DNA of 64,000 bases, from the NCBI RefSeq assembly GCF_030845995.1, contig NZ_CP132719.1:2480001-2544000 (forward strand), read 5' to 3'. The stretch's first letter is position 1; the number at the start of each line of letters is the position of its first letter. The DNA is from Geothrix sp. 21YS21S-4. GTDB lineage: Bacteria > Acidobacteriota > Holophagae > Holophagales > Holophagaceae. The notes beneath the pieces were generated by a model. It worked only from the letters and a program-made list of their open reading frames with translations, was not told the origin of the DNA and searched no databases. Below, in pieces: positions 1 to 64,000 of the stretch. The position numbers and the translations under genes were made by a program.

Positions 1-2010
1 GGCGCGGGCGCGGACGAAGCTGAGGGCCAGGTTGGCGCTCTCCTGCATCACCTCGCCCAGCTTCCCGGTCAGCTTCAGCTGGCCTTTGCCGGGCAGGACG
101 GCCGCCTCGATGATCAGCAGATCCCCGCCCGTGGGCGTCCACGCGAGGCCGTTCACCACCCCCGGCGGGGCGGTGTCGTCCAGGCGGGTGTCCAGGAACT
201 TCTCGGGACCCAGGAGCTTCGGAACCCGCTCGGCGGTGATGATGGGGTCGAAGGGCTCCCCCGCCGCGTCGGAGGTGTGGGGCTGAAGGGTGTGGCGCGC
301 CAGCTTGCGGAGGATGTTGGCGATCTCGCGCTCCAGCTGGCGGACGCCGGCCTCGCGGGTGTAGGCCTGGATGAGCTTCTCCAGCGCCGCCGGGTCGAAC
401 CGCACGCCCATGTCCTGCATCCCGTGGCCTTCGAGGGCCCGCGGAATCAGGTGCTTCTCGGCGATGGCGAGCTTCTCCCGGGCGGTGTAGCCGGACAGTT
501 CCAGGACCTCCAGCCGATCCTCCAGGGGCTCGGGGATCTGGTGCCGCACGTTGGCGGTGGCGAGGAACAGCACCTGGCTGAGGTCGAAGCCCACGTCCAG
601 GTAGTGGTCCTGGAAGTTGGCGTTCTGCTCCGGATCCAGGACCTCCAGCAGGGCGCTGCTGGGATCCCCGCGGAAATCCGAGGCCATCTTGTCGATCTCG
701 TCCAGGAGCATCAAAGGATTGCGGACCTTGGCCTTCTTCATCAGCGAGATGATCCGGCCCGGCATGGAGCCGATGTAGGTCCGGCGGTGGCCCCGGATCT
801 CGGCCTCGTCGCGGACGCCTCCCAGGGACAGCCGCACGAAGGGCCGGTTCAGCGCCCGGGCGATGCTGCGGGCGAGGGAGGTCTTCCCCACGCCCGGAGG
901 CCCCACCAGGCACAGGATGGGCCCGCGGAGGGGTGGGTGGCCCGCAACGCCGGCTTCGGCAGCGTCTCCACCCACCTCCGTCCCTGGGCGGTTCCGCAGG
1001 CGGGCCATGACCGCCAAGTGCTCCAGGACCCGGGCCTTGATCTTGTCCAGGCCGGAGTGGTCCTCCTCCAGCACCCGCTCGGCCTCGGGGAGGTCCAGCC
1101 GCTCCTCCGCCATGGCCTTCCACGGAAGGGCCAGGAGCCATTCCAGGTAGGTGCGGCTGACAGTGGCCTCGGCGCTCTGGGGGGGCATGGCCTCCAGCCG
1201 CTCCAGCTCCTCCAGGGCCTTGGCCTTCGCGTCGGCGGTCATCCCGGCGGCCTCGATCTGATCGCGGAGCCGGGTGAATTCGTCCTTCTCCTCCTTCTTG
1301 CCCAGCTCCTGCTGGATGACGCGCATCTTCTCGTTCAGGACGTACTGCTTGTGGTCCTGATCCAGGCGCTGGCGGGTCTTCTCGTCCAGCGTGCGGTCCA
1401 CTTCGGACCGGGCGGAATCCAGCTCCAGGAGCCGCATCAGCGCTTCCAGGCGGGGCAGGATGTCCAGCTGCTCCAGGATTTCCTGCTTCTGCTTCACCTC
1501 CGCGGGCACCAAGCCGGCGACGGTGTCGATCGCCTTGCCCAGAGGCAGTTCGCGGATCTGATCCAGGCTGAGGAGCCGCGACGCGTCCGGATTCCGGCCG
1601 AGGAACGCCTCCACCGCCTGGTGGAAGGCCAGCAGGGATTCCCCCGCGGGGGGCACGGGTTCGGGGAGAAGCGCGGCCTCCGCCTGGATGACCTCGCCCC
1701 CGTCGTCGTAGCGGCGCAGGTTCACCCGGGCGATGCCCTTCACGCCCACCTTGTAGTAGTCCTTGGGCAGCGCGATGACCGACTCCACCAGGGCCAGGGT
1801 GCCGATGGGGTAGAGGTCGTCCTGGGCGGGCGTCTCCACCTTGGCGTCCTTCTGGGTGAGCATCAGGAGGTGGTCGCCGGCCTTGATGGCCAGTTCGAGG
1901 GTCCGCACCGACGCCGAGCGTCCCACCACGAAGGGGACGCGCGCGCCGGGGAACAGCACCATGTCCCGGATGGGAATGGCCGGCAGGGTCAGGGTCTTGG
2001 GAACGGCCAA
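1..2010 (-). CDS. lon: ATP-dependent protease Lon (3' end outside window)
   Basis: Cytosolic AAA+ serine protease that degrades misfolded and regulatory proteins. The visible 670 codons cover the N-terminal substrate-binding domain, a coiled region, and the AAA+ module with Walker A GPPGVGKTS and Walker B MLLDEIDKM. The start of the protease domain follows (LPGKGQLKLTGKLGEVMQES). The reading frame runs off the left edge before the catalytic Ser-Lys dyad, so the active site cannot be seen. The best start is TTG at 2008-2010 (TTG GCC GTT CCC AAG), just before the conserved LTLPAIPIRDMVLFPG opening; no ATG lies in frame nearby. It lies downstream of clpX but is separated from it by a terminator hairpin. 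Confidence 0.95.
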   Translation of the reverse strand, partial: MAVPKTLTLPAIPIRDMVLFPGARVPFVVGRSASVRTLELAIKAGDHLLMLTQKDAKVETPAQDDLYPIGTLALVESVIALPKDYYKVGVKGIARVNLRRYDDGGEVIQAEAALLPEPVPPAGESLLAFHQAVEAFLGRNPDASRLLSLDQIRELPLGKAIDTVAGLVPAEVKQKQEILEQLDILPRLEALMRLLELDSARSEVDRTLDEKTRQRLDQDHKQYVLNEKMRVIQQELGKKEEKDEFTRLRDQIEAAGMTADAKAKALEELERLEAMPPQSAEATVSRTYLEWLLALPWKAMAEERLDLPEAERVLEEDHSGLDKIKARVLEHLAVMARLRNRPGTEVGGDAAEAGVAGHPPLRGPILCLVGPPGVGKTSLARSIARALNRPFVRLSLGGVRDEAEIRGHRRTYIGSMPGRIISLMKKAKVRNPLMLLDEIDKMASDFRGDPSSALLEVLDPEQNANFQDHYLDVGFDLSQVLFLATANVRHQIPEPLEDRLEVLELSGYTAREKLAIAEKHLIPRALEGHGMQDMGVRFDPAALEKLIQAYTREAGVRQLEREIANILRKLARHTLQPHTSDAAGEPFDPIITAERVPKLLGPEKFLDTRLDDTAPPGVVNGLAWTPTGGDLLIIEAAVLPGKGQLKLTGKLGEVMQESANLALSFVRARA

Positions 2011-2062
2011 GGAACGCCTCGATTCATGCGGAGAGGGGTGGGGAACACTGCAAAAGCGCCTA

Positions 2063-2090
2063 ACAAAAAGCGACCCGCGCAGAGGGTCGC
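2063..2090 (-). terminator. Rho-independent terminator after clpX
   Basis: Read on the minus strand, a perfect 7-bp stem (GCGACCC / GGGTCGC at 2084-2090 and 2070-2076) is followed by a run of five T. It lies between clpX and lon, so lon probably has its own promoter in 2011-2062 or is reached by read-through. Confidence 0.75.
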
Positions 2091-2211
2091 AGAGAGGGCG
2101 AGGGATGCGGCGACGGCATCCAGCTCATGCTCGTCCTTCTCCGCGATCTCTGCCACCTCTGCTTCCTCTGACGGGTCCTTGAACGGCCTGGCGGCCGGAT
2201 GTCCTCCGGGA

Positions 2212-3456
2212 TCAGCCGGCGGCGGAGATGGGCTGGGTGGGAATGCCCAGGACCTCCTCCACCTTCTGGCGGGTGACGCGGAGGGATTCGCGCCCGGTGC
2301 GCTTGTCCGACGGCAGTTCGTACATCGGCTCGAGCAGGATCTGCTCCACCAGGCTCCGCAGGCCGCGGGCGCCCAGCTTGCGGGTGAGGGCCTGCTCGGA
2401 GATGGCATCGATGGCGCCGTCCTCGAAGGTCAGGTCCACGTCGTCCATGTCGAACAGCTTCACGAACTGCTTGGTGATGGCGTTCTTGGGCTGGGTGAGG
2501 ATCGCCGCCAGGGCCTCGCGGTCCAGGGGCGTCAGGCCCGCCACCACCGGCAGGCGGCCCACCAGCTCGGGGATCAGCCCGAACTTGATGATGTCCTCGG
2601 GCTCCACCAGGCGGAGCAGGTTCTCCTTGTCCTCCTTGGAGGAGGGACGGGAGCCGAACCCCACGGCCTTGGCGCGGATGCGCTGCTTGATGATGTCCTC
2701 GATCCCCACGAACGCGCCGCCGCAGATGAACAGGATGTTGCTGGTGTCGAGCTGGATGAACTCCTGGTGCGGGTGCTTGCGACCGCCCTGGGGGGGAACG
2801 TTGGCAACGGTGCCCTCCACCAGCTTCAACAGCGCCTGCTGGACGCCTTCGCCGCTGACGTCGCGGGTGATGCTGGGGTTCTCGCTCTTGCGGCCCACCT
2901 TGTCGATCTCGTCGATGAACACGATCCCGCGCTGGGCCCGCTCCACGTCGTAGTTGGCGGCCTGGAGCAGCTTGGTGAGGATGTTCTCCACGTCCTCGCC
3001 CACGTAGCCGGCTTCCGTCAGGGTGGTGGCGTCCGCCATGGCCAGGGGCACGTCCAGGAACCGCGCCAGGGTCTGGGCGAGCAGCGTCTTCCCCGTGCCC
3101 GTGGGGCCCAGGAGCAGGATGTTGCTCTTGGACAGCTCCACTTCCGACCCGCCCAGGGCCTTCCGGGGGGTGAGGATCCGCTTGTAGTGGTTGTAGACGG
3201 CCACGCTGAGGCGCTTCTTGGCGCCCTCCTGCCCGATGACGTAGTCGTCGAGGAAGGCCTTGATCTCCTTGGGGCGGCTCAGCCGGGCCTCGTGCTTCCC
3301 GAGGGGCTTGCCCTGGCGGCTCATGCGGAGCTGGAGCTGGCCCGCCTCCAGGCATTCATTGCAGATGAACGCCTCGGGCCCCGCGAGCAGCTGCTCCACT
3401 TCGTGGGGCTCCTTGCTGCAGAAGGAGCATTTCTGCTCGCGCTTGTACTTGTTCAT
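2212..3456 (-). CDS. clpX: ATP-dependent Clp protease ATP-binding subunit ClpX
   Basis: AAA+ unfoldase that recognises tagged proteins and feeds them to ClpP in the cytosol. The 414-aa length is normal. The N-terminal C4 zinc domain (CSFC near residue 10, CNEC near residue 33) is present. Walker A GPTGTGKT, the GYVGED pore loop, Walker B FIDEIDK and a VGFG-type loop for ClpP docking follow. A strong Shine-Dalgarno (AGGAGGGG) precedes the ATG. clpP, the usual upstream partner, is not in this window; greA lies upstream instead. Confidence 0.97.
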
Positions 3457-3529
3457 GGGACTTCCCCTCCTGGGGGCAATGCATAAGTGGCGGCTGACTG
3501 GCGCCAGGAGGCGCCGGACGGCGCCGCGG

Positions 3530-4012
3530 CTAGGCTACATCGTGAATGGTCTTGAGTTCCAGAATCTCGAAGCGCCGGATGCCGGCGGGGATCTGAACGC
3601 GCACTTCCCCTCCCTCTTCCTGTCCCACCAGGGCCATCCCGATGGGGGAGCTGATGCTGAGATGCTGGGGATGGCCGTCCAGTTCCTCGGGCAGGACCAG
3701 CCGGTAGGTGAACTCCTCTTCGGAATCCAGGTCCAGGATGGTCACTTTGGACCCGTACGCGGCCCGGGTCTTGGGCAGGCGGCTGATGTCCAGGCTGGCC
3801 ACCTCGGCGATGCGCTTCTCCAGCGTCACCAGCTTGTTCTGGAACATGTCGCGCTTGGCGAGGGCCTGCTCGTATTCGGCGTTCTCGGACAGGTCGCCCT
3901 GCCCGGCCGCCCGGGCGATCTCCTGGGGGATATCCACCAGGAGGGCCTGCTTGAGGTCCTTGAGTTCCTTTTCCAGCTTCGCGAGGACGTGCTTGGGCAT
4001 GGCGAGTTCCAA
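3530..4012 (-). CDS. greA: Transcription elongation factor GreA
   Basis: Binds the secondary channel of RNA polymerase and stimulates cleavage of backtracked RNA. The 160-aa protein has the family layout: an N-terminal coiled coil (about residues 8-75, including [12 protein letters not shown], the acidic tip region) and a C-terminal FKBP-like domain with the signature [20 protein letters not shown]. It is transcribed in the same direction as clpX, about 70 bp away, and may be co-transcribed with it. Confidence 0.96.
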
Positions 4013-4023
4013 CGGAAAGGGGT

Positions 4024-4050
4024 CAAAAAAAGGCGGGCCGTGGGGCCCGG
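4024..4050 (-). terminator. Rho-independent terminator after the acyltransferase gene
   Basis: On the minus strand, stem CGGGCC / GGCCCG with a 4-nt loop is followed by CC and seven T. It sits directly after the stop of the LpxL-like gene and before greA. Confidence 0.8.
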
Positions 4051-4051
4051 G

Positions 4052-5032
4052 TCAGCGGCGGAGGGTTTCGTACGATTCTACCCACTCCGCAGGAGGAAGC
4101 GGAGCGGGAAGGGGGTTCCCCTGCCCGGGGCGGGTCTTGAAGCGGCGGTGCATCCAGAACCACCAGCGGGGGTCCTTGCGGATCTGGCCCTCGATGCGCG
4201 CCGTCATCAACTGCGTGGCCGTCCAGGCGTCGCGAGCGGCATCCCCGGTGACGGGCACCTCGAAGGGCGGATCGAACCGCACGGTGTAGGAGCCGTCGCC
4301 GTTGGGCCAGCTGAACACGGGAAGGACCGGCAGCCCGTAGCGGGCCGCCAGACTGCCCGCCGTGCCGAAGGTGGAAGCCCACTGCCCCAGGAACTTCACC
4401 CACACCCCGGTGGTGAGGGCGTCCTGATCGAGGAGGAAGCCCACGCCCCGCCCCGCCTTGAGGGCCTTGAGCGTGTCGCGCATGGCGCCGTCCTTGAGGA
4501 TCACGCGGTTCCCGAAGCGGGTGCGGAAGGCCAGGGAAATGGGCTCCAGCAGCGGGTTGTCCAGTTCGCGTCCGATGGCGTCGAGGGTGCGGCCGTGGAG
4601 GCTCTGGCCCAGGGCGATGGCCTCCCAGTTGCCGTAGTGGCCCGTGAGCTGGATGAAGCCCTTCCCCGCCGCCTGGACCGCATCGAAGTGCTCCAGCCCT
4701 TCGACCTTGATCCAGCGGTTCAGTTCCTCGGGCGTGGCCCGACGGAGGCGCAGCAGGCCCACGAACAGGGCCCCGAAGTGCCGGAAGCAGGCCCGGGACA
4801 GGGCCCGGGTCTCGGCCTCGGACAGGCCCAGGTCCGCGAAGCGCAGGTTCTCCCGCACGATCCGGCGGTGCCGGCCGTCCACTAGATAGAACAGCGTGCC
4901 CGCCGCCTCGCCCAGCGCCTGCACCGTCGTCCACGGCAGCCGCCCCAGGATCCCGTCCAGCAGCCGGAACCCGGCGTACTCCACGCGGTGGCGGAGGGAG
5001 GGCGCGGGGGTGGAGGAGGAGAGGTCGGCCAT
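4052..5032 (-). CDS. LpxL/HtrB-family lipid A acyltransferase
   Basis: Inner-membrane acyltransferase of the lysophospholipid/lauroyl acyltransferase family, expected to add secondary acyl chains to a lipid A precursor. The 326-aa protein has the HX4-E/D catalytic motif (GHYGNWEA near residue 150), the downstream FLLDQDA block and the conserved WWFWMHRRFKTRP end. This supports a Gram-negative outer membrane. The annotated ATG lies immediately after the poly-U tract of the arcA terminator with no clear ribosome binding site, so the true start may be a few codons downstream. The exact acyl specificity cannot be read from the sequence. Confidence 0.88.
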   Translation of the reverse strand: MADLSSSTPAPSLRHRVEYAGFRLLDGILGRLPWTTVQALGEAAGTLFYLVDGRHRRIVRENLRFADLGLSEAETRALSRACFRHFGALFVGLLRLRRATPEELNRWIKVEGLEHFDAVQAAGKGFIQLTGHYGNWEAIALGQSLHGRTLDAIGRELDNPLLEPISLAFRTRFGNRVILKDGAMRDTLKALKAGRGVGFLLDQDALTTGVWVKFLGQWASTFGTAGSLAARYGLPVLPVFSWPNGDGSYTVRFDPPFEVPVTGDAARDAWTATQLMTARIEGQIRKDPRWWFWMHRRFKTRPGQGNPLPAPLPPAEWVESYETLRR

Positions 5033-5064
5033 AAAAAAAGGGGCGCCTCGGTGAGACGAGGCGC
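5033..5064 (-). terminator. Rho-independent terminator after arcA
   Basis: On the minus strand, an 8-bp stem (GCGCCTCG / CGAGGCGC) with a 6-nt loop is followed by CCC and seven T. The T run ends at the start codon of the next gene. Confidence 0.85.
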
Positions 5065-5126
5065 AGGGTGGAAGTCTACCAGGAACCCTCCTCAGGATTC
5101 CTTGACCAGCCTTTTCAGCAGTTCCG

Positions 5127-6434
5127 TCACGCCTCGGCCCGGGAAAGGGGCATGGTCATGCACCGCGGGCCACCGCGGGCGCGGCTGAGCTCGCTGGCTT
5201 CGAGCTGGATGAGGTATTTGTTCCCGTCCAGGAGGTTCAGGGCGGCGTCCTCCAGGACGTCCTTGACCGTCAGCACGCGGTAGCCGGCCCGGTCCAGGGC
5301 CTCCGCGGTGGCGAGGTTGCGGCCGTAGCTGGTGATGACTCCGGGAGCCAGGCAGAAGGCGTTGGCGCCGTCCGTCCACTGCTCCCGCTGCTGGAGGATG
5401 GGGTCGTTCCCGCCGCAGAAGATGGGCCGGAGGTCGATGCCCACGTCCTTCAGGGTGCGAAGGAGGTTGGGCGAGGTGTGCATCCGGAGTTCGGGATGGC
5501 GCAGGTCGATGCGGGTCACGTTCAGCAGCTCGCGGCTGCCGTCCACGAAGTAGGGCGGATAGACCAGGCATTCGCCTTCGCTGGTGCGGGTGAAGATCGT
5601 ATCCAGGTGCATGGCGCTGCGCTTCTTGGGCATCAGCACCATCAGCAGGTGGTCGAAGCTGCGCTCGTCCTCGGCCCGGTGGGCCCGGAGGGCTTCCGCC
5701 AGGAGGTAGATGGCGTCGGCCTGGGTGCGCTCGCTGCACCCCACCGCCAGCACCTTGCGGTCGAGCACCAGGACGTCCCCGCCCTCCAGGCTGACCGGCG
5801 CCTTGATCTCGCCGCGGACCAGCGGCGTCACCTGGTCGAACCACTTGTCGTGCTCCGTGTGGTGCTTCAGGCGCGGGTGGTGGCGGAACACGTAGCTGAG
5901 GATCAGCGGCTCGCGCTCCCGGGCCCAGGTGGCCATGGAGTTCACGCTGTAGCCGTCGCCGATGACCGAGGCCGGATCCCGCATGAACAGCAGGTTGGGA
6001 ATGGGTCGCAGCCGGTAGTCGAACTCCTGCTCCCAGGGCGTGTGGCCCGGCATGTCGTCCCAGGGCACGCCCCCGATGACGCTGCGGGCCGCCTCCGCCG
6101 AAGTCATGTCCCGCAGCAGGTTGCAGGTGTCGTCCGGCAGGCCCACCAGGCGGCGCAGGTCCTCGATGAAGGCCAGCTTCACGCCCTCGTCCTTCAGCGC
6201 CTCGATGAACAGGTCCTGAATGTCCAGCACCTCGTCCGCCACCCGCCCGAGGACCGTCCGGAACTGGGCGTGCTCCTGCCGGGCCAGATCGCCGTACAGG
6301 ATGTCGTCGAACAGCAGCTTCTCCATCATCCCGGGCACCATCTGGTCCACTTCCGCCCCGGGGTTGTGAACCACCACCTGCTTGAGGCGGGCGGTTTCCG
6401 AAAAGACCGAAAGGTGGATGGGCTGCATAGGCAT
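5127..6434 (-). CDS. arcA: Arginine deiminase
   Basis: Hydrolyses L-arginine to citrulline and ammonia, the first step of the arginine deiminase pathway. The 435-aa protein has the guanidine-modifying fold signatures: FMRDP, the EGGDVLVLD block, the catalytic His in MHLDTIFT, and the catalytic Cys near the C terminus in GGPRCMTMPL. The start at MPMQPIHLSVFSETARLKQVVVHNPG matches the family N terminus. No ornithine carbamoyltransferase or carbamate kinase gene is nearby, so the rest of the pathway must be elsewhere or absent. Confidence 0.95.
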   Translation of the reverse strand: MPMQPIHLSVFSETARLKQVVVHNPGAEVDQMVPGMMEKLLFDDILYGDLARQEHAQFRTVLGRVADEVLDIQDLFIEALKDEGVKLAFIEDLRRLVGLPDDTCNLLRDMTSAEAARSVIGGVPWDDMPGHTPWEQEFDYRLRPIPNLLFMRDPASVIGDGYSVNSMATWAREREPLILSYVFRHHPRLKHHTEHDKWFDQVTPLVRGEIKAPVSLEGGDVLVLDRKVLAVGCSERTQADAIYLLAEALRAHRAEDERSFDHLLMVLMPKKRSAMHLDTIFTRTSEGECLVYPPYFVDGSRELLNVTRIDLRHPELRMHTSPNLLRTLKDVGIDLRPIFCGGNDPILQQREQWTDGANAFCLAPGVITSYGRNLATAEALDRAGYRVLTVKDVLEDAALNLLDGNKYLIQLEASELSRARGGPRCMTMPLSRAEA

Positions 6435-6625
6435 CCTGAAGGCGTGGAACCCCGCAGACTAGCATGAAACCCGCTTCCCGCCTGGATCTACAAAGGCTTT
6501 GGACCTTCACGTTCCACATTGTTTACCAAATCTGTCGGATATTTTTCTTGTGGGGGGGTGGAGGCCGGCCTAGCCTGGTACTTTCCACCGAAACTTCGGG
6601 GCACAGCCCCTTTTGGAGGCTTTCC

Positions 6626-7207
6626 ATGGCCGCATTCGTCACTCAGCCCGCGCCCGATTTCAAGGCCGACGCCCTGGTCAACGGCGAGTTCAAGCAGCTC
6701 TCCCTGTCCGACTACAAGGGCAAGAAGGTCGTGCTGTTCTTCTACCCCCTCGATTTCACCTTCGTGTGCCCCACCGAGATCCTGGCCTTCGCCGACGCCC
6801 TCCAGCAGTTCGAGGCCCGCAACACCCAGGTCATCGGCGTCAGCGTGGACTCCAAGTTCAGCCACCACGCCTGGGTCAACACGCCCCGCAAGGACGGCGG
6901 CATCCAGGGCGTGACCTTCCCCCTGGTCTCCGACCTGAACAAAACCATCGCCCAGGACTACAACGTCCTGCTGCCCGCCGGAATCGCCCTCCGCGGCCTG
7001 TTCATCATCAACAAGGACGGCATCCTCAAGCACATCACCGTCAACCACAACGACCTGGGCCGTAGCGTGGACGAGGTCCTCCGCCTCCTCGACGCCATCG
7101 ACTTCAGCGAAGAGCACGGCGAAGTCTGCCCCGCCAACTGGCACAAGGGCGAGAAGGCCATGAAGCCCACCTCGGAAGGGCTGAAGAACTACGTCGCCGC
7201 CAAGTAG
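6626..7207 (+). CDS. Typical 2-Cys peroxiredoxin (Prx1/AhpC class)
   Basis: Thiol peroxidase that reduces hydrogen peroxide and organic peroxides. The 193-aa protein has the peroxidatic Cys in FTFVCPTEI (near residue 50) and the resolving Cys in GEVCPANW (near residue 170), so it is a dimeric 2-Cys enzyme. The start is ATG at 6626, with GGAGG about 7 nt upstream; in-frame extension upstream is not conserved-looking. It is monocistronic and divergent from arcA. Its last 13 codons are repeated twice more downstream (see the 7168-7580 repeat). Confidence 0.95.
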   Translation: MAAFVTQPAPDFKADALVNGEFKQLSLSDYKGKKVVLFFYPLDFTFVCPTEILAFADALQQFEARNTQVIGVSVDSKFSHHAWVNTPRKDGGIQGVTFPLVSDLNKTIAQDYNVLLPAGIALRGLFIINKDGILKHITVNHNDLGRSVDEVLRLLDAIDFSEEHGEVCPANWHKGEKAMKPTSEGLKNYVAAK

Positions 7208-7580
7208 ACGAGCGGAGGAGAACGGCCAGCGGGCGCCGCAAGGCGCCCGCGCTGCGTACTCGGGGCGGAATGGCCTTCCCGCCATGACCATCCGACCCAG
7301 CGCAGCGAAGGGAGGATAGGGCCGCATCGGCGCAGCCGAGGGCCGGAGGCCCGAGCCAAACCTACCTCGGAAGGGCTCAAGAACTACGTTGCCGCCAAGT
7401 AGATAGGGGAAGAACGGCCAGCGGGCGCCGCAAGGCGCCCGCGCTGCGTACCCGGGCGCGGAATGGCCTTCCCGCCATGACCATCCGACCGCAGCGCAGC
7501 GAAGGGAGGATGGGGCCGCATCGGCGCAACCGATGGCAGGGACACACCCCGAGGGGCTGAAGGACTACGTCGCCGTCTAA
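7168..7580 (+). repeat. Tandem degenerate duplication of the peroxiredoxin gene tail and downstream hairpin
   Basis: The 3' coding end of the peroxiredoxin gene (ACCTCGGAAGGGCTGAAGAA onward, to the stop) recurs at 7363-7402 and, more degenerate, at 7545-7580. Between the copies lies a repeated spacer of about 150 bp. It carries a perfect 9-bp hairpin with a GCAA loop (arms GCGGGCGCC / GGCGCCCGC at 7229-7250 and 7421-7442) and a shared CCCGCCATGACCATCCGACC segment. The third tail copy ends in TAA at 7578-7580, which overlaps the stop codon of the convergent chemoreceptor gene. This fills the whole gap between the two genes. Confidence 0.85.
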
Positions 7581-9172
7581 AGTCGGAACCGCCTCACCTG
7601 GACCTGAAGGGCCTCGGACAGGCGGGTGAGTTCCTGGGCGGTGCCGGCCACTTCGGCGGTGGAGGAGGACATCTGGATGGCGGCGGAGGCCACGGCGCAG
7701 GCGTCACGGGAGCTGGCATCCACTTGGCGGGCCACGTCGGCGCCGGCCTTGGCCTGTTCCACCGTAGCCGCCGCGACGCTGCGGGTCTGGTCGGCGAAGG
7801 CCCCCAGGCTGTGGCGGATGGCGTGCAGGCTGAGGACGGCGGCCTCCACGGTGGATTCCCCTTTGGCGATGGCCTCCTGGGCCGCGGCGATGAGGCGGGT
7901 GACGTCCTTGGCCGAAGTGCCGCTCCGCTCCGCCAGTTTCCGGACCTCCTCGGCCACCACCGAGAAGCCCCGCCCCTGGGCGCCCGCCTTGGCCGCCTCG
8001 ATCGCGGCGTTCAAGGACAGGAGGTTCGTCTGCCGGGCGATCTCCTGGATCACGTCCACGGACTGGACCATCTGGCCCGCCACGTCGGCGATCTCCACCA
8101 TGGCGCCGTTGGTGGAGGTGCCGGCCGCCTGCCCGGCATCGGTGGTCTCCAGGGCCTTTTCCAGCAGTCCGAGGGACGACTGTGCCCCGCGGTCCACCTC
8201 GTCGATGGAGGAAGAGAGCTGCGTGACCGCCGCCGCCATGCGCTCGCTGCCCGACCGCAGGTTTTCCGAGGCGTGGGCAATCTCCGATGAAGTCGAGGCC
8301 ATCTGGTCCGCGGAGGCGGAGAGCTGGCAGGCGCCGCTGGCCACCCCCTCCACGCCGCCGCGCACGTCCGTGAGCACCGACCTCAGCCGGTCCACCATGG
8401 CGTTGAGACGCTCGCCCATCTGCCCGAACTCGTCCTTGCGGTCCAGCGACGCGCGGGTGGTGAGATCCCCCTCGGCCACCGCGCCCAGCACCTGGCCGAA
8501 GGAGCGGAGGGGATCATGGATCCCCTTCATCAGCGCCCAACCCAGCGCCATGCCCGCGGCGATGCCCAGCACGGAAAAGCCCAGTCCCAGCGCGAGGCCG
8601 ACCCGGGCCTGGCGCTCGCCCGCGGCGATGGATTCCTCCGCCTGGCGGGCACCGTCCTTCACGAGCTGGGCCCCCAGGGGCCCCATGGTCCGGTCGATGG
8701 CGTCCACCTGGTCGCGCAGGATCCGGCGAGCCACATCCAACTGGCCCTTGCGGACCGCGGGGAGGACCAGCTCCCGGCACAGCCGCCGCTGTTCCATTCC
8801 CAGATCGTGGTACTGGGGGCCCACCCGCCGGGCCAAGTCCGTGGCGAGGGTCTTCTCGTAGCGCGCCCAGGCCCCGGCGATCCCCTGGTCGAGCTTCTCC
8901 AGGTCCTGTTCGATGGCGGCGATCTCCTCCGGACCCGCGGCCCGGAGCAGGTTGTTGGTCAGGACCAGCGCCCGCAGCATGGACGTGCGCATGACCGTGA
9001 GATCGCCGGTGGGCAGGAGGTTCTCCCGGTGGATCCGCCCCGTGCGCTCCTGGGCGGCGAGGATGTCCTTCATCGCGAGCCCGCATACCCCGATCAGCAG
9101 AAAGGAGAATATCCCCACCACGAGGATGATCTTCCGGCGGACGGGGAGGTTCTGGAAAGCCGCGCCGAGCAT
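7577..9172 (-). CDS. Methyl-accepting chemotaxis protein
   Basis: Inner-membrane chemoreceptor that signals to CheA/CheW. The chosen start (ATG 9172, preceded by GGAGGAAGG) gives 531 aa. Order: short cytoplasmic N terminus, TM1 ([20 protein letters not shown]), four-helix-bundle type periplasmic sensor to about residue 190, TM2 ([20 protein letters not shown]), HAMP, and a methyl-accepting coiled coil. The conserved hairpin tip ([18 protein letters not shown], then [18 protein letters not shown]) is present. An upstream ATG would add 18 residues of low plausibility. No che genes are adjacent, so this is an orphan receptor; its ligand is unknown. Confidence 0.94.
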
Positions 9173-9251
9173 GGGAATCCTTCCTCCCTCGCGGGAGTTG
9201 CGCGGCGGGCCGGGCGCATGGCCCACCCCGCCGCGAATCCTGCGGTTCCGT

Positions 9252-10502
9252 TCAGAAGGTGTAGAGGATGCCGACGCCGAAGCCGGTCGTGGAGGAGCCG
9301 GGGGCGACCCCGCTTCCCACCGGCGGGAACAGCGCGTAGCTCGCCGACCGGTCGTTGCTGATGCCGTAGACCGAGGCGAACAGATCCGCCGTCTTCGACA
9401 GCGCGTAGGTGTAGCCCGCGCTCCACTGCACGCCCCCCAGCCCGTTCGTGGTCGCCGGGCCTCCGCCCGCCACCTTCACGCTGCCCGCGCCCGCGGACCC
9501 GTAGGAGCCGAAGACCTGGTGCGGGCCCCACGTCTGCTGCACCAGCAGGTACCACACGTCGCGCTCATAGTGGCTCACCTTGCCCGCCGCGGTCTCGTCG
9601 GTGTCGTAGCTCAGCCGCTCCACGATCGCCGACACCTTCGTTCCCGTCCTGAACCCGTAGGCCGCCACCAGTTCGTGGCCCTCGTCCTTGGACGCCGCGT
9701 TCGTCGCCGTCGCTCCGGGCGATCCCCCCAGTTGCGACAGGCCGAAATAATCGGTGTGGCGCTCGTACCCGTAGCTGACGTTGAACGCCCCGGCCTTGTA
9801 ACTCAGGAGCCCCGACCACAGCTCGGGGCTCACGGACGGCACCGTCCCCGTCGGCTGGGTCGTGCCCTCGTTCGCAGAGTACGCCACCCGCACCGAGAAC
9901 CCCTTCATCACGGGACTCCAGTACTGCACGCTGTTTCCCTGCCGCCGGTTGAACGCCGCGTCCGCCTTCCCGTTGATCCGGCCGCTCTGGGTCGTCGTCC
10001 CCGGCACGTTGAATCCGGGGCTCGCCGTCAGCACGTCGTCGAAGGGGGTCAGGCCGCGCAGCGCCCCCACGAACAGCAGGGGGTACTTGTAGGGCGTGTC
10101 CCAGTTCCCGTAGAACACCCGGCCCCAGCTCCCTTCCAGCCCCAGGCAGCTGTTCCGGCTCGTCAGGCTGTTCGGCGCGTCCCCATCGGGGCTCACCGCG
10201 CTCTCGATCTGCCAGATCACTTTCAGATCGTCGTTCACCTTGAAGCTGCCCCGGAACCCCAGGTTCGACGTCCCCGACGTGATCCGGTTCCGCGCGGGCA
10301 GGTTCCCCTGGTCCCCCGTGTAGGCCGACGCCGCCACCTGCGTCGCTCCGCCGTTCGCGGGCGACAGCCCCGCCGCCGTCGCGCCGCTGCTCTTCACGTG
10401 GTCCATGAACGGCAGCAGCGTCCCGTAGATCTGGACGTCGCTCGCCTGCGACCACATGGGCACGCTCGCCGCCAACAGAAAAAACGCATATCGATGCTTC
10501 AT
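9252..10502 (-). CDS. Gram-negative porin
   Basis: Outer-membrane general porin of the type common in Betaproteobacteria (Porin_4 family). The 416-aa protein begins with a signal peptide ([20 protein letters not shown]) and continues with [13 protein letters not shown], the first beta strand. Alternating amphipathic strands follow, then an SNLGFRGS segment, a loop-3-like acidic stretch and a C-terminal aromatic residue (FGVGILYTF). It lies between the chemoreceptor and a LysR gene and runs in the LysR direction. Uptake of the aromatic acid handled by the neighbouring UbiD system is a plausible role, but this is inferred from position only. Confidence 0.88.
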
Positions 10503-10603
10503 AAAAGGATCCCTTCAGGAGTGGACATGGTCCGCGTCCAGAGGGTGTCCCCGGGAAATCGAGCGATCCAATACTTCCTCGACGGCCGATTGAGAGCTTC
10601 CGC

Positions 10604-11518
10604 TTATCGGTCGAGCAGGTCCTTCGGAGGCCCCGGAACGTCGAGCGTCGACAGTTCCTCGATGAAGCGGGCGAGCAGGGGCGAGGCGTTGTCGTGCCGC
10701 CACACGGCGATCAGCTCCAGCAGCGGGGGATGAGTAAGGAGCGGGCGATAGATCAGATCCTTCATCTGGAGGTTGCGGCTGAAGGATTCGGGAACCAGCG
10801 CCACGCCCAGTCCCCCCGCCACCAGCATCAGCCCCGTCTGGATGAGGCGGGTGTGCAGGATCCGCGCGGGCACCACGCCCGCCTGCGAATAGGCGCCCAG
10901 CACGAACTCGTAGTAGCCGTGGGCGGCGTGCCGGATGGGGAGGATGGCCGTCTCGCACGCCAGCCTGCGGAGGTCCACCCGCCGCATCCGCGTGAACTCC
11001 GGCGTCCGCGGAAGCGCCGCCACGAAGCGTTCGCGGGTGAGAACCTGCGTCCGCAGGTCGTCGTCCTTGAGCACCGCGTGGAGCACGCCCAGATCCAGCT
11101 GCCCGCGGTGGAGGCAGTCGATCTGGTCGTCCGGCCCCAGCTCCTTCAGGACGATCTGGGCCGAGGGCGCCTGGGTCTGGAAATGCTTGAGGGCCGCAGG
11201 AATCACGTCCAGGGCCGCGGTGCTCACGAATCCCAGCGTGAGCGAGCCGGCCTCGCCCCGGTCCACCCGCTGGGCCTCCTGCATGGCGGCCCGGGCGTTC
11301 TCCATCAGGACCTTGGCCCGCTCGTAGAACACCTTGCCCGCGGGAGTGAGCAGGACCTTGCGATTGGACCGCTCGAACAGCGTGACGCGCAGTTCCTCCT
11401 CCAGATGGCGGATCTGCTGGCTGAGGGCGGGCTGGGCCACGTGGACCACCTCCGCCGCCCGCCGGAAATGGAGCTCCTCCGCCACCGCGAGGAAGTACTT
11501 GATCTGGCGAAGTTCCAT
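10604..11518 (-). CDS. LysR-family transcriptional regulator
   Basis: The 304-aa protein has the N-terminal winged helix-turn-helix typical of LysR (MELRQIKYFLAVAEELHFRRAAEVVHVAQPALSQQI) and a C-terminal periplasmic-binding-like effector domain of the CatR/BenM kind (EALDV-type GFVSTAALDVIPAALKHF near residue 95). It is divergent from the UbiD operon, with about 160 bp between them that hold an inverted repeat. It most likely controls the UbiD-DUF554-UbiX genes in response to an aromatic acid, and possibly the porin. Confidence 0.93.
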   Translation of the reverse strand: MELRQIKYFLAVAEELHFRRAAEVVHVAQPALSQQIRHLEEELRVTLFERSNRKVLLTPAGKVFYERAKVLMENARAAMQEAQRVDRGEAGSLTLGFVSTAALDVIPAALKHFQTQAPSAQIVLKELGPDDQIDCLHRGQLDLGVLHAVLKDDDLRTQVLTRERFVAALPRTPEFTRMRRVDLRRLACETAILPIRHAAHGYYEFVLGAYSQAGVVPARILHTRLIQTGLMLVAGGLGVALVPESFSRNLQMKDLIYRPLLTHPPLLELIAVWRHDNASPLLARFIEELSTLDVPGPPKDLLDR

Positions 11519-11581
11519 GCCCTTTTCTCCGCTGAGGAGCGCCGGCCCATGGGATGACTATCCGGCCGGATCGGCTTTCAC

Positions 11582-11610
11582 GACTGATATTTATTCACGA
11601 TCAATCAGTC
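11582..11610. promoter_or_regulatory. Candidate LysR operator in the lysR-ubiD divergent promoter
   Basis: Inverted repeat GACTGAT (11582-11588) / ATCAGTC (11604-11610) with a 15-bp AT-rich centre, in the 160-bp gap between the LysR gene and the decarboxylase gene. LysR proteins usually bind interrupted dyads of this size upstream of the divergent target. The local AT-richness also suits a promoter. Placement and symmetry are seen directly; binding is inferred. Confidence 0.55.
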
Positions 11611-11677
11611 ATCAAATAAGTATTGGATTCCTCTCCCCGCGCGGCCAAATCTACATCCGCATCGCAAGGAGGAACCG

Positions 11678-13204
11678 ATGAAAGCGACTCTGGAACCCAA
11701 TGCCATCACCGTCGGGAAGGCGGACGAAGTCTCGGACCTCCGGTCCGCGCTCCGGCTGCTGGCCCACATCCCCGGCCAGCTCCTGTGCACGGACGCCATG
11801 GTGGATCCGCACGCGGAACTGTCCGGCGTCTACCGCCACGTGGGCGCCGCCGGCACGGTGATGCGCCCCACTCAGCTCGGCCCGGCCATGCTGTTCAACA
11901 CCATCAAGGGCTACGAAGGACACCGCGTGTCCATCGGGATGCTGGCGGACCGCCGCCGCGTGGCCCTCCTGCTGGGCACCACGTCCGAACGGCTGGGCTT
12001 CCACATGTGCGAGGCCCTCAACCAGCCGATCCAGCCGGTCATGGTGGGGGCGGAGAAGGCGCTCTGCCAGGAAGTGGTCCACCGCGCTACGGATCCCGGC
12101 TTCGACATCCGCAAGCTGATCCCCGCCCCCACCAACACCGAGGAGGACGCCGGCCCCTTCATCACCATGGGCCTGTGCTACGGCGCCGATCCCGAGAACG
12201 GGCAGGAGGACGTGACCATCCACCGCCTGTGCGTCCAGGGCCCCGACACCATCTCGATGTACTTCGTCCCGGGTCGCCACCTCGACACCTTCCGCATCAA
12301 GGCGGAGAAATCCGGCAAGGCCCAGCCCATCTCGATCAGCATCGGCCTGGATCCCGCGGTCTACGTGGCGGCCTGCTTCGAGCCGCCCTCCACGCCCCTC
12401 GGGTTCAACGAGCTGAGCATCGCGGGCGCCCTGCGCGGCAAGCCGGTGGAACTGGTGGACTGTCTCACGGTCAAAGCCAAGGCCGTGGCCCACGCGGAAA
12501 TCGTCATCGAGGGCGAGCTGATCCCCGACGTGCGGATGGTGGAGGACCAGAACACCGGCACCGGCAAGGCCATGCCCGAGTTCCCGGGCTACAACGGCCC
12601 CGCTAACCAGTCCCTGCCCGTCATCAAGGTCAAGGCCGTCACCCACCGGGTGAACCCCATCATGCAGACCTGCATCGGACCCAGCGAGGAGCACGTCAAC
12701 CTGGCGGGCATCCCCACCGAGGCGAGCATCATCACCATGGTGAACCGCGCCCTGCCCGGGCTGCTCCAGAACGTCTACGCCCATCCCAGCGGCGGCGGGA
12801 AGTACGTCGCGGTGCTCCAGGTGAAGAAGGGCATTCCCGTGGACGAGGGGCGGCAGCGCCAGGCGGCGCTCCTGGCCTTCTCCGCCTTCTCCGAACTGAA
12901 GCACGTGATCCTGGTGGACGAGGACGTGGATCCCTTCGATTCCAACGACGTCCTGTGGGCCATGGCCACGCGCTTCCAGGCGGACGCGGACGTGATCGCC
13001 ATCCCGGGCGTGCGCTGCCACCCGCTGGATCCCTCCCAGTCGCCGGAGATGAGCCCGTCGATCCGTGGGAAGGGCATCACCTGCAAGGCCATCTTCGACT
13101 GCACCGTGCCCTTCGATCAGAAGGCCCGCTTCCACCGCGCCAAGTTCATGGACGTGGACCTCGAGAAGTTCCTCGTGCCCTCCACCCGGCCCCTGAACCT
13201 CTAG
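11678..13204 (+). CDS. UbiD-family decarboxylase, LpdC (gallate decarboxylase)-like
   Basis: Prenylated-FMN-dependent reversible decarboxylase acting on an aromatic or hydroxyaromatic acid. The 508-aa protein keeps the family blocks: PHAELSGVYRHVGAAGTVMR, RPTQLGPAMLFN, the EEHVNLAGIPTEASI segment with active-site acidic residues, GGGKYVAVLQVKK and RFQADADVIAIPGVRCHPLDPS. Overall these blocks resemble what I recall of Lactobacillus LpdC gallate decarboxylase more than UbiD of ubiquinone synthesis. The ATG follows a GGAGG. The flavin prenyltransferase that makes the cofactor is two genes downstream. Gallate or a related phenolic acid is the best-guess substrate; 4-hydroxybenzoate- or vanillate-type acids remain possible. 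Confidence 0.9.
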   Translation: MKATLEPNAITVGKADEVSDLRSALRLLAHIPGQLLCTDAMVDPHAELSGVYRHVGAAGTVMRPTQLGPAMLFNTIKGYEGHRVSIGMLADRRRVALLLGTTSERLGFHMCEALNQPIQPVMVGAEKALCQEVVHRATDPGFDIRKLIPAPTNTEEDAGPFITMGLCYGADPENGQEDVTIHRLCVQGPDTISMYFVPGRHLDTFRIKAEKSGKAQPISISIGLDPAVYVAACFEPPSTPLGFNELSIAGALRGKPVELVDCLTVKAKAVAHAEIVIEGELIPDVRMVEDQNTGTGKAMPEFPGYNGPANQSLPVIKVKAVTHRVNPIMQTCIGPSEEHVNLAGIPTEASIITMVNRALPGLLQNVYAHPSGGGKYVAVLQVKKGIPVDEGRQRQAALLAFSAFSELKHVILVDEDVDPFDSNDVLWAMATRFQADADVIAIPGVRCHPLDPSQSPEMSPSIRGKGITCKAIFDCTVPFDQKARFHRAKFMDVDLEKFLVPSTRPLNL

Positions 13205-13211
13205 GCCCTCC

Positions 13212-13239
13212 CGGCCGCCGGCTCTCCCGCCGGCGGCCG
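13212..13239 (+). terminator. Hairpin after the UbiD gene (partial terminator or attenuator)
   Basis: An 11-bp perfect stem (CGGCCGCCGGC / GCCGGCGGCCG) with a 6-nt loop, followed by a pyrimidine-rich tract rather than a pure T run. It sits 7 nt after the decarboxylase stop. It could lower expression of the downstream membrane protein and UbiX or protect the ubiD mRNA. Confidence 0.5.
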
Positions 13240-13277
13240 TCCTCTTCTCCGCCCCATCTCCCTCCGCAGGAGCCTGC

Positions 13278-13997
13278 ATGCTAGGTCCATTTGTCAACGG
13301 CGCTTCCGTCGTGATCGGAAGCCTGACCGGCGCCTCCCTGGGCAACCGGATCAGTGAAAACCTCCGCACCAAGATGCCGCTCGTCTTCGGCATTTCGTCC
13401 ATGGGCCTCGGCATCGCCATGATCGTGAAGGTGAAGTACCTCCCCGCGGTCATCCTCGCGCTCCTGGTGGGCACGATGATCGGCGAGCTCATGCACCTGG
13501 AGACGGGCATCCAGAAGGTGGCGGCCAAGACCAAGGGTTTCATCGAGAAGTTCGCCAAGCCCGCGGACGCCAGCCTCACCCAGGACCAGTTCCTGGAGAA
13601 GTTCGTGGCCATCCTCGTCCTGTTCTGCGCCAGCGGCACGGGCATCTTCGGCGCCATGAACGAGGGCATGACCGGCGACACCACGCTGCTGATGGTCAAG
13701 TCGTTCCTCGACCTCTTCACCGCGGCGATCTTCGCCACCGCGCTGGGCTACACCGTGGCGACCCTCGCCATCCCCCAGTTCGTCATCCAGGCCTCCCTGT
13801 TCCTGCTCGCCACGAAGATCCTGCCCCTGACCACGCCGGCCATGGTGGCGGACTTCTCCGCCTGCGGCGGCCTGATCATGGTCGCCACGGGATTCCGCAT
13901 CGCCGGCATCAAGCCCTTCTCCGTGGCGAACATGCTGCCCGCGCTGTTCCTGGCCATGCCGATCTCCGCCCTGTGGCTGAGGTTCTTCGTCCGCTAG
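13278..13997 (+). CDS. DUF554 family integral membrane protein
   Basis: A 239-aa polytopic membrane protein of the DUF554 (YdfK/YqgA) family, function unknown. It opens with the family pattern (LGPFVNGASVVIGSLTGASLG) and has about six hydrophobic segments. A soluble linker near residues 75-110 is followed by the conserved FCASGTGIFGAMNEGMTGD motif. It lies between the decarboxylase and the UbiX gene on the same strand, with short gaps on both sides, which suggests a single operon. A role in moving the aromatic acid, its decarboxylation product or protons across the inner membrane is a guess from context. Confidence 0.88.
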   Translation: MLGPFVNGASVVIGSLTGASLGNRISENLRTKMPLVFGISSMGLGIAMIVKVKYLPAVILALLVGTMIGELMHLETGIQKVAAKTKGFIEKFAKPADASLTQDQFLEKFVAILVLFCASGTGIFGAMNEGMTGDTTLLMVKSFLDLFTAAIFATALGYTVATLAIPQFVIQASLFLLATKILPLTTPAMVADFSACGGLIMVATGFRIAGIKPFSVANMLPALFLAMPISALWLRFFVR

Positions 13998-14013
13998 CCC
14001 GCCAGTCCCCCCT

Positions 14014-14047
14014 CCCGGTGCGAGCGGCCCACCGCCCTCGCACCGGG
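14014..14047 (+). repeat. Long hairpin between the DUF554 and ubiX genes
   Basis: An 11-bp perfect stem (CCCGGTGCGAG at 14014-14024 / CTCGCACCGGG at 14037-14047) with a 12-nt loop, inside the 74-bp gap. No T run follows, so it is more likely an mRNA processing or stability element than a strong terminator. Confidence 0.5.
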
Positions 14048-14071
14048 ATGTCTTCGTGAAGGAGCACGACC

Positions 14072-14668
14072 ATGCCCACTCCGAACCGCCTCATCGTCGG
14101 CATGAGCGGCGCCAGCGGCGCCATCCTCGGGATCGAACTCCTGAAGGCGCTCCAGACCTTTCCCGGCTGGGAGAGCCACCTCGTGATCTCCGGCGGCGCC
14201 CGCCGCACCATCGAGCATGAAACGGGCCTCACCGTGAAGGAAGTGGAAGCCCTCGCCACCCGCTGCCATCCCCTCGACGACGTGGGCGCCAGCATCGCCA
14301 GCGGCACTTTCAAGACCCACGGCATGGTCGTCGTCCCCTGCAGCATGAAGACCCTCGCCGGCGTCGCCACGGGCTACTCCGACAACCTCCTCCTCCGCGC
14401 CGCCGACGTCGTCATCAAGGAGCGCCGCAAGCTCGTCCTGGTGGCCCGGGAATCCCCGCTCAGCCCCCTCCACCTCCGCAACATGCAGACGGCCTCCGAA
14501 CTGGGCGCCATCCTCCTTCCACCGGTCCTCACCTTCTACAACCATCCCTTCACCATCGAGGACATGACCCGTCACATCGTCGGCAAGATCCTCGATATAT
14601 TCGGTCTGGAGATGCCCAGGTTCCAGCGATGGGGCGAAGCGGGCGCTTCCGCGGAGCGGTGTGGATAG
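14072..14668 (+). CDS. ubiX: UbiX/Pad1-type flavin prenyltransferase
   Basis: Transfers a dimethylallyl group to FMN to make prenyl-FMN, the cofactor of UbiD enzymes. The 198-aa protein shows the family hallmarks: GMSGASGAILGIELL, the VVVPCSMKTLAGVATGYSDNL block, the RRKLVLVARESPLS segment (prenyl-phosphate binding) and the LPPVLTFYNHP end. It starts at an ATG preceded by AAGGAG. Its presence in the operon supports the upstream UbiD protein as an active enzyme. Confidence 0.95.
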   Translation: MPTPNRLIVGMSGASGAILGIELLKALQTFPGWESHLVISGGARRTIEHETGLTVKEVEALATRCHPLDDVGASIASGTFKTHGMVVVPCSMKTLAGVATGYSDNLLLRAADVVIKERRKLVLVARESPLSPLHLRNMQTASELGAILLPPVLTFYNHPFTIEDMTRHIVGKILDIFGLEMPRFQRWGEAGASAERCG

Positions 14669-14678
14669 GAAAAGGCCC

Positions 14679-15962
14679 ATGCGGCGCGTCATCGTCCTCG
14701 GAGGGGGATTCTCGGGCCTGCTGGCCGCTTGGCGGCTCCATCAGCGGGGCTTCGAGGTCCAGGTGTGGGAGGCCTCGGACGCGCCGGGCGGCTGGGCTCG
14801 CACCCTGCCCTGGCCCGGCCTCCGCGGCGAACCCGGCTTCCTGGAACTGGGGCCCCAATCCCTCCGCGTGGCCCGGGGCGGCGCCCTCGACCGGCTGCTG
14901 GCGGAACTGGGCCTGGACCTGCGCGGCTCCGGCCCCAAGGGCCCCCGGTGGCTGGGTAAAGGCGGGAAGCGCCATCCCAGCCCCGCCTCCCTCACGGGAC
15001 TGATCCGCACACCGGACCTCGGATGGATGGAGAAGCTCCGGCTCCTGGCTGAACCCTTCGTTTCCCGGGCTCCGGGGTCGGAGGATCTCCGCGCTTTCTT
15101 CGCCCGGCGGCTGGGCGAAGGCTTCGCCCGGGAGCTGCTCCCGGCGCTGGTGGCCGGAGTCTTCGCCGCGCCTCCCGAACGGATCGGGATGGAGACCCTG
15201 CCTCGGCTCAAGGCGCTGGAGGCCCGCGGCGGACTGCTGATCGGCGGCCTTCGCGCCGGCCCGGAGTGGACGCGCGTCCCCGCGGGCGGGGTGGGCGCGG
15301 TGACCGCGGCCCTGGCGGCCCGGCTCGACGTGCGCCTGGATCGAACAGCCACCTCCCTCGCGCCCCTTCCCGGTGGCGGATGGCGGGTGGAAAGCGCCGA
15401 AGCGAGCGAGGAAGCTGATGCCGTGGTCCTCGCGCTGCCGGGAGGACCCGCCGCGGTCCTGCTGCGCGCCGCGGCGCCGGAAGCCGCCGGACTGCTCGAA
15501 GCTATCCCCCGCCTCGACCTGCGCGTGTGGCACAGCCGTCATCCCCTGTGGCCGGGCTGGGAGCGGGGCTTCGGACTGCTGATCCATCCTCCCGAGGGCG
15601 GCGGCCTGCTGGGAGCCGTCTCCTTCGCGATCGGCGATCCCCGCGGCGTGCCGGGCCTGATGCAGGTGCGGACCTACCTGGGCGGGGCCTATCCGGTGGC
15701 CTCCGCCCTCGACGCGTGGCCCGGCGTCCTCGCAGCGCTGCGCCGCTGGCTGCCGGAGCTGCCCGAGGCGGTGCAGGTGCGCGAGGAGCCCTGCCCCGGC
15801 GCCTTCCCGCTGCTGGAGCCCGGCCACGGGGCGCGGGGTGCGCGGATCCTCGGCGCGCTGCCGCCGGGCCTCCACTGGTTGGGACCCGCCCGGTTCGGCC
15901 CGGGCCTGCCCGACCTCGCGGAGGGCGTGGAGGCCTGGGCCGCGGGCCTCACTTCAGGCTGA
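14679..15962 (+). CDS. hemG: Protoporphyrinogen/coproporphyrinogen oxidase-like FAD protein
   Basis: FAD-dependent oxidase of the HemG/HemY type (late haem synthesis). The 427-aa protein has the N-terminal dinucleotide-binding motif RRVIVLGGGFSGLLAAWRL and the second glycine-rich block VWEASDAPGGWARTL. FAR-type and PERIGMETLPRLKALEARGGLL motifs typical of protoporphyrinogen oxidases follow. The ATG at 14679 with AGGAAAAGG upstream is preferred to an in-frame GTG at 14661, which would overlap ubiX. The C terminus is somewhat shorter than classical enzymes. A related flavin amine oxidase is the main alternative. No other haem genes are adjacent. Confidence 0.75.
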   Translation: MRRVIVLGGGFSGLLAAWRLHQRGFEVQVWEASDAPGGWARTLPWPGLRGEPGFLELGPQSLRVARGGALDRLLAELGLDLRGSGPKGPRWLGKGGKRHPSPASLTGLIRTPDLGWMEKLRLLAEPFVSRAPGSEDLRAFFARRLGEGFARELLPALVAGVFAAPPERIGMETLPRLKALEARGGLLIGGLRAGPEWTRVPAGGVGAVTAALAARLDVRLDRTATSLAPLPGGGWRVESAEASEEADAVVLALPGGPAAVLLRAAAPEAAGLLEAIPRLDLRVWHSRHPLWPGWERGFGLLIHPPEGGGLLGAVSFAIGDPRGVPGLMQVRTYLGGAYPVASALDAWPGVLAALRRWLPELPEAVQVREEPCPGAFPLLEPGHGARGARILGALPPGLHWLGPARFGPGLPDLAEGVEAWAAGLTSG

Positions 15963-18813
15963 AAGCCACGGCCGCGCCCTTCGCCTGGCCCGTCCGCACC
16001 TGGAAGATCCGCGCGGGATCGGCCTGGGCGGTATCGAGCAGCCATCCGATCGCGCGCTTCGCCCGTACGTCCGCCAGCAGGGCCAGTTCGTCGGGGCCGG
16101 GGTTCAGTCCCTCCAGCAGGCGCTGCTCCATCTCCGGGGCAGGTGGAAGGGGAGGCGCCGGGACGCCCTTCGTCGCGGGAAAGGCAGCCTGGTAGGCGGC
16201 CCGGATCCAGCGTTCCCGCTCCGCGGGAGGAATCGGCTCCTTCTCGGCCTGGCCCAGCGCGCCGTTCCGCGTCCGCCGCAGCAGCGCTTCCAGGGCCGCC
16301 CGCCGGAGCGCCCCGCCGTCGGCGGCTTCGTCCACGGCGCCCTCCGCCTCCAGCCGCAGTTCCGGCCGCTCCTGGAGCGCCCGCGCCAGGGCCTGGAGTT
16401 TGGCGGTGGCCGCCGCATCCAGGGCGCTGGAACCCGGCGCGAAGGCCAAAGCGCTCAGGTCCCCCGCGTCGCTGCCGAACAGGCTGCCGATCAGGGTGAA
16501 CGGCGACGTCGCGATCTTCCCCAGCAGGTTGAAGATGGCCTTCCACACCAGCCTTCCGTACTTCACGTCGGGATCGTCCAGGCTGCCCTCCACCGGCAGG
16601 TCGAAGGCGATGAGCCCCTTGCGGTCGCGCAGGATGGCCAGCCCAAGCCTCACCGGTAGACCCGTGGCGTCGGGGCTGTCCACCTTCTCGCCGAGGTAGA
16701 ACTGGTCCAGCTTCACGGCGTTCTCGGCCTTCAGGTTCCGGTGGTCGATGCGCAGCCGCGCCTCCACGTCCAGCTTGCCCTTCTGCACGGTGTAGCCCAG
16801 GTACTTCCCGGTGTAGGGCGTGAAATCCGTCAGGTCGGCGCCCTGGATCCGCAGGGCCACGTCGGTGTCCAGGTCGTGGCGCAGGGGCATGGCCTTGCCC
16901 GTGATGGTGATGGGCGCGAGGCCGCCCGCGCGGCCCTTGAAGGCCACCTGCGAGACCGCGTCGGGCCGGCCCGACAGGCCCAGGTAGCTGCCTTCGAGGT
17001 CGCGGATGGACAGGGCCGCCGCCGGCCGGACGGAGCGGTCGATGAAACTGAGGCGGCCGCCGGTGATCGCCAGCTTCGCGATGGCGACATCGGGCGCCGC
17101 CGCGGGCGTGGGCGGAACCACCGCCGCGGGAAGGGCCGCGGGCTTGCCTTCGGGCGCGAGGCGCAGGGCGCGGGCCACATTGGTGCTGCCGTCCGCTTCC
17201 ATCACCAGGCGCCCCTCCGGCGCCGTCCATTCCACGCTCCGGATCGCCACGGCCAGGGGCGCGGTGCGGAGGTCCGCCCCGGCGACGTTCAGCCGCTTCC
17301 ACCGCAGGAAGGTCTCGCCCCGCTGGGCATCGCGCACGTCCAGGCCCTGGACCAAAGCGCCTCCCTGATAGATCACGCCGTCCGACCGGCGGCCCTCGAA
17401 CGCGAAGCGCACGCGGCCGTCGGCAGCCAGGCTCCCGGAGGCGAGACGCAGATCCAGCGCCGGGTCCAGGTAGGAATCGAAGGGGGCCAGGTCCAGGCCC
17501 TCCGCCTTCACCCGCAGGTCGCCCGTGGCGCGGAGGGGCGCCAGGCTCCCTTCGGCCTTCAAGGTCCCGCTCCCCAGCTTCAGATCCAGGGAGGCGTCGC
17601 TGGAAGCCGCGGGATCCAGCGAGAGGCCGCGCCAGCGCAGGTTCAGATCGGTGGCTTCCACCTTCACGGGACGGGCTGGACCGCGGTCCTCCCAGCCCAC
17701 CCGGAAGCCCGCCAGCGCCAGGTCCCGGACGAGCAGTTTGAGGGGCTTGGCTTCCTTTTCAGGGGCCGCCTTGGGCTTGGGCGCGGCCGCCAGCCGGGCC
17801 AGGTTCAGGCTTCCATCCTTGGCCGCCTGGATCCGCAGGATGCCCTGGGCCGCGGTGATGGAGCCCACTTCCACCGACGGGGCCATCAGATCGGCACGGC
17901 CCTCCCGGATTTCCAGCAGTGGCACTTCCACGGCGGGTTCGGCGGCGCCCCGCTCCGCCACCTTCAGGTCGCGCACCGTGAGGCCGAGCTCCGCCAGTTC
18001 CACGACCCGGCGTCCTCCGCCCCACTCCACGCGGTACTGGGTCCGTACCGTGGCCAGCCCGCTGCGGATCTCGGCGGCGACCTGCCCTTCCTGGTAGGGG
18101 CGGTACTTGGGCAGGGAGAGGTTCTCCACAAGGATGTTGCCCGCGGACGCGAAGGGCTGGAATCCGAGGTCCCCCTTCCAGGCGAGGTGCTCCTTCGCTT
18201 CGGTCCAGGCCTCCAGCGACACGCCGCTGCGGTGGCCCACCTCCGTCCGCAGGTTCTCCAGGCGGAAGGTGACGGGACCGAGCACCGTGCGGAAGGGCTC
18301 CGCCGCGGAGCGATCGGAAAAGGCCATGCGGCCCTCCTCCATGCGGAAGCGGCGGACCTGGAGGACCCAGGAGGACGGCGCCGCGGCGGGCGCCTCGGGC
18401 TCCGGGCCGCCCTCCAGCAGGTCCTGGAAATTGAGGCGGCCCTTGGGATCCAGGTCCGCGCGGAAGGTGAGCCCCTCCACCTCGACGGCCCCCAGGCTCA
18501 CGGTCCGGCCCAGGAGGCGCCAGACGTCCAGGTCCACGTAGAGGCGGCGGAGGGTGATCCAATCCTCCCCGTTCCGCTCCGCCGCCCGGAAGCCCTCCAG
18601 CGTCACGCCGAAGGTGAAGGGGTTGAACCGCAGCTTCGCCACGGTCACCGGGCGCTTGAGGGCCGCCGTCGCCTCGCGCTCGATGCGGGGGCGCGCCAGG
18701 GCGGGTACCAGCAGGAACCCGACGAGGGCCCACAGAACCAGGATCCCCGTCGAGACAAGGATCCAGCGGTTCCATCGCCGGAGGAAGGCCGAGAGCGGAG
18801 CTGGAATGGGCAT
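15949..18813 (-). CDS. DUF748 (AsmA/YhdP-like) envelope protein
   Basis: A 954-aa protein with one N-terminal transmembrane helix (WILVSTGILVLWALVGFLLV) followed by a long periplasmic AsmA-like/DUF748 region built of repeated beta segments. The central block (ITITGKAMPLRHDLDTDVALR, YTGKYLGYTVQKGKLDVEAR) is typical of DUF748. The C terminus (LAFAPGSSALDAAATAKL) resembles the OmpA-like helix-strand module often attached to these proteins. AsmA relatives carry lipids between membranes; that role here is inferred. The gene converges on and overlaps the hemG-like gene by 14 bp. Confidence 0.88.
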   Translation of the reverse strand: MPIPAPLSAFLRRWNRWILVSTGILVLWALVGFLLVPALARPRIEREATAALKRPVTVAKLRFNPFTFGVTLEGFRAAERNGEDWITLRRLYVDLDVWRLLGRTVSLGAVEVEGLTFRADLDPKGRLNFQDLLEGGPEPEAPAAAPSSWVLQVRRFRMEEGRMAFSDRSAAEPFRTVLGPVTFRLENLRTEVGHRSGVSLEAWTEAKEHLAWKGDLGFQPFASAGNILVENLSLPKYRPYQEGQVAAEIRSGLATVRTQYRVEWGGGRRVVELAELGLTVRDLKVAERGAAEPAVEVPLLEIREGRADLMAPSVEVGSITAAQGILRIQAAKDGSLNLARLAAAPKPKAAPEKEAKPLKLLVRDLALAGFRVGWEDRGPARPVKVEATDLNLRWRGLSLDPAASSDASLDLKLGSGTLKAEGSLAPLRATGDLRVKAEGLDLAPFDSYLDPALDLRLASGSLAADGRVRFAFEGRRSDGVIYQGGALVQGLDVRDAQRGETFLRWKRLNVAGADLRTAPLAVAIRSVEWTAPEGRLVMEADGSTNVARALRLAPEGKPAALPAAVVPPTPAAAPDVAIAKLAITGGRLSFIDRSVRPAAALSIRDLEGSYLGLSGRPDAVSQVAFKGRAGGLAPITITGKAMPLRHDLDTDVALRIQGADLTDFTPYTGKYLGYTVQKGKLDVEARLRIDHRNLKAENAVKLDQFYLGEKVDSPDATGLPVRLGLAILRDRKGLIAFDLPVEGSLDDPDVKYGRLVWKAIFNLLGKIATSPFTLIGSLFGSDAGDLSALAFAPGSSALDAAATAKLQALARALQERPELRLEAEGAVDEAADGGALRRAALEALLRRTRNGALGQAEKEPIPPAERERWIRAAYQAAFPATKGVPAPPLPPAPEMEQRLLEGLNPGPDELALLADVRAKRAIGWLLDTAQADPARIFQVRTGQAKGAAVAFSLK

Positions 18814-18966
18814 GGGAAAAGCATAGGGCCTTCGCGCCGGTGTGATTCAAGCCACATCCCTATTCTCTGGGGCCGCCCAGGGGGGCTATCCTCCTCCCGT
18901 CGCGGTGCCGCCAGGACTGCCATCCCCGAGCGTGTCGGTGCACCGCTGGACCGAGAGGCATGTGTC

Positions 18967-20286
18967 ATGTCGGCACGACGCATCGTGATCCTGGGAGCCG
19001 CGGGACGCGACTTCCACAATTTCAACACCGTGTACCGGGACAACCCCGCGTACCAGGTGGTGGCCTTCACCGCCACCCAGATCCCGGGGATCGAGGGCCG
19101 CCGCTACCCGGCCGTTCTCGCCGGGAAGCTCTATCCCAATGGGATCCCCATCGTGGACGAGTCCGAACTGGTGGACCTGATCCACCGCGAAAAGCTGGAC
19201 GCGGCCGTGTTCTCCTACTCGGACGTCACCCACGCCACCGTGATGCACCTGGCGAGCCTGTGCATCGCCCACGGCTGCGACTTCGAGCTGCTGGGCGCGG
19301 ACAAGACGATGATCGCCTCGTCCAAGCCCGTCATCGGGATCACCGCCGTCCGCACGGGCGCCGGGAAGAGCCAGACCACGCGCTTCATCAGCAACATCCT
19401 GAAGAAGCTCGGCAAGAAGGTCGTCGCCATCCGCCATCCCATGCCCTACGGCGACCTCGCCAAGCAGGCCTGCCAGCGCTTCGCCGACTACAGCGACCTG
19501 GACAAGCACGAATGCACCATCGAGGAGCGCGAGGAGTACGAGCCGCACATCGACAACGGGTTCGTGGTCTACGCCGGCGTGGACTACGAGCAGATCATCC
19601 GCAGCGCCGAGAAGGAAGCGGACGTGATCCTGTGGGACGGCGGGAACAACGACCTGCCCTTCTACAAGAGCGACCTGCACATCTGCATCGCCGACCCGCT
19701 CCGCTCGGGCCACGAGATGGCCTACCACCCCGGCGAGGCCAATTTCCGACGCGCCGACATCATCCTCATCAACAAGTGCGACAGCGCCAAGGAAGAGGAC
19801 ATCCAGGCCATCGAGCGCAACGCCGCCGCCGTGAACGCCAAAGCCCGGGTCCTCCGCGCCACCAGCCCCGTCACCTGCGACCGGCCGGAGATCGTCAAGG
19901 ACCGCCGCGCCCTCGTGATCGAGGACGGGCCCACCCTCACGCACGGGTCCATGACCTACGGCGCGGGCGTGGTCGCCGCCCGGGCCGTGGGCGCCAAGGA
20001 GATCGTGGATCCCTCCCCCTACGCCGTCGCCAGCCTCGCCGCCACTTACCGCAAGTATCCCAACGCCAAGGGCATCCTCCCGGCCATGGGCTACGGCGAC
20101 CAGCAGGTGAGGGACCTCCAGGCCACCATCGAAGCCACGCCCTGCGACGTGGTTCTCAGCGGGACGCCCATCGACCTCACCCGCGTCCTCCAGGTCAGCA
20201 AGCCCATGACCCGCGTCCGCTACGACCTCGCCGAAGTGCGCGAAGGCGCGCTGGAAGCGGAAGTCCGCCGGACCCTGAAGATGTAG
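18967..20286 (+). CDS. COG2403 predicted GTPase (cyclic 2,3-diphosphoglycerate synthetase-like)
   Basis: A 439-aa cytosolic protein with two parts. A Rossmann-like N terminus (RRIVILGAAGRDFHNFNTVY) is followed by a P-loop NTPase core with Walker A RTGAGKSQTTR near residue 125 and NKCD for guanine near residue 265. The family includes archaeal cyclic 2,3-diphosphoglycerate synthetase, but bacterial members are uncharacterised. The true start is the ATG at 18967; the frame is open far upstream only because of the high GC content. It is divergent from the DUF748 gene and ends at a strong terminator, so it is probably transcribed alone. Confidence 0.88.
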   Translation: MSARRIVILGAAGRDFHNFNTVYRDNPAYQVVAFTATQIPGIEGRRYPAVLAGKLYPNGIPIVDESELVDLIHREKLDAAVFSYSDVTHATVMHLASLCIAHGCDFELLGADKTMIASSKPVIGITAVRTGAGKSQTTRFISNILKKLGKKVVAIRHPMPYGDLAKQACQRFADYSDLDKHECTIEEREEYEPHIDNGFVVYAGVDYEQIIRSAEKEADVILWDGGNNDLPFYKSDLHICIADPLRSGHEMAYHPGEANFRRADIILINKCDSAKEEDIQAIERNAAAVNAKARVLRATSPVTCDRPEIVKDRRALVIEDGPTLTHGSMTYGAGVVAARAVGAKEIVDPSPYAVASLAATYRKYPNAKGILPAMGYGDQQVRDLQATIEATPCDVVLSGTPIDLTRVLQVSKPMTRVRYDLAEVREGALEAEVRRTLKM

Positions 20287-20304
20287 GACAAGACAAGTTT
20301 TCTA

Positions 20305-20330
20305 AACGGCCCGGCTCCGGCCGGGCCGTT
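20305..20330 (+). terminator. Terminator after the COG2403 gene
   Basis: An 11-bp perfect stem (AACGGCCCGGC / GCCGGGCCGTT) with a TCCG tetraloop, followed by CTTCG. The T run is short but the stem is strong. Confidence 0.65.
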
Positions 20331-20407
20331 CTTCGTGAGGGGAACGGGGCCCCGAACGCCGTACCCTGGACCTGAATGGAGTGCCCATTCCGAGTTCCGG
20401 AGTTCCC

Positions 20408-21508
20408 ATGCCGAGGTTGTTCCAACCCCTGACCCTGCGCGGCCTCACGCTTCCCAACCGGATCGCCGTCTCCCCGATGTGCCAGTACCAGTCGGTGGAC
20501 GGCCTGCCGAACGACTGGCACCTCGTCCATCTCGGCGGCTTGGCCCAGGGCGGAGCGGGATTGGTGCTCACCGAAGCCACAGCGGTATCGCCCGAAGGCC
20601 GCATCAGCCCCGACGATCTCGGAATCTGGAACGACGCCCAGGGCGAGGGTCTCGCGCGCATCGCCCGGTTCATCGCCTCCCAGGGCGCGGCGCCGGGCAT
20701 CCAGCTGGCCCACGCGGGCCGGAAGGCCTCCAATCCCGCGCCGTGGAAGGGCAGCGGCAGCCTCCCGGAGAGCGCCGGCGGCTGGGTTCCCGTGGGCCCG
20801 AGCCCCATGGCCTTCGATGCGAACTGGACCGTCCCCACCGCGCTCGATGCCGCGGGCATCCAGGCGGTGATCCAGTCCTTCGCGGAGGCCGCCCGCCGGG
20901 CGCTCGCCGCGGGGTTCGTGGTGGCGGAACTGCACGCCGCCCACGGCTACCTGCTCCACCAGTTCCTGTCGCCCCTGTCCAACCGACGCGAGGACGCCTA
21001 CGGCGGCAGCTTCGAGAACCGCACCCGCCTGCTCCGCGAGGTCGCCTCCGCCGTGCGGGCCGTGTGGCCCGAGCACCTTCCGCTGTTCGCGCGGATCTCC
21101 GCCACGGATTGGGCCGAGGGCGGATGGAACCTCGACCAATCGGTGGAACTGGCCAGGGTTCTCAAGGCGCTGGGCGTGGATCTGGTGGATTGCTCCACGG
21201 GCGGGTTGGTTCCCCGGACGGAAATCCCGCTGGGCCCCGGCTACCAGGTGCCCTTCGCGGCCCGGATCCGCGCCGAGGCGGGGATCGCCACGGGCGCGGT
21301 GGGCCTCATCACCGGCCCCGAACAGGCGGAGCAGATCCTCGCCCAGGAATCCGCCGATCTGGTCCTCCTCGGCCGCGAGCTGCTGCGCGATCCGCGCTGG
21401 CCGATGCACGCCGCCCAGACTCTGGGAACAGACGCCTCCTGGCCCGCGTCCTACCAGCGCGCCGTGAAGGGCAAGGTTCCCATGCGCACTCCCTTCACAG
21501 CGCCCTGA
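20408..21508 (+). CDS. NADH:flavin oxidoreductase, Old Yellow Enzyme family (YqjM/XenA-like)
   Basis: FMN-dependent ene-reductase that reduces activated C=C bonds. The 366-aa TIM barrel starts [26 protein letters not shown]. It contains [12 protein letters not shown] (flavin contact), the substrate-binding pair in [16 protein letters not shown], the [14 protein letters not shown] signature, and C-terminal phosphate-binding [15 protein letters not shown] and [10 protein letters not shown]. The H-x-x-H in AAHGYLLH with the Cys in SPMCQ is characteristic of the thermophilic-like YqjM class. The ATG at 20408 has GGAG just upstream. Its 3' end overlaps the convergent comF gene by 14 bp. Confidence 0.95.
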
Positions 21509-22199
21509 ACAGGGCCAGCACCCGCACCTCCGCCGCGCCGCCTTCCTTCAGCGCCTGGGCGCAGCGGAGGAGGGTGGTGCCCGTGGTCCAGACGTCATCC
21601 ACCAGGAGCACGATCCCCGAGGGCGCCGCGCCGGACCGGAGGGCGACGGCCTTCCGCGGCAGGCGCCGCCGCTGGCTTTCGGTGCGCACGGCCTGACGAC
21701 CCACGGTCCAGCCCTTGGTGAGGAGCGACCGCCAGGGCCGGGCGATCCGCGCGGCGACAGCCCTTCCGGCTTCGGCGCCGAAATCGATTCCCCGCGCCAG
21801 ACGATGGACGAGTCCCGACGGCGCGGACGTCACCTCGTCCACGTCCTCGACCCAACGGGGCAGGTCGGCCCGCGCCAGGCGCCGGAGCAGGGCCGCCTGC
21901 CAGCCCCGCTCGCCGCGCTTGACCCCCGGCACCAGCAGCGGTCCCAGGGAGGGGCGCCCGCCGCGGTAGTCCCACAGGGCGTCGCCGAGATCCCATTCCA
22001 CCGGCTCGGGGCAGGGTCCCTCTCCGTGGACCAGCGCGCATCGGGGGCAGCGAACTTCGGACAAGGGCAGCAGTCCGTCCCAGCAGGAGGCGCACAGGCC
22101 GGCTTCCGCGCCGGATCCGACGGGGGCCAGGCAGCCGCGGCAGGGGACCAGATCGGCCCGGGCCCGGAGGAGGCGGGACATGAGCGAGCCGGGGAGCAT
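21495..22199 (-). CDS. comF: ComF family protein (phosphoribosyltransferase-like)
   Basis: A 234-aa protein linked in other bacteria to DNA uptake. It has an N-terminal Cys-rich zinc knuckle (CRGC, CASC, CPRC) and a C-terminal type I phosphoribosyltransferase domain with the PRPP-binding motif [15 protein letters not shown] second ATG at 22181 is an equally possible start. A separate ComEA-like gene sits near 53.8 kb, so the genome may encode natural competence, though neither gene proves it. Confidence 0.88.
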
Positions 22200-22327
22200 G
22201 GGGCATCATAGCCCGCGCGCTGCGGGCCGCGGGAAGGCCCGATCTGCTAGCATCGCCCCAAGCCCCGGCCCTCTTTTACCGGAATTCCCTTCCGGGCTCC
22301 GCCCCCGGATCGCATGGAGTCCTGTTC

Positions 22328-23836
22328 ATGTCGAACGACCCGCGTCCCGCGTCCCAGATCTTCGCGCGCAAGCCCCTGGCCCTTCTCCTGGAAGAGGCCA
22401 AGGGCGAGAACCGCCTCCGCCGCATCCTCGGGCCCGTGCAGCTCACCGCCCTGGGCGTGGGCGCCATCATCGGCGCGGGGATCTTCGTGGCCACGGGCGC
22501 CGCGGCCCACAACATCGCGGGGCCGTCGCTGATGCTGTCCTACGTCGTGGCGGGGATCACCTGCATCTTCGCGGCCCTGTGCTACGCCGAGTTCGCCTCC
22601 ATGGTGCCGGTGGCGGGCTCCGCCTATACCTACGCCTACGCCACCCTCGGCGAGCTGTTCGCCTGGATCATCGGATGGGACCTCATCCTCGAATACGGCG
22701 TGTCCAGCGCGGCCGTGGCCACGGGCTGGTCCGCCTACTTCCAGAGCGCCATCAGCAAAGTGGGGATCCACGTCCCGAAGCTGCTGAGCGAATCGCCGTG
22801 GAAGTACGATCCCGCCACCGGCCACTTCGCCACCACGGGAGCTGCCATGAACCTGCCCGCGCTGATCGTGGTGGCGCTGGTCACGGCGGTGCTCGTGAAG
22901 GGAATCCAGGAGAGCGCCACCTTCAACGCCGCGATGGTGGCCGTCAAGGTGGCCGCGGTGCTGTTCGTGATCGGCGTGGGCGCGTTCTTCATCGACCCCG
23001 CCAACTGGCATCCCTTCGCGCCCTACGGCTGGACGGGACTCAGCTTCTTCGGCCACCACATCGCCGGCCAGGTGGACGGCGGCGGCGCGCCCCTGGGCAC
23101 CCTGGCGGGCGCGGCGATCATCTTCTTCGCCTACATCGGGTTCGATTCGGTCTCCACCCACACCGAAGAGGCCAAGAACCCCCAGCGGGACGTGCCCATC
23201 GGGATCATCGTCTCCCTCGTGCTGTGCACGGTGCTCTACATCGCCGTGGTGGGCGTCCTGACGGGCATGGTGAGGTACGACCAGCTCGACATCAACGCGC
23301 CGGTCTCCCTGGCCTTCAAGCAGAAGGGCCTGGGCTGGGCGGAGGGCCTCATCGCCGCGGCCGGGGTGGCGGGGATCACCTCCGTCCTGCTGGTGATGAT
23401 GCTCAGCGGCCCGCGCGTCTTCCTCGCCATGGCCCGGGACGGGCTGCTTCCCAAGTCCACCTTCGCCGACGTGCACCCCAAGTTCCGGACGCCGTGGAAA
23501 TCCACCATCCTGATCGGCGTGTTCGTGGGATCCCTGGCGGGCTTCCTGCCCATCGACGCCCTGCTGCACCTCGCCAACATCGGCACCCTGCTGGCCTTCG
23601 TCATCGTCTGCACGGCGGTCCTGATCATGCGGAAGAAGCATCCCGAAGCGGAGCGCCCCTTCCGCTGCCCCTGGGTGCCCTTCGTCCCTGTCATGGGCGT
23701 CCTGACCTGCCTGCTGCTGATGTTCTCGCTCCCCGTGGCCAACTGGTGGCGCCTCTTCGCGTGGCTGGCCATCGGGTTCGTCATCTACTTCGCCTACGGC
23801 CGCAAGCACAGCGTCATGCGCCGGCAGGGCGTCTGA
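22328..23836 (+). CDS. APC-family amino acid permease (CAT-type)
   Basis: A 502-aa inner-membrane transporter with about 12 hydrophobic segments. It has the APC signature GVGAIIGAGIFVATG at TM1, YAEFASMVPVAGSAYTYAY at TM3, and the conserved FFAYIGFDSVSTHTEEAKNPQRDVPIGI loop after TM7. The pattern matches the YfnA/CAT branch, which carries basic or neutral amino acids. The precise substrate is not readable. The start at ATG 22328 lies about 130 bp from the divergent comF gene. Confidence 0.93.
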   Translation: MSNDPRPASQIFARKPLALLLEEAKGENRLRRILGPVQLTALGVGAIIGAGIFVATGAAAHNIAGPSLMLSYVVAGITCIFAALCYAEFASMVPVAGSAYTYAYATLGELFAWIIGWDLILEYGVSSAAVATGWSAYFQSAISKVGIHVPKLLSESPWKYDPATGHFATTGAAMNLPALIVVALVTAVLVKGIQESATFNAAMVAVKVAAVLFVIGVGAFFIDPANWHPFAPYGWTGLSFFGHHIAGQVDGGGAPLGTLAGAAIIFFAYIGFDSVSTHTEEAKNPQRDVPIGIIVSLVLCTVLYIAVVGVLTGMVRYDQLDINAPVSLAFKQKGLGWAEGLIAAAGVAGITSVLLVMMLSGPRVFLAMARDGLLPKSTFADVHPKFRTPWKSTILIGVFVGSLAGFLPIDALLHLANIGTLLAFVIVCTAVLIMRKKHPEAERPFRCPWVPFVPVMGVLTCLLLMFSLPVANWWRLFAWLAIGFVIYFAYGRKHSVMRRQGV

Positions 23837-23863
23837 CGCTTTTGCCCTTCAGGGAATAAGGAT

Positions 23864-23934
23864 TCACCGCCAAGTCGCCAAAGTACCAAGAACGGTTTCC
23901 TTCTTTTCTTGGTGTCTTGGCGACTTGGTGGTGA
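23864..23934. repeat. Dispersed long inverted repeat, copy A
   Basis: Left arm TCACCGCCAAGTCGCC... (23864-23893) pairs with the right arm ending ...GACTTGGTGGTGA (23906-23934). It is preceded by GAATAAGGAT, as in copy D. It fills the gap between the permease stop and the next gene's ribosome binding site. It belongs to the family at 30192, 31168, 35687 and 47588. Confidence 0.85.
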
Positions 23935-23971
23935 TCATTTCCGTTTGGCCCTTCCCTTCCGGAGGTTTCCG

Positions 23972-25429
23972 ATGCCCGCCTGGAGCGACCTCACGCCCTC
24001 GAAGCGCTGCGACTGGATCGACCAGCTGCGGGGCTGGGCGGTGATCGTGATGATCGAAGTCCACGTGGTGAACGTGTGGCTGCACTCGGGCCTGCGGCCG
24101 GAGTGGCTGAACTACCTCAACGGGCTGGTGGCGCCCAGCTTCACCATGGCGGCCGGCTACAGCCTGGCGATCTCCACCTTCCGCACCGACGGCACCCTGC
24201 GGCCCTTCTGGCCCGACACGGCGCGGCGCCTGGGTTTCATCCTGCTGTGCGCCTACGCCCTGCACGCCCCGGGCCTCACCGCCGCGGACTGGACGGTGCT
24301 GAACACCCCCCAGCAGGCCCGGGAACTGTTCAAGGTCGACGTGCTCCAGTGCATCGTGTTCTCGCTGCTCATCCTCCAGGCCCTGGCGCGGCTGGTGCGG
24401 CATCCCCTGCTGTTCACCGCCGTGGCCCTGGCCGTCGCGGTGTTCGTGCCGCTGGTCTCTCCCTACCTGTGGGCGACGGGCGTGGCCGACGGGCTGTGGC
24501 TCCCGATCCGCGGGCTGTTCAACGGGAATCCGGACCGGGGCGTCCAAGCCCTGTTCCCGCTGTTCCCCTGGCTGGCCTTCCCCGCCTTCGGGGCCTTCCT
24601 GGGCGGGCTGTACCGCCACCTCCGGGTGGTCTCCTCCGAGGGCCGCGCCCGGTGGAGCGAACTGCGCTTCCTCTCCGCCCTGGCGATCCTGGGCGCCGTG
24701 CTGCTCGCCTGGGGACAGGCGGCGCAGGAATCCTGGCTGTGGGGCGGCCGGTGGATCCAGCAGAACGGCGTGTGGATGCTCCACGGCCGCGCGGGCGCCT
24801 TCACCTACGCCGAGCTGGGGAACATCGCCAACACCACCCTGCCCAGCGTCGCCGCGCGGCTGGGCTGGATCCTGATGGGAGGCGCCGCCCTGGGCGCGGT
24901 GGAGCTGATCCGGCCCCGCTGGAGCGGAGCCAATCCCATCAAGGCCGCGAGCAACGAATCGCTGCTGCTCTACATGCTCCACCTCAACCTGCTGTTCGGC
25001 GTCCTGCTGGCCGCCCCCGTCATCGCCCTCACCGGCTGGGGCTGGGGGAGCCTGGGCTGGCCCGGCACCCTCCTGCTGACGGCCGCAATCATCGGCCTGA
25101 ACCTGTGGGCGGGCGTGGCTTGGCAGGGAGTGCGGGAGACGCCGGAGTTCATGCGGAAGCTCCAGCGGGGGGGCGTGGCCCTGCTCGGCGGCTGGTTCCT
25201 GCTGGGCGGGTGGTGGACCGTCCGCCACTTCCTCCGCAGCCCCGAGCTGGCGAAGGAACCCTACGCCTTCCTCAACGCCGCCCGCGCGCGGAAGGGCCTC
25301 CCGCCCACGCCGGACGGCCTCTGCCGAGATCCGGAGGAGTATTTCCGCGAGGCCGAGCGGCGAAACAAGCGGCTGAGCCCCGAGGCCCGCGCGGAAGTGG
25401 CGCGCCAGATCCTGGCCAGAAGCCGGTAG
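23972..25429 (+). CDS. DUF1624/acyltransferase-3-like membrane protein
   Basis: A 485-aa polytopic inner-membrane protein with about 10-11 hydrophobic segments. It opens with RCDWIDQLRGWAVIVMIEVHVVNVW, the R-D-x-L-R-G-x-A signature of the HGSNAT-like (DUF1624) and acyltransferase-3 families, with a His that could take part in acyl transfer. A later SNESLLLYMLHLNLLFGV matches the conserved C-terminal helix. A soluble tail of about 55 residues closes the protein. The ATG at 23972 follows GGAGG. The substrate is unknown; surface sugar acylation is the usual guess. Confidence 0.82.
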   Translation: MPAWSDLTPSKRCDWIDQLRGWAVIVMIEVHVVNVWLHSGLRPEWLNYLNGLVAPSFTMAAGYSLAISTFRTDGTLRPFWPDTARRLGFILLCAYALHAPGLTAADWTVLNTPQQARELFKVDVLQCIVFSLLILQALARLVRHPLLFTAVALAVAVFVPLVSPYLWATGVADGLWLPIRGLFNGNPDRGVQALFPLFPWLAFPAFGAFLGGLYRHLRVVSSEGRARWSELRFLSALAILGAVLLAWGQAAQESWLWGGRWIQQNGVWMLHGRAGAFTYAELGNIANTTLPSVAARLGWILMGGAALGAVELIRPRWSGANPIKAASNESLLLYMLHLNLLFGVLLAAPVIALTGWGWGSLGWPGTLLLTAAIIGLNLWAGVAWQGVRETPEFMRKLQRGGVALLGGWFLLGGWWTVRHFLRSPELAKEPYAFLNAARARKGLPPTPDGLCRDPEEYFREAERRNKRLSPEARAEVARQILARSR

Positions 25430-25442
25430 AATCATCGGGATC

Positions 25443-26723
25443 ATGGCTGATCCCGGCGGCAGCGCCCCTTCTTTCTGGCTTTTCCTCGCCGCCGCGGCGC
25501 TGCTGATCTATCGCTTCGGCACCACGGCGCTGCTGTCCGCCTTCCACGCCATGCCGTCCCTGCAGCGCCGCCGGATGCTGGAGGAGGGCGCCGTGCGCGA
25601 TCCGAGCCTCGCGCTGCTCCTGGAGCGCCCCCGGGCGCTGGGGATGGGCCTGGAGTTCTGGAACCAGCTCCTCCTCCTCGCGCTGCTCGGGCTCCTGTGG
25701 CCCTTCCGCGAGGCCGTGCCGGGCGGCGCCTGGATCCTGGGCTTCCTGGCGGTGGGGATCGTGTGGGTCCTGGACCTCCTCCTGCCCGCCCTGATCATCT
25801 CCGGCAATCCCGCCCGCTGGCTGAACCTCCTCTTCCCCCTCTACGCGCCCATCCAGCCGCTCCTGGCGATCCTGGTGGATCCCGTGGTCCGGCGCATCGA
25901 CCGCAAGATCGGGCAGGCGGAGCCGGAGCAGCCCACCGAGGAAGCCGTCACCGCCCTCCTGGAGGAAGGCGAGGCCGAGGGCATCCTGGAGGCCGAGGAC
26001 CGGGAGCTCATCCGGAACGTGGTCACCTTCGGCGACACGCTGGTGCGCGAAGTGATGATGCCGCGCACCCGGATCGTGGCCCTCTCCGTGGACGCCACGG
26101 TGGAGGAGGCCTGGGCCACCTTCGCGGACAGCCGCCATTCCCGGCTTCCCCTCTACGACGGCGGCATCGACCACATCCGCGGTGTCCTCCTGCTGAAGGA
26201 TCTCCTCCAGCTTCCGGACGGCGCCCAGACGCCCCTGGCCGGCCTCATGAAGCCCCCCCACTTCGTCCCCGAGAGCAAGCCCGTGGCCGACCTCCTGCGG
26301 GATCTCCAGCGGGCCTGCACGCGGATGGCCCTGGTGGTGGACGAGTTCGGCGGCGTGTCCGGCCTCGTCACCCTGGAGGACCTGCTGGAGGAGGTCATCG
26401 GGGAGATCCGCGACGAGCACGAGACGCCCGCGGAGGTGGTGGAACAGGCCCCCGGGCGCTGGCTCGTCTCCGGCCAGGCCCACGTGGAGGACGTGGCCCA
26501 GCACCTGGGGATGACCTGGGAGCGGGACGGGTTCGACACCCTGGCCGGGCTCGTCCTCGCCACCCTGGGCCGGATTCCCCGCTCCCACGAATCCGTGGAC
26601 GTCGACGGCGCCCGCCTGACCGTGATGCGGATGGAAGGCGCGCGGATCGTGCAGGTGAGGGTGGAAAAAGTGGAACCGCCCACCGGTCCCGAAGACGCCG
26701 CCGACGTCCGTCCCCCGCGCTAG
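25443..26723 (+). CDS. HlyC/CorC-family CBS-domain membrane protein
   Basis: A 426-aa protein with an N-terminal DUF21-like membrane region (three to four helices), a pair of CBS domains ([23 protein letters not shown] and [33 protein letters not shown]) and a C-terminal CorC/HlyC transporter-associated domain ([31 protein letters not shown]). Members are linked to magnesium or cobalt handling. It begins 13 bp after the DUF1624 gene, consistent with co-transcription. Confidence 0.92.
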
Positions 26724-26784
26724 GCGGGCAAAGCGGTTCCTGTCGCCGATCCCCAGCCGTTAGGCTGGAGTTCGGAGTTTCCGC

Positions 26785-28059
26785 ATGATCCGCCGCGTCC
26801 TCATCGTCCTGGCCATCCTCGGCCTGCCCTTCGCCCTGCTGCTCACCCGCCGGGCGCAGCGGAAGGCCCTGGTTCCCCAGCCCCGGGGGATGGTCCTCGG
26901 CCTCTACGCCGGGATCCCCGACTACGACTACGCCGAGGAGCTGGACCGGATCGCGGCGACGGGCGCCACCTGCGTCAGCCTCCAGGCCATTTACCGGATG
27001 GACACGGGCCAGAGCACCGAGATCCGGCGCCATCCCACCTCCAGCCCCACGGAGGAGAGCCTGCGGCGGACCTTCCGCCAGGCCCGGGTCCGCGGCCTCC
27101 GGATGATGTTCTTTCCCACCATCAACCTGCGGGACGAGGCCAGCAACGCCGACTGGTGGCGGGGGAACATCGAACCCACGGACTGGGACCTGTGGTGGCG
27201 GAACTACGCCGACTTCAACGTCCACCTGGCGGCCCTGGCCCAGGAGGGCGGGGTGGAGTGGTACAGCCTGGGGACCGAAATGGCCTCCACCCACCCCTTC
27301 CCGGACCAGTGGCGGCGGGTGGCGTCGGACGTGCGGCGGGTCTTCAAGGGCAAGCTCGTCTACAGCGTGAACTTCGACAGCCACGACACCTTCACCTTCG
27401 GTGACTGCCTGGACGTCATTGGGATCAACACCTACGATCCCATCGCCAAGTACGACGAATATCCCCGGGCGGACCAGATCCGGGACGCCTGGTGGTGGAT
27501 CGTCTACAAGGCCCGGACGCTCTCCGCCCGGTTCGCCGACGCCAAGGGGCCCAAGCCCGTGATGATCACCGAGGTGGGCTACCCCAGCGTGGCCCACGCC
27601 CACGTCGGCCCCTGGGACTTCCGCACGGAGAAGCCCGTGGATCTGGCCCTCCAGAACGAGCTGCTGAAGGGCGCCTTCGGGGTGCTGCGGCACTGGAGCG
27701 ACGGCGACGCCGTGTTCTTCTACCTCTACGGGGAGAACCTCAATGACAAGCCCATCGGCGGCCCCCGGGACCGCACCTACGCCGTGTGGGGCAAGCCCGC
27801 CGAGGCCACCGTTCGGACCTACTTCCACGAGCCCATCTGGGAGGGCCACATCCCGCCCAAGTCCGAGAACCTCCACGAGGCCATGGTCCAGTCCCTGGTG
27901 AGCTGGGGGCGGAAGCTGCGGGACTACGAGGACGCCGAACTGCCCCCCTGGGTGGTGGACTGGCAGGCCCGCCATCCCGCCGACGCGGCCGAAGCCCGCG
28001 CGGTGCTGGCCGCGGAACCCGTCCCTCCCCGCAAGATCCCCAAGGGGGAAGCCCGCTGA
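26785..28059 (+). CDS. GH113-like TIM-barrel protein
   Basis: A 424-aa protein with a single N-terminal hydrophobic anchor (RVLIVLAILGLPFALLLT) and an extracytoplasmic TIM barrel resembling glycoside hydrolase family 113. A candidate acid/base Glu lies in WYSLGTEMAS and a candidate nucleophile Glu in MITEVGYPS, at the ends of strands 4 and 7 as in clan GH-A. An Arg-Pro-rich tail follows. Activity on beta-mannan-like substrates is known for the family, but members with a membrane anchor are mostly uncharacterised. Confidence 0.78.
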   Translation: MIRRVLIVLAILGLPFALLLTRRAQRKALVPQPRGMVLGLYAGIPDYDYAEELDRIAATGATCVSLQAIYRMDTGQSTEIRRHPTSSPTEESLRRTFRQARVRGLRMMFFPTINLRDEASNADWWRGNIEPTDWDLWWRNYADFNVHLAALAQEGGVEWYSLGTEMASTHPFPDQWRRVASDVRRVFKGKLVYSVNFDSHDTFTFGDCLDVIGINTYDPIAKYDEYPRADQIRDAWWWIVYKARTLSARFADAKGPKPVMITEVGYPSVAHAHVGPWDFRTEKPVDLALQNELLKGAFGVLRHWSDGDAVFFYLYGENLNDKPIGGPRDRTYAVWGKPAEATVRTYFHEPIWEGHIPPKSENLHEAMVQSLVSWGRKLRDYEDAELPPWVVDWQARHPADAAEARAVLAAEPVPPRKIPKGEAR

Positions 28060-28081
28060 GGCTATCCTTCACCCAGGCGCC

Positions 28082-28816
28082 ATGACCTCCTTCCGCCCTC
28101 CCTTTCCTCCGCAGCCCGAGGGTCCCGCCCGGACCCTTTTGGTCGTGGACGACGATCGGGCCACCCTCAGCCTCTACCGGGCAGGGCTGAAGGGCCTCCA
28201 GGGGTTCCGGATCCTCACCGCGGAAAACGGATCCCAGGCCCTGGAGATCCTCCGCCACGAGCCCGTGAGCGTCCTGGTGACGGACCTCGACATGCCCGTG
28301 CTGGACGGGTTCAACCTCATCGCCAAGACCAGCAGCCTCTACCCCCAGATGCCCGTGATCGTGATGACGGGGCTGGAGGAGAGCCGCCACCGGAACGCGC
28401 CGCTCCAGCTGGGCGCCGTGCGGATCCTCACCAAGCCCCCGCGGCTGTCCCTCCTGATGGATGCCATCCGCGAGGCGGCCCAGTTCGAGCCCGCCGGCGT
28501 CATCCGGGGGATGGGCCTCAACAGCATCCTCCAGCTCCTCCAGTGGGAGCGGAAGTCCTGCACGCTGACGGTCAAATCCGAAGCGGGGGTCGGCCGGCTC
28601 TACCTCCGCCAGGGGGAAGTGATCCACGCGACGTTCCTGGATGAGGAGGGGCTGCCCGCCGCCTACCGGATCCTGGCCTGGCCCCGGCCGGACATCGAGT
28701 TCGTGGATACCTGCCGAGTGGAACCCACCATCGACCTCCCCCTGACGGAACTCCTGCTGAGCGCCGCCGTGCTCAACGACCAGGCCGGAACGGGAGCGGA
28801 AGGCCTCCAGGGTTGA
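28082..28816 (+). CDS. Response regulator with DUF4388 (PATAN) output domain
   Basis: A 244-aa cytosolic protein. The N-terminal receiver domain has acidic residues VVDDD, phospho-accepting Asp in VTDLDMPVLDGF and the conserved Lys in ILTKPP. The C-terminal DUF4388 module (GMGLNSILQLLQWERKSCTLTV, YLRQGEVIHATFLDEEG) is a protein-interaction domain common in Acidobacteria and Deltaproteobacteria, often tied to motility or gliding control. No histidine kinase is adjacent. Confidence 0.9.
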   Translation: MTSFRPPFPPQPEGPARTLLVVDDDRATLSLYRAGLKGLQGFRILTAENGSQALEILRHEPVSVLVTDLDMPVLDGFNLIAKTSSLYPQMPVIVMTGLEESRHRNAPLQLGAVRILTKPPRLSLLMDAIREAAQFEPAGVIRGMGLNSILQLLQWERKSCTLTVKSEAGVGRLYLRQGEVIHATFLDEEGLPAAYRILAWPRPDIEFVDTCRVEPTIDLPLTELLLSAAVLNDQAGTGAEGLQG

Positions 28817-28948
28817 CGGTTTGGGTTTCCCGGCCGCTCAGGATGGGACTTTCGTCAAAAGAGGGCCGGGGCCGCCCCCAAAGGGCACCCGAGGGGGAAT
28901 AATGGCGCCTGTGCGGCCCCGCGGGGCCCCTTTCCCAGGCAGGTGTCC

Positions 28949-30187
28949 ATGTCCCAGCTGAAGCCCTTCCGCGCCCATCGCCCCCGGCCTGATCTGGCGG
29001 GCCAGGTGGCCGCCGTCCCCTATGACGTCGTGAACACCCAGGAGGCCGCCGAGCTGGCCAAGGGGAACCCCCACTCCTTCCTCCACGTCGGCCGCCCCGA
29101 GATCGACCTGCCCGCGGGCATCGACGTCCACGCCGACGAGGTCTACGCCCAGGGCGTGGCCAACCTCCGCGCCATGATCCGCGACGGCGTCCTGCTGCAC
29201 GAGGACGCGCCCTGCCTGTACGTCTACCAGCAGCGGATGGGCGACCACGTCCAGGCGGGCCTGGTGGGCCTGTGCTCCGTCGAGGAGTACGAGACCGGCC
29301 AGATCAAGCGCCACGAGTTCACCCGCAAGGACAAGGAGGACGACCGCACCCGCCACGTCACGGAGCAGGCCGCCAACGCCGAGCCCGTGTTCCTCACCTA
29401 CAAGGCCGTCCCCTACATCGACCACATCGTCAACGACGTGCGGAAGCAGGCGCCGATCTACGACGTGGTGACCCCCGACGGCATCGGCCACACGGTGTGG
29501 ATCGTCTCCGACGAGGCCGTGATCTACGAGCTGGTCCACCTGTTCAACGGCGTCCCCGCCCTCTACATCGCCGACGGCCACCATCGCACCGCCGCCGCCA
29601 TCCGCTACGGCCAGGCCCGCCGCGCCGTGGAAGGCCCCGGCAACGGCGAGGAGCCCTACGAGAGCTTCATGGCCGTGGTCTTCCCCCACGACCAGCTCAA
29701 AATCATGGACTACAACCGCGTGGTGAAGGATCTCAACGGCCTCACCCCCGAGGCCTTCCTGGCGAAGGTCCGCGAGAAATTCGACGTGAGCGTCGCCGCC
29801 CACCGCGATCCCCAGTCCCCCACCACCTTCGGGATGTACATGGGCGGCACGTGGTACGAGCTGAGCGCCAAGCCCGGCACCTTCCCCGCCAGCGATCCCG
29901 TCCGCGGGCTGGACGTGAGCATCCTCCAGGAGAACCTCCTGGGGCCCATCCTCGGGATCGACGATCCCCGCACCAACACCCGCATCGACTTCGTGGGCGG
30001 GATCCGCGGGATGGACGAGCTGGAGCGCCGGGTGAAGGAGGGCTGCGCCGTGGCCTTCTCCCTCTACCCCACGTCGCTCTCCCAGCTGATGAGCGTCGCC
30101 GACGCCGGCGAGGTCATGCCTCCCAAGTCCACCTGGTTCGAGCCCAAGCTCCGCTCCGGACTGCTCGTTCGGATGTACGAGGGATAA
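28949..30187 (+). CDS. DUF1015 family protein in serine biosynthesis cluster
   Basis: A 412-aa cytosolic protein of the widespread DUF1015 family, with no established function. Recognisable blocks are KPFRAHRPRPDLAGQVAAVPYDVV at the start, the HEFTRKDKEDDRTRH motif and the highly conserved ALYIADGHHRTAAA near residue 210. The last two look like metal- or phosphate-binding catalytic motifs. It stands directly upstream of serA and serC on the same strand, with only repeat elements in the gaps. Since no phosphoserine phosphatase is present here, a role in serine synthesis or its control is an attractive inference. Confidence 0.92.
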   Translation: MSQLKPFRAHRPRPDLAGQVAAVPYDVVNTQEAAELAKGNPHSFLHVGRPEIDLPAGIDVHADEVYAQGVANLRAMIRDGVLLHEDAPCLYVYQQRMGDHVQAGLVGLCSVEEYETGQIKRHEFTRKDKEDDRTRHVTEQAANAEPVFLTYKAVPYIDHIVNDVRKQAPIYDVVTPDGIGHTVWIVSDEAVIYELVHLFNGVPALYIADGHHRTAAAIRYGQARRAVEGPGNGEEPYESFMAVVFPHDQLKIMDYNRVVKDLNGLTPEAFLAKVREKFDVSVAAHRDPQSPTTFGMYMGGTWYELSAKPGTFPASDPVRGLDVSILQENLLGPILGIDDPRTNTRIDFVGGIRGMDELERRVKEGCAVAFSLYPTSLSQLMSVADAGEVMPPKSTWFEPKLRSGLLVRMYEG

Positions 30188-30191
30188 AAAT

Positions 30192-30254
30192 CTCACCATC
30201 AAGACCCCAAGGCGCCCAGAACCGCCTTGTCAGTTCCTGGTGCCTTGGTGGTGA
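30192..30254. repeat. Dispersed long inverted repeat, copy B
   Basis: Arms TCACCATCAAGACCCCAAGG... and ...CCTTGGTGGTGA between the DUF1015 and serA stop/start, 4 nt after the DUF1015 stop. Same family as copies A, C, D and E. Confidence 0.8.
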
Positions 30255-30291
30255 TCAGTTTTCTTTGCTTTCTGGATCAACCGGAGTCCCC

Positions 30292-31164
30292 ATGCAGATC
30301 CTCATCGCCGATGCCTTCGACGCCAAACTTCCCGAGCGCCTGTCCACCTTTGGCGCCGTCAGCTCCGACATGGCCGCCCTGCCCGGCGCCGACGTCCTCC
30401 TGGTCCGCTCCAAGACCAAGGTGAACGCCGACCTCCTGGCCCAGGCCCCCGCCCTCAAGCTCGTCATCCGCGGCGGCGTGGGCATGGACAACGTGGACAA
30501 GAAGCTGTGCGCCGAGAAGGGCATCCGGGCCGTCAACACGCCCAAGGCCAGCAGCGTCGCCGTGGCCGAGATGGCCATGGCCTTCATGCTCGCCATTCCC
30601 ACGCGCCTGATCGAGGCCCACACCTCCATGACCGAGGGCAAGTTCCTCAAGAGCGAGCTCAAGCGCACGGAACTCTTCAAGAAGACCCTGGGCCTCGTGG
30701 GCGCCGGCGCCATCGCCACAGAAGTGGCCAAGCGCGCCCAGGCCTTCGGGATGGAGGTCCTCGCCTTCGACCCCTTCCTCAAGGAGCACCCCATCGCCAA
30801 GCTGGTGAGCCTCGACGAGCTGGCCGCGAAGTCCGACGTCATCAGCCTGCACACGCCCCTCACGGACGACACCTGCGGAATGATCAACACCGCCTTCCTC
30901 GCCAAGGCCAAGGACGGCGTGATCATCATCAACACCGGCCGGGGCCGGTGCGTGGTGGAGGATGACCTCGCCGCGGCCCTCAAGAGCGGCAAGGTGCGGG
31001 CCTACGGCACCGACGTGTGGCCCAGCGACCCGCCCCCCGCCGACTACCCCCTGCTCACCGCCCCCAACGTGTTCATGGCCCCCCACCTGGGCGCCAGCTC
31101 CAAGGAGAACCTCGGCCGCATCGGCGACGAGGTCGTGGCGATCCTTCAGGATTTCAAAGCATAA
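30292..31164 (+). CDS. serA: D-3-phosphoglycerate dehydrogenase (short, ACT-less)
   Basis: Oxidises 3-phosphoglycerate to 3-phosphohydroxypyruvate with NAD, the first step of serine synthesis. The 290-aa protein is the minimal D-2-hydroxyacid dehydrogenase form without the C-terminal regulatory ACT domain. It has the NAD motif GLVGAGAIATEVAKRA, the catalytic Arg in INTGRGRCVVE, Asp in place of the usual Glu in TDVWPSDPP, and the catalytic His in MAPHLGAS. The ATG at 30292 follows CGGAG. Without the ACT domain it is unlikely to be inhibited by serine in the classical way. serC follows directly. Confidence 0.93.
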   Translation: MQILIADAFDAKLPERLSTFGAVSSDMAALPGADVLLVRSKTKVNADLLAQAPALKLVIRGGVGMDNVDKKLCAEKGIRAVNTPKASSVAVAEMAMAFMLAIPTRLIEAHTSMTEGKFLKSELKRTELFKKTLGLVGAGAIATEVAKRAQAFGMEVLAFDPFLKEHPIAKLVSLDELAAKSDVISLHTPLTDDTCGMINTAFLAKAKDGVIIINTGRGRCVVEDDLAAALKSGKVRAYGTDVWPSDPPPADYPLLTAPNVFMAPHLGASSKENLGRIGDEVVAILQDFKA

Positions 31165-31167
31165 AAT

Positions 31168-31233
31168 CCCACCACCAAGGCACCAAGAACTGCAAAAGAA
31201 GTTTTTCTTGGCGCCTTGGTGTCTTGGTGGTGA
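31168..31233. repeat. Dispersed long inverted repeat, copy C
   Basis: Arms CCCACCACCAAGGCACCAAG... and ...GTGTCTTGGTGGTGA, placed between the serA stop and the serC ribosome binding site. The A-rich loop is followed by a T5 in the right half, so it could also attenuate transcription. Confidence 0.85.
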
Positions 31234-31260
31234 TCGGTTTTCCTTTCCATGGAGCGCACC

Positions 31261-32361
31261 ATGACCCATCGCGTGATCAACTTCTACGCCGGCCCCGCGG
31301 GGCTGCCCCTTCCGGCGCTCGAGCGCGCGAAGGAGGAGCTGCTGGACTTCGCGGGCACCGGCATGTCCGTCATGGAGATCAGCCACCGCGCCAAGGAGTA
31401 CGACGCGGTGCACGAGGAGGCCATCGCCCTCACCAAGGAGCTGATGGGCCTGCCCGACAACTACAAGGTGCTGATGCTCCAGGGCGGCGCCCACCTCAGC
31501 TTCGGGATGATCCCCCTCAACCTGCTGCGCGGCGGGCGGAAGGCCGACTACATCGTCACCGGCAACTGGGCGGAGAAGGCCACCAAGGAGGCGAAGCTCG
31601 TCGCCGGCGACAACGTGCGCGTGGCCGCCACCACCAAGGACCTGAAGTTCAGCCGCCTGCCCCACGCCGACGAGATCAAGGTCGGCCCCGACAGCGCCTT
31701 CGTCCACTTCACCTCCAACAACACCGTGGAGGGCACCCAGTGGCAGGAGTTCCCGCAGGTGGGAAACGTGCCCTACGTCTGCGACATGAGCAGCGACTTC
31801 ATGTGGCGCCCCTTCGACGTGAGCCCCTTCGGCCTGATCTACGGCGGCGCCCAGAAGAACCTGGGCCCCAGCGGCGTCACCCTGACGATCATCCGCGAGG
31901 ATTTCCTGGAGATGTGCGAGGCCCAGGACCTGCCCAGCTACCTGCGCTTCAAGATCCACGCGGAGAAGAACAGCCTCTACAACACCCCGCCCACCTTCGG
32001 GATCTACATCCTGCGGAACGTCCTGGCCTACAACAAGAGCCTGGGCGGCCTGCAGGCCATCGAAGCCAGCAACCGGAAGAAGGGCGAGCTGCTCTACGGC
32101 TGCATCGACAAGCACCCCGGCTTCTTCAAGGGCTTCGTCACCGAGAAGGCCCACCGCAGCCTGATGAACGTAGACTTCTTCCTCCCCACCCCCGAACTCG
32201 ACGATCTCTTCATCAAGGAAGCCAAGAAGAACGGCATGGTCGGCCTCAAGGGCTACCGCGACATCGGCGGCATCCGCGTCAGCACCTACAACGCCGTCAC
32301 CGTGGACCACGTGAAGACCCTCGTGGACTTCATGGAGCAGTTCGTGAAGGTGAACGGGTAG
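31261..32361 (+). CDS. serC: Phosphoserine aminotransferase
   Basis: PLP enzyme that converts 3-phosphohydroxypyruvate and glutamate to phosphoserine. The 366-aa length is normal for the family. Motifs: NFYAGPAGLPLPALERAKEE at the N terminus, the PLP Lys in YGGAQKNLGPSGVT, and the GGIRVSTYNAV substrate-binding end. ATG 31261 with GGAG 6 nt upstream is preferred to the ATG at 31249. With serA and DUF1015 it forms a serine operon; no serB is seen. Confidence 0.96.
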   Translation: MTHRVINFYAGPAGLPLPALERAKEELLDFAGTGMSVMEISHRAKEYDAVHEEAIALTKELMGLPDNYKVLMLQGGAHLSFGMIPLNLLRGGRKADYIVTGNWAEKATKEAKLVAGDNVRVAATTKDLKFSRLPHADEIKVGPDSAFVHFTSNNTVEGTQWQEFPQVGNVPYVCDMSSDFMWRPFDVSPFGLIYGGAQKNLGPSGVTLTIIREDFLEMCEAQDLPSYLRFKIHAEKNSLYNTPPTFGIYILRNVLAYNKSLGGLQAIEASNRKKGELLYGCIDKHPGFFKGFVTEKAHRSLMNVDFFLPTPELDDLFIKEAKKNGMVGLKGYRDIGGIRVSTYNAVTVDHVKTLVDFMEQFVKVNG

Positions 32362-32380
32362 ACCGAACGTCTTTCCATGA

Positions 32381-32408
32381 GAAGCGGGCGCCGCAAGGCG
32401 CCCGCTTC
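32381..32408 (+). terminator. Hairpin terminator after serC
   Basis: A 12-bp perfect stem (GAAGCGGGCGCC / GGCGCCCGCTTC) with a GCAA tetraloop, 20 nt after the serC stop. The core is identical to the two hairpins after the peroxiredoxin gene. A GGGTTTCG tail replaces a pure T run. Confidence 0.65.
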
Positions 32409-32452
32409 GGGTTTCGAGATGAGCCTCCTGCCAGCACGCTAGGATCGGACCG

Positions 32453-33361
32453 ATGAGAAGAATCGCCATCCCCCTCAGCCTGTTGTTCGCTCTGGCATCC
32501 CTGGCGTTCGCCGGGAATCCCCGGAAGCGCCAAGCCGAACGGCCCCCTGAGGTGTATTTGGTGGGCGCCGTCCACAGCCTGCATTTCGAATCCAGGAGCC
32601 GCTACAGCCTGGCTGATCTTCAGGCCCAGATCCTGGCGATCGGCCCCGATCTCATCTGCGGCGAAATCACCCCGGAGGCCTTCGAACAATCCATGGAGGG
32701 GTATTTTCCTCCGGAAGCGACCTTCCTGGCTGAAATGGCGCCCCAGTGGAAGATCCGGTTCGTCCCGACGGATTGGCGGATGGATTCCGCCGAGCAGGAA
32801 AAGGCCGAAAAGGAGGAGCCACCTTCGGTTCGAGAGCGGGCCGCCCAGAGCGACCGTGAGTTCCGGGCGGGAATGATGAATTTCGCGGGCGCCTCCCTCT
32901 ACGACCACATCCACAGCCAGGCGGTCCTGGATCTCATCGATGCGAAATTCGAGACGATCATCGGCAAGGACACGGTGTCGGACGTGGCGGCGGGCCGGTG
33001 GCATGAGCGGAATCGCCGCATCGTGGAGACGGGACTGGCCGCCGCCGGCGGCGCCCGAAAGATCGTGTTCGTGTTCGGCGTCTCCCATGTGCCCCAGCTC
33101 GTCCGGCAGCTGAAGGCCCGCGGGATCGAAGCGAAGATCCCTCCCCGGAAATTCACCCCCGGCGGGCTTCAGCCCGTGCCCGCGGCAGTCCGAGCCCGCT
33201 GGCAGCGGAACCTGGACAACCTCAAGGCGATCCAGGCGGGAAAGCTCTCCGTTTCCGACGATTCACTGCGCAAGGTGAAAAATAGCCGCCGCATTCAAGA
33301 TCTGGAGAAGGTGATTCAAGCCACCGTCCCCGTTGCTCCCGCGTCTTCCACCCTCCATTGA
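32453..33361 (+). CDS. Secreted TraB/TIKI-like superfamily protein
   Basis: A 302-aa exported protein with a clear signal peptide (MRRIAIPLSLLFALASLAFA). It carries the spaced motifs of the TraB/GumN/TIKI group of putative metalloproteases: GAVHSLH near residue 38, a conserved Glu in CGEITPE near residue 73, ERNRRI near residue 185 and a second G-x-x-H in FGVSHVPQL near residue 208. The two His and the Glu could bind a metal. The match is by motif only; the substrate is unknown. It is followed 35 bp later by a YbjQ-like gene. Confidence 0.65.
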   Translation: MRRIAIPLSLLFALASLAFAGNPRKRQAERPPEVYLVGAVHSLHFESRSRYSLADLQAQILAIGPDLICGEITPEAFEQSMEGYFPPEATFLAEMAPQWKIRFVPTDWRMDSAEQEKAEKEEPPSVRERAAQSDREFRAGMMNFAGASLYDHIHSQAVLDLIDAKFETIIGKDTVSDVAAGRWHERNRRIVETGLAAAGGARKIVFVFGVSHVPQLVRQLKARGIEAKIPPRKFTPGGLQPVPAAVRARWQRNLDNLKAIQAGKLSVSDDSLRKVKNSRRIQDLEKVIQATVPVAPASSTLH

Positions 33362-33396
33362 TTTTTCGTCGACCGACGCCACCTACAAGGACCGAC

Positions 33397-33729
33397 ATGC
33401 TCGCCTCCACCACGTTCACCATCGACGGGTACGACATCCTCGACACCAAGGGCCTCGTGCGCGGCATCATCGTCCGGTCGCCGACCATCTCCCAGGGCAT
33501 CCTGGGCGGGCTCAAGAACATCATCGGCGGGAAGATCGGCGCGTACACCACCATGTGCGAACAGACCCGCTCCCAGGCCTACGAGGACATGGTCGAGCAC
33601 GCGAAGGCCCTGGGCGCCAACGCCATCGTGGGCGTCCGCTACGACGCTTCCTCCGTCGAACCGCGCGGCGGCGCCGTGGAAGTGCTGTGTTACGGAACGG
33701 CGGTGGTGGTCACGAAGCAGGCCCGCTGA
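33397..33729 (+). CDS. YbjQ family (DUF74) protein
   Basis: A 110-aa cytosolic protein of the YbjQ/UPF0145 family, which forms pentamers with a possible metal-binding role. It shows TIDGYDILDTKGLVRGIIVRS at the N terminus and ALGANAIVGVRYD in the second half, both family signatures. The start is ATG 33397, with AAGGA upstream. Function remains unestablished. Confidence 0.9.
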   Translation: MLASTTFTIDGYDILDTKGLVRGIIVRSPTISQGILGGLKNIIGGKIGAYTTMCEQTRSQAYEDMVEHAKALGANAIVGVRYDASSVEPRGGAVEVLCYGTAVVVTKQAR

Positions 33730-33978
33730 CCGGCCCGATCGCATGAGCCGCGGAGCGGGCGGTCCCGCCTGAAACCGCGGGGAAAAAACGGTCCCTCCAA
33801 ATAGGGCTCGACTGGAGGGGCCGGATCTTGCTCGACTAGAGAAGTCCATCCGAGTTCCCACCCTGCCGCTGGCCGAAGCCTTCGGTTCTTCGACTAGGCT
33901 GGATGAACCCCTGACTGGCGCTCACTCCCGGCCCGCGACGCGGCAGGATCCCCTTCGGCCCCTTTCCTACTTTGCCCG

Positions 33979-35673
33979 ATGGAAACACCCACGACTCCGC
34001 TCGATCGCCTCAAATGCCTGGCCGCGTCCGAAGCGGTGCCCCTGGAAGCCCTCGGCCGCGACGGCCTGGATGAGCTGCTCGCGCTGGGACTCGTCCAGAA
34101 GGACGAACGGCCGCTCCAGGCCAGCCTGGAAGGCCGGTACGAGGCCCTCCAGGAGACCCACCGCCGGATCGTGGAGGCCAAGGGCTGCGCGGATCGCCTC
34201 CAGCGGCGGCTGGCGCCGCGTTCCCGGCTGGCGGGCTTCCTTCCCCTGGGCGCCCCGGCCGCGCCCGCGCCCAATGATCCCGATGCCGTCCAGCTGGTGC
34301 GCCTGCTCGAACTGCTGAAGATCGAGGTGCGGGACGTGCGGATCCCCAAGGACGTGGTGCCCAACCTGGAGCGCATCCAGGACTACCTCCAGGTGGAGGG
34401 CCGCGAGTGCCTGGACCGCCTGGCGGAGACGGACCGCGAGATCGACCAGGTCCAGCGGGAGACGCCGCCGGGGACCCAGGTGGAGGGCGCCGGCTACTTC
34501 CGGCTCACCGCCGCCGGCGAGGCGACCCTGCCCGAGGCCCCCGAATTCGAGCTGCTGGAGACCGCCCTGCAGGCCGCCTTCGGTCCCGGTCATCGCGGCC
34601 CCAGCTTCCTGCACTTCAAGGAGGACCCCTCGGGCCTTCTCAGCCTGCTGGTGGACCGCCTCGCCGCGGGCGACCGGCCTTCGGTGGTGATCGGCGAGTA
34701 CGAGGGCCTGCTGGAGGCTTTCGAGCGGCTGCCGATGTTCGCGGACAGCCCCGCCCTCCGCGCGAAGATCGCCTTCCTGGTGCGCCTGATGCGGACCTCC
34801 CGGGAGGACCCCAAGCGCGCCTACCTGTGGTGCAACCGGGACCGCATGAACCTCCTCCTCACCCGGATGCAGGGGGTGCTGCCGCCCACCGTGGCGGCCT
34901 CGGGCTGGCGCTGGCCCTACGCCGCGGACATCTTCCTGGTGGACGGCGGGCTGATGGGCGACGAGAGCGTGGTGGAACCGCGGATCCGCCTGTTCGAGGC
35001 CGTCCACCGCATCCAGGCCGACTTGCTCCAGGACGTCCGCATCCGGGACGGCCAGTTCTTCCGCCTGGCGCTGGTCCTGGCCCACGCAGCGCGGCTACGC
35101 AATTTCTCGCCGGGCATCCTGATGGACCGCTTTGTCCGCCAGGCGCTCGAAGCGGCGATGGAAGCGGCTCAGGCCGCCCCCTACGACCTGGGCGACCGCG
35201 GCACCGCCCTGCTGTTCGGAACCCATCTGGCCCACGCGGCGGGCTTCTCCAAGGCCCGGCTGCAGGGACCCATGCAGGCCTTCGCCGCGCTCCACGCCCG
35301 GCTGGGCGACGGCGATCCCGCTCTGCGCGTCTCGGTCCAGGTCCTGCTCCACGCCTTCGCCACCCTGGACCGCCTGGAGCGGCTGGGCGCGCCCCTCACC
35401 GTGGAGGCCTACGCGGATCTGTTCGACCGCGTCCGCAAGCGCCTCCGCCACCACAAGGCCGTCGGCCGGGCCTTCAGCACCGCCCGGATCAAGGCCGGCG
35501 ACGAGGCGGCCCTGGCCTCCAACCTGTGCGCCATGGTCTGCTTCCGCGGCGTCGCCGTCCCCGAGCGGCTCCAACCCCCTCCCGACGTGGGCCTGGCGGG
35601 GCTCTATGAAGGCCGCGCCACCGGACGTCCGCCCCTTCTGGGCTCGCCCTTCGGGACGCTGCTGCTGGTGTAG
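33979..35673 (+). CDS. Uncharacterised 564-aa protein
   Basis: I do not recognise a family. The protein is soluble, has no signal peptide, and is rich in Leu, Arg, Asp and Ala. The first 150 residues contain likely helical or coiled-coil segments (ASLEGRYEALQETHRRIVEA; a DRLAETDREIDQVQRE stretch). The middle has hydrophobic strands (DRPSVVIGEYEGLLEAF, YAADIFLVDGGLMGD) that could form an alpha/beta core, and the C terminus is helical. The upstream 250 bp hold GC-rich dyads but no gene. Codon use matches the neighbours, so there is no sign of recent transfer. Confidence 0.75.
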   Translation: METPTTPLDRLKCLAASEAVPLEALGRDGLDELLALGLVQKDERPLQASLEGRYEALQETHRRIVEAKGCADRLQRRLAPRSRLAGFLPLGAPAAPAPNDPDAVQLVRLLELLKIEVRDVRIPKDVVPNLERIQDYLQVEGRECLDRLAETDREIDQVQRETPPGTQVEGAGYFRLTAAGEATLPEAPEFELLETALQAAFGPGHRGPSFLHFKEDPSGLLSLLVDRLAAGDRPSVVIGEYEGLLEAFERLPMFADSPALRAKIAFLVRLMRTSREDPKRAYLWCNRDRMNLLLTRMQGVLPPTVAASGWRWPYAADIFLVDGGLMGDESVVEPRIRLFEAVHRIQADLLQDVRIRDGQFFRLALVLAHAARLRNFSPGILMDRFVRQALEAAMEAAQAAPYDLGDRGTALLFGTHLAHAAGFSKARLQGPMQAFAALHARLGDGDPALRVSVQVLLHAFATLDRLERLGAPLTVEAYADLFDRVRKRLRHHKAVGRAFSTARIKAGDEAALASNLCAMVCFRGVAVPERLQPPPDVGLAGLYEGRATGRPPLLGSPFGTLLLV

Positions 35674-35686
35674 GGCCTCGTGCCCC

Positions 35687-35921
35687 TTTGCATTCAAAGA
35701 ATAAGGATCACCGCCAAGAACACCAAGAAAGGCAAAAACCCTGTCTTTATGCAGTTCTTGGCATCTGCGCGGTGAGAAAAGGTTGGGTCTTGATCGCCTC
35801 ATACCAATGTGCAATCAAGATCCAAAACTTTCTTTTCACCACCAAGGCACCAAGAAAAGCTCCACTCACTGTGGACGCGGTTCTTGGTGTCTTGGTGGTA
35901 ATCCTTATCTTTTGAATGCAA
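35687..35921. mobile_element. MITE-like composite element with terminal inverted repeats (repeat copy D)
   Basis: A non-coding block of about 235 bp bounded by TTTGCATTCAAAGAATAAGG on the left and its imperfect complement (CCTTATCTTTTGAATGCAA) on the right. Inside are two head-to-head CACCRCCAAGNNACCAAGAA palindromes (35708-35775 and 35835-35901). It fills the gap between the 564-aa gene and the convergent PlsC-like gene. No reading frame of note is inside, so any mobility would need a transposase in trans. Confidence 0.7.
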
Positions 35922-35927
35922 GCGGCA

Positions 35928-36815
35928 TCACGCCTCGGCCGGGTTCCGCTGGAGCAGGATCTCGCCGATGCGCCGGTCCTTCTCCGTCCAGATCTCGTGC
36001 AGCCATTCCTGCACCCGGGCCCGGAAGGCGGGATCGCCTTCGTAGTCGCCGTCCAGCAGGTCCCGGGGGATCTCCCGCTCGCGGACCCGCACCACCACCT
36101 GCTTCATCTTGCCGGAGAGCAGGTCCCAGAAGCTGGGTACGCCCTCGGGGTAGACGATGGTCACGTCCAGCAGGGCGTCGAAGCGCTCGCCCATGGCGGA
36201 CAGGGCCGCGGCCATCCCGCCGGCCTTGGGCTTCAGGAGGTGGCGGTAGGGGGAATGCTGGGCCGCGTGCTTGGCGCGGCTGAACCGCGTGCCTTCCAGG
36301 AAGTTCATGACCGACGTGGGGATCTGGCGGAACTTGGCGCAGGCCTTCCGCGCCGTGGCGAGGTCCTTCGCCCGGCTGCCGCTGCGGCGGCGCATGAACG
36401 GGAAGTCCAGCGCCCACCACGCCAGTCCCATGACCGGCACGTACAACAGCTGGCGCTTCAGGAAGAACTTCAGGAACGGCACCTTCCGGTGGAACACCTT
36501 CTGCAGCACCAGGATGTCCACCCAGCTCTGGTGGTTGCTGCTGACCAGGTACCAGCCCTTCCGCCGCAGTCCCTCCAGCCCCTTCACGTCCCAGCGGATC
36601 CGCTGGACCAGCGCCATCCACGCGCCGTTCACGGCGATCCAGCCCTCCGCCAAGCCGGTGAGCAGGCGGTCCGTGCCACGTCGCACCGCCCCGAAGGGCA
36701 GGGCCAGCTTCACCAGCGCGACGGGGATCATGCCCGAGAAGAACGTGATCGCATTGGCCGCCAGCACGGAACTGGCGAGACTGCCCTTGAGGGTGGACCA
36801 GAGACGGCGCAGCAT
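35928..36815 (-). CDS. PlsC/YihG-type 1-acyl-glycerol-3-phosphate acyltransferase
   Basis: A 295-aa membrane-bound acyltransferase. It has N-terminal hydrophobic helices (LAANAITFFSGMIPVALVKL), the HX4D catalytic motif in SSNHQSWVDILVL near residue 90, and the acceptor motif NFLEGTRFS near residue 155. Overall arrangement fits the YihG/YihG-like branch. ATG at 36815 is preferred to a much longer GC-driven extension. It likely converts lysophosphatidate to phosphatidate, or acts on a related lysophospholipid. Confidence 0.9.
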   Translation of the reverse strand: MLRRLWSTLKGSLASSVLAANAITFFSGMIPVALVKLALPFGAVRRGTDRLLTGLAEGWIAVNGAWMALVQRIRWDVKGLEGLRRKGWYLVSSNHQSWVDILVLQKVFHRKVPFLKFFLKRQLLYVPVMGLAWWALDFPFMRRRSGSRAKDLATARKACAKFRQIPTSVMNFLEGTRFSRAKHAAQHSPYRHLLKPKAGGMAAALSAMGERFDALLDVTIVYPEGVPSFWDLLSGKMKQVVVRVREREIPRDLLDGDYEGDPAFRARVQEWLHEIWTEKDRRIGEILLQRNPAEA

Positions 36816-36882
36816 GGGGACCCCGCTGGGCCGGCACGCGGGGGCCCAAGTCCTTAGAGTATCGGCGGAAGAAGCCCGTTCC

Positions 36883-37254
36883 CTAATCCCAGCCCAGCTC
36901 CTCCAGCCGGTCCTCGCCGATCCCGAAGTGGTGGGCGATCTCGTGGATGACCGTCGTGGCGATCTCGTCGCGCAGTTCCGCCTCGTCCAGGCCATCCTCC
37001 AGCAGCGGCCCCCGGTAGAGGGTGATCCGCGGCGGCAGTTCCCCCGACAGCGGCGGCCCCTCCGTCAGCGCCCGGCCCGAGTACAGCCCGTAGAGCGTCT
37101 CGTCCTCCGGCACCCCCAGCTCGTCCAGCAGCGCGTCCGATGCCCAGTCCTCGATGACCACCGGCACCCCTTCGAGGTAGGGCCGGAACTCCTCCGGGAC
37201 GAGCCCCAGCGCCTCGTCCACCAGGCGCTGGAAATGGAGGTCGGACATGCGCAT
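36883..37254 (-). CDS. Minimal zinc metallopeptidase (zincin-like, DUF1025-type)
   Basis: A 123-aa protein with HEIAHHFGIGEDRLEELGW at the C terminus. It contains the HExxH zinc motif and a downstream acidic residue of the small metallopeptidase family 1. Known structures of this family are minimal zincins whose proteolytic role is uncertain. The first ATG (37254) has AAGGAG about 12 nt upstream; an ATG two codons later is also possible. It lies directly beside the integron remnant. Confidence 0.85.
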   Translation of the reverse strand: MRMSDLHFQRLVDEALGLVPEEFRPYLEGVPVVIEDWASDALLDELGVPEDETLYGLYSGRALTEGPPLSGELPPRITLYRGPLLEDGLDEAELRDEIATTVIHEIAHHFGIGEDRLEELGWD

Positions 37255-37284
37255 GGGATGAGGCTACTCCTTCCAGGAGGGTCA

Positions 37285-37352
37285 GCCACGGATGAACGCG
37301 GATCAACACGGATGGAGGGGGAGATCCGCGTTCATCCGTGTTCATCTGTGGC
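37285..37352. repeat. Long inverted repeat of the ACGGATGAACRCGGAT type
   Basis: Left arm GCCACGGATGAACGCGGATC.. pairs with right arm ATCCGCGTTCATCCGTGTTC.. (37324-37352) around a G-rich loop. A different repeat family from copies A-E. It marks the boundary between the host chromosome (metallopeptidase gene) and the decayed integrase. Confidence 0.8.
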
Positions 37353-37423
37353 GAAAAAACGTACAAGCGTCCACAAGGCTCCTCATCGCGCTGCCGCCAA
37401 GTCACTCCCGAGGGCCGGGGTAT

Positions 37424-37585
37424 TTAGGACCTCCCTCTCCTTGGGGGATGCCGCTTGCCCTGGAAGAGGATGAACCGCCGTACCCAGGCGACACAGACAT
37501 CCGCCGTCCGCCGGCGGTAATGCCGGACCCGTAGGCTCTCCCGCAACTGGTCCAGGGGTCTCGGGGCCTGCGCCCTTCCTTCCAC
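37424..37585 (-). pseudogene. intI: Relic of integron integrase IntI (N-terminal fragment)
   Basis: On the minus strand the frame from GTG (37583-37585) to TAA (37424-37426) encodes a 53-residue fragment. It includes LDQLRESLRVRHY followed by CVAWVRRFILFQGKRHP. This closely matches the N-terminal core-binding domain of integron integrases (typical pattern LDQVREAIRxxHYSxRTExxYVxWIRRFILFHGKRHP). The rest of the protein, including the catalytic RHRY residues, is missing. A single-base frameshift may let a few more decayed codons continue to about 37377. It points away from the cassette array, as in a normal integron. It cannot make an active recombinase. Confidence 0.82.
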
Positions 37586-37838
37586 GATCCGCCTTTCGCC
37601 CGTCTACCTACTCGCCTCGAGCATGGGTTCCGCTCCAATCGACCGAGTTCGCCTATCGCGCTAAAATTCGGCACAGTCAATAAGCAGTACAGGACGAATG
37701 CCCTTCAATTTATCGTCTTTTTTTCGTTTGTCAAAGTTGCCAAATCGGTTCGCCCATCCTACCCGCAGCGAACCCCGTCCCTCCCTCCGGTCCTACGAAC
37801 TAGACGAACCAACCGCCCCCCAATTCCTCACCACCCCA

Positions 37839-37851
37839 TACAAAGTTAGGC
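37839..37851 (+). other. attI: attI-like primary recombination site
   Basis: TACAAAGTTAGGC ends in the core GTTAGGC (37845-37851). It shares ACAAAGTTAGGC with the class 1 attI1 junction as I remember it. It lies 260 bp from the intI relic start, the expected spacing, and no attC-type left half precedes it. The 37586-37838 spacer holds no gene; it is likely the old promoter region. Confidence 0.6.
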
Positions 37852-37874
37852 CTCACTTTTTCTCGAGGTGCCCA

Positions 37875-38060
37875 ATGCACAACATCGTTTGTTATTCATG
37901 CCACTCTGTCCAATTTTGCGAAGAACTGCCGGAAGTCTGCTCTAAATGTAAGGCGAAGAATATAGAAGCTATCAGCAACAAAAGGCTAGATGAGGGATTC
38001 AAAAGTGGAGCTTTCTATTCCCTAGATACGACTGGAAAGAGGATTAAATATAAACCTTAA
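37875..38060 (+). CDS. Cassette 1, first gene: small zinc-ribbon protein
   Basis: A 61-aa protein with CYSC (residues 6-9) and CSKC (residues 22-25), a C-x2-C pair typical of a zinc ribbon, followed by a basic tail. The start at ATG 37875 has GAGGTG 5 nt upstream; an in-frame extension to 37698 would run through the attI-like site and is rejected. It is visibly AT-rich compared with the flanking chromosome. No family is recognised. It shares its cassette (37846-38673) with the next gene. Confidence 0.6.
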   Translation: MHNIVCYSCHSVQFCEELPEVCSKCKAKNIEAISNKRLDEGFKSGAFYSLDTTGKRIKYKP

Positions 38061-38122
38061 TTAATCAATAAACTGATCCAATTTTTAAATTAGACCGTCT
38101 CTCAAAAAACCAGGAGGAATCG

Positions 38123-38530
38123 ATGATCAAGAAAATCATTATCGCAGTTCTTGGTTTATCACTTATAGGTTGCATGGGACCAAGTCTTGAAGAAAGAAGA
38201 AAACAATTTGGAGAAGTAATGGATTATTGGATCGGAGCAGACATTAATAGATATATACACTCAATGGGCTATCCATCAGACACTAGAGATCTGCCGAATG
38301 GCAACAAACTCTATATTTTTCAGCAGGCATCTACCAGAAGGACGCCTGTTTACATTTCACCTACAACTACAACTATTACTCCGCTTTACGGAGGTGGAGC
38401 GACTGCCACGACCACAGGCGGCCATATCTATGGTGGCAATATGGTTACCGATTCATGCACTAAATACATTGAAACGGATCCCTCTGGTAAAATTGTTTAT
38501 TGGCGTGCAGAAGGCAATAATTGTTACTAG
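38123..38530 (+). CDS. Cassette 1, second gene: lipoprotein
   Basis: A 135-aa lipoprotein with signal peptide and lipobox LIGC (cleavage before Cys 17). The mature part has a charged segment, a Thr/Gly-rich stretch and paired Cys residues near the end (SCTKYIE, GNNCY). A strong AGGAGGAA ribosome binding site lies 4 nt upstream. It is AT-rich. The body (GADINRYIHSMGYPSD... PNGNKLYIF) resembles small SmpA/OmlA-like or uncharacterised lipoproteins, but no firm family is assigned. Confidence 0.75.
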   Translation: MIKKIIIAVLGLSLIGCMGPSLEERRKQFGEVMDYWIGADINRYIHSMGYPSDTRDLPNGNKLYIFQQASTRRTPVYISPTTTTITPLYGGGATATTTGGHIYGGNMVTDSCTKYIETDPSGKIVYWRAEGNNCY

Positions 38531-38553
38531 CGCTTTCTTCCTTGATCGTGAAT

Positions 38554-38679
38554 GATCTAATCCCGCGCTCAGCTCGGACCCAACCGGCCCTGCCTTCCTC
38601 TCTCCTTCGATCCTTTCCGATTTCCATCCTCCAGCCATCGTCTAGCTGCAGTTGAGCCGGTGAGCTTCATTCGTTAGGC
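38554..38679 (+). other. attC: attC recombination site 1
   Basis: A site of about 126 bp beginning GATCTAATC (left core) with GCTCAGCTCGGACC (L-type box) and ending GAGCCGGTGAGCTTCATTC plus the core GTTAGGC (38673-38679). The ends are complementary, as expected for folding of the bottom strand. It ends cassette 1. Confidence 0.8.
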
Positions 38680-38719
38680 GCCCTTGATACTTCTGGAAGT
38701 CTCAATAAAGGAGAATCCA

Positions 38720-39370
38720 ATGGAAGTTTGGCAAGCGCTTTTGGCCGCATTTGGTGGTCAGGCAGCGCTAATTGCAGGTATGGCATTCTTTGGTAAACGA
38801 TTTTTTGATCATTTCCTAGAAAAAGCCAAATCCGAACACATTGAGTCCATCAAACTCCACAATACAAATTCAATTGAAACGCTTAAATCGTCGCTAGCGT
38901 TAACGTCTAACTACAAGAAGCACCAATTCGAACAAGTTTACAACAAACAAATGCAAGTGATTGAAATAATTTACAAAGGAATGAGGAACTCAATTAAAAA
39001 ACTGGAAATATTTACTTCAATGTTTGGAGGCGTTGATGAAGATAGAATAAATCGAGGAATGGAAGCTTTTGAAAGTTTTGAAACGATTTATAATTATTGT
39101 TTAGAAAACAGAATTTGGCTAAAAGCCGAAACAGCTGATAAAGCAGTCGAAATTTTGACTGAAATCAGAAAAAACATATTACACTTCAGATTATTATTTG
39201 TCGAAAAGGATCAACTATACTCAATGAAGGATGGCAAAAAATACCGTATTTCTGATACCTCCAAGTGGATAGAAATTTCGAATAAAATCAATAGTGATAT
39301 TGTTGCTCCACTAGAGCTACTGGAACATGATTTCCGGACAATTCTTGGCGTAATTCAAGAAAACAATTAA
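38720..39370 (+). CDS. Cassette 2 gene: single-pass membrane protein of unknown function
   Basis: A 216-aa protein with one N-terminal hydrophobic helix (ALLAAFGGQAALIAGMAFFG) followed by a charged, helical cytoplasmic domain rich in Lys, Glu and Ile. ATG 38720 follows AAGGAGA. It is strongly AT-rich, unlike the flanking chromosome. It resembles uncharacterised cassette and phage-defence-adjacent proteins with one membrane anchor, but no function can be stated. Confidence 0.75.
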   Translation: MEVWQALLAAFGGQAALIAGMAFFGKRFFDHFLEKAKSEHIESIKLHNTNSIETLKSSLALTSNYKKHQFEQVYNKQMQVIEIIYKGMRNSIKKLEIFTSMFGGVDEDRINRGMEAFESFETIYNYCLENRIWLKAETADKAVEILTEIRKNILHFRLLFVEKDQLYSMKDGKKYRISDTSKWIEISNKINSDIVAPLELLEHDFRTILGVIQENN

Positions 39371-39405
39371 TGATTATGATAAATATTTCCAGAAAACGGC
39401 CTAGC

Positions 39406-39527
39406 GTCTAAACATTCGTTCAACTCGGACCTCGGCGGCAGTGCCTTCCGCTGTCTCTTCATTCCGCTTTCTCGGCTACGCTCCTCGCCTCGGTGCAGGC
39501 GCGATCGGTTAGCTTCATCTGTTAGGC
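39406..39527 (+). other. attC: attC recombination site 2
   Basis: A site of about 122 bp beginning GTCTAAAC, with TTCAACTCGGACC and, at the right end, GATCGGTTAGCTTCATCT plus core GTTAGGC (39521-39527). The same box order as attC 1 and 3. It ends cassette 2. Confidence 0.85.
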
Positions 39528-39566
39528 CGCACAACCGTTCAACCCACTCACACGAGGAGCAATACG

Positions 39567-40034
39567 ATGACCAGCTCCATTCGCACCTGCCTCTGGTTCC
39601 GCGACGGACGAGGCCGTGAGGCCGCTGAGTTCTACTGTTCTTTGATCCCCGGCAGTCGGCTCGAAACGACCTTTTACGGCGACAATGGTTATAGTGCTTT
39701 CTCAGTAATCGACTTCTCGCTGGGCGGAGTGCCGTACCAGATCCTTGACGCTGGGCCGATGTTCACGCTGACTGAGGCGGTGTCCATTTCGGTCGCCACG
39801 GACGATCAGGCCGAGACCGATCGGCTGTGGGCGGCGTTGACCATCAATGGCGGCGAGGTCACCGCCTGCGGATGGCTGAAGGATCGTTACGGGGTGTCGT
39901 GGCAGATTTTCCCGAGGCGGCTGACAGAATTGACCACGAGTGCCGACAAGGATGTGTCTGCCAAAGCGATCGCGGCGATGATGAAACAAACGAAAATCGA
40001 CATTGCCGAAATCGAAGCAGCGGTTCGTGGCTAG
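39567..40034 (+). CDS. Cassette 3 gene: VOC-superfamily (PhnB-like) protein
   Basis: A 155-aa protein of the 3-demethylubiquinone-9 methyltransferase-like/PhnB group of the VOC fold. Evidence: CLWFRDGRGREAAEFYCSLIPGS at the start and CGWLKDRYGVSWQIFPRRL near the end, both typical. These proteins bind small aromatic or phosphonate-like ligands; some give antibiotic resistance, but no resistance is evident here. GAGGAG lies 7 nt upstream of the ATG. It is closer to the chromosome in base composition than cassettes 1 and 2. Confidence 0.88.
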   Translation: MTSSIRTCLWFRDGRGREAAEFYCSLIPGSRLETTFYGDNGYSAFSVIDFSLGGVPYQILDAGPMFTLTEAVSISVATDDQAETDRLWAALTINGGEVTACGWLKDRYGVSWQIFPRRLTELTTSADKDVSAKAIAAMMKQTKIDIAEIEAAVRG

Positions 40035-40043
40035 AAACTAGCG

Positions 40044-40167
40044 GCCTCACCCTTTGCTCAACCCGGACCCCGCCTGCATTGCCTTCCGTCCTCTCTCTGC
40101 ATTTCACCATCTCGCCTCCGCTCATCGTTTCGGTCCAGGCGTGACCGATTAGCTTCCGCCGTTAGGT
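40044..40167 (+). other. attC: attC recombination site 3
   Basis: A site of about 124 bp beginning GCCTCAC, with GCTCAACCCGGACC, and ending GACCGATTAGCTTCCGCC plus core GTTAGGT (40161-40167). It ends cassette 3; the next gene starts 6 nt after the core. Confidence 0.82.
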
Positions 40168-40173
40168 GCCCCT

Positions 40174-40749
40174 ATGGATCCCATATTCACCTTGCAATGG
40201 CCTGAAGCATTCCTTGCCGATCGTTTACAAAAACTCCTCCCGAAATCGGAAGGGTTCTCTGTTCTTGTGCCCGCATCAAGGCAGGAAAAGGGGTTCGATC
40301 TAGCACTGATCAAACGTCTCCCTAATGGCAAGTCACGCACCGCCACAATCCAGATCAAGGCTTCCCGCACTTATCTTTCAAAACCCCCTAAGCGAGAATC
40401 AACCAAGCGGTTCCTCTTCGAAACCTGGTTCAACCGTTTTGATGTCCCGAAAGAGGCTGATTTCATCCTTCTTTTTGGTCTGTACCCCATGGTGGTGAAT
40501 CAAACCAAGTCTGTGAACAAAAATTGGTACCGAGACTGTACACTTCTGTTTACATTCGAAGAAATGAAGGAATTCATGGATTCATGCCGAACAGTCGGTG
40601 GCCCACCAGACCGGATGTTTGGGTTTGGATTCAACGATCACTCTGAAGTCTTCCAAACCCGCGGCGATCAGAAGCGAGGCGGAAAGGATTTTACGAGCCA
40701 TCTGCTTGAAAACCGAATTTCCCTTATCGCAGAGTGTCTCAGCACCTAA
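40174..40749 (+). CDS. Cassette 4 gene: possible PD-(D/E)XK-fold protein
   Basis: A 191-aa soluble protein. GFDLALIKRLPNGKSRTATI followed by QIKAS resembles the D...(E/Q)xK core of restriction endonuclease-like folds, the only functional hint. The rest has hydrophobic strands (ADFILLFGLYP, LLFTFEEMKEF) consistent with an alpha/beta fold. The start lies 6 nt after the attC core, and AGGTG of the core GTTAGGTG could serve as ribosome binding site. The stop overlaps the next attC (ACCTAAC). Unknown function. Confidence 0.65.
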   Translation: MDPIFTLQWPEAFLADRLQKLLPKSEGFSVLVPASRQEKGFDLALIKRLPNGKSRTATIQIKASRTYLSKPPKRESTKRFLFETWFNRFDVPKEADFILLFGLYPMVVNQTKSVNKNWYRDCTLLFTFEEMKEFMDSCRTVGGPPDRMFGFGFNDHSEVFQTRGDQKRGGKDFTSHLLENRISLIAECLST

Positions 40750-40830
40750 CCTTCCGCTCAACTCGGACTCGCCTACATTTCTTCCGTTCCGTCGCCCGGA
40801 TGAGGGAAGCGATGGTATTCCGTCCCCCTC
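40744..40830 (+). other. attC: attC recombination site 4, truncated by IS3 element
   Basis: The left half (ACCTAAC, then GCTCAACTCGGACTCGCC) matches the other attC sites, but no right half with a GTTRRRY core is found before or after the insertion element. The array is therefore cut off here. Confidence 0.7.
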
Positions 40831-40975
40831 TGAGGTTGGACAGGCAATAAGGAGCCGAGAAGGATGATATCCAGCCGCCAGGGTGCGAAGCGATGGGAGG
40901 CCGTAGGCCGACCGAAGCGAAGCACCCTGGCGCGGCGGCTCCGGAGGGCTCAGGTCCTTCACCAGGAGAACCCCT

Positions 40976-41311
40976 ATGTCCCAAACCCAACCCCTCCCCG
41001 AAGGGAATATCCAGCGATGGACGGCCAAAAGGAAGGCCGCCGTCGTTCTGGACCTGATCAAGGGAAAGATCACGGCCGCCGATGCCGCCCGCCAGCACGG
41101 GCTGACCGTGGCCGAGTTGGAGCAGTGGAAGGACGACTTCCTCAGCCAGGGCACGGAGGCCCTGCGCACCCACCCACGGGACCGCGAGGCCCAGTGGGAG
41201 GCCGAGAAGCAGCGCCTGCAAGCCAAGGTCGGCGAGCTGGCGCTGGAGGTGGACATCCTAAAAAAAGCGCATCGCATTCTCGGCAAGGACTTGCCGGAAG
41301 GGATCTCGTGA
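40976..41311 (+). CDS. IS3-family transposase OrfA
   Basis: A 111-aa protein with an N-terminal helix-turn-helix (AAVVLDLIKGKITAADAARQ HGLTVAELEQW region) and a C-terminal leucine-zipper-like segment (KQRLQAKVGELALEVDILKK). It binds the IS ends. The A7 run at 41260-41266 lies in phase for a -1 shift into orfB. Confidence 0.9.
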   Translation: MSQTQPLPEGNIQRWTAKRKAAVVLDLIKGKITAADAARQHGLTVAELEQWKDDFLSQGTEALRTHPRDREAQWEAEKQRLQAKVGELALEVDILKKAHRILGKDLPEGIS

Positions 41312-42159
41312 ATGCGGTGCGGTGCGATGTGCTGGAGGCGGGGATGGAGATCCCGATGACTCGCCTCTGCCGGGTGCTCGGTGTGCCGCGCTCCACGGTC
41401 TACCACCAGCCCAAGGTGGAGAAGCTGCATCGCCCGGTGGACGAGGCCCTGGCCAGGACCGTCCACGAGATCATCCAGGCCCACCCGACCTTCGGCATCC
41501 GGCGGGTATGGGCCTGGTTGAGGTATCGCCTGGGTCAGTCCACCAATCGCAAGAAGATCCACCGCCTCATGCGGATCAAGGGCTGGAGCTGCCGCCAGCG
41601 GGCCGTGGGGAAGCGCCCAAGGGTGCCGGGGTCGAAATCCATTGCCCCGTTCCCCAACCAGCGCTGGTCCACGGACATCGCCCTGGTGGAATGCGGGGTT
41701 GATGGTTGGTGCGCGTTCGTGCCCGTCCTGGACTGCTGCACCCGCGAAGTCCTGGGCTGGAGCCTGGATCGAACGGCCAGGGCCCAGAATGCGGAACGCG
41801 CTCTGGAAGAAGCCCTGATCCACCGGTTCGGATGGACCCACGGCGCACCGCCGGGCCTCGCCCTCCGCCATGACAATGGCCTCGTGTTCGGCTCCCGGGC
41901 CTACCGGGCTCTGGTCAAGGACTACGGCCTGAAGCAGGAATACATCACGCCCTATACCCCCGAGCAGAACGGCTTGTGCGAGCGGTTCATCCGTTCGTTC
42001 AAGGAAGAGTGCGCCTGGCTCCACCGGTTCCAGGACATCCGCGAAGCCCGCGCCGTCATCGCCCGATACATCGACCACTTCAACACCCAGAGGCCCCACC
42101 AGGCCTTGGCCTACCGGACGCCCCGAGAGGCGTTCCTCAACCCCCAACCCGCTGCCTGA
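41308..42159 (+). CDS. IS3-family transposase OrfB (DDE catalytic part)
   Basis: From GTG 41308, overlapping the orfA stop (GTGA), 283 aa with an HTH_21-like segment and an rve DDE integrase core: Asp in WSTDIALVE, Asp in LRHDNGLVF, Glu in TPEQNGLCERFIRSFKEE. The frame continues upstream so that a -1 shift at the A7 run gives an OrfAB fusion, the usual active IS3 transposase. All three catalytic residues are present. Confidence 0.93.
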   Translation: MNAVRCDVLEAGMEIPMTRLCRVLGVPRSTVYHQPKVEKLHRPVDEALARTVHEIIQAHPTFGIRRVWAWLRYRLGQSTNRKKIHRLMRIKGWSCRQRAVGKRPRVPGSKSIAPFPNQRWSTDIALVECGVDGWCAFVPVLDCCTREVLGWSLDRTARAQNAERALEEALIHRFGWTHGAPPGLALRHDNGLVFGSRAYRALVKDYGLKQEYITPYTPEQNGLCERFIRSFKEECAWLHRFQDIREARAVIARYIDHFNTQRPHQALAYRTPREAFLNPQPAA

Positions 42160-42211
42160 TAACCCTCAAACTTGTCCAACAATCAGGGGAGCACTACAAT
42201 GGCGCAGATCC

Positions 42212-42910
42212 TCAGGACCTCACTCCCACCACACGCAACGCCAACGCATAGGTCGTGCTTCCAATCAGCTCCAACCTGAACTCCGGCAGCAGGTGTTCCA
42301 CAAGCACGCGCCGTTCGTCCTGGTCGTAGGCTTCGTCGAAATAGAGGAGGTCGCCGGGATTCAGGTGGCTGCGCAGGCGGTTCCAAGCGAAGGCGGTGGG
42401 TTCGTACAGATCGAGGTCGAAGAGAAGGCACTTGCGGGTGCTCGTGATCTCCACGGCCGGCAGGGTCTCCTCCACGTCCCCCACGTGCCAGACCACACGG
42501 GGATCCGCGAGGACCGGCGGGCGGCCCTGGGCGTCGAATTCACCTTCCTCCACGTCGCGCCACGCGCGGGGCAATCCCGTGAACCGGTCGAACCCGTGCC
42601 AGGCCACCACGGAGGGAAGCCCCCTGGACAGCCAGTGGCGCGTCGCATATCCCCAGGCGACGCCGAATTCGTAGACGGTCCAGGCGCCCTTGTCCATGTC
42701 GGCCATCATCAGGCCCCACAGGTCTTCCCGGGACTTCAGCAGGCGGATCCGCCCGAACTCCGACTGGAGCCAGGAGAGGTAGTCCTCGGTCTCGCCCAGG
42801 ATCCGGACCTTCCGGCGAAACGCGGAGCTTCCCATCATCAACCGCGCCAGCAGCCAGAGCCCCCGGCGGGATAGCCACGAGGCCTCGGCGGCTTGAAACG
42901 GATTCGCCAT
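42212..42910 (-). CDS. Class I SAM-dependent methyltransferase (TylF-like)
   Basis: A 232-aa protein with motif I YEFGVAWGYATRHWL near residue 80 and the acidic motif CLLFDLDLYEPT near residue 160. The DLLYFDEAYDQDERR stretch is typical of TylF/macrocin-O-methyltransferase-like enzymes. Its substrate is unknown. It is the first chromosomal gene after the IS element, with its 3' end only 27 bp from the IS end, and it seems intact. Confidence 0.8.
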   Translation of the reverse strand: MANPFQAAEASWLSRRGLWLLARLMMGSSAFRRKVRILGETEDYLSWLQSEFGRIRLLKSREDLWGLMMADMDKGAWTVYEFGVAWGYATRHWLSRGLPSVVAWHGFDRFTGLPRAWRDVEEGEFDAQGRPPVLADPRVVWHVGDVEETLPAVEITSTRKCLLFDLDLYEPTAFAWNRLRSHLNPGDLLYFDEAYDQDERRVLVEHLLPEFRLELIGSTTYALALRVVGVRS

Positions 42911-43023
42911 GCGCGGATGTCCTCTTCTCGGATTCGCCTACTACTGTCTCAGTTCCCACCGCGCTGGGCCACCGTTTAACCTGGGGCGGGCGCGAACGTC
43001 CCTTCCCGCAGGCCTCCTCTCCC

Positions 43024-43509
43024 ATGGACATCCGACACGACGACCTCCTCGGTCCCGAGATCCGCGCATTGCTCGAAGTGCACCTCCGGGACATGCGGAG
43101 CATCTCTCCGCCGGGGAGCGTTCACGCCCTCGATCTTGCGGCGCTCCGCGGGCCGGACATCACGTTCTGGACCGCGTGGTCCGGCCCCGACCTGCTGGGA
43201 TGCGGGGCGCTAAAGGAACTGGATGCCCGCCACGGGGAGATCAAGTCCATGAGGACCGTCGAGGCCCACCGCGGGAAGGGCGTGGCCCAAGCGCTGCTCC
43301 GCCAGATCCTGCGCGAGGCCGAAAGCCGGGGCTACCTGCGCCTCAGCCTGGAGACCGGCTCCCAGGCCGCTTTCGAACCGGCGCGCCGGTTGTACGCAGG
43401 CTTCGGATTCGCGTTCTGCCCTCCGTTCGGAAGTTACGGCAAGGATCCCAACAGCGTCTTCATGACCCGCCACCTGGAGGGCATTCCAGGTCCGGAGAAC
43501 CGTCCATGA
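43024..43509 (+). CDS. GNAT-family N-acetyltransferase
   Basis: A 161-aa acetyl-CoA-dependent acetyltransferase. Motif A MRTVEAHRGKGVAQALLRQILREA matches the acetyl-CoA P-loop (R-x-x-G-x-G/A). The body (ADIRHDDLLGPEIRALLEVHLRDM-like start) and TGSQAAFEPARRLYAGFGFAFC end fit the PA2578/RimI-like group. It overlaps the next gene by ATGA, so the two are translationally coupled. Confidence 0.93.
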   Translation: MDIRHDDLLGPEIRALLEVHLRDMRSISPPGSVHALDLAALRGPDITFWTAWSGPDLLGCGALKELDARHGEIKSMRTVEAHRGKGVAQALLRQILREAESRGYLRLSLETGSQAAFEPARRLYAGFGFAFCPPFGSYGKDPNSVFMTRHLEGIPGPENRP

Positions 43510-44024
43510 CGCGCCGCATCGGGCCCGTGCCAGGCTTCACGCCTGCGATCGGCCGGATGGTCGCCATGCTCGACCAGGCGCGGGAGGCGCTTCTGGCGGC
43601 GGTGGAAGGGCTGTCCACGGGGGAGCTGGACCATCTGTACGATGCCCACAGCAATTCCATCGGAGCCCTGCTCGCCCATGCGGCCGCGGTGGAGCGATGG
43701 CACCAGCTTCTCGTCTTCGAAGACCGGACCTCCCCGGATGACGACCTGCAGGCGTGGCTGCCCGCGCTGGACCTCGGCGACGAAGGCAGGAAGCGGCTCC
43801 GAGGCCGGGACCTGGCCGATTACCTCAAGGACCTAGCCGAGGGCCGCCGCGCCACCCTTCAAGATCTGGCAGGGCGTGACGACGCCTGGTTTGAAGCGCC
43901 CCTCCCGGCGGCACCCAGCCTGAACGCCCATGGCGCCTGGTTTCACGTCATGGAAGACGAGATCGGCCACTGCGGCCAGATCCGATGGCTGCGCGCGCGG
44001 CTGCCGGGCACGCGGAAGGCGTGA
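43506..44024 (+). CDS. DinB-family protein
   Basis: A 172-aa four-helix-bundle protein of the DinB/DUF664 type. The metal-binding His residues are visible at HAAAVERWH near residue 58 and HVMEDEIGHCGQIRWLR near the C terminus. DinB-like enzymes act as thiol-dependent transferases (mycothiol/bacillithiol type) or are uncharacterised. Start ATG 43506 overlaps the GNAT stop codon. Confidence 0.85.
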   Translation: MTRRIGPVPGFTPAIGRMVAMLDQAREALLAAVEGLSTGELDHLYDAHSNSIGALLAHAAAVERWHQLLVFEDRTSPDDDLQAWLPALDLGDEGRKRLRGRDLADYLKDLAEGRRATLQDLAGRDDAWFEAPLPAAPSLNAHGAWFHVMEDEIGHCGQIRWLRARLPGTRKA

Positions 44025-44050
44025 GGCCGAAGCGGCCGGCGGGTCGAGAA

Positions 44051-44064
44051 TGTTGAGCTCAACA
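44051..44064. repeat. Perfect 14-bp palindrome
   Basis: TGTTGAGCTCAACA, 14 bp with no spacer, between the DinB gene stop and the next gene. Could be an operator; no regulator binding can be assigned. Confidence 0.4.
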
Positions 44065-44140
44065 GTGTCTATTGCTTCAATTCAGGGGCAGTTCCCCGCG
44101 GCGCTTTCAGCTGCCGATCCTCTTCCGCTCCGGAGCCCGC

Positions 44141-44887
44141 ATGCTTTCGTGCCTCGGCCAATTGGCGCTTGGCGTTCTCTACCTCTTCTTGACCATGGCA
44201 GTGAGCGGAGTTGCGACGAACCGGGGCCGTGATGCTCTCAACTGGTTTCTGATCGCGCTCTTTCTGACGCCCCCCATTGCCCTGATCCTGCTGTTCAGGC
44301 TGAAAGACTATTCGTCCTTCAAAACCTTTCTTTGCCCGGGACCGCCGATCGTTGCCGATGAGCCAGAAGCGGAAGTCGTGTGCAACTACTGCCACACCCC
44401 CTTCGACGGCCCTCCTCCCCCGGCGTGTCCCCAATGCGGCGCGCCCTACCGCCCCCAGCAGAAGGTCCTCAAGATCGAGTCCCCTGCGGGCCAGGCGGCT
44501 CTTTTCGGGATCTGCGAGGAATTGCATGGCGCCTTCAAGGGTCAGAACCGAGCCTGGCTTTCTCCCAACATCCCCCTGACCAAGGTCGCCAAGCTCGCTT
44601 TCTTTTTCGGCCTTCCCATCGAGGAGAAGATGATCCTCGCGATCGATTTGAGCCCATCCAACCTGGACGTGGGCTTCATCGTGACCTGCGAGGGCCTCTA
44701 TTTCAGAAACGGAAACGGGAAGCGGGCGCATCTGAACTGGTCCACCTTCCTGAGGGGACCGATCGTCCTTCGAGGCTCCACCCTCACCCTGGCCGAAGGC
44801 ATCATGGTGAACCTCGCGCCCACCTCGAACCCCGAATACGCCATGGGCTTCTTCTCGGAACTCCAAAAGCTCTTCCGGGCGAAATGA
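44141..44887 (+). CDS. Membrane protein with zinc ribbon, function unknown
   Basis: A 248-aa protein with two N-terminal helices (LGQLALGVLYLFLTMAVSGVA; LNWFLIALFLTPPIALILLF) and a zinc ribbon near residue 85 (CNYC ... CPQC). A C-terminal domain with repeated strands follows (FIVTCEGLYFRNG, LTLAEGIMVNL). ATG 44141 follows CGGAG; upstream in-frame codons lack conservation-like features. No family is recognised. Confidence 0.75.
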   Translation: MLSCLGQLALGVLYLFLTMAVSGVATNRGRDALNWFLIALFLTPPIALILLFRLKDYSSFKTFLCPGPPIVADEPEAEVVCNYCHTPFDGPPPPACPQCGAPYRPQQKVLKIESPAGQAALFGICEELHGAFKGQNRAWLSPNIPLTKVAKLAFFFGLPIEEKMILAIDLSPSNLDVGFIVTCEGLYFRNGNGKRAHLNWSTFLRGPIVLRGSTLTLAEGIMVNLAPTSNPEYAMGFFSELQKLFRAK

Positions 44888-44894
44888 GACGACG

Positions 44895-45206
44895 ATGAGG
44901 GCCTTGGCCCTTTTCCTGTGCGCCGCGGCGCTGGGAGTCCCCTCCCCGAAGCTCGACGCGAATGCGTGCACCTGGAAAGGCAGGAAGCTCTCCGGACGCA
45001 TCCAGTGGGTGACCAGCTTCCCGGACCTCCGGATCCGCGTGGTCCGGGCGTTTCCCAATCTGCGCGTGCGGCTGGTGAAAGGGGAGCCGCGGCGGTGCGG
45101 AGAGTGGAAGGTGGTGACATCCCATCCCGACCTCCGGGTGCAGGTCGTGGGCGCGTTCCCCGACCTCGACGTGGCGTTCGTGGATCGCTTTCCGGGCCTG
45201 CCCTGA
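44895..45206 (+). CDS. Small secreted protein with F-P-D-L-R repeats
   Basis: A 103-aa protein with a signal peptide (ALALFLCAAALGVPS) and a mature part of four or five short beta-like repeats: SFPDLRIRVV, AFPNLRVRLV, SHPDLRVQVV, AFPDLDVAFV and RFPGLP. Two Cys residues flank the middle. Such repeat proteins are known only as hypotheticals. It starts 7 nt after the preceding stop. Confidence 0.7.
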   Translation: MRALALFLCAAALGVPSPKLDANACTWKGRKLSGRIQWVTSFPDLRIRVVRAFPNLRVRLVKGEPRRCGEWKVVTSHPDLRVQVVGAFPDLDVAFVDRFPGLP

Positions 45207-45287
45207 AGCGCGGAAAAAGAAGCGGTCGCCAGGACGCGCGGGCCGCGCCATCATCGTGGCCCTGAAGGCGGTTCCCGGGAGGACTCC

Positions 45288-45671
45288 ATGCGGCTTCCAG
45301 TGCTTTCCCTTTCGTGCCTCTTCCTCGCGTCGTGCACGGCCTACAAGCTGCACGTCCGCCTGGACGGCCAGCCCACGCAGGCCATGGAGGCGCGCACCCG
45401 CAAGGCGGACGGGTTCTGGACGGTGGACCTGGTGCTTCCCCGGGGAGCCTGGGCCGTGACGTCCGCCGAGGCCGGGATCGCGCCGCGGCTGGTGGAAACC
45501 GCGGGACGCCAGCACGTGCGGGTGGAGCTTCCGCCGGGCCGAATGCTGTCCGTGAAGCCCCTCGAACTGAAGCTCCAGGGCCTGAACGGGGAGGGAAAAC
45601 CTTCCGGTCCGCCCTTCACGGTCACCATCGACCACTACGACCGGTTCCAGCGGGGCTCCTCCTTCTCGTAG
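45288..45671 (+). CDS. Putative lipoprotein
   Basis: A 127-aa protein with a lipobox (LFLASC) near residue 14 and a good ribosome binding site (GGGAGGA). The mature part is beta-rich with no recognised family. Confidence 0.75.
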   Translation: MRLPVLSLSCLFLASCTAYKLHVRLDGQPTQAMEARTRKADGFWTVDLVLPRGAWAVTSAEAGIAPRLVETAGRQHVRVELPPGRMLSVKPLELKLQGLNGEGKPSGPPFTVTIDHYDRFQRGSSFS

Positions 45672-45702
45672 AGCGCCCCGCCTCTCTGCGGCAAGATGAG
45701 GG

Positions 45703-46251
45703 ATGGCCGATACCTTTCTCACGCGGATCCCGGCGCTGGCGGATGCGGAATTGCGGGCGTACGCCCACGATCCGCTGGCGTACCGGACCGCCGCGGTGGA
45801 AGCGGCCCTGGAGGAGCTGGCCCGCCGAGGCCAGGCCCTTTCGCCTGAGGAACTGGCCCGGATCCGGGCGGACTTGGCGCGGCGGGACGCGGAGCTCCAC
45901 GGCGCCACCGAAGAAGGAAACGAAGAAGCGGATCTCCGCCGGCGGAAGCGCCGGCGCCGGATCGCGGCGGCCATCCTGGCGGTGGGCCTCAGCGCGTCGG
46001 GGATCGCCTTCATCGCCGCGGGACCTCCCCAGTCCAATCCCCTGGGCTACGAGCCGGAGGACACCAAGCGCTACCTGCGCGACCTGGAGATGTACGGCGG
46101 AAAGGCCAACGTCATGGCCACGGAATTCCAGCGGTGGTTCGCGAAACAGTGGGAGGGGCGGCGCCTCGCCTCCACCCTGGCGACGTTGACGCTTCTCCTG
46201 GCGCTTCCGTTCTGGGTGGCGGGCCGCCCTTCCGGGGAACGCCGCTCGTGA
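45703..46251 (+). CDS. Membrane protein with two hydrophobic helices, function unknown
   Basis: A 182-aa protein. The N-terminal 85 residues are charged and helical ([39 protein letters not shown]), followed by a basic RRRKRRRR segment. A first TM helix ([21 protein letters not shown]) and a second near the C terminus ([16 protein letters not shown]) follow. Its stop overlaps the rlmF start as GTGA. Confidence 0.75.
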
Positions 46252-47189
46252 CCGGTCCCGCCAAGCCCGGCCTTCATCCGCGCAACCGGCACGCCGGCGG
46301 CTACGATTTCCGGCGCCTGACGGAGGCGTGCCCGGAGCTGACGGCCTTCCTGCGCCGCGCCCCCCACGGCGGGTGGACGGTGGACTTCGCCGATCCCGCG
46401 GCGGTCAAGGCCCTCAACCGGGCCCTCCTGGCGAAGGCCTACGGAATCCGCGGATGGGACATCCCCGCCGGCTACCTCTGCCCGCCCATTCCGGGACGGG
46501 CGGACTACCTCCACCATCTGGCGGACCTGCTGGCGGAAGGGGGCGCCCTTCCCCGCGGACCCGCGATCCGCGCGCTGGATGTGGGCGTGGGCGCCAACGC
46601 CATCTACCCGCTGGTGGGCCACCGCGAATACGGCTGGTCCTTTGTGGGGTCCGACGTGGAAGCGGGGGCCCTGGCCTCGGCGGAGCGGATCCTCGCGGCG
46701 AATCCCGATCTGCGGAGCGCGGTGGTCCTCCGCCGCCAGGGAAACCCCCGCGCCATCTTCGAGGGCGTGGTGGAGCCGGGCGAGCGCTTCGACCTGACGC
46801 TGTGCAATCCCCCCTTCCACGCTTCCGCCCGCGAAGCCCGGGAGGCGAGCCAGCGGAAGTGGCGGAAGCTGGGCCGCGGCGCGGCGGGCGCCGCCCGGAA
46901 CTTCGGCGGCCAGGGCGCGGAGCTGTGGTGCGACGGCGGCGAAGCGGGCTTCCTGGCGCGGATGGCGGAGGAGAGCGCCGCCTTCGCCGAGCGGATCCTG
47001 TGGTTCACGGCGCTGGTCTCCAGTTCGGCCAACCTGCCCGCCGTGCAGCGCGCCCTGCGCCGGGTCGGAGCCCCCGAGATCCGCGTCGTTCCCATGGCCC
47101 AGGGGCAGAAGCAGAGCCGGTTCGTGGCCTGGAGCTTCCTGTCCCCCGACGCGCGGGAAGCCTGGCGACGGAGCCCCGGGCCGGGATAG
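46248..47189 (+). CDS. rlmF: 23S rRNA m6A1618 methyltransferase RlmF
   Basis: Methylates N6 of A1618 in 23S rRNA. The 313-aa protein has [16 protein letters not shown] at the start, SAM motif [15 protein letters not shown] near residue 110, and the N-P-P-F catalytic motif in [12 protein letters not shown]. The [14 protein letters not shown] and [15 protein letters not shown] blocks follow. The GTG start overlaps the preceding stop. Its last codons are repeated in the downstream tandem duplication. Confidence 0.93.
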
Positions 47190-47586
47190 GAAGGACCAAA
47201 GCCTCAAAGCGGAGAGCCACGGAGGAGGGGAGGAAAGCGGAAAAGGCATCCCTCCACCTTCCTCTATGCCTCTGCGCGCCTCAGCTTTCAAAATGGTTTT
47301 TCTCGGGGCGCGATGGCCCACAAGGACCCTGCTTCGCCGCTCGGCCTCACATTCCTTTGCATTCAAAAATGATGATCGCCACCACGCCCCGGGCCGGGGT
47401 AGGAAGGGCCAAAGCCTCAAAGCGGAGAACCACGGAAGAGGGGAGGAAAGCGGAAAAGGCATCCTTCCGCTTTCCTCCGTGCCTCTGCGCGCCTCAGCTT
47501 TCAAAATGGTTTTCCTGGGGCGCGACGGCCCACAGGGACACGGCTTCGCCGCTTGGCCTCGCATCCCTTTGCATTCAAAAATGGTG
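47175..47586. repeat. 212-bp tandem duplication including the rlmF 3' end
   Basis: Two tandem copies (unit starts at 47175 and 47387; period 212 bp), each starting with CCCCGGGCCGGGRTAGG, the end of rlmF in copy 1. Shared landmarks: CAAAGCCTCAAAGCGGAG, the inner palindrome GGAAAGCGGAA / TTCCGCTTTCC, CAGCTTTCAAAATGG and TTTGCATTCAAAAATG. The copies differ at scattered positions. No gene is inside. The right end runs into repeat copy E. Confidence 0.85.
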
Positions 47587-47587
47587 A

Positions 47588-47645
47588 TCACCACCAAGAC
47601 GCACATCCTCAGTTGGGAGAGCTTTTCTTGGTGTCTTGGTGGTGA
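47588..47645. repeat. Dispersed long inverted repeat, copy E
   Basis: Arms TCACCACCAAGAC... and ...TTCTTGGTGTCTTGGTGGTGA, directly after the tandem duplication and TTTGCATTCAAA, between convergent rlmF and glsA. Same family as copies A-D. Confidence 0.85.
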
Positions 47646-47679
47646 AAAGAAAATCTTGGGCCTTGATCGCTCATTGGCC

Positions 47680-48591
47680 TCAGAACACGGACCAGCCCGT
47701 GCGCGTCGTGAAGCGGTCGAGGGCCTCCACGCCCGCCACGCTGTTGCCGTGGGGATCCAGCGCCGGGCTCCACACGCACAAAACCCCTCGCTCCGGGAGC
47801 ACGGCGAGAATCCCACCGCCCACGCCGCTCTTGCCGGGCAGGCCCACGCGGTAGGCGAAGTCGCCGGCGGCATCGTAGGTGCCGCAGGTGAGCATCACCG
47901 AGTTGATGCGCTTCGCCTCGCTGCGGGTGAGCAGGCGCGAGCCGTCCGCCCGCAGCCCGTGGTTGGCGAGGAAGAGGCCTGCCCGCGCCAGGTCCGCGCA
48001 GCTCATCCGCAGGGCGCACTGCCGGAAGTAGTGGTCCAGCACGCGGTCCACGGGGTTCTCCAGGTTCCCGCAACTGGCCATGAAGTGGGCCAGGGCGGCG
48101 TTGCGGTGGCCGTGGCTGGCCTCCGACGCGGCGATCTCCGGATCCACATCCACGGCCGCGTTGCCGCTCTCCTCCCGCAGGAAGGTCCGCAGGGTGTTCA
48201 GGGAATCGCCCGTCAGCGACAGCAGGCGATCGATGAGGATGAGCGCCCCCGCGTTGATGAAGGGATTGCGGGGAATGCCCTTTTCATATTCCAGCTGCAC
48301 CAGCGAATTGAAGGGATTGCCCGAAGGTTCGCGCCCCACGCGCGTCCACAGGGCCTCGCCGTCGCGGGCCAACACCAGGGCCAGCGAGAACGCCTTGGAC
48401 ACGCTCTGGATGGAGAAGGGCTCCCGCCAATCCCCGCTGCCGAAAAGGCCGCCGTCGATGGTGGCGAGGGCCAGGCCGAACCGCGAGGGGGGAACGGAGG
48501 CGAGGGCCGGAATGTAGTCCGCCACCTTCCCCCGCGCCGCGAAGGGCGCCGATTCCGCGGCCAAGTCGTCCAGAAGCGCCTGAAGGTCCAT
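47680..48591 (-). CDS. glsA: Glutaminase A
   Basis: Hydrolyses glutamine to glutamate and ammonia. The 303-aa protein has the serine-dependent beta-lactamase-like glutaminase signatures: FSIQSVSKAFSLALVL (Ser-x-x-Lys nucleophile), NPFINAGALI, and SGVGGGILAVLPERGVLCVWSP. ATG 48591 begins the family-typical MDLQALLDDL. It is divergent from the DinB-like gene. Confidence 0.95.
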   Translation of the reverse strand: MDLQALLDDLAAESAPFAARGKVADYIPALASVPPSRFGLALATIDGGLFGSGDWREPFSIQSVSKAFSLALVLARDGEALWTRVGREPSGNPFNSLVQLEYEKGIPRNPFINAGALILIDRLLSLTGDSLNTLRTFLREESGNAAVDVDPEIAASEASHGHRNAALAHFMASCGNLENPVDRVLDHYFRQCALRMSCADLARAGLFLANHGLRADGSRLLTRSEAKRINSVMLTCGTYDAAGDFAYRVGLPGKSGVGGGILAVLPERGVLCVWSPALDPHGNSVAGVEALDRFTTRTGWSVF

Positions 48592-48672
48592 GAGAGGCAG
48601 GATAGCGGATGGAATCCGGGCGCCCGTGTTGATCCCCGCCGCGCCGTAGCGGATCCTGATCGAGGAGCCCCC

Positions 48673-49179
48673 ATGACCCCCCTCGCCGCCGATCTCCTTC
48701 TCCTGTTCCGCCGGGACCTGCAGTGCCTCCTGCGGGAAGTGGCCCTGTTCCCCGATGACGCCTCCCTGTGGCGGACCCTGCCCGGCATCGCCAACAGCGC
48801 GGGGAACGTCGCCCTGCACGTGGCGGGCAACCTCCAGCACTTCATGGGCGCGGTCCTGGGCGGGACGGGCTACGTCCGCGAGCGCGAGCGGGAGTTCGCG
48901 CAGCGGGAGGGCCGGCGGGAGGATGTGGCCGCCGAGTTGCGCGGCGCCCTGGCGGCCGTGGAGACGGGCCTCGCCGCCGTGACGGAGGCGGGCCTCGCGG
49001 CGCCCTTCCCCGCCCTGCTCGGGGGCCACCGCGTGCCCACGGGGCGCTTCCTGCTGCACCTGGAGACGCACCTCGCGTTCCACCTGGGCCAGGTCGGCTA
49101 CCTGCGCCGGGCGCTCACGGGGGATTCCACGGGCTCCGGAGCCGTGGGCATCGGGGAGATCGCGGAGGTGGCGGAATGA
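48673..49179 (+). CDS. DinB-superfamily protein
   Basis: A 168-aa four-helix protein with a His-rich pattern typical of DinB_2/DUF1572: NVALHVAGNLQHFMG near residue 45 and HLETHLAFHLGQVGYLRR near residue 135 supply the metal-binding His residues. It is translationally coupled (ATGA) to the DUF4199 gene. A second DinB member, not similar overall to the one at 43.5 kb. Confidence 0.82.
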   Translation: MTPLAADLLLLFRRDLQCLLREVALFPDDASLWRTLPGIANSAGNVALHVAGNLQHFMGAVLGGTGYVREREREFAQREGRREDVAAELRGALAAVETGLAAVTEAGLAAPFPALLGGHRVPTGRFLLHLETHLAFHLGQVGYLRRALTGDSTGSGAVGIGEIAEVAE

Positions 49180-49688
49180 CCCCGCGGCCGCAGACGGATC
49201 CCGAAGCACCGCTCCTGATCCCCTTCCGCGCCGGCGTCCTGCTCGGCGCCCTGGCGGTCCTGTGGACCTTCGTCATGGGCTTCACCGGCTGGTACCGGCA
49301 GCCGACGCTCCTGTTCCTGCTCTGGCTGGTGATCCCGCTCCAGATCGTGATCCTCGCGGGGATGCTGCGCCTCACGGCGCCCACTGCGGGCTATTTCCGC
49401 CAGGTGCAGAACGGCGTGGCCGCCTCGGTCATCGCGTCGCTGATCATCGCGGTGGGCAGCCTGCTGTTCACCACCGTGGTGTTCCCCAGCTACTTCCGCG
49501 AGATGGAGGCCCTGGGCCGCCTGCGGATGGCCCACCAGGGCCTCAGCGCCGACCAGATCGAGGCGCTGGTGAAGGCCCAGGCGCCCATGCGGACGCCGCT
49601 GGGCAACGCCTTCGCCGGAGCGCTGGGCACGTGGCTCACGGGCTTGGGCACGTCGCTCGTGGCCGCGGCCTGGTTCCGCAGGCGCTGA
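49176..49688 (+). CDS. DUF4199-like membrane protein
   Basis: A 170-aa protein with about four hydrophobic helices (AGVLLGALAVLWTFVMGFTG; LLWLVIPLQIVILAGML; AASVIASLIIAVGSLLF; GLGTSLVAAAWF). A soluble segment carries Glu-Met-Arg-rich residues (YFREMEALGRLRMAHQGLSA). The layout fits DUF4199. Function unknown. The start overlaps the preceding stop. Confidence 0.75.
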   Translation: MTPRPQTDPEAPLLIPFRAGVLLGALAVLWTFVMGFTGWYRQPTLLFLLWLVIPLQIVILAGMLRLTAPTAGYFRQVQNGVAASVIASLIIAVGSLLFTTVVFPSYFREMEALGRLRMAHQGLSADQIEALVKAQAPMRTPLGNAFAGALGTWLTGLGTSLVAAAWFRRR

Positions 49689-49699
49689 TCCCCGCTCGT

Positions 49700-50143
49700 T
49701 CAGCGTTCGTGGCGGATCTCCGCCACGAACTCCAAGGGGAAGCGCCGCCCGGCGAGGGCGTCGTCCAGGCAGCGCAGCACCCAGCCCGACCGCAGGGGTG
49801 CGGCGACCAGTTCCTCGCGGGTGAGCCAGTGGCACCGCAGGATGTCCGGATCCTCCGGCGCGGCCTCGGCGCCTTCGGGCACCGTGCCCGTGAAGCAGAC
49901 GCGGAGATAGTCCTTCCCGTTGGCCGCCCGCAAGGGATAGAGCCCCACGATGGCGTCGGGCGCGAAGGCCAGGCCCGTCTCCTCGCGCACCTCGCGCCGG
50001 ACGGCGTCGAGGACGGATTCGCCGGGTTCCACATGCCCGGCGGGCTGGTTGATCACGGGGAGGCCGGTGACCTTGTCGGGCTCTTCCACCACCAGGAAGC
50101 GGCCCTGGCGCTCGATGACGGCGGCGACGGTGAGGGCCCACAT
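49700..50143 (-). CDS. Nudix hydrolase (NudJ-like)
   Basis: A 147-aa Nudix phosphohydrolase with the complete Nudix box GHVEPGESVLDAVRREVREE TGL (GX5EX7REUXEEXGU, residues about 37-59). Overall it resembles NudJ-type enzymes, which act on nucleotides and thiamine-precursor phosphates. ATG 50143 is close to the DUF4337 stop, so the two are likely co-transcribed. Confidence 0.9.
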   Translation of the reverse strand: MWALTVAAVIERQGRFLVVEEPDKVTGLPVINQPAGHVEPGESVLDAVRREVREETGLAFAPDAIVGLYPLRAANGKDYLRVCFTGTVPEGAEAAPEDPDILRCHWLTREELVAAPLRSGWVLRCLDDALAGRRFPLEFVAEIRHER

Positions 50144-50145
50144 GC

Positions 50146-50676
50146 TCAGGCCGGCAGGAAGAGGAGGAAGCCGTTGAGGAAGTAGACGATGCCCACCGCG
50201 CCGACCGCCAGGCCCAGCCAGTAGACGGGCTTCTGCTTCAGGAGGGCGGCGATGGACGACAGCAGGATGGCGATCTGGAGGAAGATCACCGCCAGCCCGA
50301 AGGCCGCGCCGTGCTTCTGAGCGTCGGCCTTCGCGTCCTCGAAGCGCCGCGCCTCCTTCTGGATCTCCGCCTTCTCCGCGTCGTACTTGGCGGCCTTCCG
50401 TTCGACGTCGGCCAGGCTCTGCTCCAGAAGAGCGACCGCCGGCTTGGGAGCCAGCGCGATCTCCCGCTTCAGGCGCAGGGCCTCCAGTTCGTAGAGGTTT
50501 CCCTTGATGCCCTTGGCTTGGTAGTAGGCCCACTGATCGGAGGCCTGGCTCTGGCTCAGGACCGTCCGCGTGGAGTGCCCGCCGCCCTTGAACGTGGCGA
50601 GGGTCGCGCAGACCGCGAGCATCACCGTCGTCAGCGCCAGCAGGTTCAGCCAGGGTTCCTTCTTGTCGTCGCTCAT
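50146..50676 (-). CDS. DUF4337 membrane protein
   Basis: A 176-aa protein with an N-terminal TM helix (LNLLALTTVMLAVCATLATF), a long coiled-coil (ALLEQSLADVERKAAKYDAE KAEIQKEARRFEDAKADAQK) and two C-terminal helices. The arrangement and the conserved SQASDQWAYYQAKGIK match DUF4337. Function unknown. Confidence 0.88.
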   Translation of the reverse strand: MSDDKKEPWLNLLALTTVMLAVCATLATFKGGGHSTRTVLSQSQASDQWAYYQAKGIKGNLYELEALRLKREIALAPKPAVALLEQSLADVERKAAKYDAEKAEIQKEARRFEDAKADAQKHGAAFGLAVIFLQIAILLSSIAALLKQKPVYWLGLAVGAVGIVYFLNGFLLFLPA

Positions 50677-50705
50677 GGATCCACGATTACCACGAAGCGG
50701 GCGGA

Positions 50706-51890
50706 TCATTCCCAGCGGCGGTCGTCCAGCCGATAGCGGTGGCGGAGGTCGCGGCGGGTGCCCGGAAAGACGTCCGCGCGGCGGGCCTCCTCCTCCGCCT
50801 CCCGGAAGCGGTCGCGCAGCCCGTCCACGGCCTGCCGGAGCCCGGCTCCGCGCGCTTCCCGCCCCTTCACCGACTCGCCCTGGAGGGCGCCCCTCTCCCA
50901 GAACGCGTAGAAATTCCGGTCGAAGGTGCCCACCGCTCGCCCCTCCCAGTCATAGGTGAGGAAGGAGGCGAAGGCCGATTCCAATTGGTCGGCGCCCCGG
51001 GCGATGGCTTCCAGCCGCGCGGCGTAGCGGCGGGTGCCCTCCTCCCGCAGCCGGTCCGTCTCGCTGGGGCCGGCGCCGGGGAGGAGCGCCTTCATGCCTT
51101 CGTCGGGCCCGGAGGGGACGAACGCCAGTTGCAAGGGCTTCCCGTCCAGCAGCGCTCGGGCGTGGTCGATGGCCACAGCGAAGTTCAGGCCCTGGCTGCC
51201 GCGAAAACCCATGGTGGTGATCCCCACCGCGCGACCCGCGCGGTCCACCAACGGGCCGCCGCTGTTTCCGGGGTTGAGGGCGGTGTCCGTCTGGAGGACC
51301 ACCACGCGGTCCAGGCGGCGGAGGCTGCTGACGATGCCGCGGGTGACCGTGTTCTGAAGCAGCCCGAGGGGCGTGCCGACGGCGAGGACTTCCTGACCCG
51401 GGCGCACCTCCTGGACGGTGCCCAGCGGCAGGAACGCGCGCTCAGGACCGGGCTGCATCAGGTGGAGTACCGCCAGATCGTAGCCCGCGGCGGTGGCCTC
51501 GATGCGGGCGTCCAGGACGCTGCCGTCGGCGAGGCGTAGCTTCACGTAGCTCCGACCCACGATGACGTGGTGGTTCGTCAGGAGTCGATCGCGGCCCACG
51601 AAGAAGGCGCTTCCGCTCCGGCCCGAGCCCGTCTCCACCATCACCACGGCGGGCAGGACGCGCGCCACCACGTCCTCGGTGGAGGGCGCCGCGGACGTGG
51701 CGCTCCCGGCGGGTTCAGGCGCGGGAACTTCCGGAAGCGGAGGCTGGGGCGCCGCCGCGGGAGCCGAAAAAGCGGGCGCGGGGCGCCGCCCCTCCCGCCA
51801 CCGGACGAGGCCCGCGCCCCCCGCCGCGGCCAGAGCCACGGCAGCGACAAACGCGAGGGGCGTCCACGGAGAGCGGGAGGAGTCGGCCAT
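50706..51890 (-). CDS. Membrane-anchored trypsin-like (S1C) serine protease
   Basis: A 394-aa DegP/HtrA-like protein with an N-terminal TM anchor (PLAFVAAVALAAAGGAGLV) and a Pro/Ala-rich linker. The trypsin fold follows, with the triad His in LTNHHVIV, Asp in GYDLAVLHL, Ser in LNPGNSGGPLV. A 130-residue charged helical C-terminal region replaces the usual PDZ domains. The lack of PDZ suggests a different way of selecting substrates. The start at MADSSRSPW is the only one that keeps the anchor. Confidence 0.92.
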   Translation of the reverse strand: MADSSRSPWTPLAFVAAVALAAAGGAGLVRWREGRRPAPAFSAPAAAPQPPLPEVPAPEPAGSATSAAPSTEDVVARVLPAVVMVETGSGRSGSAFFVGRDRLLTNHHVIVGRSYVKLRLADGSVLDARIEATAAGYDLAVLHLMQPGPERAFLPLGTVQEVRPGQEVLAVGTPLGLLQNTVTRGIVSSLRRLDRVVVLQTDTALNPGNSGGPLVDRAGRAVGITTMGFRGSQGLNFAVAIDHARALLDGKPLQLAFVPSGPDEGMKALLPGAGPSETDRLREEGTRRYAARLEAIARGADQLESAFASFLTYDWEGRAVGTFDRNFYAFWERGALQGESVKGREARGAGLRQAVDGLRDRFREAEEEARRADVFPGTRRDLRHRYRLDDRRWE

Positions 51891-51942
51891 CGGACATCCG
51901 GAGAGATGGCCCCAGCCTGACAGGCCTCGGCTCCGAACGCAG

Positions 51943-51969
51943 CAGGGCCCGGGACGAACCCGGGCCCTG
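51943..51969 (-). terminator. Hairpin after ahcY
   Basis: An 11-bp perfect stem (CAGGGCCCGGG / CCCGGGCCCTG) with a 5-nt loop, 14 nt after the ahcY stop on the minus strand. No T run follows, so it may be a weak or Rho-assisted terminator. Confidence 0.5.
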
Positions 51970-51983
51970 GGGGTGCGGAGCGG

Positions 51984-53381
<1,398 letters not shown>

Positions 53382-53446
53382 GGGGCACCTCCATGAAGGA
53401 CCGGGACGAAGCGGAAGACCCACCTCATCGACCCGGAGCGGGTTGA

Positions 53447-53517
53447 GGTGAGCGCCGTTCAGAAAGGGGGCCGAGCCTGGGATTTTCCGCGCGGAAATCC
53501 TGCAGCGCTCCTCGGAC
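53447..53517 (-). promoter_or_regulatory. S-adenosylhomocysteine (SAH) riboswitch
   Basis: On the minus strand, 65 nt upstream of ahcY, the conserved elements appear in order: CCGAGGAGCGCTGC, a hairpin (GATTTCC / GGAAAATC), CCAGGCTCGG and AACGGCGCTCACC. CCGAG pairs with CTCGG and GAGCGCTG with the CGGCGCTC strand of the pseudoknot, as in the known SAH aptamer. It should turn ahcY on when SAH builds up. Very strong match by pattern. Confidence 0.93.
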
Positions 53518-53575
53518 TTTTCCAGGGTAATCGGTTCTGTAGAGACGCGGAAAAGATTTGGGATCAGGTTTTTAA

Positions 53576-53735
53576 ACATGTCATTCTATAAAAATTCATC
53601 TAAATAAAAATATATAACATAATTTAATTAATAACAGTAATTATAAAAATATAAATAATTTATGTCATTAAATAGTTACATAATAAAAAATAATAAATTT
53701 ACAAATAACAATATATAAGCACTTAAAAATAGGCA
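53576..53735. other. Extremely AT-rich intergenic block
   Basis: About 160 bp composed almost only of A and T with isolated C/G, in a GC-rich genome. It lies between the divergent ahcY riboswitch promoter and the ComEA/prepilin operon. Short runs such as AATTTAATTAATAA and TATATAAGC are present; no reading frame or RNA is evident. It may be a UP element or a binding site for a nucleoid protein. Confidence 0.7.
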
Positions 53736-53775
53736 CGATCTTCGATTCCTCCTGGCTGCCTGAAAGGAGGCATCC

Positions 53776-54087
53776 ATGTCGAACCCCCTCTCTTCCCTGG
53801 TCCTGGCTCTCGCCTTGGCCCTTCCCCTCCCCGCCGCGGCGACCCGCGCGGCTCACGCTCCCCAGCGGCCGGTGAATCTCAACACCGCGTCCGTCACGGA
53901 GTTGATGCAGCTGCCCCGGATCGGACAGAAGACCGCGGAGCGCATCGTCGCCTTCCGCAAACAGCACGGGGGCTTTCAGCGGCCCGAGGAGCTGATGAAC
54001 GTCAAAGGGGTCGGCGAGAAGTCCTACGCCCGGCTCAAGCCCTTCCTGTCCATCTCCTCCGCGCCCCGCGCGGCCGGCGCGAAGTAG
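53776..54087 (+). CDS. ComEA-like helix-hairpin-helix protein
   Basis: A 103-aa exported protein with a signal peptide (PLSSLVLALALALPLPAAA) and a tandem helix-hairpin-helix DNA-binding domain: PVNLNTASVTELMQLPRIGQ and ELMNVKGVGEKSYARLKPFL. This is the ComEA C-terminal form without a TM anchor. It starts an operon with prepilin-like genes and radC and follows GGAGG. It could bind incoming DNA. Confidence 0.9.
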   Translation: MSNPLSSLVLALALALPLPAAATRAAHAPQRPVNLNTASVTELMQLPRIGQKTAERIVAFRKQHGGFQRPEELMNVKGVGEKSYARLKPFLSISSAPRAAGAK

Positions 54088-54097
54088 GGAGGGCGCC

Positions 54098-54598
54098 ATG
54101 ATTCCGGGCTGCCGCCGCTCGCAGCGGGGAACCTCCTTGCTGGAATTCACCCTGACGATGAGCATCGCCGCTCTCCTCGCCGGAGCGGGCCTCTCCCAGC
54201 TCGATTCCGGCGCCACGGAGCTATCCGCGGCCCAGGATGAGATCTGCGGCAGCCTGGATCAGGCCTTCAACCTCGCCCGGGCCCGGGGCACCAACGTCAC
54301 CGTCGCCCTGGGAAAGGCTACAGGAGCCGGCGAGCACCTCCCGGTGCAGGTGGGCCGGCGCGTGAAGTGGGGAAAGCCCGCCAACATCCCGATGCCGCCG
54401 GACATGGACGAAGGCAGCGTCGCCGCCGCCACCGGCGAGTCCCACGCGCTGTTCACCGTCACCCCTCGCCACACAGCTCTGGCCGGCGCGTGGTTCCTCA
54501 ACGACGGGCGGGACGCCCTGTGCATGCGCCTGTCGGGGCACGGGCGCCTCCAGGTCCTGCGGTGGCGCCGGGAACGCCAGAAGTGGACGAGGGCGTGA
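54098..54598 (+). CDS. Type IV pilin-like (GspH/FimT-type) protein
   Basis: A 166-aa prepilin. The N terminus (RRSQRGTSLLEFTLTMSIAA) has a prepilin-peptidase site after Gly 11, Glu at +5 and the hydrophobic helix. A GspH/FimT-like C-terminal domain carries paired Cys (DEICG, DALCM). It may be a minor pilin of a type IV pilus or pseudopilus. Confidence 0.85.
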   Translation: MIPGCRRSQRGTSLLEFTLTMSIAALLAGAGLSQLDSGATELSAAQDEICGSLDQAFNLARARGTNVTVALGKATGAGEHLPVQVGRRVKWGKPANIPMPPDMDEGSVAAATGESHALFTVTPRHTALAGAWFLNDGRDALCMRLSGHGRLQVLRWRRERQKWTRA

Positions 54599-55044
54599 TG
54601 CGCGCCCTGGCCACCTCCCTTCTCCAGCGGGTCGGATCCCTCGGCGCGCGCCTGATTCCGACTCCCCTCTGCGCGCCCCTCCGCGTCGCCACGCGGGAAC
54701 TCCGCCGCACCCTCCACCTCGCCTTCGGGCTGGCCGCCGCCCACGATCGGACGGTGATCCTGGAGCCCCACCGGGAGGCTTCGGCGGGAAGGATCTCCGT
54801 GCGCCTGCCGCAAGGGGTGCGCTGGGGACGGCCCGAACAGGTGCCGCTGCCGCCCAGCCTCGCGGACAGCGGGTGGTGGAGCGGCCATCCCCATCCCATC
54901 ACCGTCATGCCCCACGGCCGGGCCGCGGCGAACGTCTGGTTCCTCCACCACGGCCGGGAAGCCCTGTGCCTCCGCCTCGATCTGGCGGGATCCCTCGAAC
55001 TGCTCCGCTACCGGCCCCTGTGGCGCACGTGGACCCGCTGCTGA
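54598..55044 (+). CDS. Divergent paralogue of the preceding prepilin, without prepilin signal
   Basis: A 148-aa protein that aligns with the mature part of the previous gene: VKWGKPANIPMPP corresponds to VRWGRPEQVPLPP, and WFLNDGRDALCMRL to WFLHHGREALCLRL, followed by a similar WTR end. It lacks the Gly-x-x-x-x-Glu prepilin site and the hydrophobic stalk. It begins 1 nt inside the previous stop (TGATG), so it is translationally coupled. Confidence 0.7.
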   Translation: MRALATSLLQRVGSLGARLIPTPLCAPLRVATRELRRTLHLAFGLAAAHDRTVILEPHREASAGRISVRLPQGVRWGRPEQVPLPPSLADSGWWSGHPHPITVMPHGRAAANVWFLHHGREALCLRLDLAGSLELLRYRPLWRTWTRC

Positions 55045-55054
55045 AGGAAGCGCC

Positions 55055-55747
55055 ATGCGCATTCTCGATCTCTCCCCCGACCAGCGCCCCCGGGAACGCC
55101 TGCTGTCGGGCCACGGCGAGGGCCTCTCCGACGCCGATCTTCTCGCCCTCCTGTGGGGCTCCGGCCGCCCCGGTCAGAGCGCCGTGGAACTGGCCCAGGC
55201 CGTCCTGGGCCGCACCGGCGGACTGGCTGGCCTCATGGGCCTGGGCCTCCACGACTGGCTGGGCCAGCCCGGCCTCGGCCCCGCCAAGGCCGGCCAGTTG
55301 TGGGCCGCCCTCGAACTCGCCCGCCGCCGGGCCCGCGGTACCGAGCGCCTCCGCATCACCAGCCCCCGCGCCGCAGGCGACTACCTCCTGCCCCGCTGCC
55401 GCGGCTGGACCGAGGAGCGATTCGGCCTCCTCGCCCTCAACGCCAAAGGCGATCTCCTGGCCGAGCGACTCCTCAGCCAGGGGACCGCCACCGCCACCCT
55501 CATCAGTCCGAGGGAATTCTTCCGTGAAGCCCTCCGCTACGGCGCGACCACCGCCCTAGCCTTCCACAACCACCCGAGCGGCGATCCCACCCCCAGCCGC
55601 GAGGACACCCAACTCACCCGACGACTTTTCGCCGCGGGGGAATCGCTGGGCATCCCTTTGGCCGACCATCTCATTCTTGGGCATGACCGCTACCACAGCT
55701 TCCGGGCGGCGGAGGGGTGGGATCGGGAAGCAAGTAACCTCTTGTGA
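55055..55747 (+). CDS. radC: RadC family protein (JAB domain)
   Basis: A 230-aa protein with an N-terminal UPF0758/HhH-like region (LLSGHGEGLSDADLLALLWG) and a C-terminal JAB/MPN metallo domain with the zinc motif HNHPSGDPTPSRED and LADHLILGHDRYHSF. Its biochemical role is unresolved. It is the last gene before the phage-derived island and often sits at such sites. Confidence 0.93.
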   Translation: MRILDLSPDQRPRERLLSGHGEGLSDADLLALLWGSGRPGQSAVELAQAVLGRTGGLAGLMGLGLHDWLGQPGLGPAKAGQLWAALELARRRARGTERLRITSPRAAGDYLLPRCRGWTEERFGLLALNAKGDLLAERLLSQGTATATLISPREFFREALRYGATTALAFHNHPSGDPTPSREDTQLTRRLFAAGESLGIPLADHLILGHDRYHSFRAAEGWDREASNLL

Positions 55748-55815
55748 AGCTGGTCTATCGCGTCGCGCCAAGACTCTCGCCGATTCCACAATCCCTCGGA
55801 CCGCCCAAACAGGTG

Positions 55816-55844
55816 GATTCCGTGATTTGAATCCCCCTTTTTGC
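55816..55844 (+). repeat. 29-bp direct repeat, left copy (candidate attL)
   Basis: GATTCCGTGATTTGAATCCC and the next nine bases recur at 60157-60185 with one mismatch. The copies bracket about 4.3 kb of phage-like genes; the TTYGAATCCCCC core resembles a tRNA T-arm. Confidence 0.65.
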
Positions 55845-56095
55845 TGTGGCGCGTCAAAAAGAAAGCGCGTGGCGCCGTCAAAATGCTTGGAGCTTCCAAT
55901 CTTTTTGGCAATCCCCATCGCCGCCGCTGCTGCGCGGCGGTCAGCTTGAAGCCCGGGGAGGCTGAAGAGAGGGTTACCCATGGGCCCAGCGTCGGGCGCG
56001 ACTGAACATCAAAAAAAGTGAGCGGACGGCCCCAAAGGAGCGAGTCATGGACTCATCGAGGCCGGGCCACAGCGGATCACCCCACCAGATTTTCA

Positions 56096-56127
56096 TTAAG
56101 GCCCCAGAAATAATTCTGGGGCCTTAA
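56096..56127. terminator. Perfect hairpin, bidirectional terminator candidate
   Basis: Arms TTAAGGCCCCAGAA (56096-56109) and TTCTGGGGCCTTAA (56114-56127), 14 bp with a 4-nt loop. Tails are T/A-rich on both sides. Confidence 0.65.
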
Positions 56128-56481
56128 TTGGTGATGTCAGGTCAACGCAATAAATCTCTGATCAAGAAATATAAAATTTGAAGTATTTGCACTTTTGGTG
56201 GAGCCGCGTGGGGATTACCGTATTCGCGAGATGAACATTCAAACAAAATGAACAATTTTGATTTAAACTTAATTAAAAATAGCCATTTTCTTGCTTTATT
56301 GTTTGTGTGCACGAAACACCTCTTCTTATTTTTTTGTTACCAACAGAATAAGAGAGAGGCAAAATATATATGCGATTGCAATGTTTAACGCATTATCTAA
56401 TGTGATTAAACATGTCGAGTCAGACAACCACCTTCTCTGAGCTATTTTCTAGTCTATCACTAACGAGACGGTAGAGCCAGC

Positions 56482-57882
56482 CTACCGCGTCCGCGGCCAG
56501 AGCTGCCCAGCCCCAGGACGGGCCTGGCACATCCCCAAGCGCGTCCTGGGCCAGAGCTGGCCGCCGCGGTGGCGGCCGTTCATGTCGTAGAGCTTCTGGC
56601 CGTCCCGCCACAATTCCGGCTTGGGATCCTCCACACCCTTCAGCCAGACCACGCTGCCGTCGCCGTCCAGGTAGCTGAAGATCCCGTAGGGCTGCGCGAA
56701 GGCCGTGTCTTCCGCCCGCACCACGTAGTGGTCCGCGTAGGTGTAGACCCAGCCGCCAGCGCCGGCGTAGCGGGCTGTGGCGTAGGAGTCGCGGCTGGTG
56801 GCGCCGTAGGGATAGACGGACCACACGCGGGCCTGGGCGGCATCGCCCCACACGCCGGCCAGCTGGTGAATCTCAAGGCCCAGGTCCCGCTGCCAGGGGC
56901 CTTCGAAGGGGTGGATGGCGCCCCGGTCTGTGGCGTAGGCCCAGCCGCTGGTGTCGTAGATCCCCGCCCCCGTGTAGGTGTTGTAGCCCGCGTAGTGCCG
57001 CAGCCGGCCATAGGCGACCGCCGATTCGCTGCGGACCGCATTGAGGGCCACGGGCATGGCCGAGTAGAGCAGCAGGTCAAAGATTGTCCCCGTGAGGATC
57101 GACTGGGCGGGCCAATGCCAGTCCCCGTTTTCCGACATCGTGACGGACTGCCCAAACGAATTCCCGTACGACCCGCCCAGCAGCCTCTCGAAATTCATGA
57201 CGGGGTTGATGTTGTAGTCGGCGACGGATAGCTGCCTGAAATCCACATGCTCCGTGGCGTGGACCAACTCACCGCCGCCGCCGGGGCGGTAGGGTGCGAG
57301 GGCGCAGACGGCCGTCACCGTCTGGCTGGCGTAGTCGGTGTGGGAGCCGTAGTAGTCGCTGAACGTGCGCATGGAGATGCTGTTCACGCCATCCCAAATC
57401 CCATAGGTGAAGGGGGCGGAGAAGCTCGTGCTGGTGTAGCTGAAGGGGGCGTAGCCGGGGCCCGCGTAATTCACGGGCGCCTCAGCGGCGGGCGTGCTGA
57501 CTTCGTCCACGAGGATGAAGACACCCAGCCGGGTCTCCGGATCCACCCCGTCGAGTCGGTAGAGCCGAATTTCTTTCGGCATGACCCGGATCCCGTTGTT
57601 GACGCCGAGCCCGGCTGTGGTCCGCGCCCACCCGCAGATCAACTGGAGGTAGACCTGGTCGTCCCTGACCAGGATCCAGCTGCCCGGCCGGGGAATCATC
57701 GCGCCGCCGGCGTCGTAGAGCAGGCTATCCGGGACGCGGGCGTAGGTCTGGAATGTGTGGTGGATTGGGTCGCAGAGGTCGCGGTACTGGATCTCGAAGG
57801 TGCCGAACACGTCGCCCGCGCACTGCACCTTGAGCGTGAAGAGCCGCATCCCAATCGACGGCCCCGGGAGGTGAACGGGCAT
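56482..57882 (-). CDS. Putative phage tail/receptor-like protein
   Basis: A 466-aa protein rich in Gly, Tyr, Ser and Asp, with many short aromatic segments (YDTSGWAYATDRG, YAGAGGWVYTYADHY) as in phage tail fibre or exoprotein beta structures. The C terminus carries two copies of GQLWPRTR encoded by short direct repeats (56486-56505, 56539-56557). It lies 2 bp from the discoidin-like gene, same strand. I do not recognise a family; the phage assignment is from context and composition. Confidence 0.6.
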   Translation of the reverse strand: MPVHLPGPSIGMRLFTLKVQCAGDVFGTFEIQYRDLCDPIHHTFQTYARVPDSLLYDAGGAMIPRPGSWILVRDDQVYLQLICGWARTTAGLGVNNGIRVMPKEIRLYRLDGVDPETRLGVFILVDEVSTPAAEAPVNYAGPGYAPFSYTSTSFSAPFTYGIWDGVNSISMRTFSDYYGSHTDYASQTVTAVCALAPYRPGGGGELVHATEHVDFRQLSVADYNINPVMNFERLLGGSYGNSFGQSVTMSENGDWHWPAQSILTGTIFDLLLYSAMPVALNAVRSESAVAYGRLRHYAGYNTYTGAGIYDTSGWAYATDRGAIHPFEGPWQRDLGLEIHQLAGVWGDAAQARVWSVYPYGATSRDSYATARYAGAGGWVYTYADHYVVRAEDTAFAQPYGIFSYLDGDGSVVWLKGVEDPKPELWRDGQKLYDMNGRHRGGQLWPRTRLGMCQARPGAGQLWPRTR

Positions 57883-57884
57883 CG

Positions 57885-58502
57885 CTACTCCTCGTAGAAC
57901 GCCAGGTGCTGGAGGCCCACGTAGGGATTTCCGCCGTTGGCCGTGATGGTCAGGCGGTAGCGCGTGAACGCCGCCATGTTGAGCGTCCGGAACAACCTGG
58001 GCAGGAAGGGCACCCAGGCTTTGAGCGGGTGGGTGCGGGTGTCCAGCAGCGTCCAGGTGGACCCGTCGTTCGACCCTTCTAGCTTCCAGGCTGACAGCCA
58101 GCGCTCGATGTAGGTGTCGTTAGACCAAGGGACGATCGAGTAGGACCTGATGACCTTCGCCGTGGGGAACTCGTACTGGATCCAGGCGGGGACACCGGTC
58201 CCGTAGGTCACCCAGCCGGAGCGGGCGGCGTCAATGATGTCCTCGACCGCGACATCCCGGCATTCCCTATTAAGGACCTGGTGGAAGTAGGCATCGGAAT
58301 ACGCATGGGTTTCGGCGAGAGCCCGCAGGTTCACACCCCGGAGCTTCAGCAATGCCCGCATAGCCTCAGGCTTCAGAGACCCGTCCGGATTGATGCCCTG
58401 ACTGACCATCTGTTGGACGTCGGCCGCCGTGGCGAGGATGGATTGGACGCTTGGGGGCAGGCCGTAGGCCGCCCGCTTGCGCGCAGGTTTTTCGGGTAGC
58501 AT
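57885..58502 (-). CDS. Protein with N-terminal HTH-like segment and discoidin (F5/8C)-like domain
   Basis: A 205-aa protein. Residues about 30-80 (MRALLKLRGVNLRALAETHA, then YSDAYFHQVLNRE and VEDIIDAAR) resemble phage Ner/Nlp helix-turn-helix proteins. Residues about 90-205 (GVPAWIQYEFPTAKVIRSYS, AWKLEGSNDGSTWTLLDTRT, YRLTITANGG) match a discoidin/F5-8C carbohydrate-binding fold. ATG 58502 is preferred to a longer start. The combination is unusual; a tail-tip binding protein is the simpler reading. Confidence 0.65.
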   Translation of the reverse strand: MLPEKPARKRAAYGLPPSVQSILATAADVQQMVSQGINPDGSLKPEAMRALLKLRGVNLRALAETHAYSDAYFHQVLNRECRDVAVEDIIDAARSGWVTYGTGVPAWIQYEFPTAKVIRSYSIVPWSNDTYIERWLSAWKLEGSNDGSTWTLLDTRTHPLKAWVPFLPRLFRTLNMAAFTRYRLTITANGGNPYVGLQHLAFYEE

Positions 58503-58517
58503 CGTGGTCTCCAGTCC

Positions 58518-58567
58518 CCTTAGCAGACTAAGGCGGCATCTCCCTATCCTAGTCCACAAAGAGGACT
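58518..58567. promoter_or_regulatory. Candidate operators of the CI-like repressor
   Basis: Two dyads in the 71-bp gap between divergent genes: CCTTAG / CTAAGG (58518-58533, 4-nt spacer) and AGTCC / GGACT (58551-58567, 7-nt spacer). Position between the tail-like gene and the repressor gene fits operator function. Confidence 0.5.
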
Positions 58568-58573
58568 CGTCAA

Positions 58574-59362
58574 ATGGCAGTCCACAAAAAGGAATTAACC
58601 CCTGATCCTCCAGCTCAAGGCGCTCGCATTCGGCAGGCGCGGCTAGCTTTAGGCCTTACTGGAACTGAGTTTGGCGATCGAATTCGCGTGAAAAAGGGCA
58701 CCATCTCTGCGTGGGAAACAGGAGAACGCAATCCCGATGGACCTTCGATACTGGCCCTCAAATTCGTCTACAAACTGAACCCCGATTGGATCAATTGGGG
58801 CATTCTTCCTATGTGGTTAGAGCCCGAAGCGCTGATGGGAGAGCTAAGGACCGCCGCCGAGGTCCCCTTTGTAGACACATTTTTAGAGCGACCCCTGATC
58901 ATCGGTGCCGCCGGTTGTGGCCCCGGGGGGGAGATTCAAGATCCAGGCCCGGCCGCCCCCCGCTATGCCCTTCGGCGGGACTTCGTTAAGCGCATCCTGG
59001 ACAAGTGTGGAGGCGGAGAGGAGGGCGACCTCTTCTTCCTCTTATGCGAAGGCGAATCAATGCGGCCAACGATTCTCCATAAGGAGATCGTCCTCATCAA
59101 CACAGCCCTAGAGGGCCGTCTGAATCCCCGGAACAACGCCATCTACTTGGTACGGCGGTCGGCGGAGAGTGGCGATGACAGGGTGAAGCGGGTTCGTTTA
59201 GATCGTGACCGCCACCAGCTGGTGCTCTCTTCGGACAACAGAGCCTTTGCCCCGGCAATCCTCGATCTTGATGACATCCCCCTCCACCGGATCATTCTGG
59301 GCCGTGTCTGCTGGGTGGGCCGCTACCTATTGGACACCGATCCGCCCGAGGGGGACTGGTAA
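58574..59362 (+). CDS. CI/LexA-like repressor (XRE HTH plus S24 peptidase)
   Basis: A 262-aa phage-type repressor. N-terminal HTH (ARIRQARLALGLTGTEFGDR followed by VKKGTISAWETGERNP) and C-terminal LexA-like S24 domain with nucleophile Ser in CEGESMRPT and general-base Lys in DRVKRVRLD. The pair supports RecA-triggered self-cleavage, so the element may be SOS-inducible. Divergent from the tail-like genes and overlapping the next gene by TAATG. Confidence 0.88.
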   Translation: MAVHKKELTPDPPAQGARIRQARLALGLTGTEFGDRIRVKKGTISAWETGERNPDGPSILALKFVYKLNPDWINWGILPMWLEPEALMGELRTAAEVPFVDTFLERPLIIGAAGCGPGGEIQDPGPAAPRYALRRDFVKRILDKCGGGEEGDLFFLLCEGESMRPTILHKEIVLINTALEGRLNPRNNAIYLVRRSAESGDDRVKRVRLDRDRHQLVLSSDNRAFAPAILDLDDIPLHRIILGRVCWVGRYLLDTDPPEGDW

Positions 59363-59757
59363 TGGCGAACCCTGAGCTATTCCGCGAGTATGCCGCGCAA
59401 GTGCTGGCGCGCGTCTACGCCCAGCATCCTGTGGGCATCGCCATTTCAGTGGCGGAGGACTATCCGGAGATCGAGCCAAAGAACCACGAGATATTCCTTT
59501 GCACCGTGGGATGGCTGATCACGAATGGGTTCCTGGACGCCGACACGGTGGCCACGCGGGTGGACAAGAATTTCCATGGGGTTTGCCTCACCCTGAGGGG
59601 GTTGAGCGTCCTGGACGCGGTCCCTGCTGAGCTTCAGGAGGGGAAACCCTCAACCCTGGGCCAAATCCTCCGGAGGAAAGTGGAAGAGGGAGCTGCCGCC
59701 GTAGCTGGAGAGATGGTCAAGAAGGCCCTGATCGAACTCGGCTCACGCCTGTCGTGA
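59362..59757 (+). CDS. Small protein coupled to the CI-like repressor, function unknown
   Basis: A 131-aa soluble protein starting at ATG 59362 (overlapping the repressor stop). The first two thirds resemble a winged-helix-like fold (TVGWLITNGFLDADTV... VCLTLRGLSVLDAVP); the end is an amphipathic helix (EEGAAAVAGEMVKKALIELG). No family recognised. Coupling suggests a partner or antirepressor. Confidence 0.65.
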   Translation: MANPELFREYAAQVLARVYAQHPVGIAISVAEDYPEIEPKNHEIFLCTVGWLITNGFLDADTVATRVDKNFHGVCLTLRGLSVLDAVPAELQEGKPSTLGQILRRKVEEGAAAVAGEMVKKALIELGSRLS

Positions 59758-60156
59758 GGGCTGGGGCGATTCACCAATCTTTTTGACGGACGCGAAAGCG
59801 ACCGCGCTCTTCCTCCCCTCGTGTCGCCCAAATTCCATTCTTTCTGACGGCTTGGCGCCACTGAGCGCAGCCCGCCGCGCAAACTTTCTGCAAGGACGGG
59901 CGACCCGATTCCCTGGGTGGACCCGCGCCAGAACTGGGTCCGAGCGCAATCTGACCCGACTCCAGTCTGTCGAATCATTTCGACGGTTCACATTTGCATC
60001 ACAAAAAAGCCGCCTTGCGGCGGCTTCCGGTGGCGGAGAGAGAGATTCCCTCCTCGTCACGCTTCGCATGACGCTCCGGCCGCACGAATCGTCGGCACGG
60101 CCCTGATCCGATTCAGCAGTCCCCCGGACTGCTGAACCGGGGGCCTATCTGCCGGC

Positions 60157-60185
60157 GATTCCGTGATTCGAATCCCCCTTTTTGC
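60157..60185 (+). repeat. 29-bp direct repeat, right copy (candidate attR)
   Basis: Matches 55816-55844 with a single C/T difference. It abuts the tRNA-Ser terminator. Confidence 0.65.
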
Positions 60186-60190
60186 ATCAC

Positions 60191-60214
60191 GAAAAAGCCG
60201 CCTTGCGGCGGCTT
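60191..60214 (-). terminator. Terminator of tRNA-Ser(GCU)
   Basis: On the minus strand, AAGCCGCC / GGCGGCTT with a GCAA loop followed by T-rich sequence, immediately after the encoded CCA. Confidence 0.8.
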
Positions 60215-60218
60215 CCGG

Positions 60219-60311
<93 letters not shown>

Positions 60312-60501
60312 ACGGCCTTCTAGAGTAGCGGTGCGAGGGCGGAGACACAAGGCTTGGGCCGCTGGAACTGCCCGGGCGCATTTCCTCGATCAAGCGGTGA
60401 CGAGGATCCTTGTTCCCGGGCCGGGTTCTGGACATCATCTCCGTCGGCAGGCGTCGGCTTCCGGAGCGGAGGCGGATTCCCGTCCGTTGCCGGGAGCATC
60501 C

Positions 60502-60906
60502 ATGAGCGTCGATCTCCATTTTCTCCGAGGACGTCTGCAGGCGGTCCCCGGCTTGGATTTGGAGGCGGGGCTGAGGACCACGGATGGGCGCGTGGACAGT
60601 CTGGTCCGCCTCCTCGCGAAGTACGCGGAGCGGCACGCGGAGACGGGGCGGGCGATCCGGGAGGCGTGGAAGGCGGGAGACATCGCCCTGGCCCACCGGC
60701 TGGCCCATACAGTGCGCGGCGCAGCGGGATTCCTGGGGCTGGCGGACATCCAGGTGCAGGCCACGGACCTGGAGGCGGTCCTCCGTCCGGGCTGCGGGCC
60801 CGAGGTGGAAGCGCCCATTGTGGCCTTCGCCAGCTGCAACGCAGAGCTGTGCGCCGCCCTCACCGCCGCCATCGGGAGCGAGACCCCCGAAGGCCAAGGA
60901 GTCTGA
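60502..60906 (+). CDS. Hpt domain protein
   Basis: A 134-aa histidine phosphotransfer protein. The phosphorylated His is in HRLAHTVRGAAGFLGLADIQ near residue 70. It passes phosphoryl groups between a hybrid kinase and a response regulator. ATG 60502 is preferred to an upstream GC-driven extension. It converges on a REC-ATPase gene 8 bp away. Confidence 0.9.
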   Translation: MSVDLHFLRGRLQAVPGLDLEAGLRTTDGRVDSLVRLLAKYAERHAETGRAIREAWKAGDIALAHRLAHTVRGAAGFLGLADIQVQATDLEAVLRPGCGPEVEAPIVAFASCNAELCAALTAAIGSETPEGQGV

Positions 60907-60913
60907 ACGGCGA

Positions 60914-61828
60914 TCAGCCCTGGACGGCGGCCACCACTTCGTTGCCGCAGCCGGGATAGTCCAGCCGATCGAACCAGGTCCGCCGGGACATGGCGATTCC
61001 GCGGCCGTGCAGGTGGAAGGCGCGCTCGGGATTCAACTCCAGATAGTCCTGCCACGCGAAGCCCGGCCCCTCGTCCCGGATGGTGAAGCGGAAGTCCCGC
61101 CCCTCCCGCTCAAGCAGGAGGGTGGCCCGCTTCTCCCTGTGCTCCGGCAGTTCCAGGCGGCGCGCCACCTCCTCGTTGAAGCGCCCCTCCGCCAGCAGCC
61201 GCGAGGTCTCGGCGTAGGCAAGGCCCAGGTTGCCGTGCTCCACCGCGTTCAGCATCAGCTCCGTCAGCCCGTTCACGGTCCGCTCGGGGTTCGGCGTGGC
61301 CTTGGCGACGAGGGCGGCGATCTCGCGCGCCTCGCAGGGCGTCCGGAACCGGAACTCCGCGGCGGTGAGGTGCCCCAGCGTACGCGCCATCCGCTGGACG
61401 TCGAGTTGGAGGGCGCGGTAGCCCTGGCGATCCCGGGCGGCGGCGCCGACGATGGCCAGCAGCGCCTGGGCCGTGAAAGGCTTGGTGAGGTAGTAGTAGG
61501 CGCCGGCCTTCAGCCCCTCCACGATGTCCAGGTCGCTGGAGCGGGACGTCTGCATGATCACGGACGCCTGGAGCGGGCCGGGCCGGGCCTTGATCCGACG
61601 CAGGACCTCGATGCCGTCCATGTCCGGCATGACGCGATCCAAAAGGATCACGTCGAAGGCATCCGGCCGCTCGGAAATCAGGCGCCAGGCTTCCTCTCCG
61701 CTGGAGGCGCCCGTCGTCCGGTAGCCCTCGAATTCCAGGTTCTCGCGCAGCAGGTCGAGGTTGATGGGCTCGTCTTCGACGACGAGCACGCGGGGAAGGT
61801 CCGCAGCAGCGTCTTTCAAAGCGGTCAT
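60914..61828 (-). CDS. Response regulator with C-terminal HATPase (RsbW-like) domain
   Basis: A 304-aa protein. Receiver domain: VVEDEP, phospho-Asp in VILLDRVMPDMDG, Lys in YLTKPF. After a linker, a GHKL ATPase domain of the anti-sigma type (NGLTELMLNAVEHGNLGLAY N-box, FTIRDEGPGFAW G1-box, LHGRGIAMSRRTWFDRLDY G2-box). ATG 61828 follows GGAGGG. The adjacent Hpt protein is a likely phosphodonor, judging by position only. Confidence 0.92.
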   Translation of the reverse strand: MTALKDAAADLPRVLVVEDEPINLDLLRENLEFEGYRTTGASSGEEAWRLISERPDAFDVILLDRVMPDMDGIEVLRRIKARPGPLQASVIMQTSRSSDLDIVEGLKAGAYYYLTKPFTAQALLAIVGAAARDRQGYRALQLDVQRMARTLGHLTAAEFRFRTPCEAREIAALVAKATPNPERTVNGLTELMLNAVEHGNLGLAYAETSRLLAEGRFNEEVARRLELPEHREKRATLLLEREGRDFRFTIRDEGPGFAWQDYLELNPERAFHLHGRGIAMSRRTWFDRLDYPGCGNEVVAAVQG

Positions 61829-61898
61829 GGGGCCCTCCGCGGGAACGAATACCGGCTTGGATCTCCGGACGGTCGCGAACAAAAGGGAATCGGCACCC

Positions 61899-62867
61899 CT
61901 AATCTAGGGTGCCTGCCCCGATTTGGGAAATAGCCGACTCGAAAAACGGCACCAGCGCCTCCGTGATGGGCGCGAAAAACGCGCGATCGAGCGCATGTCC
62001 CATGCCGTCGAGAATCCGCAGCCGGGCCCCCACGATCTGCGCTACGGCCCATTGCGCGTGCGGCAGGGGAAAGATCGGATCGCCCGCGCCATGAATGATG
62101 AGGACCGGCAGGCGTAGCGCGTGGAGGTCCTCCGCCGTGAGCGGCGGCGTCGCCATCTGGGCCTTGCTGTGATGGCTGTGGTTGGCCATCCGCGTCGACA
62201 GCCCGTCCCGCCGCAGCCGCGGGCGGCTCGCCACCGCGCGACCCATCGCCAGCCAATCCCCTTCGTCGAAGGGCGACGCGGCGCCCTTGGCCAGGCGGAA
62301 GTTCTCCACGAACTGGACCGCCACCCCCTCTTCATCGGCGGGCACCGCGGCGTTCAGCGCGATGACCGCCGCGACGTAGTCCGCCGCGGGCCTGGGCAGT
62401 TCTCCCGCGCGAACAGGCGCGCCGGTGAACGCATCGTTTTTCGGGCGCAGATCCGGCGACGACATCAGGACCGCGAGGCTCTCGACCCGTGAGGGGGCCG
62501 ACAGCGCCAGGCGATAAGCCAGGACGCCCCCCTGCGACAGGCCCACCACGTGGGCCCTGTCGATCTTGAGGCCATCCAGGATCCCGAGGGCATCCTTCAC
62601 CAGGTCATCCAGGGTGTAGGGAGCCAGGTCGTAGTTCACGTAGCTCGACAGGCCCGTATCGCGCTGGTCGAAGCGGATGACGAAAAAGCCCCGCTCCGCG
62701 AGGCCGCGGCAAAAATCATCAGGCCACAGCAGGCCGGGCGCACTGTTGCCCATGATGAGCAGGACTGCGGGATCCCCCCCATGGCCGATAGTTTCCACGA
62801 ACAGATCGACGCCGTTGGCGCTCAAGGTCAGGGCGTGTAGGACAAGGCGCGAGGCATCGGTGGCCAT
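61899..62867 (-). CDS. Alpha/beta hydrolase
   Basis: A 322-aa serine hydrolase. Oxyanion region LLIMGNSAPGLLWPDDF, nucleophile elbow GLSQGG near residue 120, catalytic Asp in HGAGDPIFP and His in DGMGHALDRAFF. ATG 62867 begins MATDASRLVLHAL. Similar to aclacinomycin methylesterase-type or proline-iminopeptidase-like hydrolases; the substrate is unknown. Confidence 0.9.
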   Translation of the reverse strand: MATDASRLVLHALTLSANGVDLFVETIGHGGDPAVLLIMGNSAPGLLWPDDFCRGLAERGFFVIRFDQRDTGLSSYVNYDLAPYTLDDLVKDALGILDGLKIDRAHVVGLSQGGVLAYRLALSAPSRVESLAVLMSSPDLRPKNDAFTGAPVRAGELPRPAADYVAAVIALNAAVPADEEGVAVQFVENFRLAKGAASPFDEGDWLAMGRAVASRPRLRRDGLSTRMANHSHHSKAQMATPPLTAEDLHALRLPVLIIHGAGDPIFPLPHAQWAVAQIVGARLRILDGMGHALDRAFFAPITEALVPFFESAISQIGAGTLD

Positions 62868-62937
62868 GAAGGTTCCCCTCGAAGCGGATGACGACCGGAT
62901 GCGGGGCCCGGGACGAGACACTCCGCCCGCGGCAGGA

Positions 62938-63025
62938 TGGCGGAAGGTGAGGGATTCGAACCCCCGGTGGGTTGCCCCACGGCTGATTTCAAGTCAGCTG
63001 CCTTAAACCACTCGGCCAACCTTCC
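62938..63025 (-). tRNA. tRNA-Ser (anticodon UGA)
   Basis: 88 nt with encoded CCA. Acceptor GGAAGGT / ACCTTCC, anticodon loop CTTGAAA (TGA) with stem CTGA / TCAG, a long variable arm typical of class II tRNA-Ser, and T-arm GGGGGTTCGAATCCCTC. Confidence 0.95.
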
Positions 63026-63148
63026 TCGATGGTCTTGCGGCCCACCCAGAGCCGGACGGGAGGTTTCATGATGGCCGGGGCCGCTTTGGAAAGCGAGCGG
63101 GGCCAGGCAGTCTAGACTGGAACCTGGACCCCCCTTCCGGAGCATCCC

Positions 63149-64000
63149 ATGCGCATCCGCTCCCTCCTGGCCTCCCTGCTTTCCCTGGGCCTGACGCTGG
63201 CCTGCGGCGGAGGCGGCGGCGCGCCGAACCGCAGCTCCGCGGTGGGCACCCTGACGGTCCGCCTCGGCAGCGACAGCTTCCCGGGCTACACCTCCGCCGT
63301 GGTGAGCGTGGAAAAGGTGGAAGGCACCGTGGACGGCGCCACCTGGATCTCCCTCGGAAATGTGAAGACCACCTACGACCTCCTTGCCCTCCAGGGGGGA
63401 AACAGCGTGGCCCTGCTCTCTTCCGTGCAGGTCACCGCCGCCACCTACAGTCAGTTCCGCGTAACGTGGGCGACGGTGAACTACCAGTCCGGAAGCCGCC
63501 AGCCGGGGTATGTGATTCTCAATGGCGGAAATGACCAGCTGTTGAGCCTCCCCACCACCACCGTGATCAAGGGGAACGTGGCCGTGCCCTCCGGCGGAAG
63601 CGCCACCGCCCTGCTGATGCTGAGCGGCGACCAGGCTGTTCAGCTCCATGCGGGGAGCGGCTATCAGTTCCAGGCCACCGGCCGCGCCCAGGATCTGGCC
63701 GCGACGGCCCGGATCACCGGCAAAATCGCAGCGGGCGCGACGAACCTCGCCGGGGTGGAAGTGCTGTCCGAAACCGTGGACGGCACGGGCCTCGCCTCCA
63801 TTCAGCGCCGCGCCCTCACGGACGCCTCCGGCAACTACATCCTGGAGGGCCTGCCCGTGGGCAGCGTCTACTTCGTCGTGGCCCAGCCCGCCGCCTCCGC
63901 GCTCTACGCCGCCGCTGCCGCCGCGCCCGTCAATGCCACGCTCGCCGCCACCTACACGGCGGACCTGGGCTTCAGCACGCTGCAGACCGGCGGAGGACTC
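63149..64000 (+). CDS. DUF4382-type lipoprotein (3' end outside window)
   Basis: The open frame runs past the right edge; 284 codons are visible. Signal peptide with lipobox LTLACG (Cys 19), then a Gly-rich spacer. A DUF4382-like domain follows (GTLTVRLGSDSFPGYTSAVV, YDLLALQGGNSVALLSSVQV). A second region looks like a carboxypeptidase-regulatory beta-sandwich (RALTDASGNYILEGLPVGSV). It is likely an outer-membrane or periplasmic-facing lipoprotein. Missing its C terminus here. Confidence 0.85.
   Translation, partial: MRIRSLLASLLSLGLTLACGGGGGAPNRSSAVGTLTVRLGSDSFPGYTSAVVSVEKVEGTVDGATWISLGNVKTTYDLLALQGGNSVALLSSVQVTAATYSQFRVTWATVNYQSGSRQPGYVILNGGNDQLLSLPTTTVIKGNVAVPSGGSATALLMLSGDQAVQLHAGSGYQFQATGRAQDLAATARITGKIAAGATNLAGVEVLSETVDGTGLASIQRRALTDASGNYILEGLPVGSVYFVVAQPAASALYAAAAAAPVNATLAATYTADLGFSTLQTGGGL

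Follow-up and report, generated by a model that had tools for sequence, protein, structure and literature searches.

Three complete repeats in the window (the whole 64-kb stretch of Geothrix DNA analysed here) are attC sites of an integron, and they belong to a single family whose members are typically 126 bp long. The array that these sites delimit is very probably the remnant of an ancestral sedentary chromosomal integron of Geothrix, the integrase gene of which is almost entirely deleted and the sites of which are decaying. The locus is assigned to this ancestral integron because an integrase (intI) stub, an attI region and the neighbouring genes on the left match the intact integrons of about 20 relatives.

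Three complete attC sites and one truncated site

Two covariance models of the repeats were built. Model R1 was made from seven sites of this genome, the three of the window among them, and what it matched there was for that reason not counted as evidence; model R2, made from 99 sites of two relatives with the window sites left out, was used in its place. The only significant R2 matches in the 64-kb window were site A (38553-38679, 127 nt; 67.3 bits, E 2e-18), site B (39404-39527, 124 nt; 88.7 bits, E 5e-25) and site C (40042-40167, 126 nt; 110.7 bits, E 7e-32), all on the plus strand, the fourth-ranked match having an E value of 0.16. The three complete sites reported by the first-pass annotation were therefore recovered by a model that knew relatives' sites only. 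A further site, D, on the same strand (40742 to ~40790), is represented by its left half alone, being truncated before an insertion sequence at 40816-42199. Another motif match, at genome position 2,875,491, was dropped as a chance occurrence, as it had no partner box nearby.

The outer boxes of the window sites are those of attC, that is, R'' (RYYYAAC) and R' (GTTRRRY) in inverse repetition, with R'' degenerate in A, B and C. R' reads GTTAGGC/T in all three, and each R'' pairs with the R' of its own site at five of seven positions. R'' is intact (ACCTAAC) in the truncated site D, and site C as a whole is nearly intact. The extrahelical G and T are retained in A, B and C. The right box that the first-pass annotation had ascribed to all three sites is correct for site B, but other sequence stands in the remaining two: GCCGGTGAGCTTCATTC-GTTAGGC in site A and GACCGATTAGCTTCCGCC-GTTAGGT in site C. 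Likewise, the three sites do form a family, but to call their length and boxes "nearly constant", as had been done, is slightly too strong, the left halves being 69-75% identical in pairwise comparison.

Evidence from the sites of relatives

The identification of the repeats as attC is borne out by covariation in the stems, by extrahelical bases, by matching of R'' and R' within cassettes, and by the attI region and intI stub that adjoin the array. Pairing in the R and L stems reached 95.8% of cells across the 99 sites from relatives, compared with 21-45% when the partners were slid, a statistic that leans toward the attC structure because the alignment had been fitted to it. In ten stem pairs both partners had changed, and the observed values were not reached in any of 500 shuffles. 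At least six of the seven R pairs were formed in 265 of 275 relatives' sites, and the bottom strand gave a more stable fold than the top strand in 147 of 150 high-scoring sites. Three unpaired bases on the R''-L'' arm were conserved as well, the G being found in 90, the A in 93 and the T in 95 of the 99 sites, with the G and the T eight columns apart. An attC site is described as carrying two or three extrahelical bases on this arm, with a G in the L'' box and a T located 6-8 nt from it (PMC2727003), and the spacing in the relatives' sites agrees with that description.

The variable outer base of R'' provided a separate line of evidence. Among 260 pairs of neighbouring sites, this base matched the R' of the same cassette at a frequency of 0.888, as against 0.749 under permutation (0/5000), while its match to the R' of the same site was not significant (p 0.69). 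Agreement within the cassette is to be expected, because circular cassettes join at G|TT and leave exactly such a trace. In addition, R2 matched proteobacterial integrons at 60 places beside intI, more weakly (23-45 bits) and always on the expected strand; scores in Holophagaceae loci were 72-158 bits. A short form of the site, seen as 68-nt matches of 42-56 bits, occurs among the 126-nt sites of relatives (L170:1662-11597 and L169:9303-9370).

The window repeats could in principle belong to some other family, REP- or MITE-like, that follows genes by chance, and two observations would suit such an origin: taken by themselves, the window sites fold no better than shuffled sequence, and no attC-like match to them was found in Rfam. 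This explanation has almost no probability left, as it is already contradicted by the attI region and intI stub next to the window sites, by the arrays of tens of sites that relatives carry next to an intact intI, by the agreement of R' and R'' within cassettes, and by the ability of R2 to detect proteobacterial attC. We hence continue to treat the repeats as attC sites.

Distribution of the attC family

Matches to R1 were present in 62 of 77 Holophagaceae genomes, with at least 45 matches in each of many genomes of the same genus. Among 297 genomes sampled across the phylum, six from outside Holophagaceae had a match, only one of them strong; that one is an assembly of 410 contigs (G157), and its match may reflect transfer or contamination. 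The family is thus specific to Holophagaceae, and mostly to Geothrix, so that the lineage specificity suspected in the first-pass annotation has been upheld. Among the named species that carry it are Geothrix fermentans, G. rubra, G. campi, G. fuzhouensis, G. oryzisoli, G. paludis and G. limicola. A single intact intI is present in most of the relatives that have sites. In three of these (G011, G018 and G021), additional large attC arrays (L165, L167, L169 and L170) are situated far from intI, and an attI region was not found in those stretches.

An intI stub and an attI region precede the array

To the left of the array, on the minus strand, lie a gene for a YihG-family 1-acylglycerol-3-phosphate acyltransferase (35928..36995; NF058536, 386 bits), whose true start is perhaps downstream, and a gene for a small zincin-like protein (36883..37254), in which a HEIAHHF motif was read by eye and for which no NCBIfam family matched. 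These are followed by a stub of intI on the same strand (37427..37594), comprising ~50 N-terminal codons, which matches positions 2-42 of TIGR02249 (E 7e-6) and is 58-73% identical to the N-terminus of Geothrix IntI. The remainder of the gene is deleted. While the first-pass annotation had read the array as that of an integron, which holds, the missing intI went unnoticed there. An attI region on the plus strand (37560..37851), which overlaps and follows the stub and ends CAAAGTTAGGC, matches the corresponding side of intact Geothrix integrons at 69-75% identity, with a predicted crossover G|TT at 37845/37846. In about 20 relatives, an intact intI is followed by the zincin-like gene and then the acyltransferase gene, in the same order and orientation.

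Four cassettes follow on the plus strand. Cassette 1 (37846..38673), bounded by attI and attC A, contains two open reading frames (ORFs), 37875-38060 (61 aa) and 38123-38530 (135 aa, lipoprotein-like), neither with a Pfam match. Cassette 2 (38674..39521), between attC A and B, contains one ORF (38720-39370, 216 aa), for which no family was found. The ORF of cassette 3 (39522..40161), at 39567-40034, encodes 155 aa with a vicinal-oxygen-chelate-like domain (PF06983, 3-dmu-9_3-mt; Pfam 108.7 bits). Cassette 4 (40162..40815), with an ORF of 191 aa (40174-40749) for which no family was found, ends in the truncated left half of attC D. The array terminates at the insertion sequence (40816..42199, plus strand), which has a two-frame transposase with an HTH_Tnp_1 domain. 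This element is present in four copies in the genome, each ~1.38 kb and 100% identical, and the copies define its ends; the other three are at 910,148-911,531, 2,933,314-2,934,696 and 591,155-592,537. Two of the four copies sit in attC arrays, one of which, in the array at 909-912 kb, has the insertion sequence between two attC sites.

No shared right flank could be demonstrated: of seven relatives, only one (G009) has a close homologue of the GNAT-like gene at 43024. Elsewhere in the window, an inverted repeat of 32 nt, 88% complementary (35688-35719 and 35890-35921, 170 nt apart), follows a gene that ends at 35673, and an SAH riboswitch at 53443-53519 on the minus strand exceeds the Rfam gathering score.

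The locus shares its left neighbours and its attI with the sedentary chromosomal integron of Geothrix. A complete integron has an intact intI beside attI, and only ~50 codons of intI are left here; with three complete sites and no intact intI, the locus falls within the definition of a CALIN (at least two attC sites, no integron integrase). A secondary array, arising where cassettes inserted at a site other than attI or where an array was duplicated, would never have had an integrase of its own. Such arrays do occur in relatives far from intI, for example at 1.53 Mb in G011, but we consider this origin practically untenable for the window array, since it is contradicted by the stub and by the synteny: the window has its own intI remnant and attI, placed as in the intact integrons of relatives. 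That a single chromosomal integron assembled the cassettes, as proposed in the first-pass annotation, therefore remains sound insofar as the array is syntenic with the integron of the genus; for the genome as a whole it is too simple, because there are six further places with sites and a second integrase lineage.

The history of the ancestral integron can be pictured as follows. IntI binds the folded bottom strand of attC and exchanges one strand at G|TT. By analogy with the recombination chemistry of studied integrons, the IntI of relatives with an intact intI would be expected to recognize the bottom-strand attC hairpin (the R and L stems and the extrahelical G, A and T), to cut at G|TT, and to move circular cassettes in and out beside attI. 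The sites would resemble each other because the cassettes circulated within one lineage, in which integrases and sites presumably co-evolved. In this genome, nearly all of intI has been lost by deletion, the array stops at the insertion sequence, and the attC sites that remain are drifting. The array would now be static, unless an integrase comes in trans. We infer this order of events, and the present inactivity of the array, from sequence.

Loss of the attC fold and a second integrase

The first-pass annotation made its reading depend on a stable fold of the bottom strand, which is lacking in the three window sites by themselves and present in most of the others. The attC fold was the minimum-energy structure in none of the three window sites and in 254 of 275 relatives' sites (Fisher p 6e-4, with only three sites on one side of the comparison). 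The bottom strands of the window sites had fold z values of 1.0, 0.0 and 2.1, and forcing the attC pairs cost ~12, ~17 and ~2 kcal/mol in A, B and C, respectively. Decay after loss of the integrase would best explain the missing fold. Two observations weigh against this reading. Site C lies within ~2 kcal/mol of the attC fold, and elsewhere in the same genome eight of nine attC sites fold canonically in spite of there being no visibly intact intI, so that decay has not been uniform. Apparently, the window array has lacked a functional integrase for longer, or else the cassettes elsewhere are the younger ones; the second integrase may also have been lost recently. The genome has 14 recognizable sites at seven places, compared with at least 45 in many relatives. 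Fewer cassettes after loss of a working integrase have been reported in Xanthomonas (PMC12444791) and for CALINs in general (PMC9024848), and the scarcity of cassettes seen here follows the same pattern.

The only other intI of this complete genome, at 774-775 kb, is interrupted by a frame change, for which a sequencing error might be responsible. The gene represents a second integrase lineage, being 84% identical to one IntI of the metagenome-assembled genome (MAG) MS_R2_30, which also carries a Geothrix-type IntI next to a zincin-like gene. The integron concerned (L017:5867-11005, genome ~773,866-779,004) comprises the frame-split intI and three attC sites, and has tRNA-Arg on one side and a 44-bp direct repeat of its 5' half on the other, as in an island inserted at a tRNA gene. 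If the split were an error, or were bypassed, this integrase might still mobilize the window array in trans, making the array a working annex and not a fossil. The second integron has the same attC family, its intI shows good conservation in both parts, the one frame change aside, and CALINs can be mobilized in trans (PMC12444791). We nonetheless regard continued mobilization as improbable, given that R'' is degenerate and the attC fold missing in all three complete sites of the window, and that the last attC is truncated. The decaying remnant of an ancestral integron is accordingly the reading that we retain.

Sites at tRNA genes

At another of the places with sites (L161:4641-8448, genome ~2,288,640-2,292,447), three attC sites occupy 3.7 kb between two identical 76-bp copies, each carrying tRNA-Thr, and no integrase was seen in this interval. 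At the same place in six relatives, accC, one tRNA-Thr and murJ adjoin without the 3.7-kb insert. It is conceivable, if rather unlikely, that cassette arrays of this attC family are also able to move as islands without an integrase, delimited by tRNA copies. No direct repeats of tRNA were found around the sites of L018, L160, L162 and L163. The genome G011 was rejected as a clean empty site for the tRNA-Arg island at ~776 kb, since the tRNA and a DUF2062-like neighbour are oriented differently there. A second, partial copy of attI, ending CCAAAGTTAGGC, is found near tRNA-Gly (L018:6973-8697, genome ~2,012,972-2,014,696), together with one attC and two left half-sites; no intI remnant was found in that stretch.

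Comparison with known integrons

Both taxon-specific attC families and CALINs are already known. What is gained is a chromosomal integron of Geothrix with a fixed neighbourhood, an attI and its own attC family; a search of the open-licence literature found no paper on integrons of Geothrix or Holophaga. The intact integrases and well-folding sites of relatives, set against the deleted integrase and decaying sites of this genome, also offer a natural comparison that could serve to estimate how fast attC sites decay, and a family-level attC model could trace Holophagaceae-derived cassettes in metagenomes.

The VCR of the superintegron of Vibrio cholerae is a long attC that is homogeneous over its full length, including the terminal structure. 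The window family resembles it, by description and not by alignment, in consisting of long, homogeneous sites. Ghaly et al. 2021 (PMC8352920) published chromosomal attC families specific to a taxon, including a single covariance model for Acidobacteria; those families are likewise homogeneous within one taxon and modelled by sequence plus structure, whereas the present family, compared with that model by description only, is resolved at the level of Holophagaceae and Geothrix. CALINs, which likewise have at least two attC sites and no working integrase adjacent to them, have been proposed to be degraded integrons. In the present case, the intI stub, attI and the conserved neighbours can still be recognized, and the origin of this CALIN is thereby documented and not assumed. 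A likeness in history may be drawn with Xanthomonas, where an ancestral ilvD-linked integron has lost its integrase and has fewer cassettes in some lineages (PMC12444791). There, too, a genus-wide chromosomal integron at a fixed place is degraded in some of its carriers, and CALINs occur at other places of the genome, but the integron described here belongs to another phylum, has another attC family, and occupies another locus, beside a zincin-like gene and a YihG-type acyltransferase gene.
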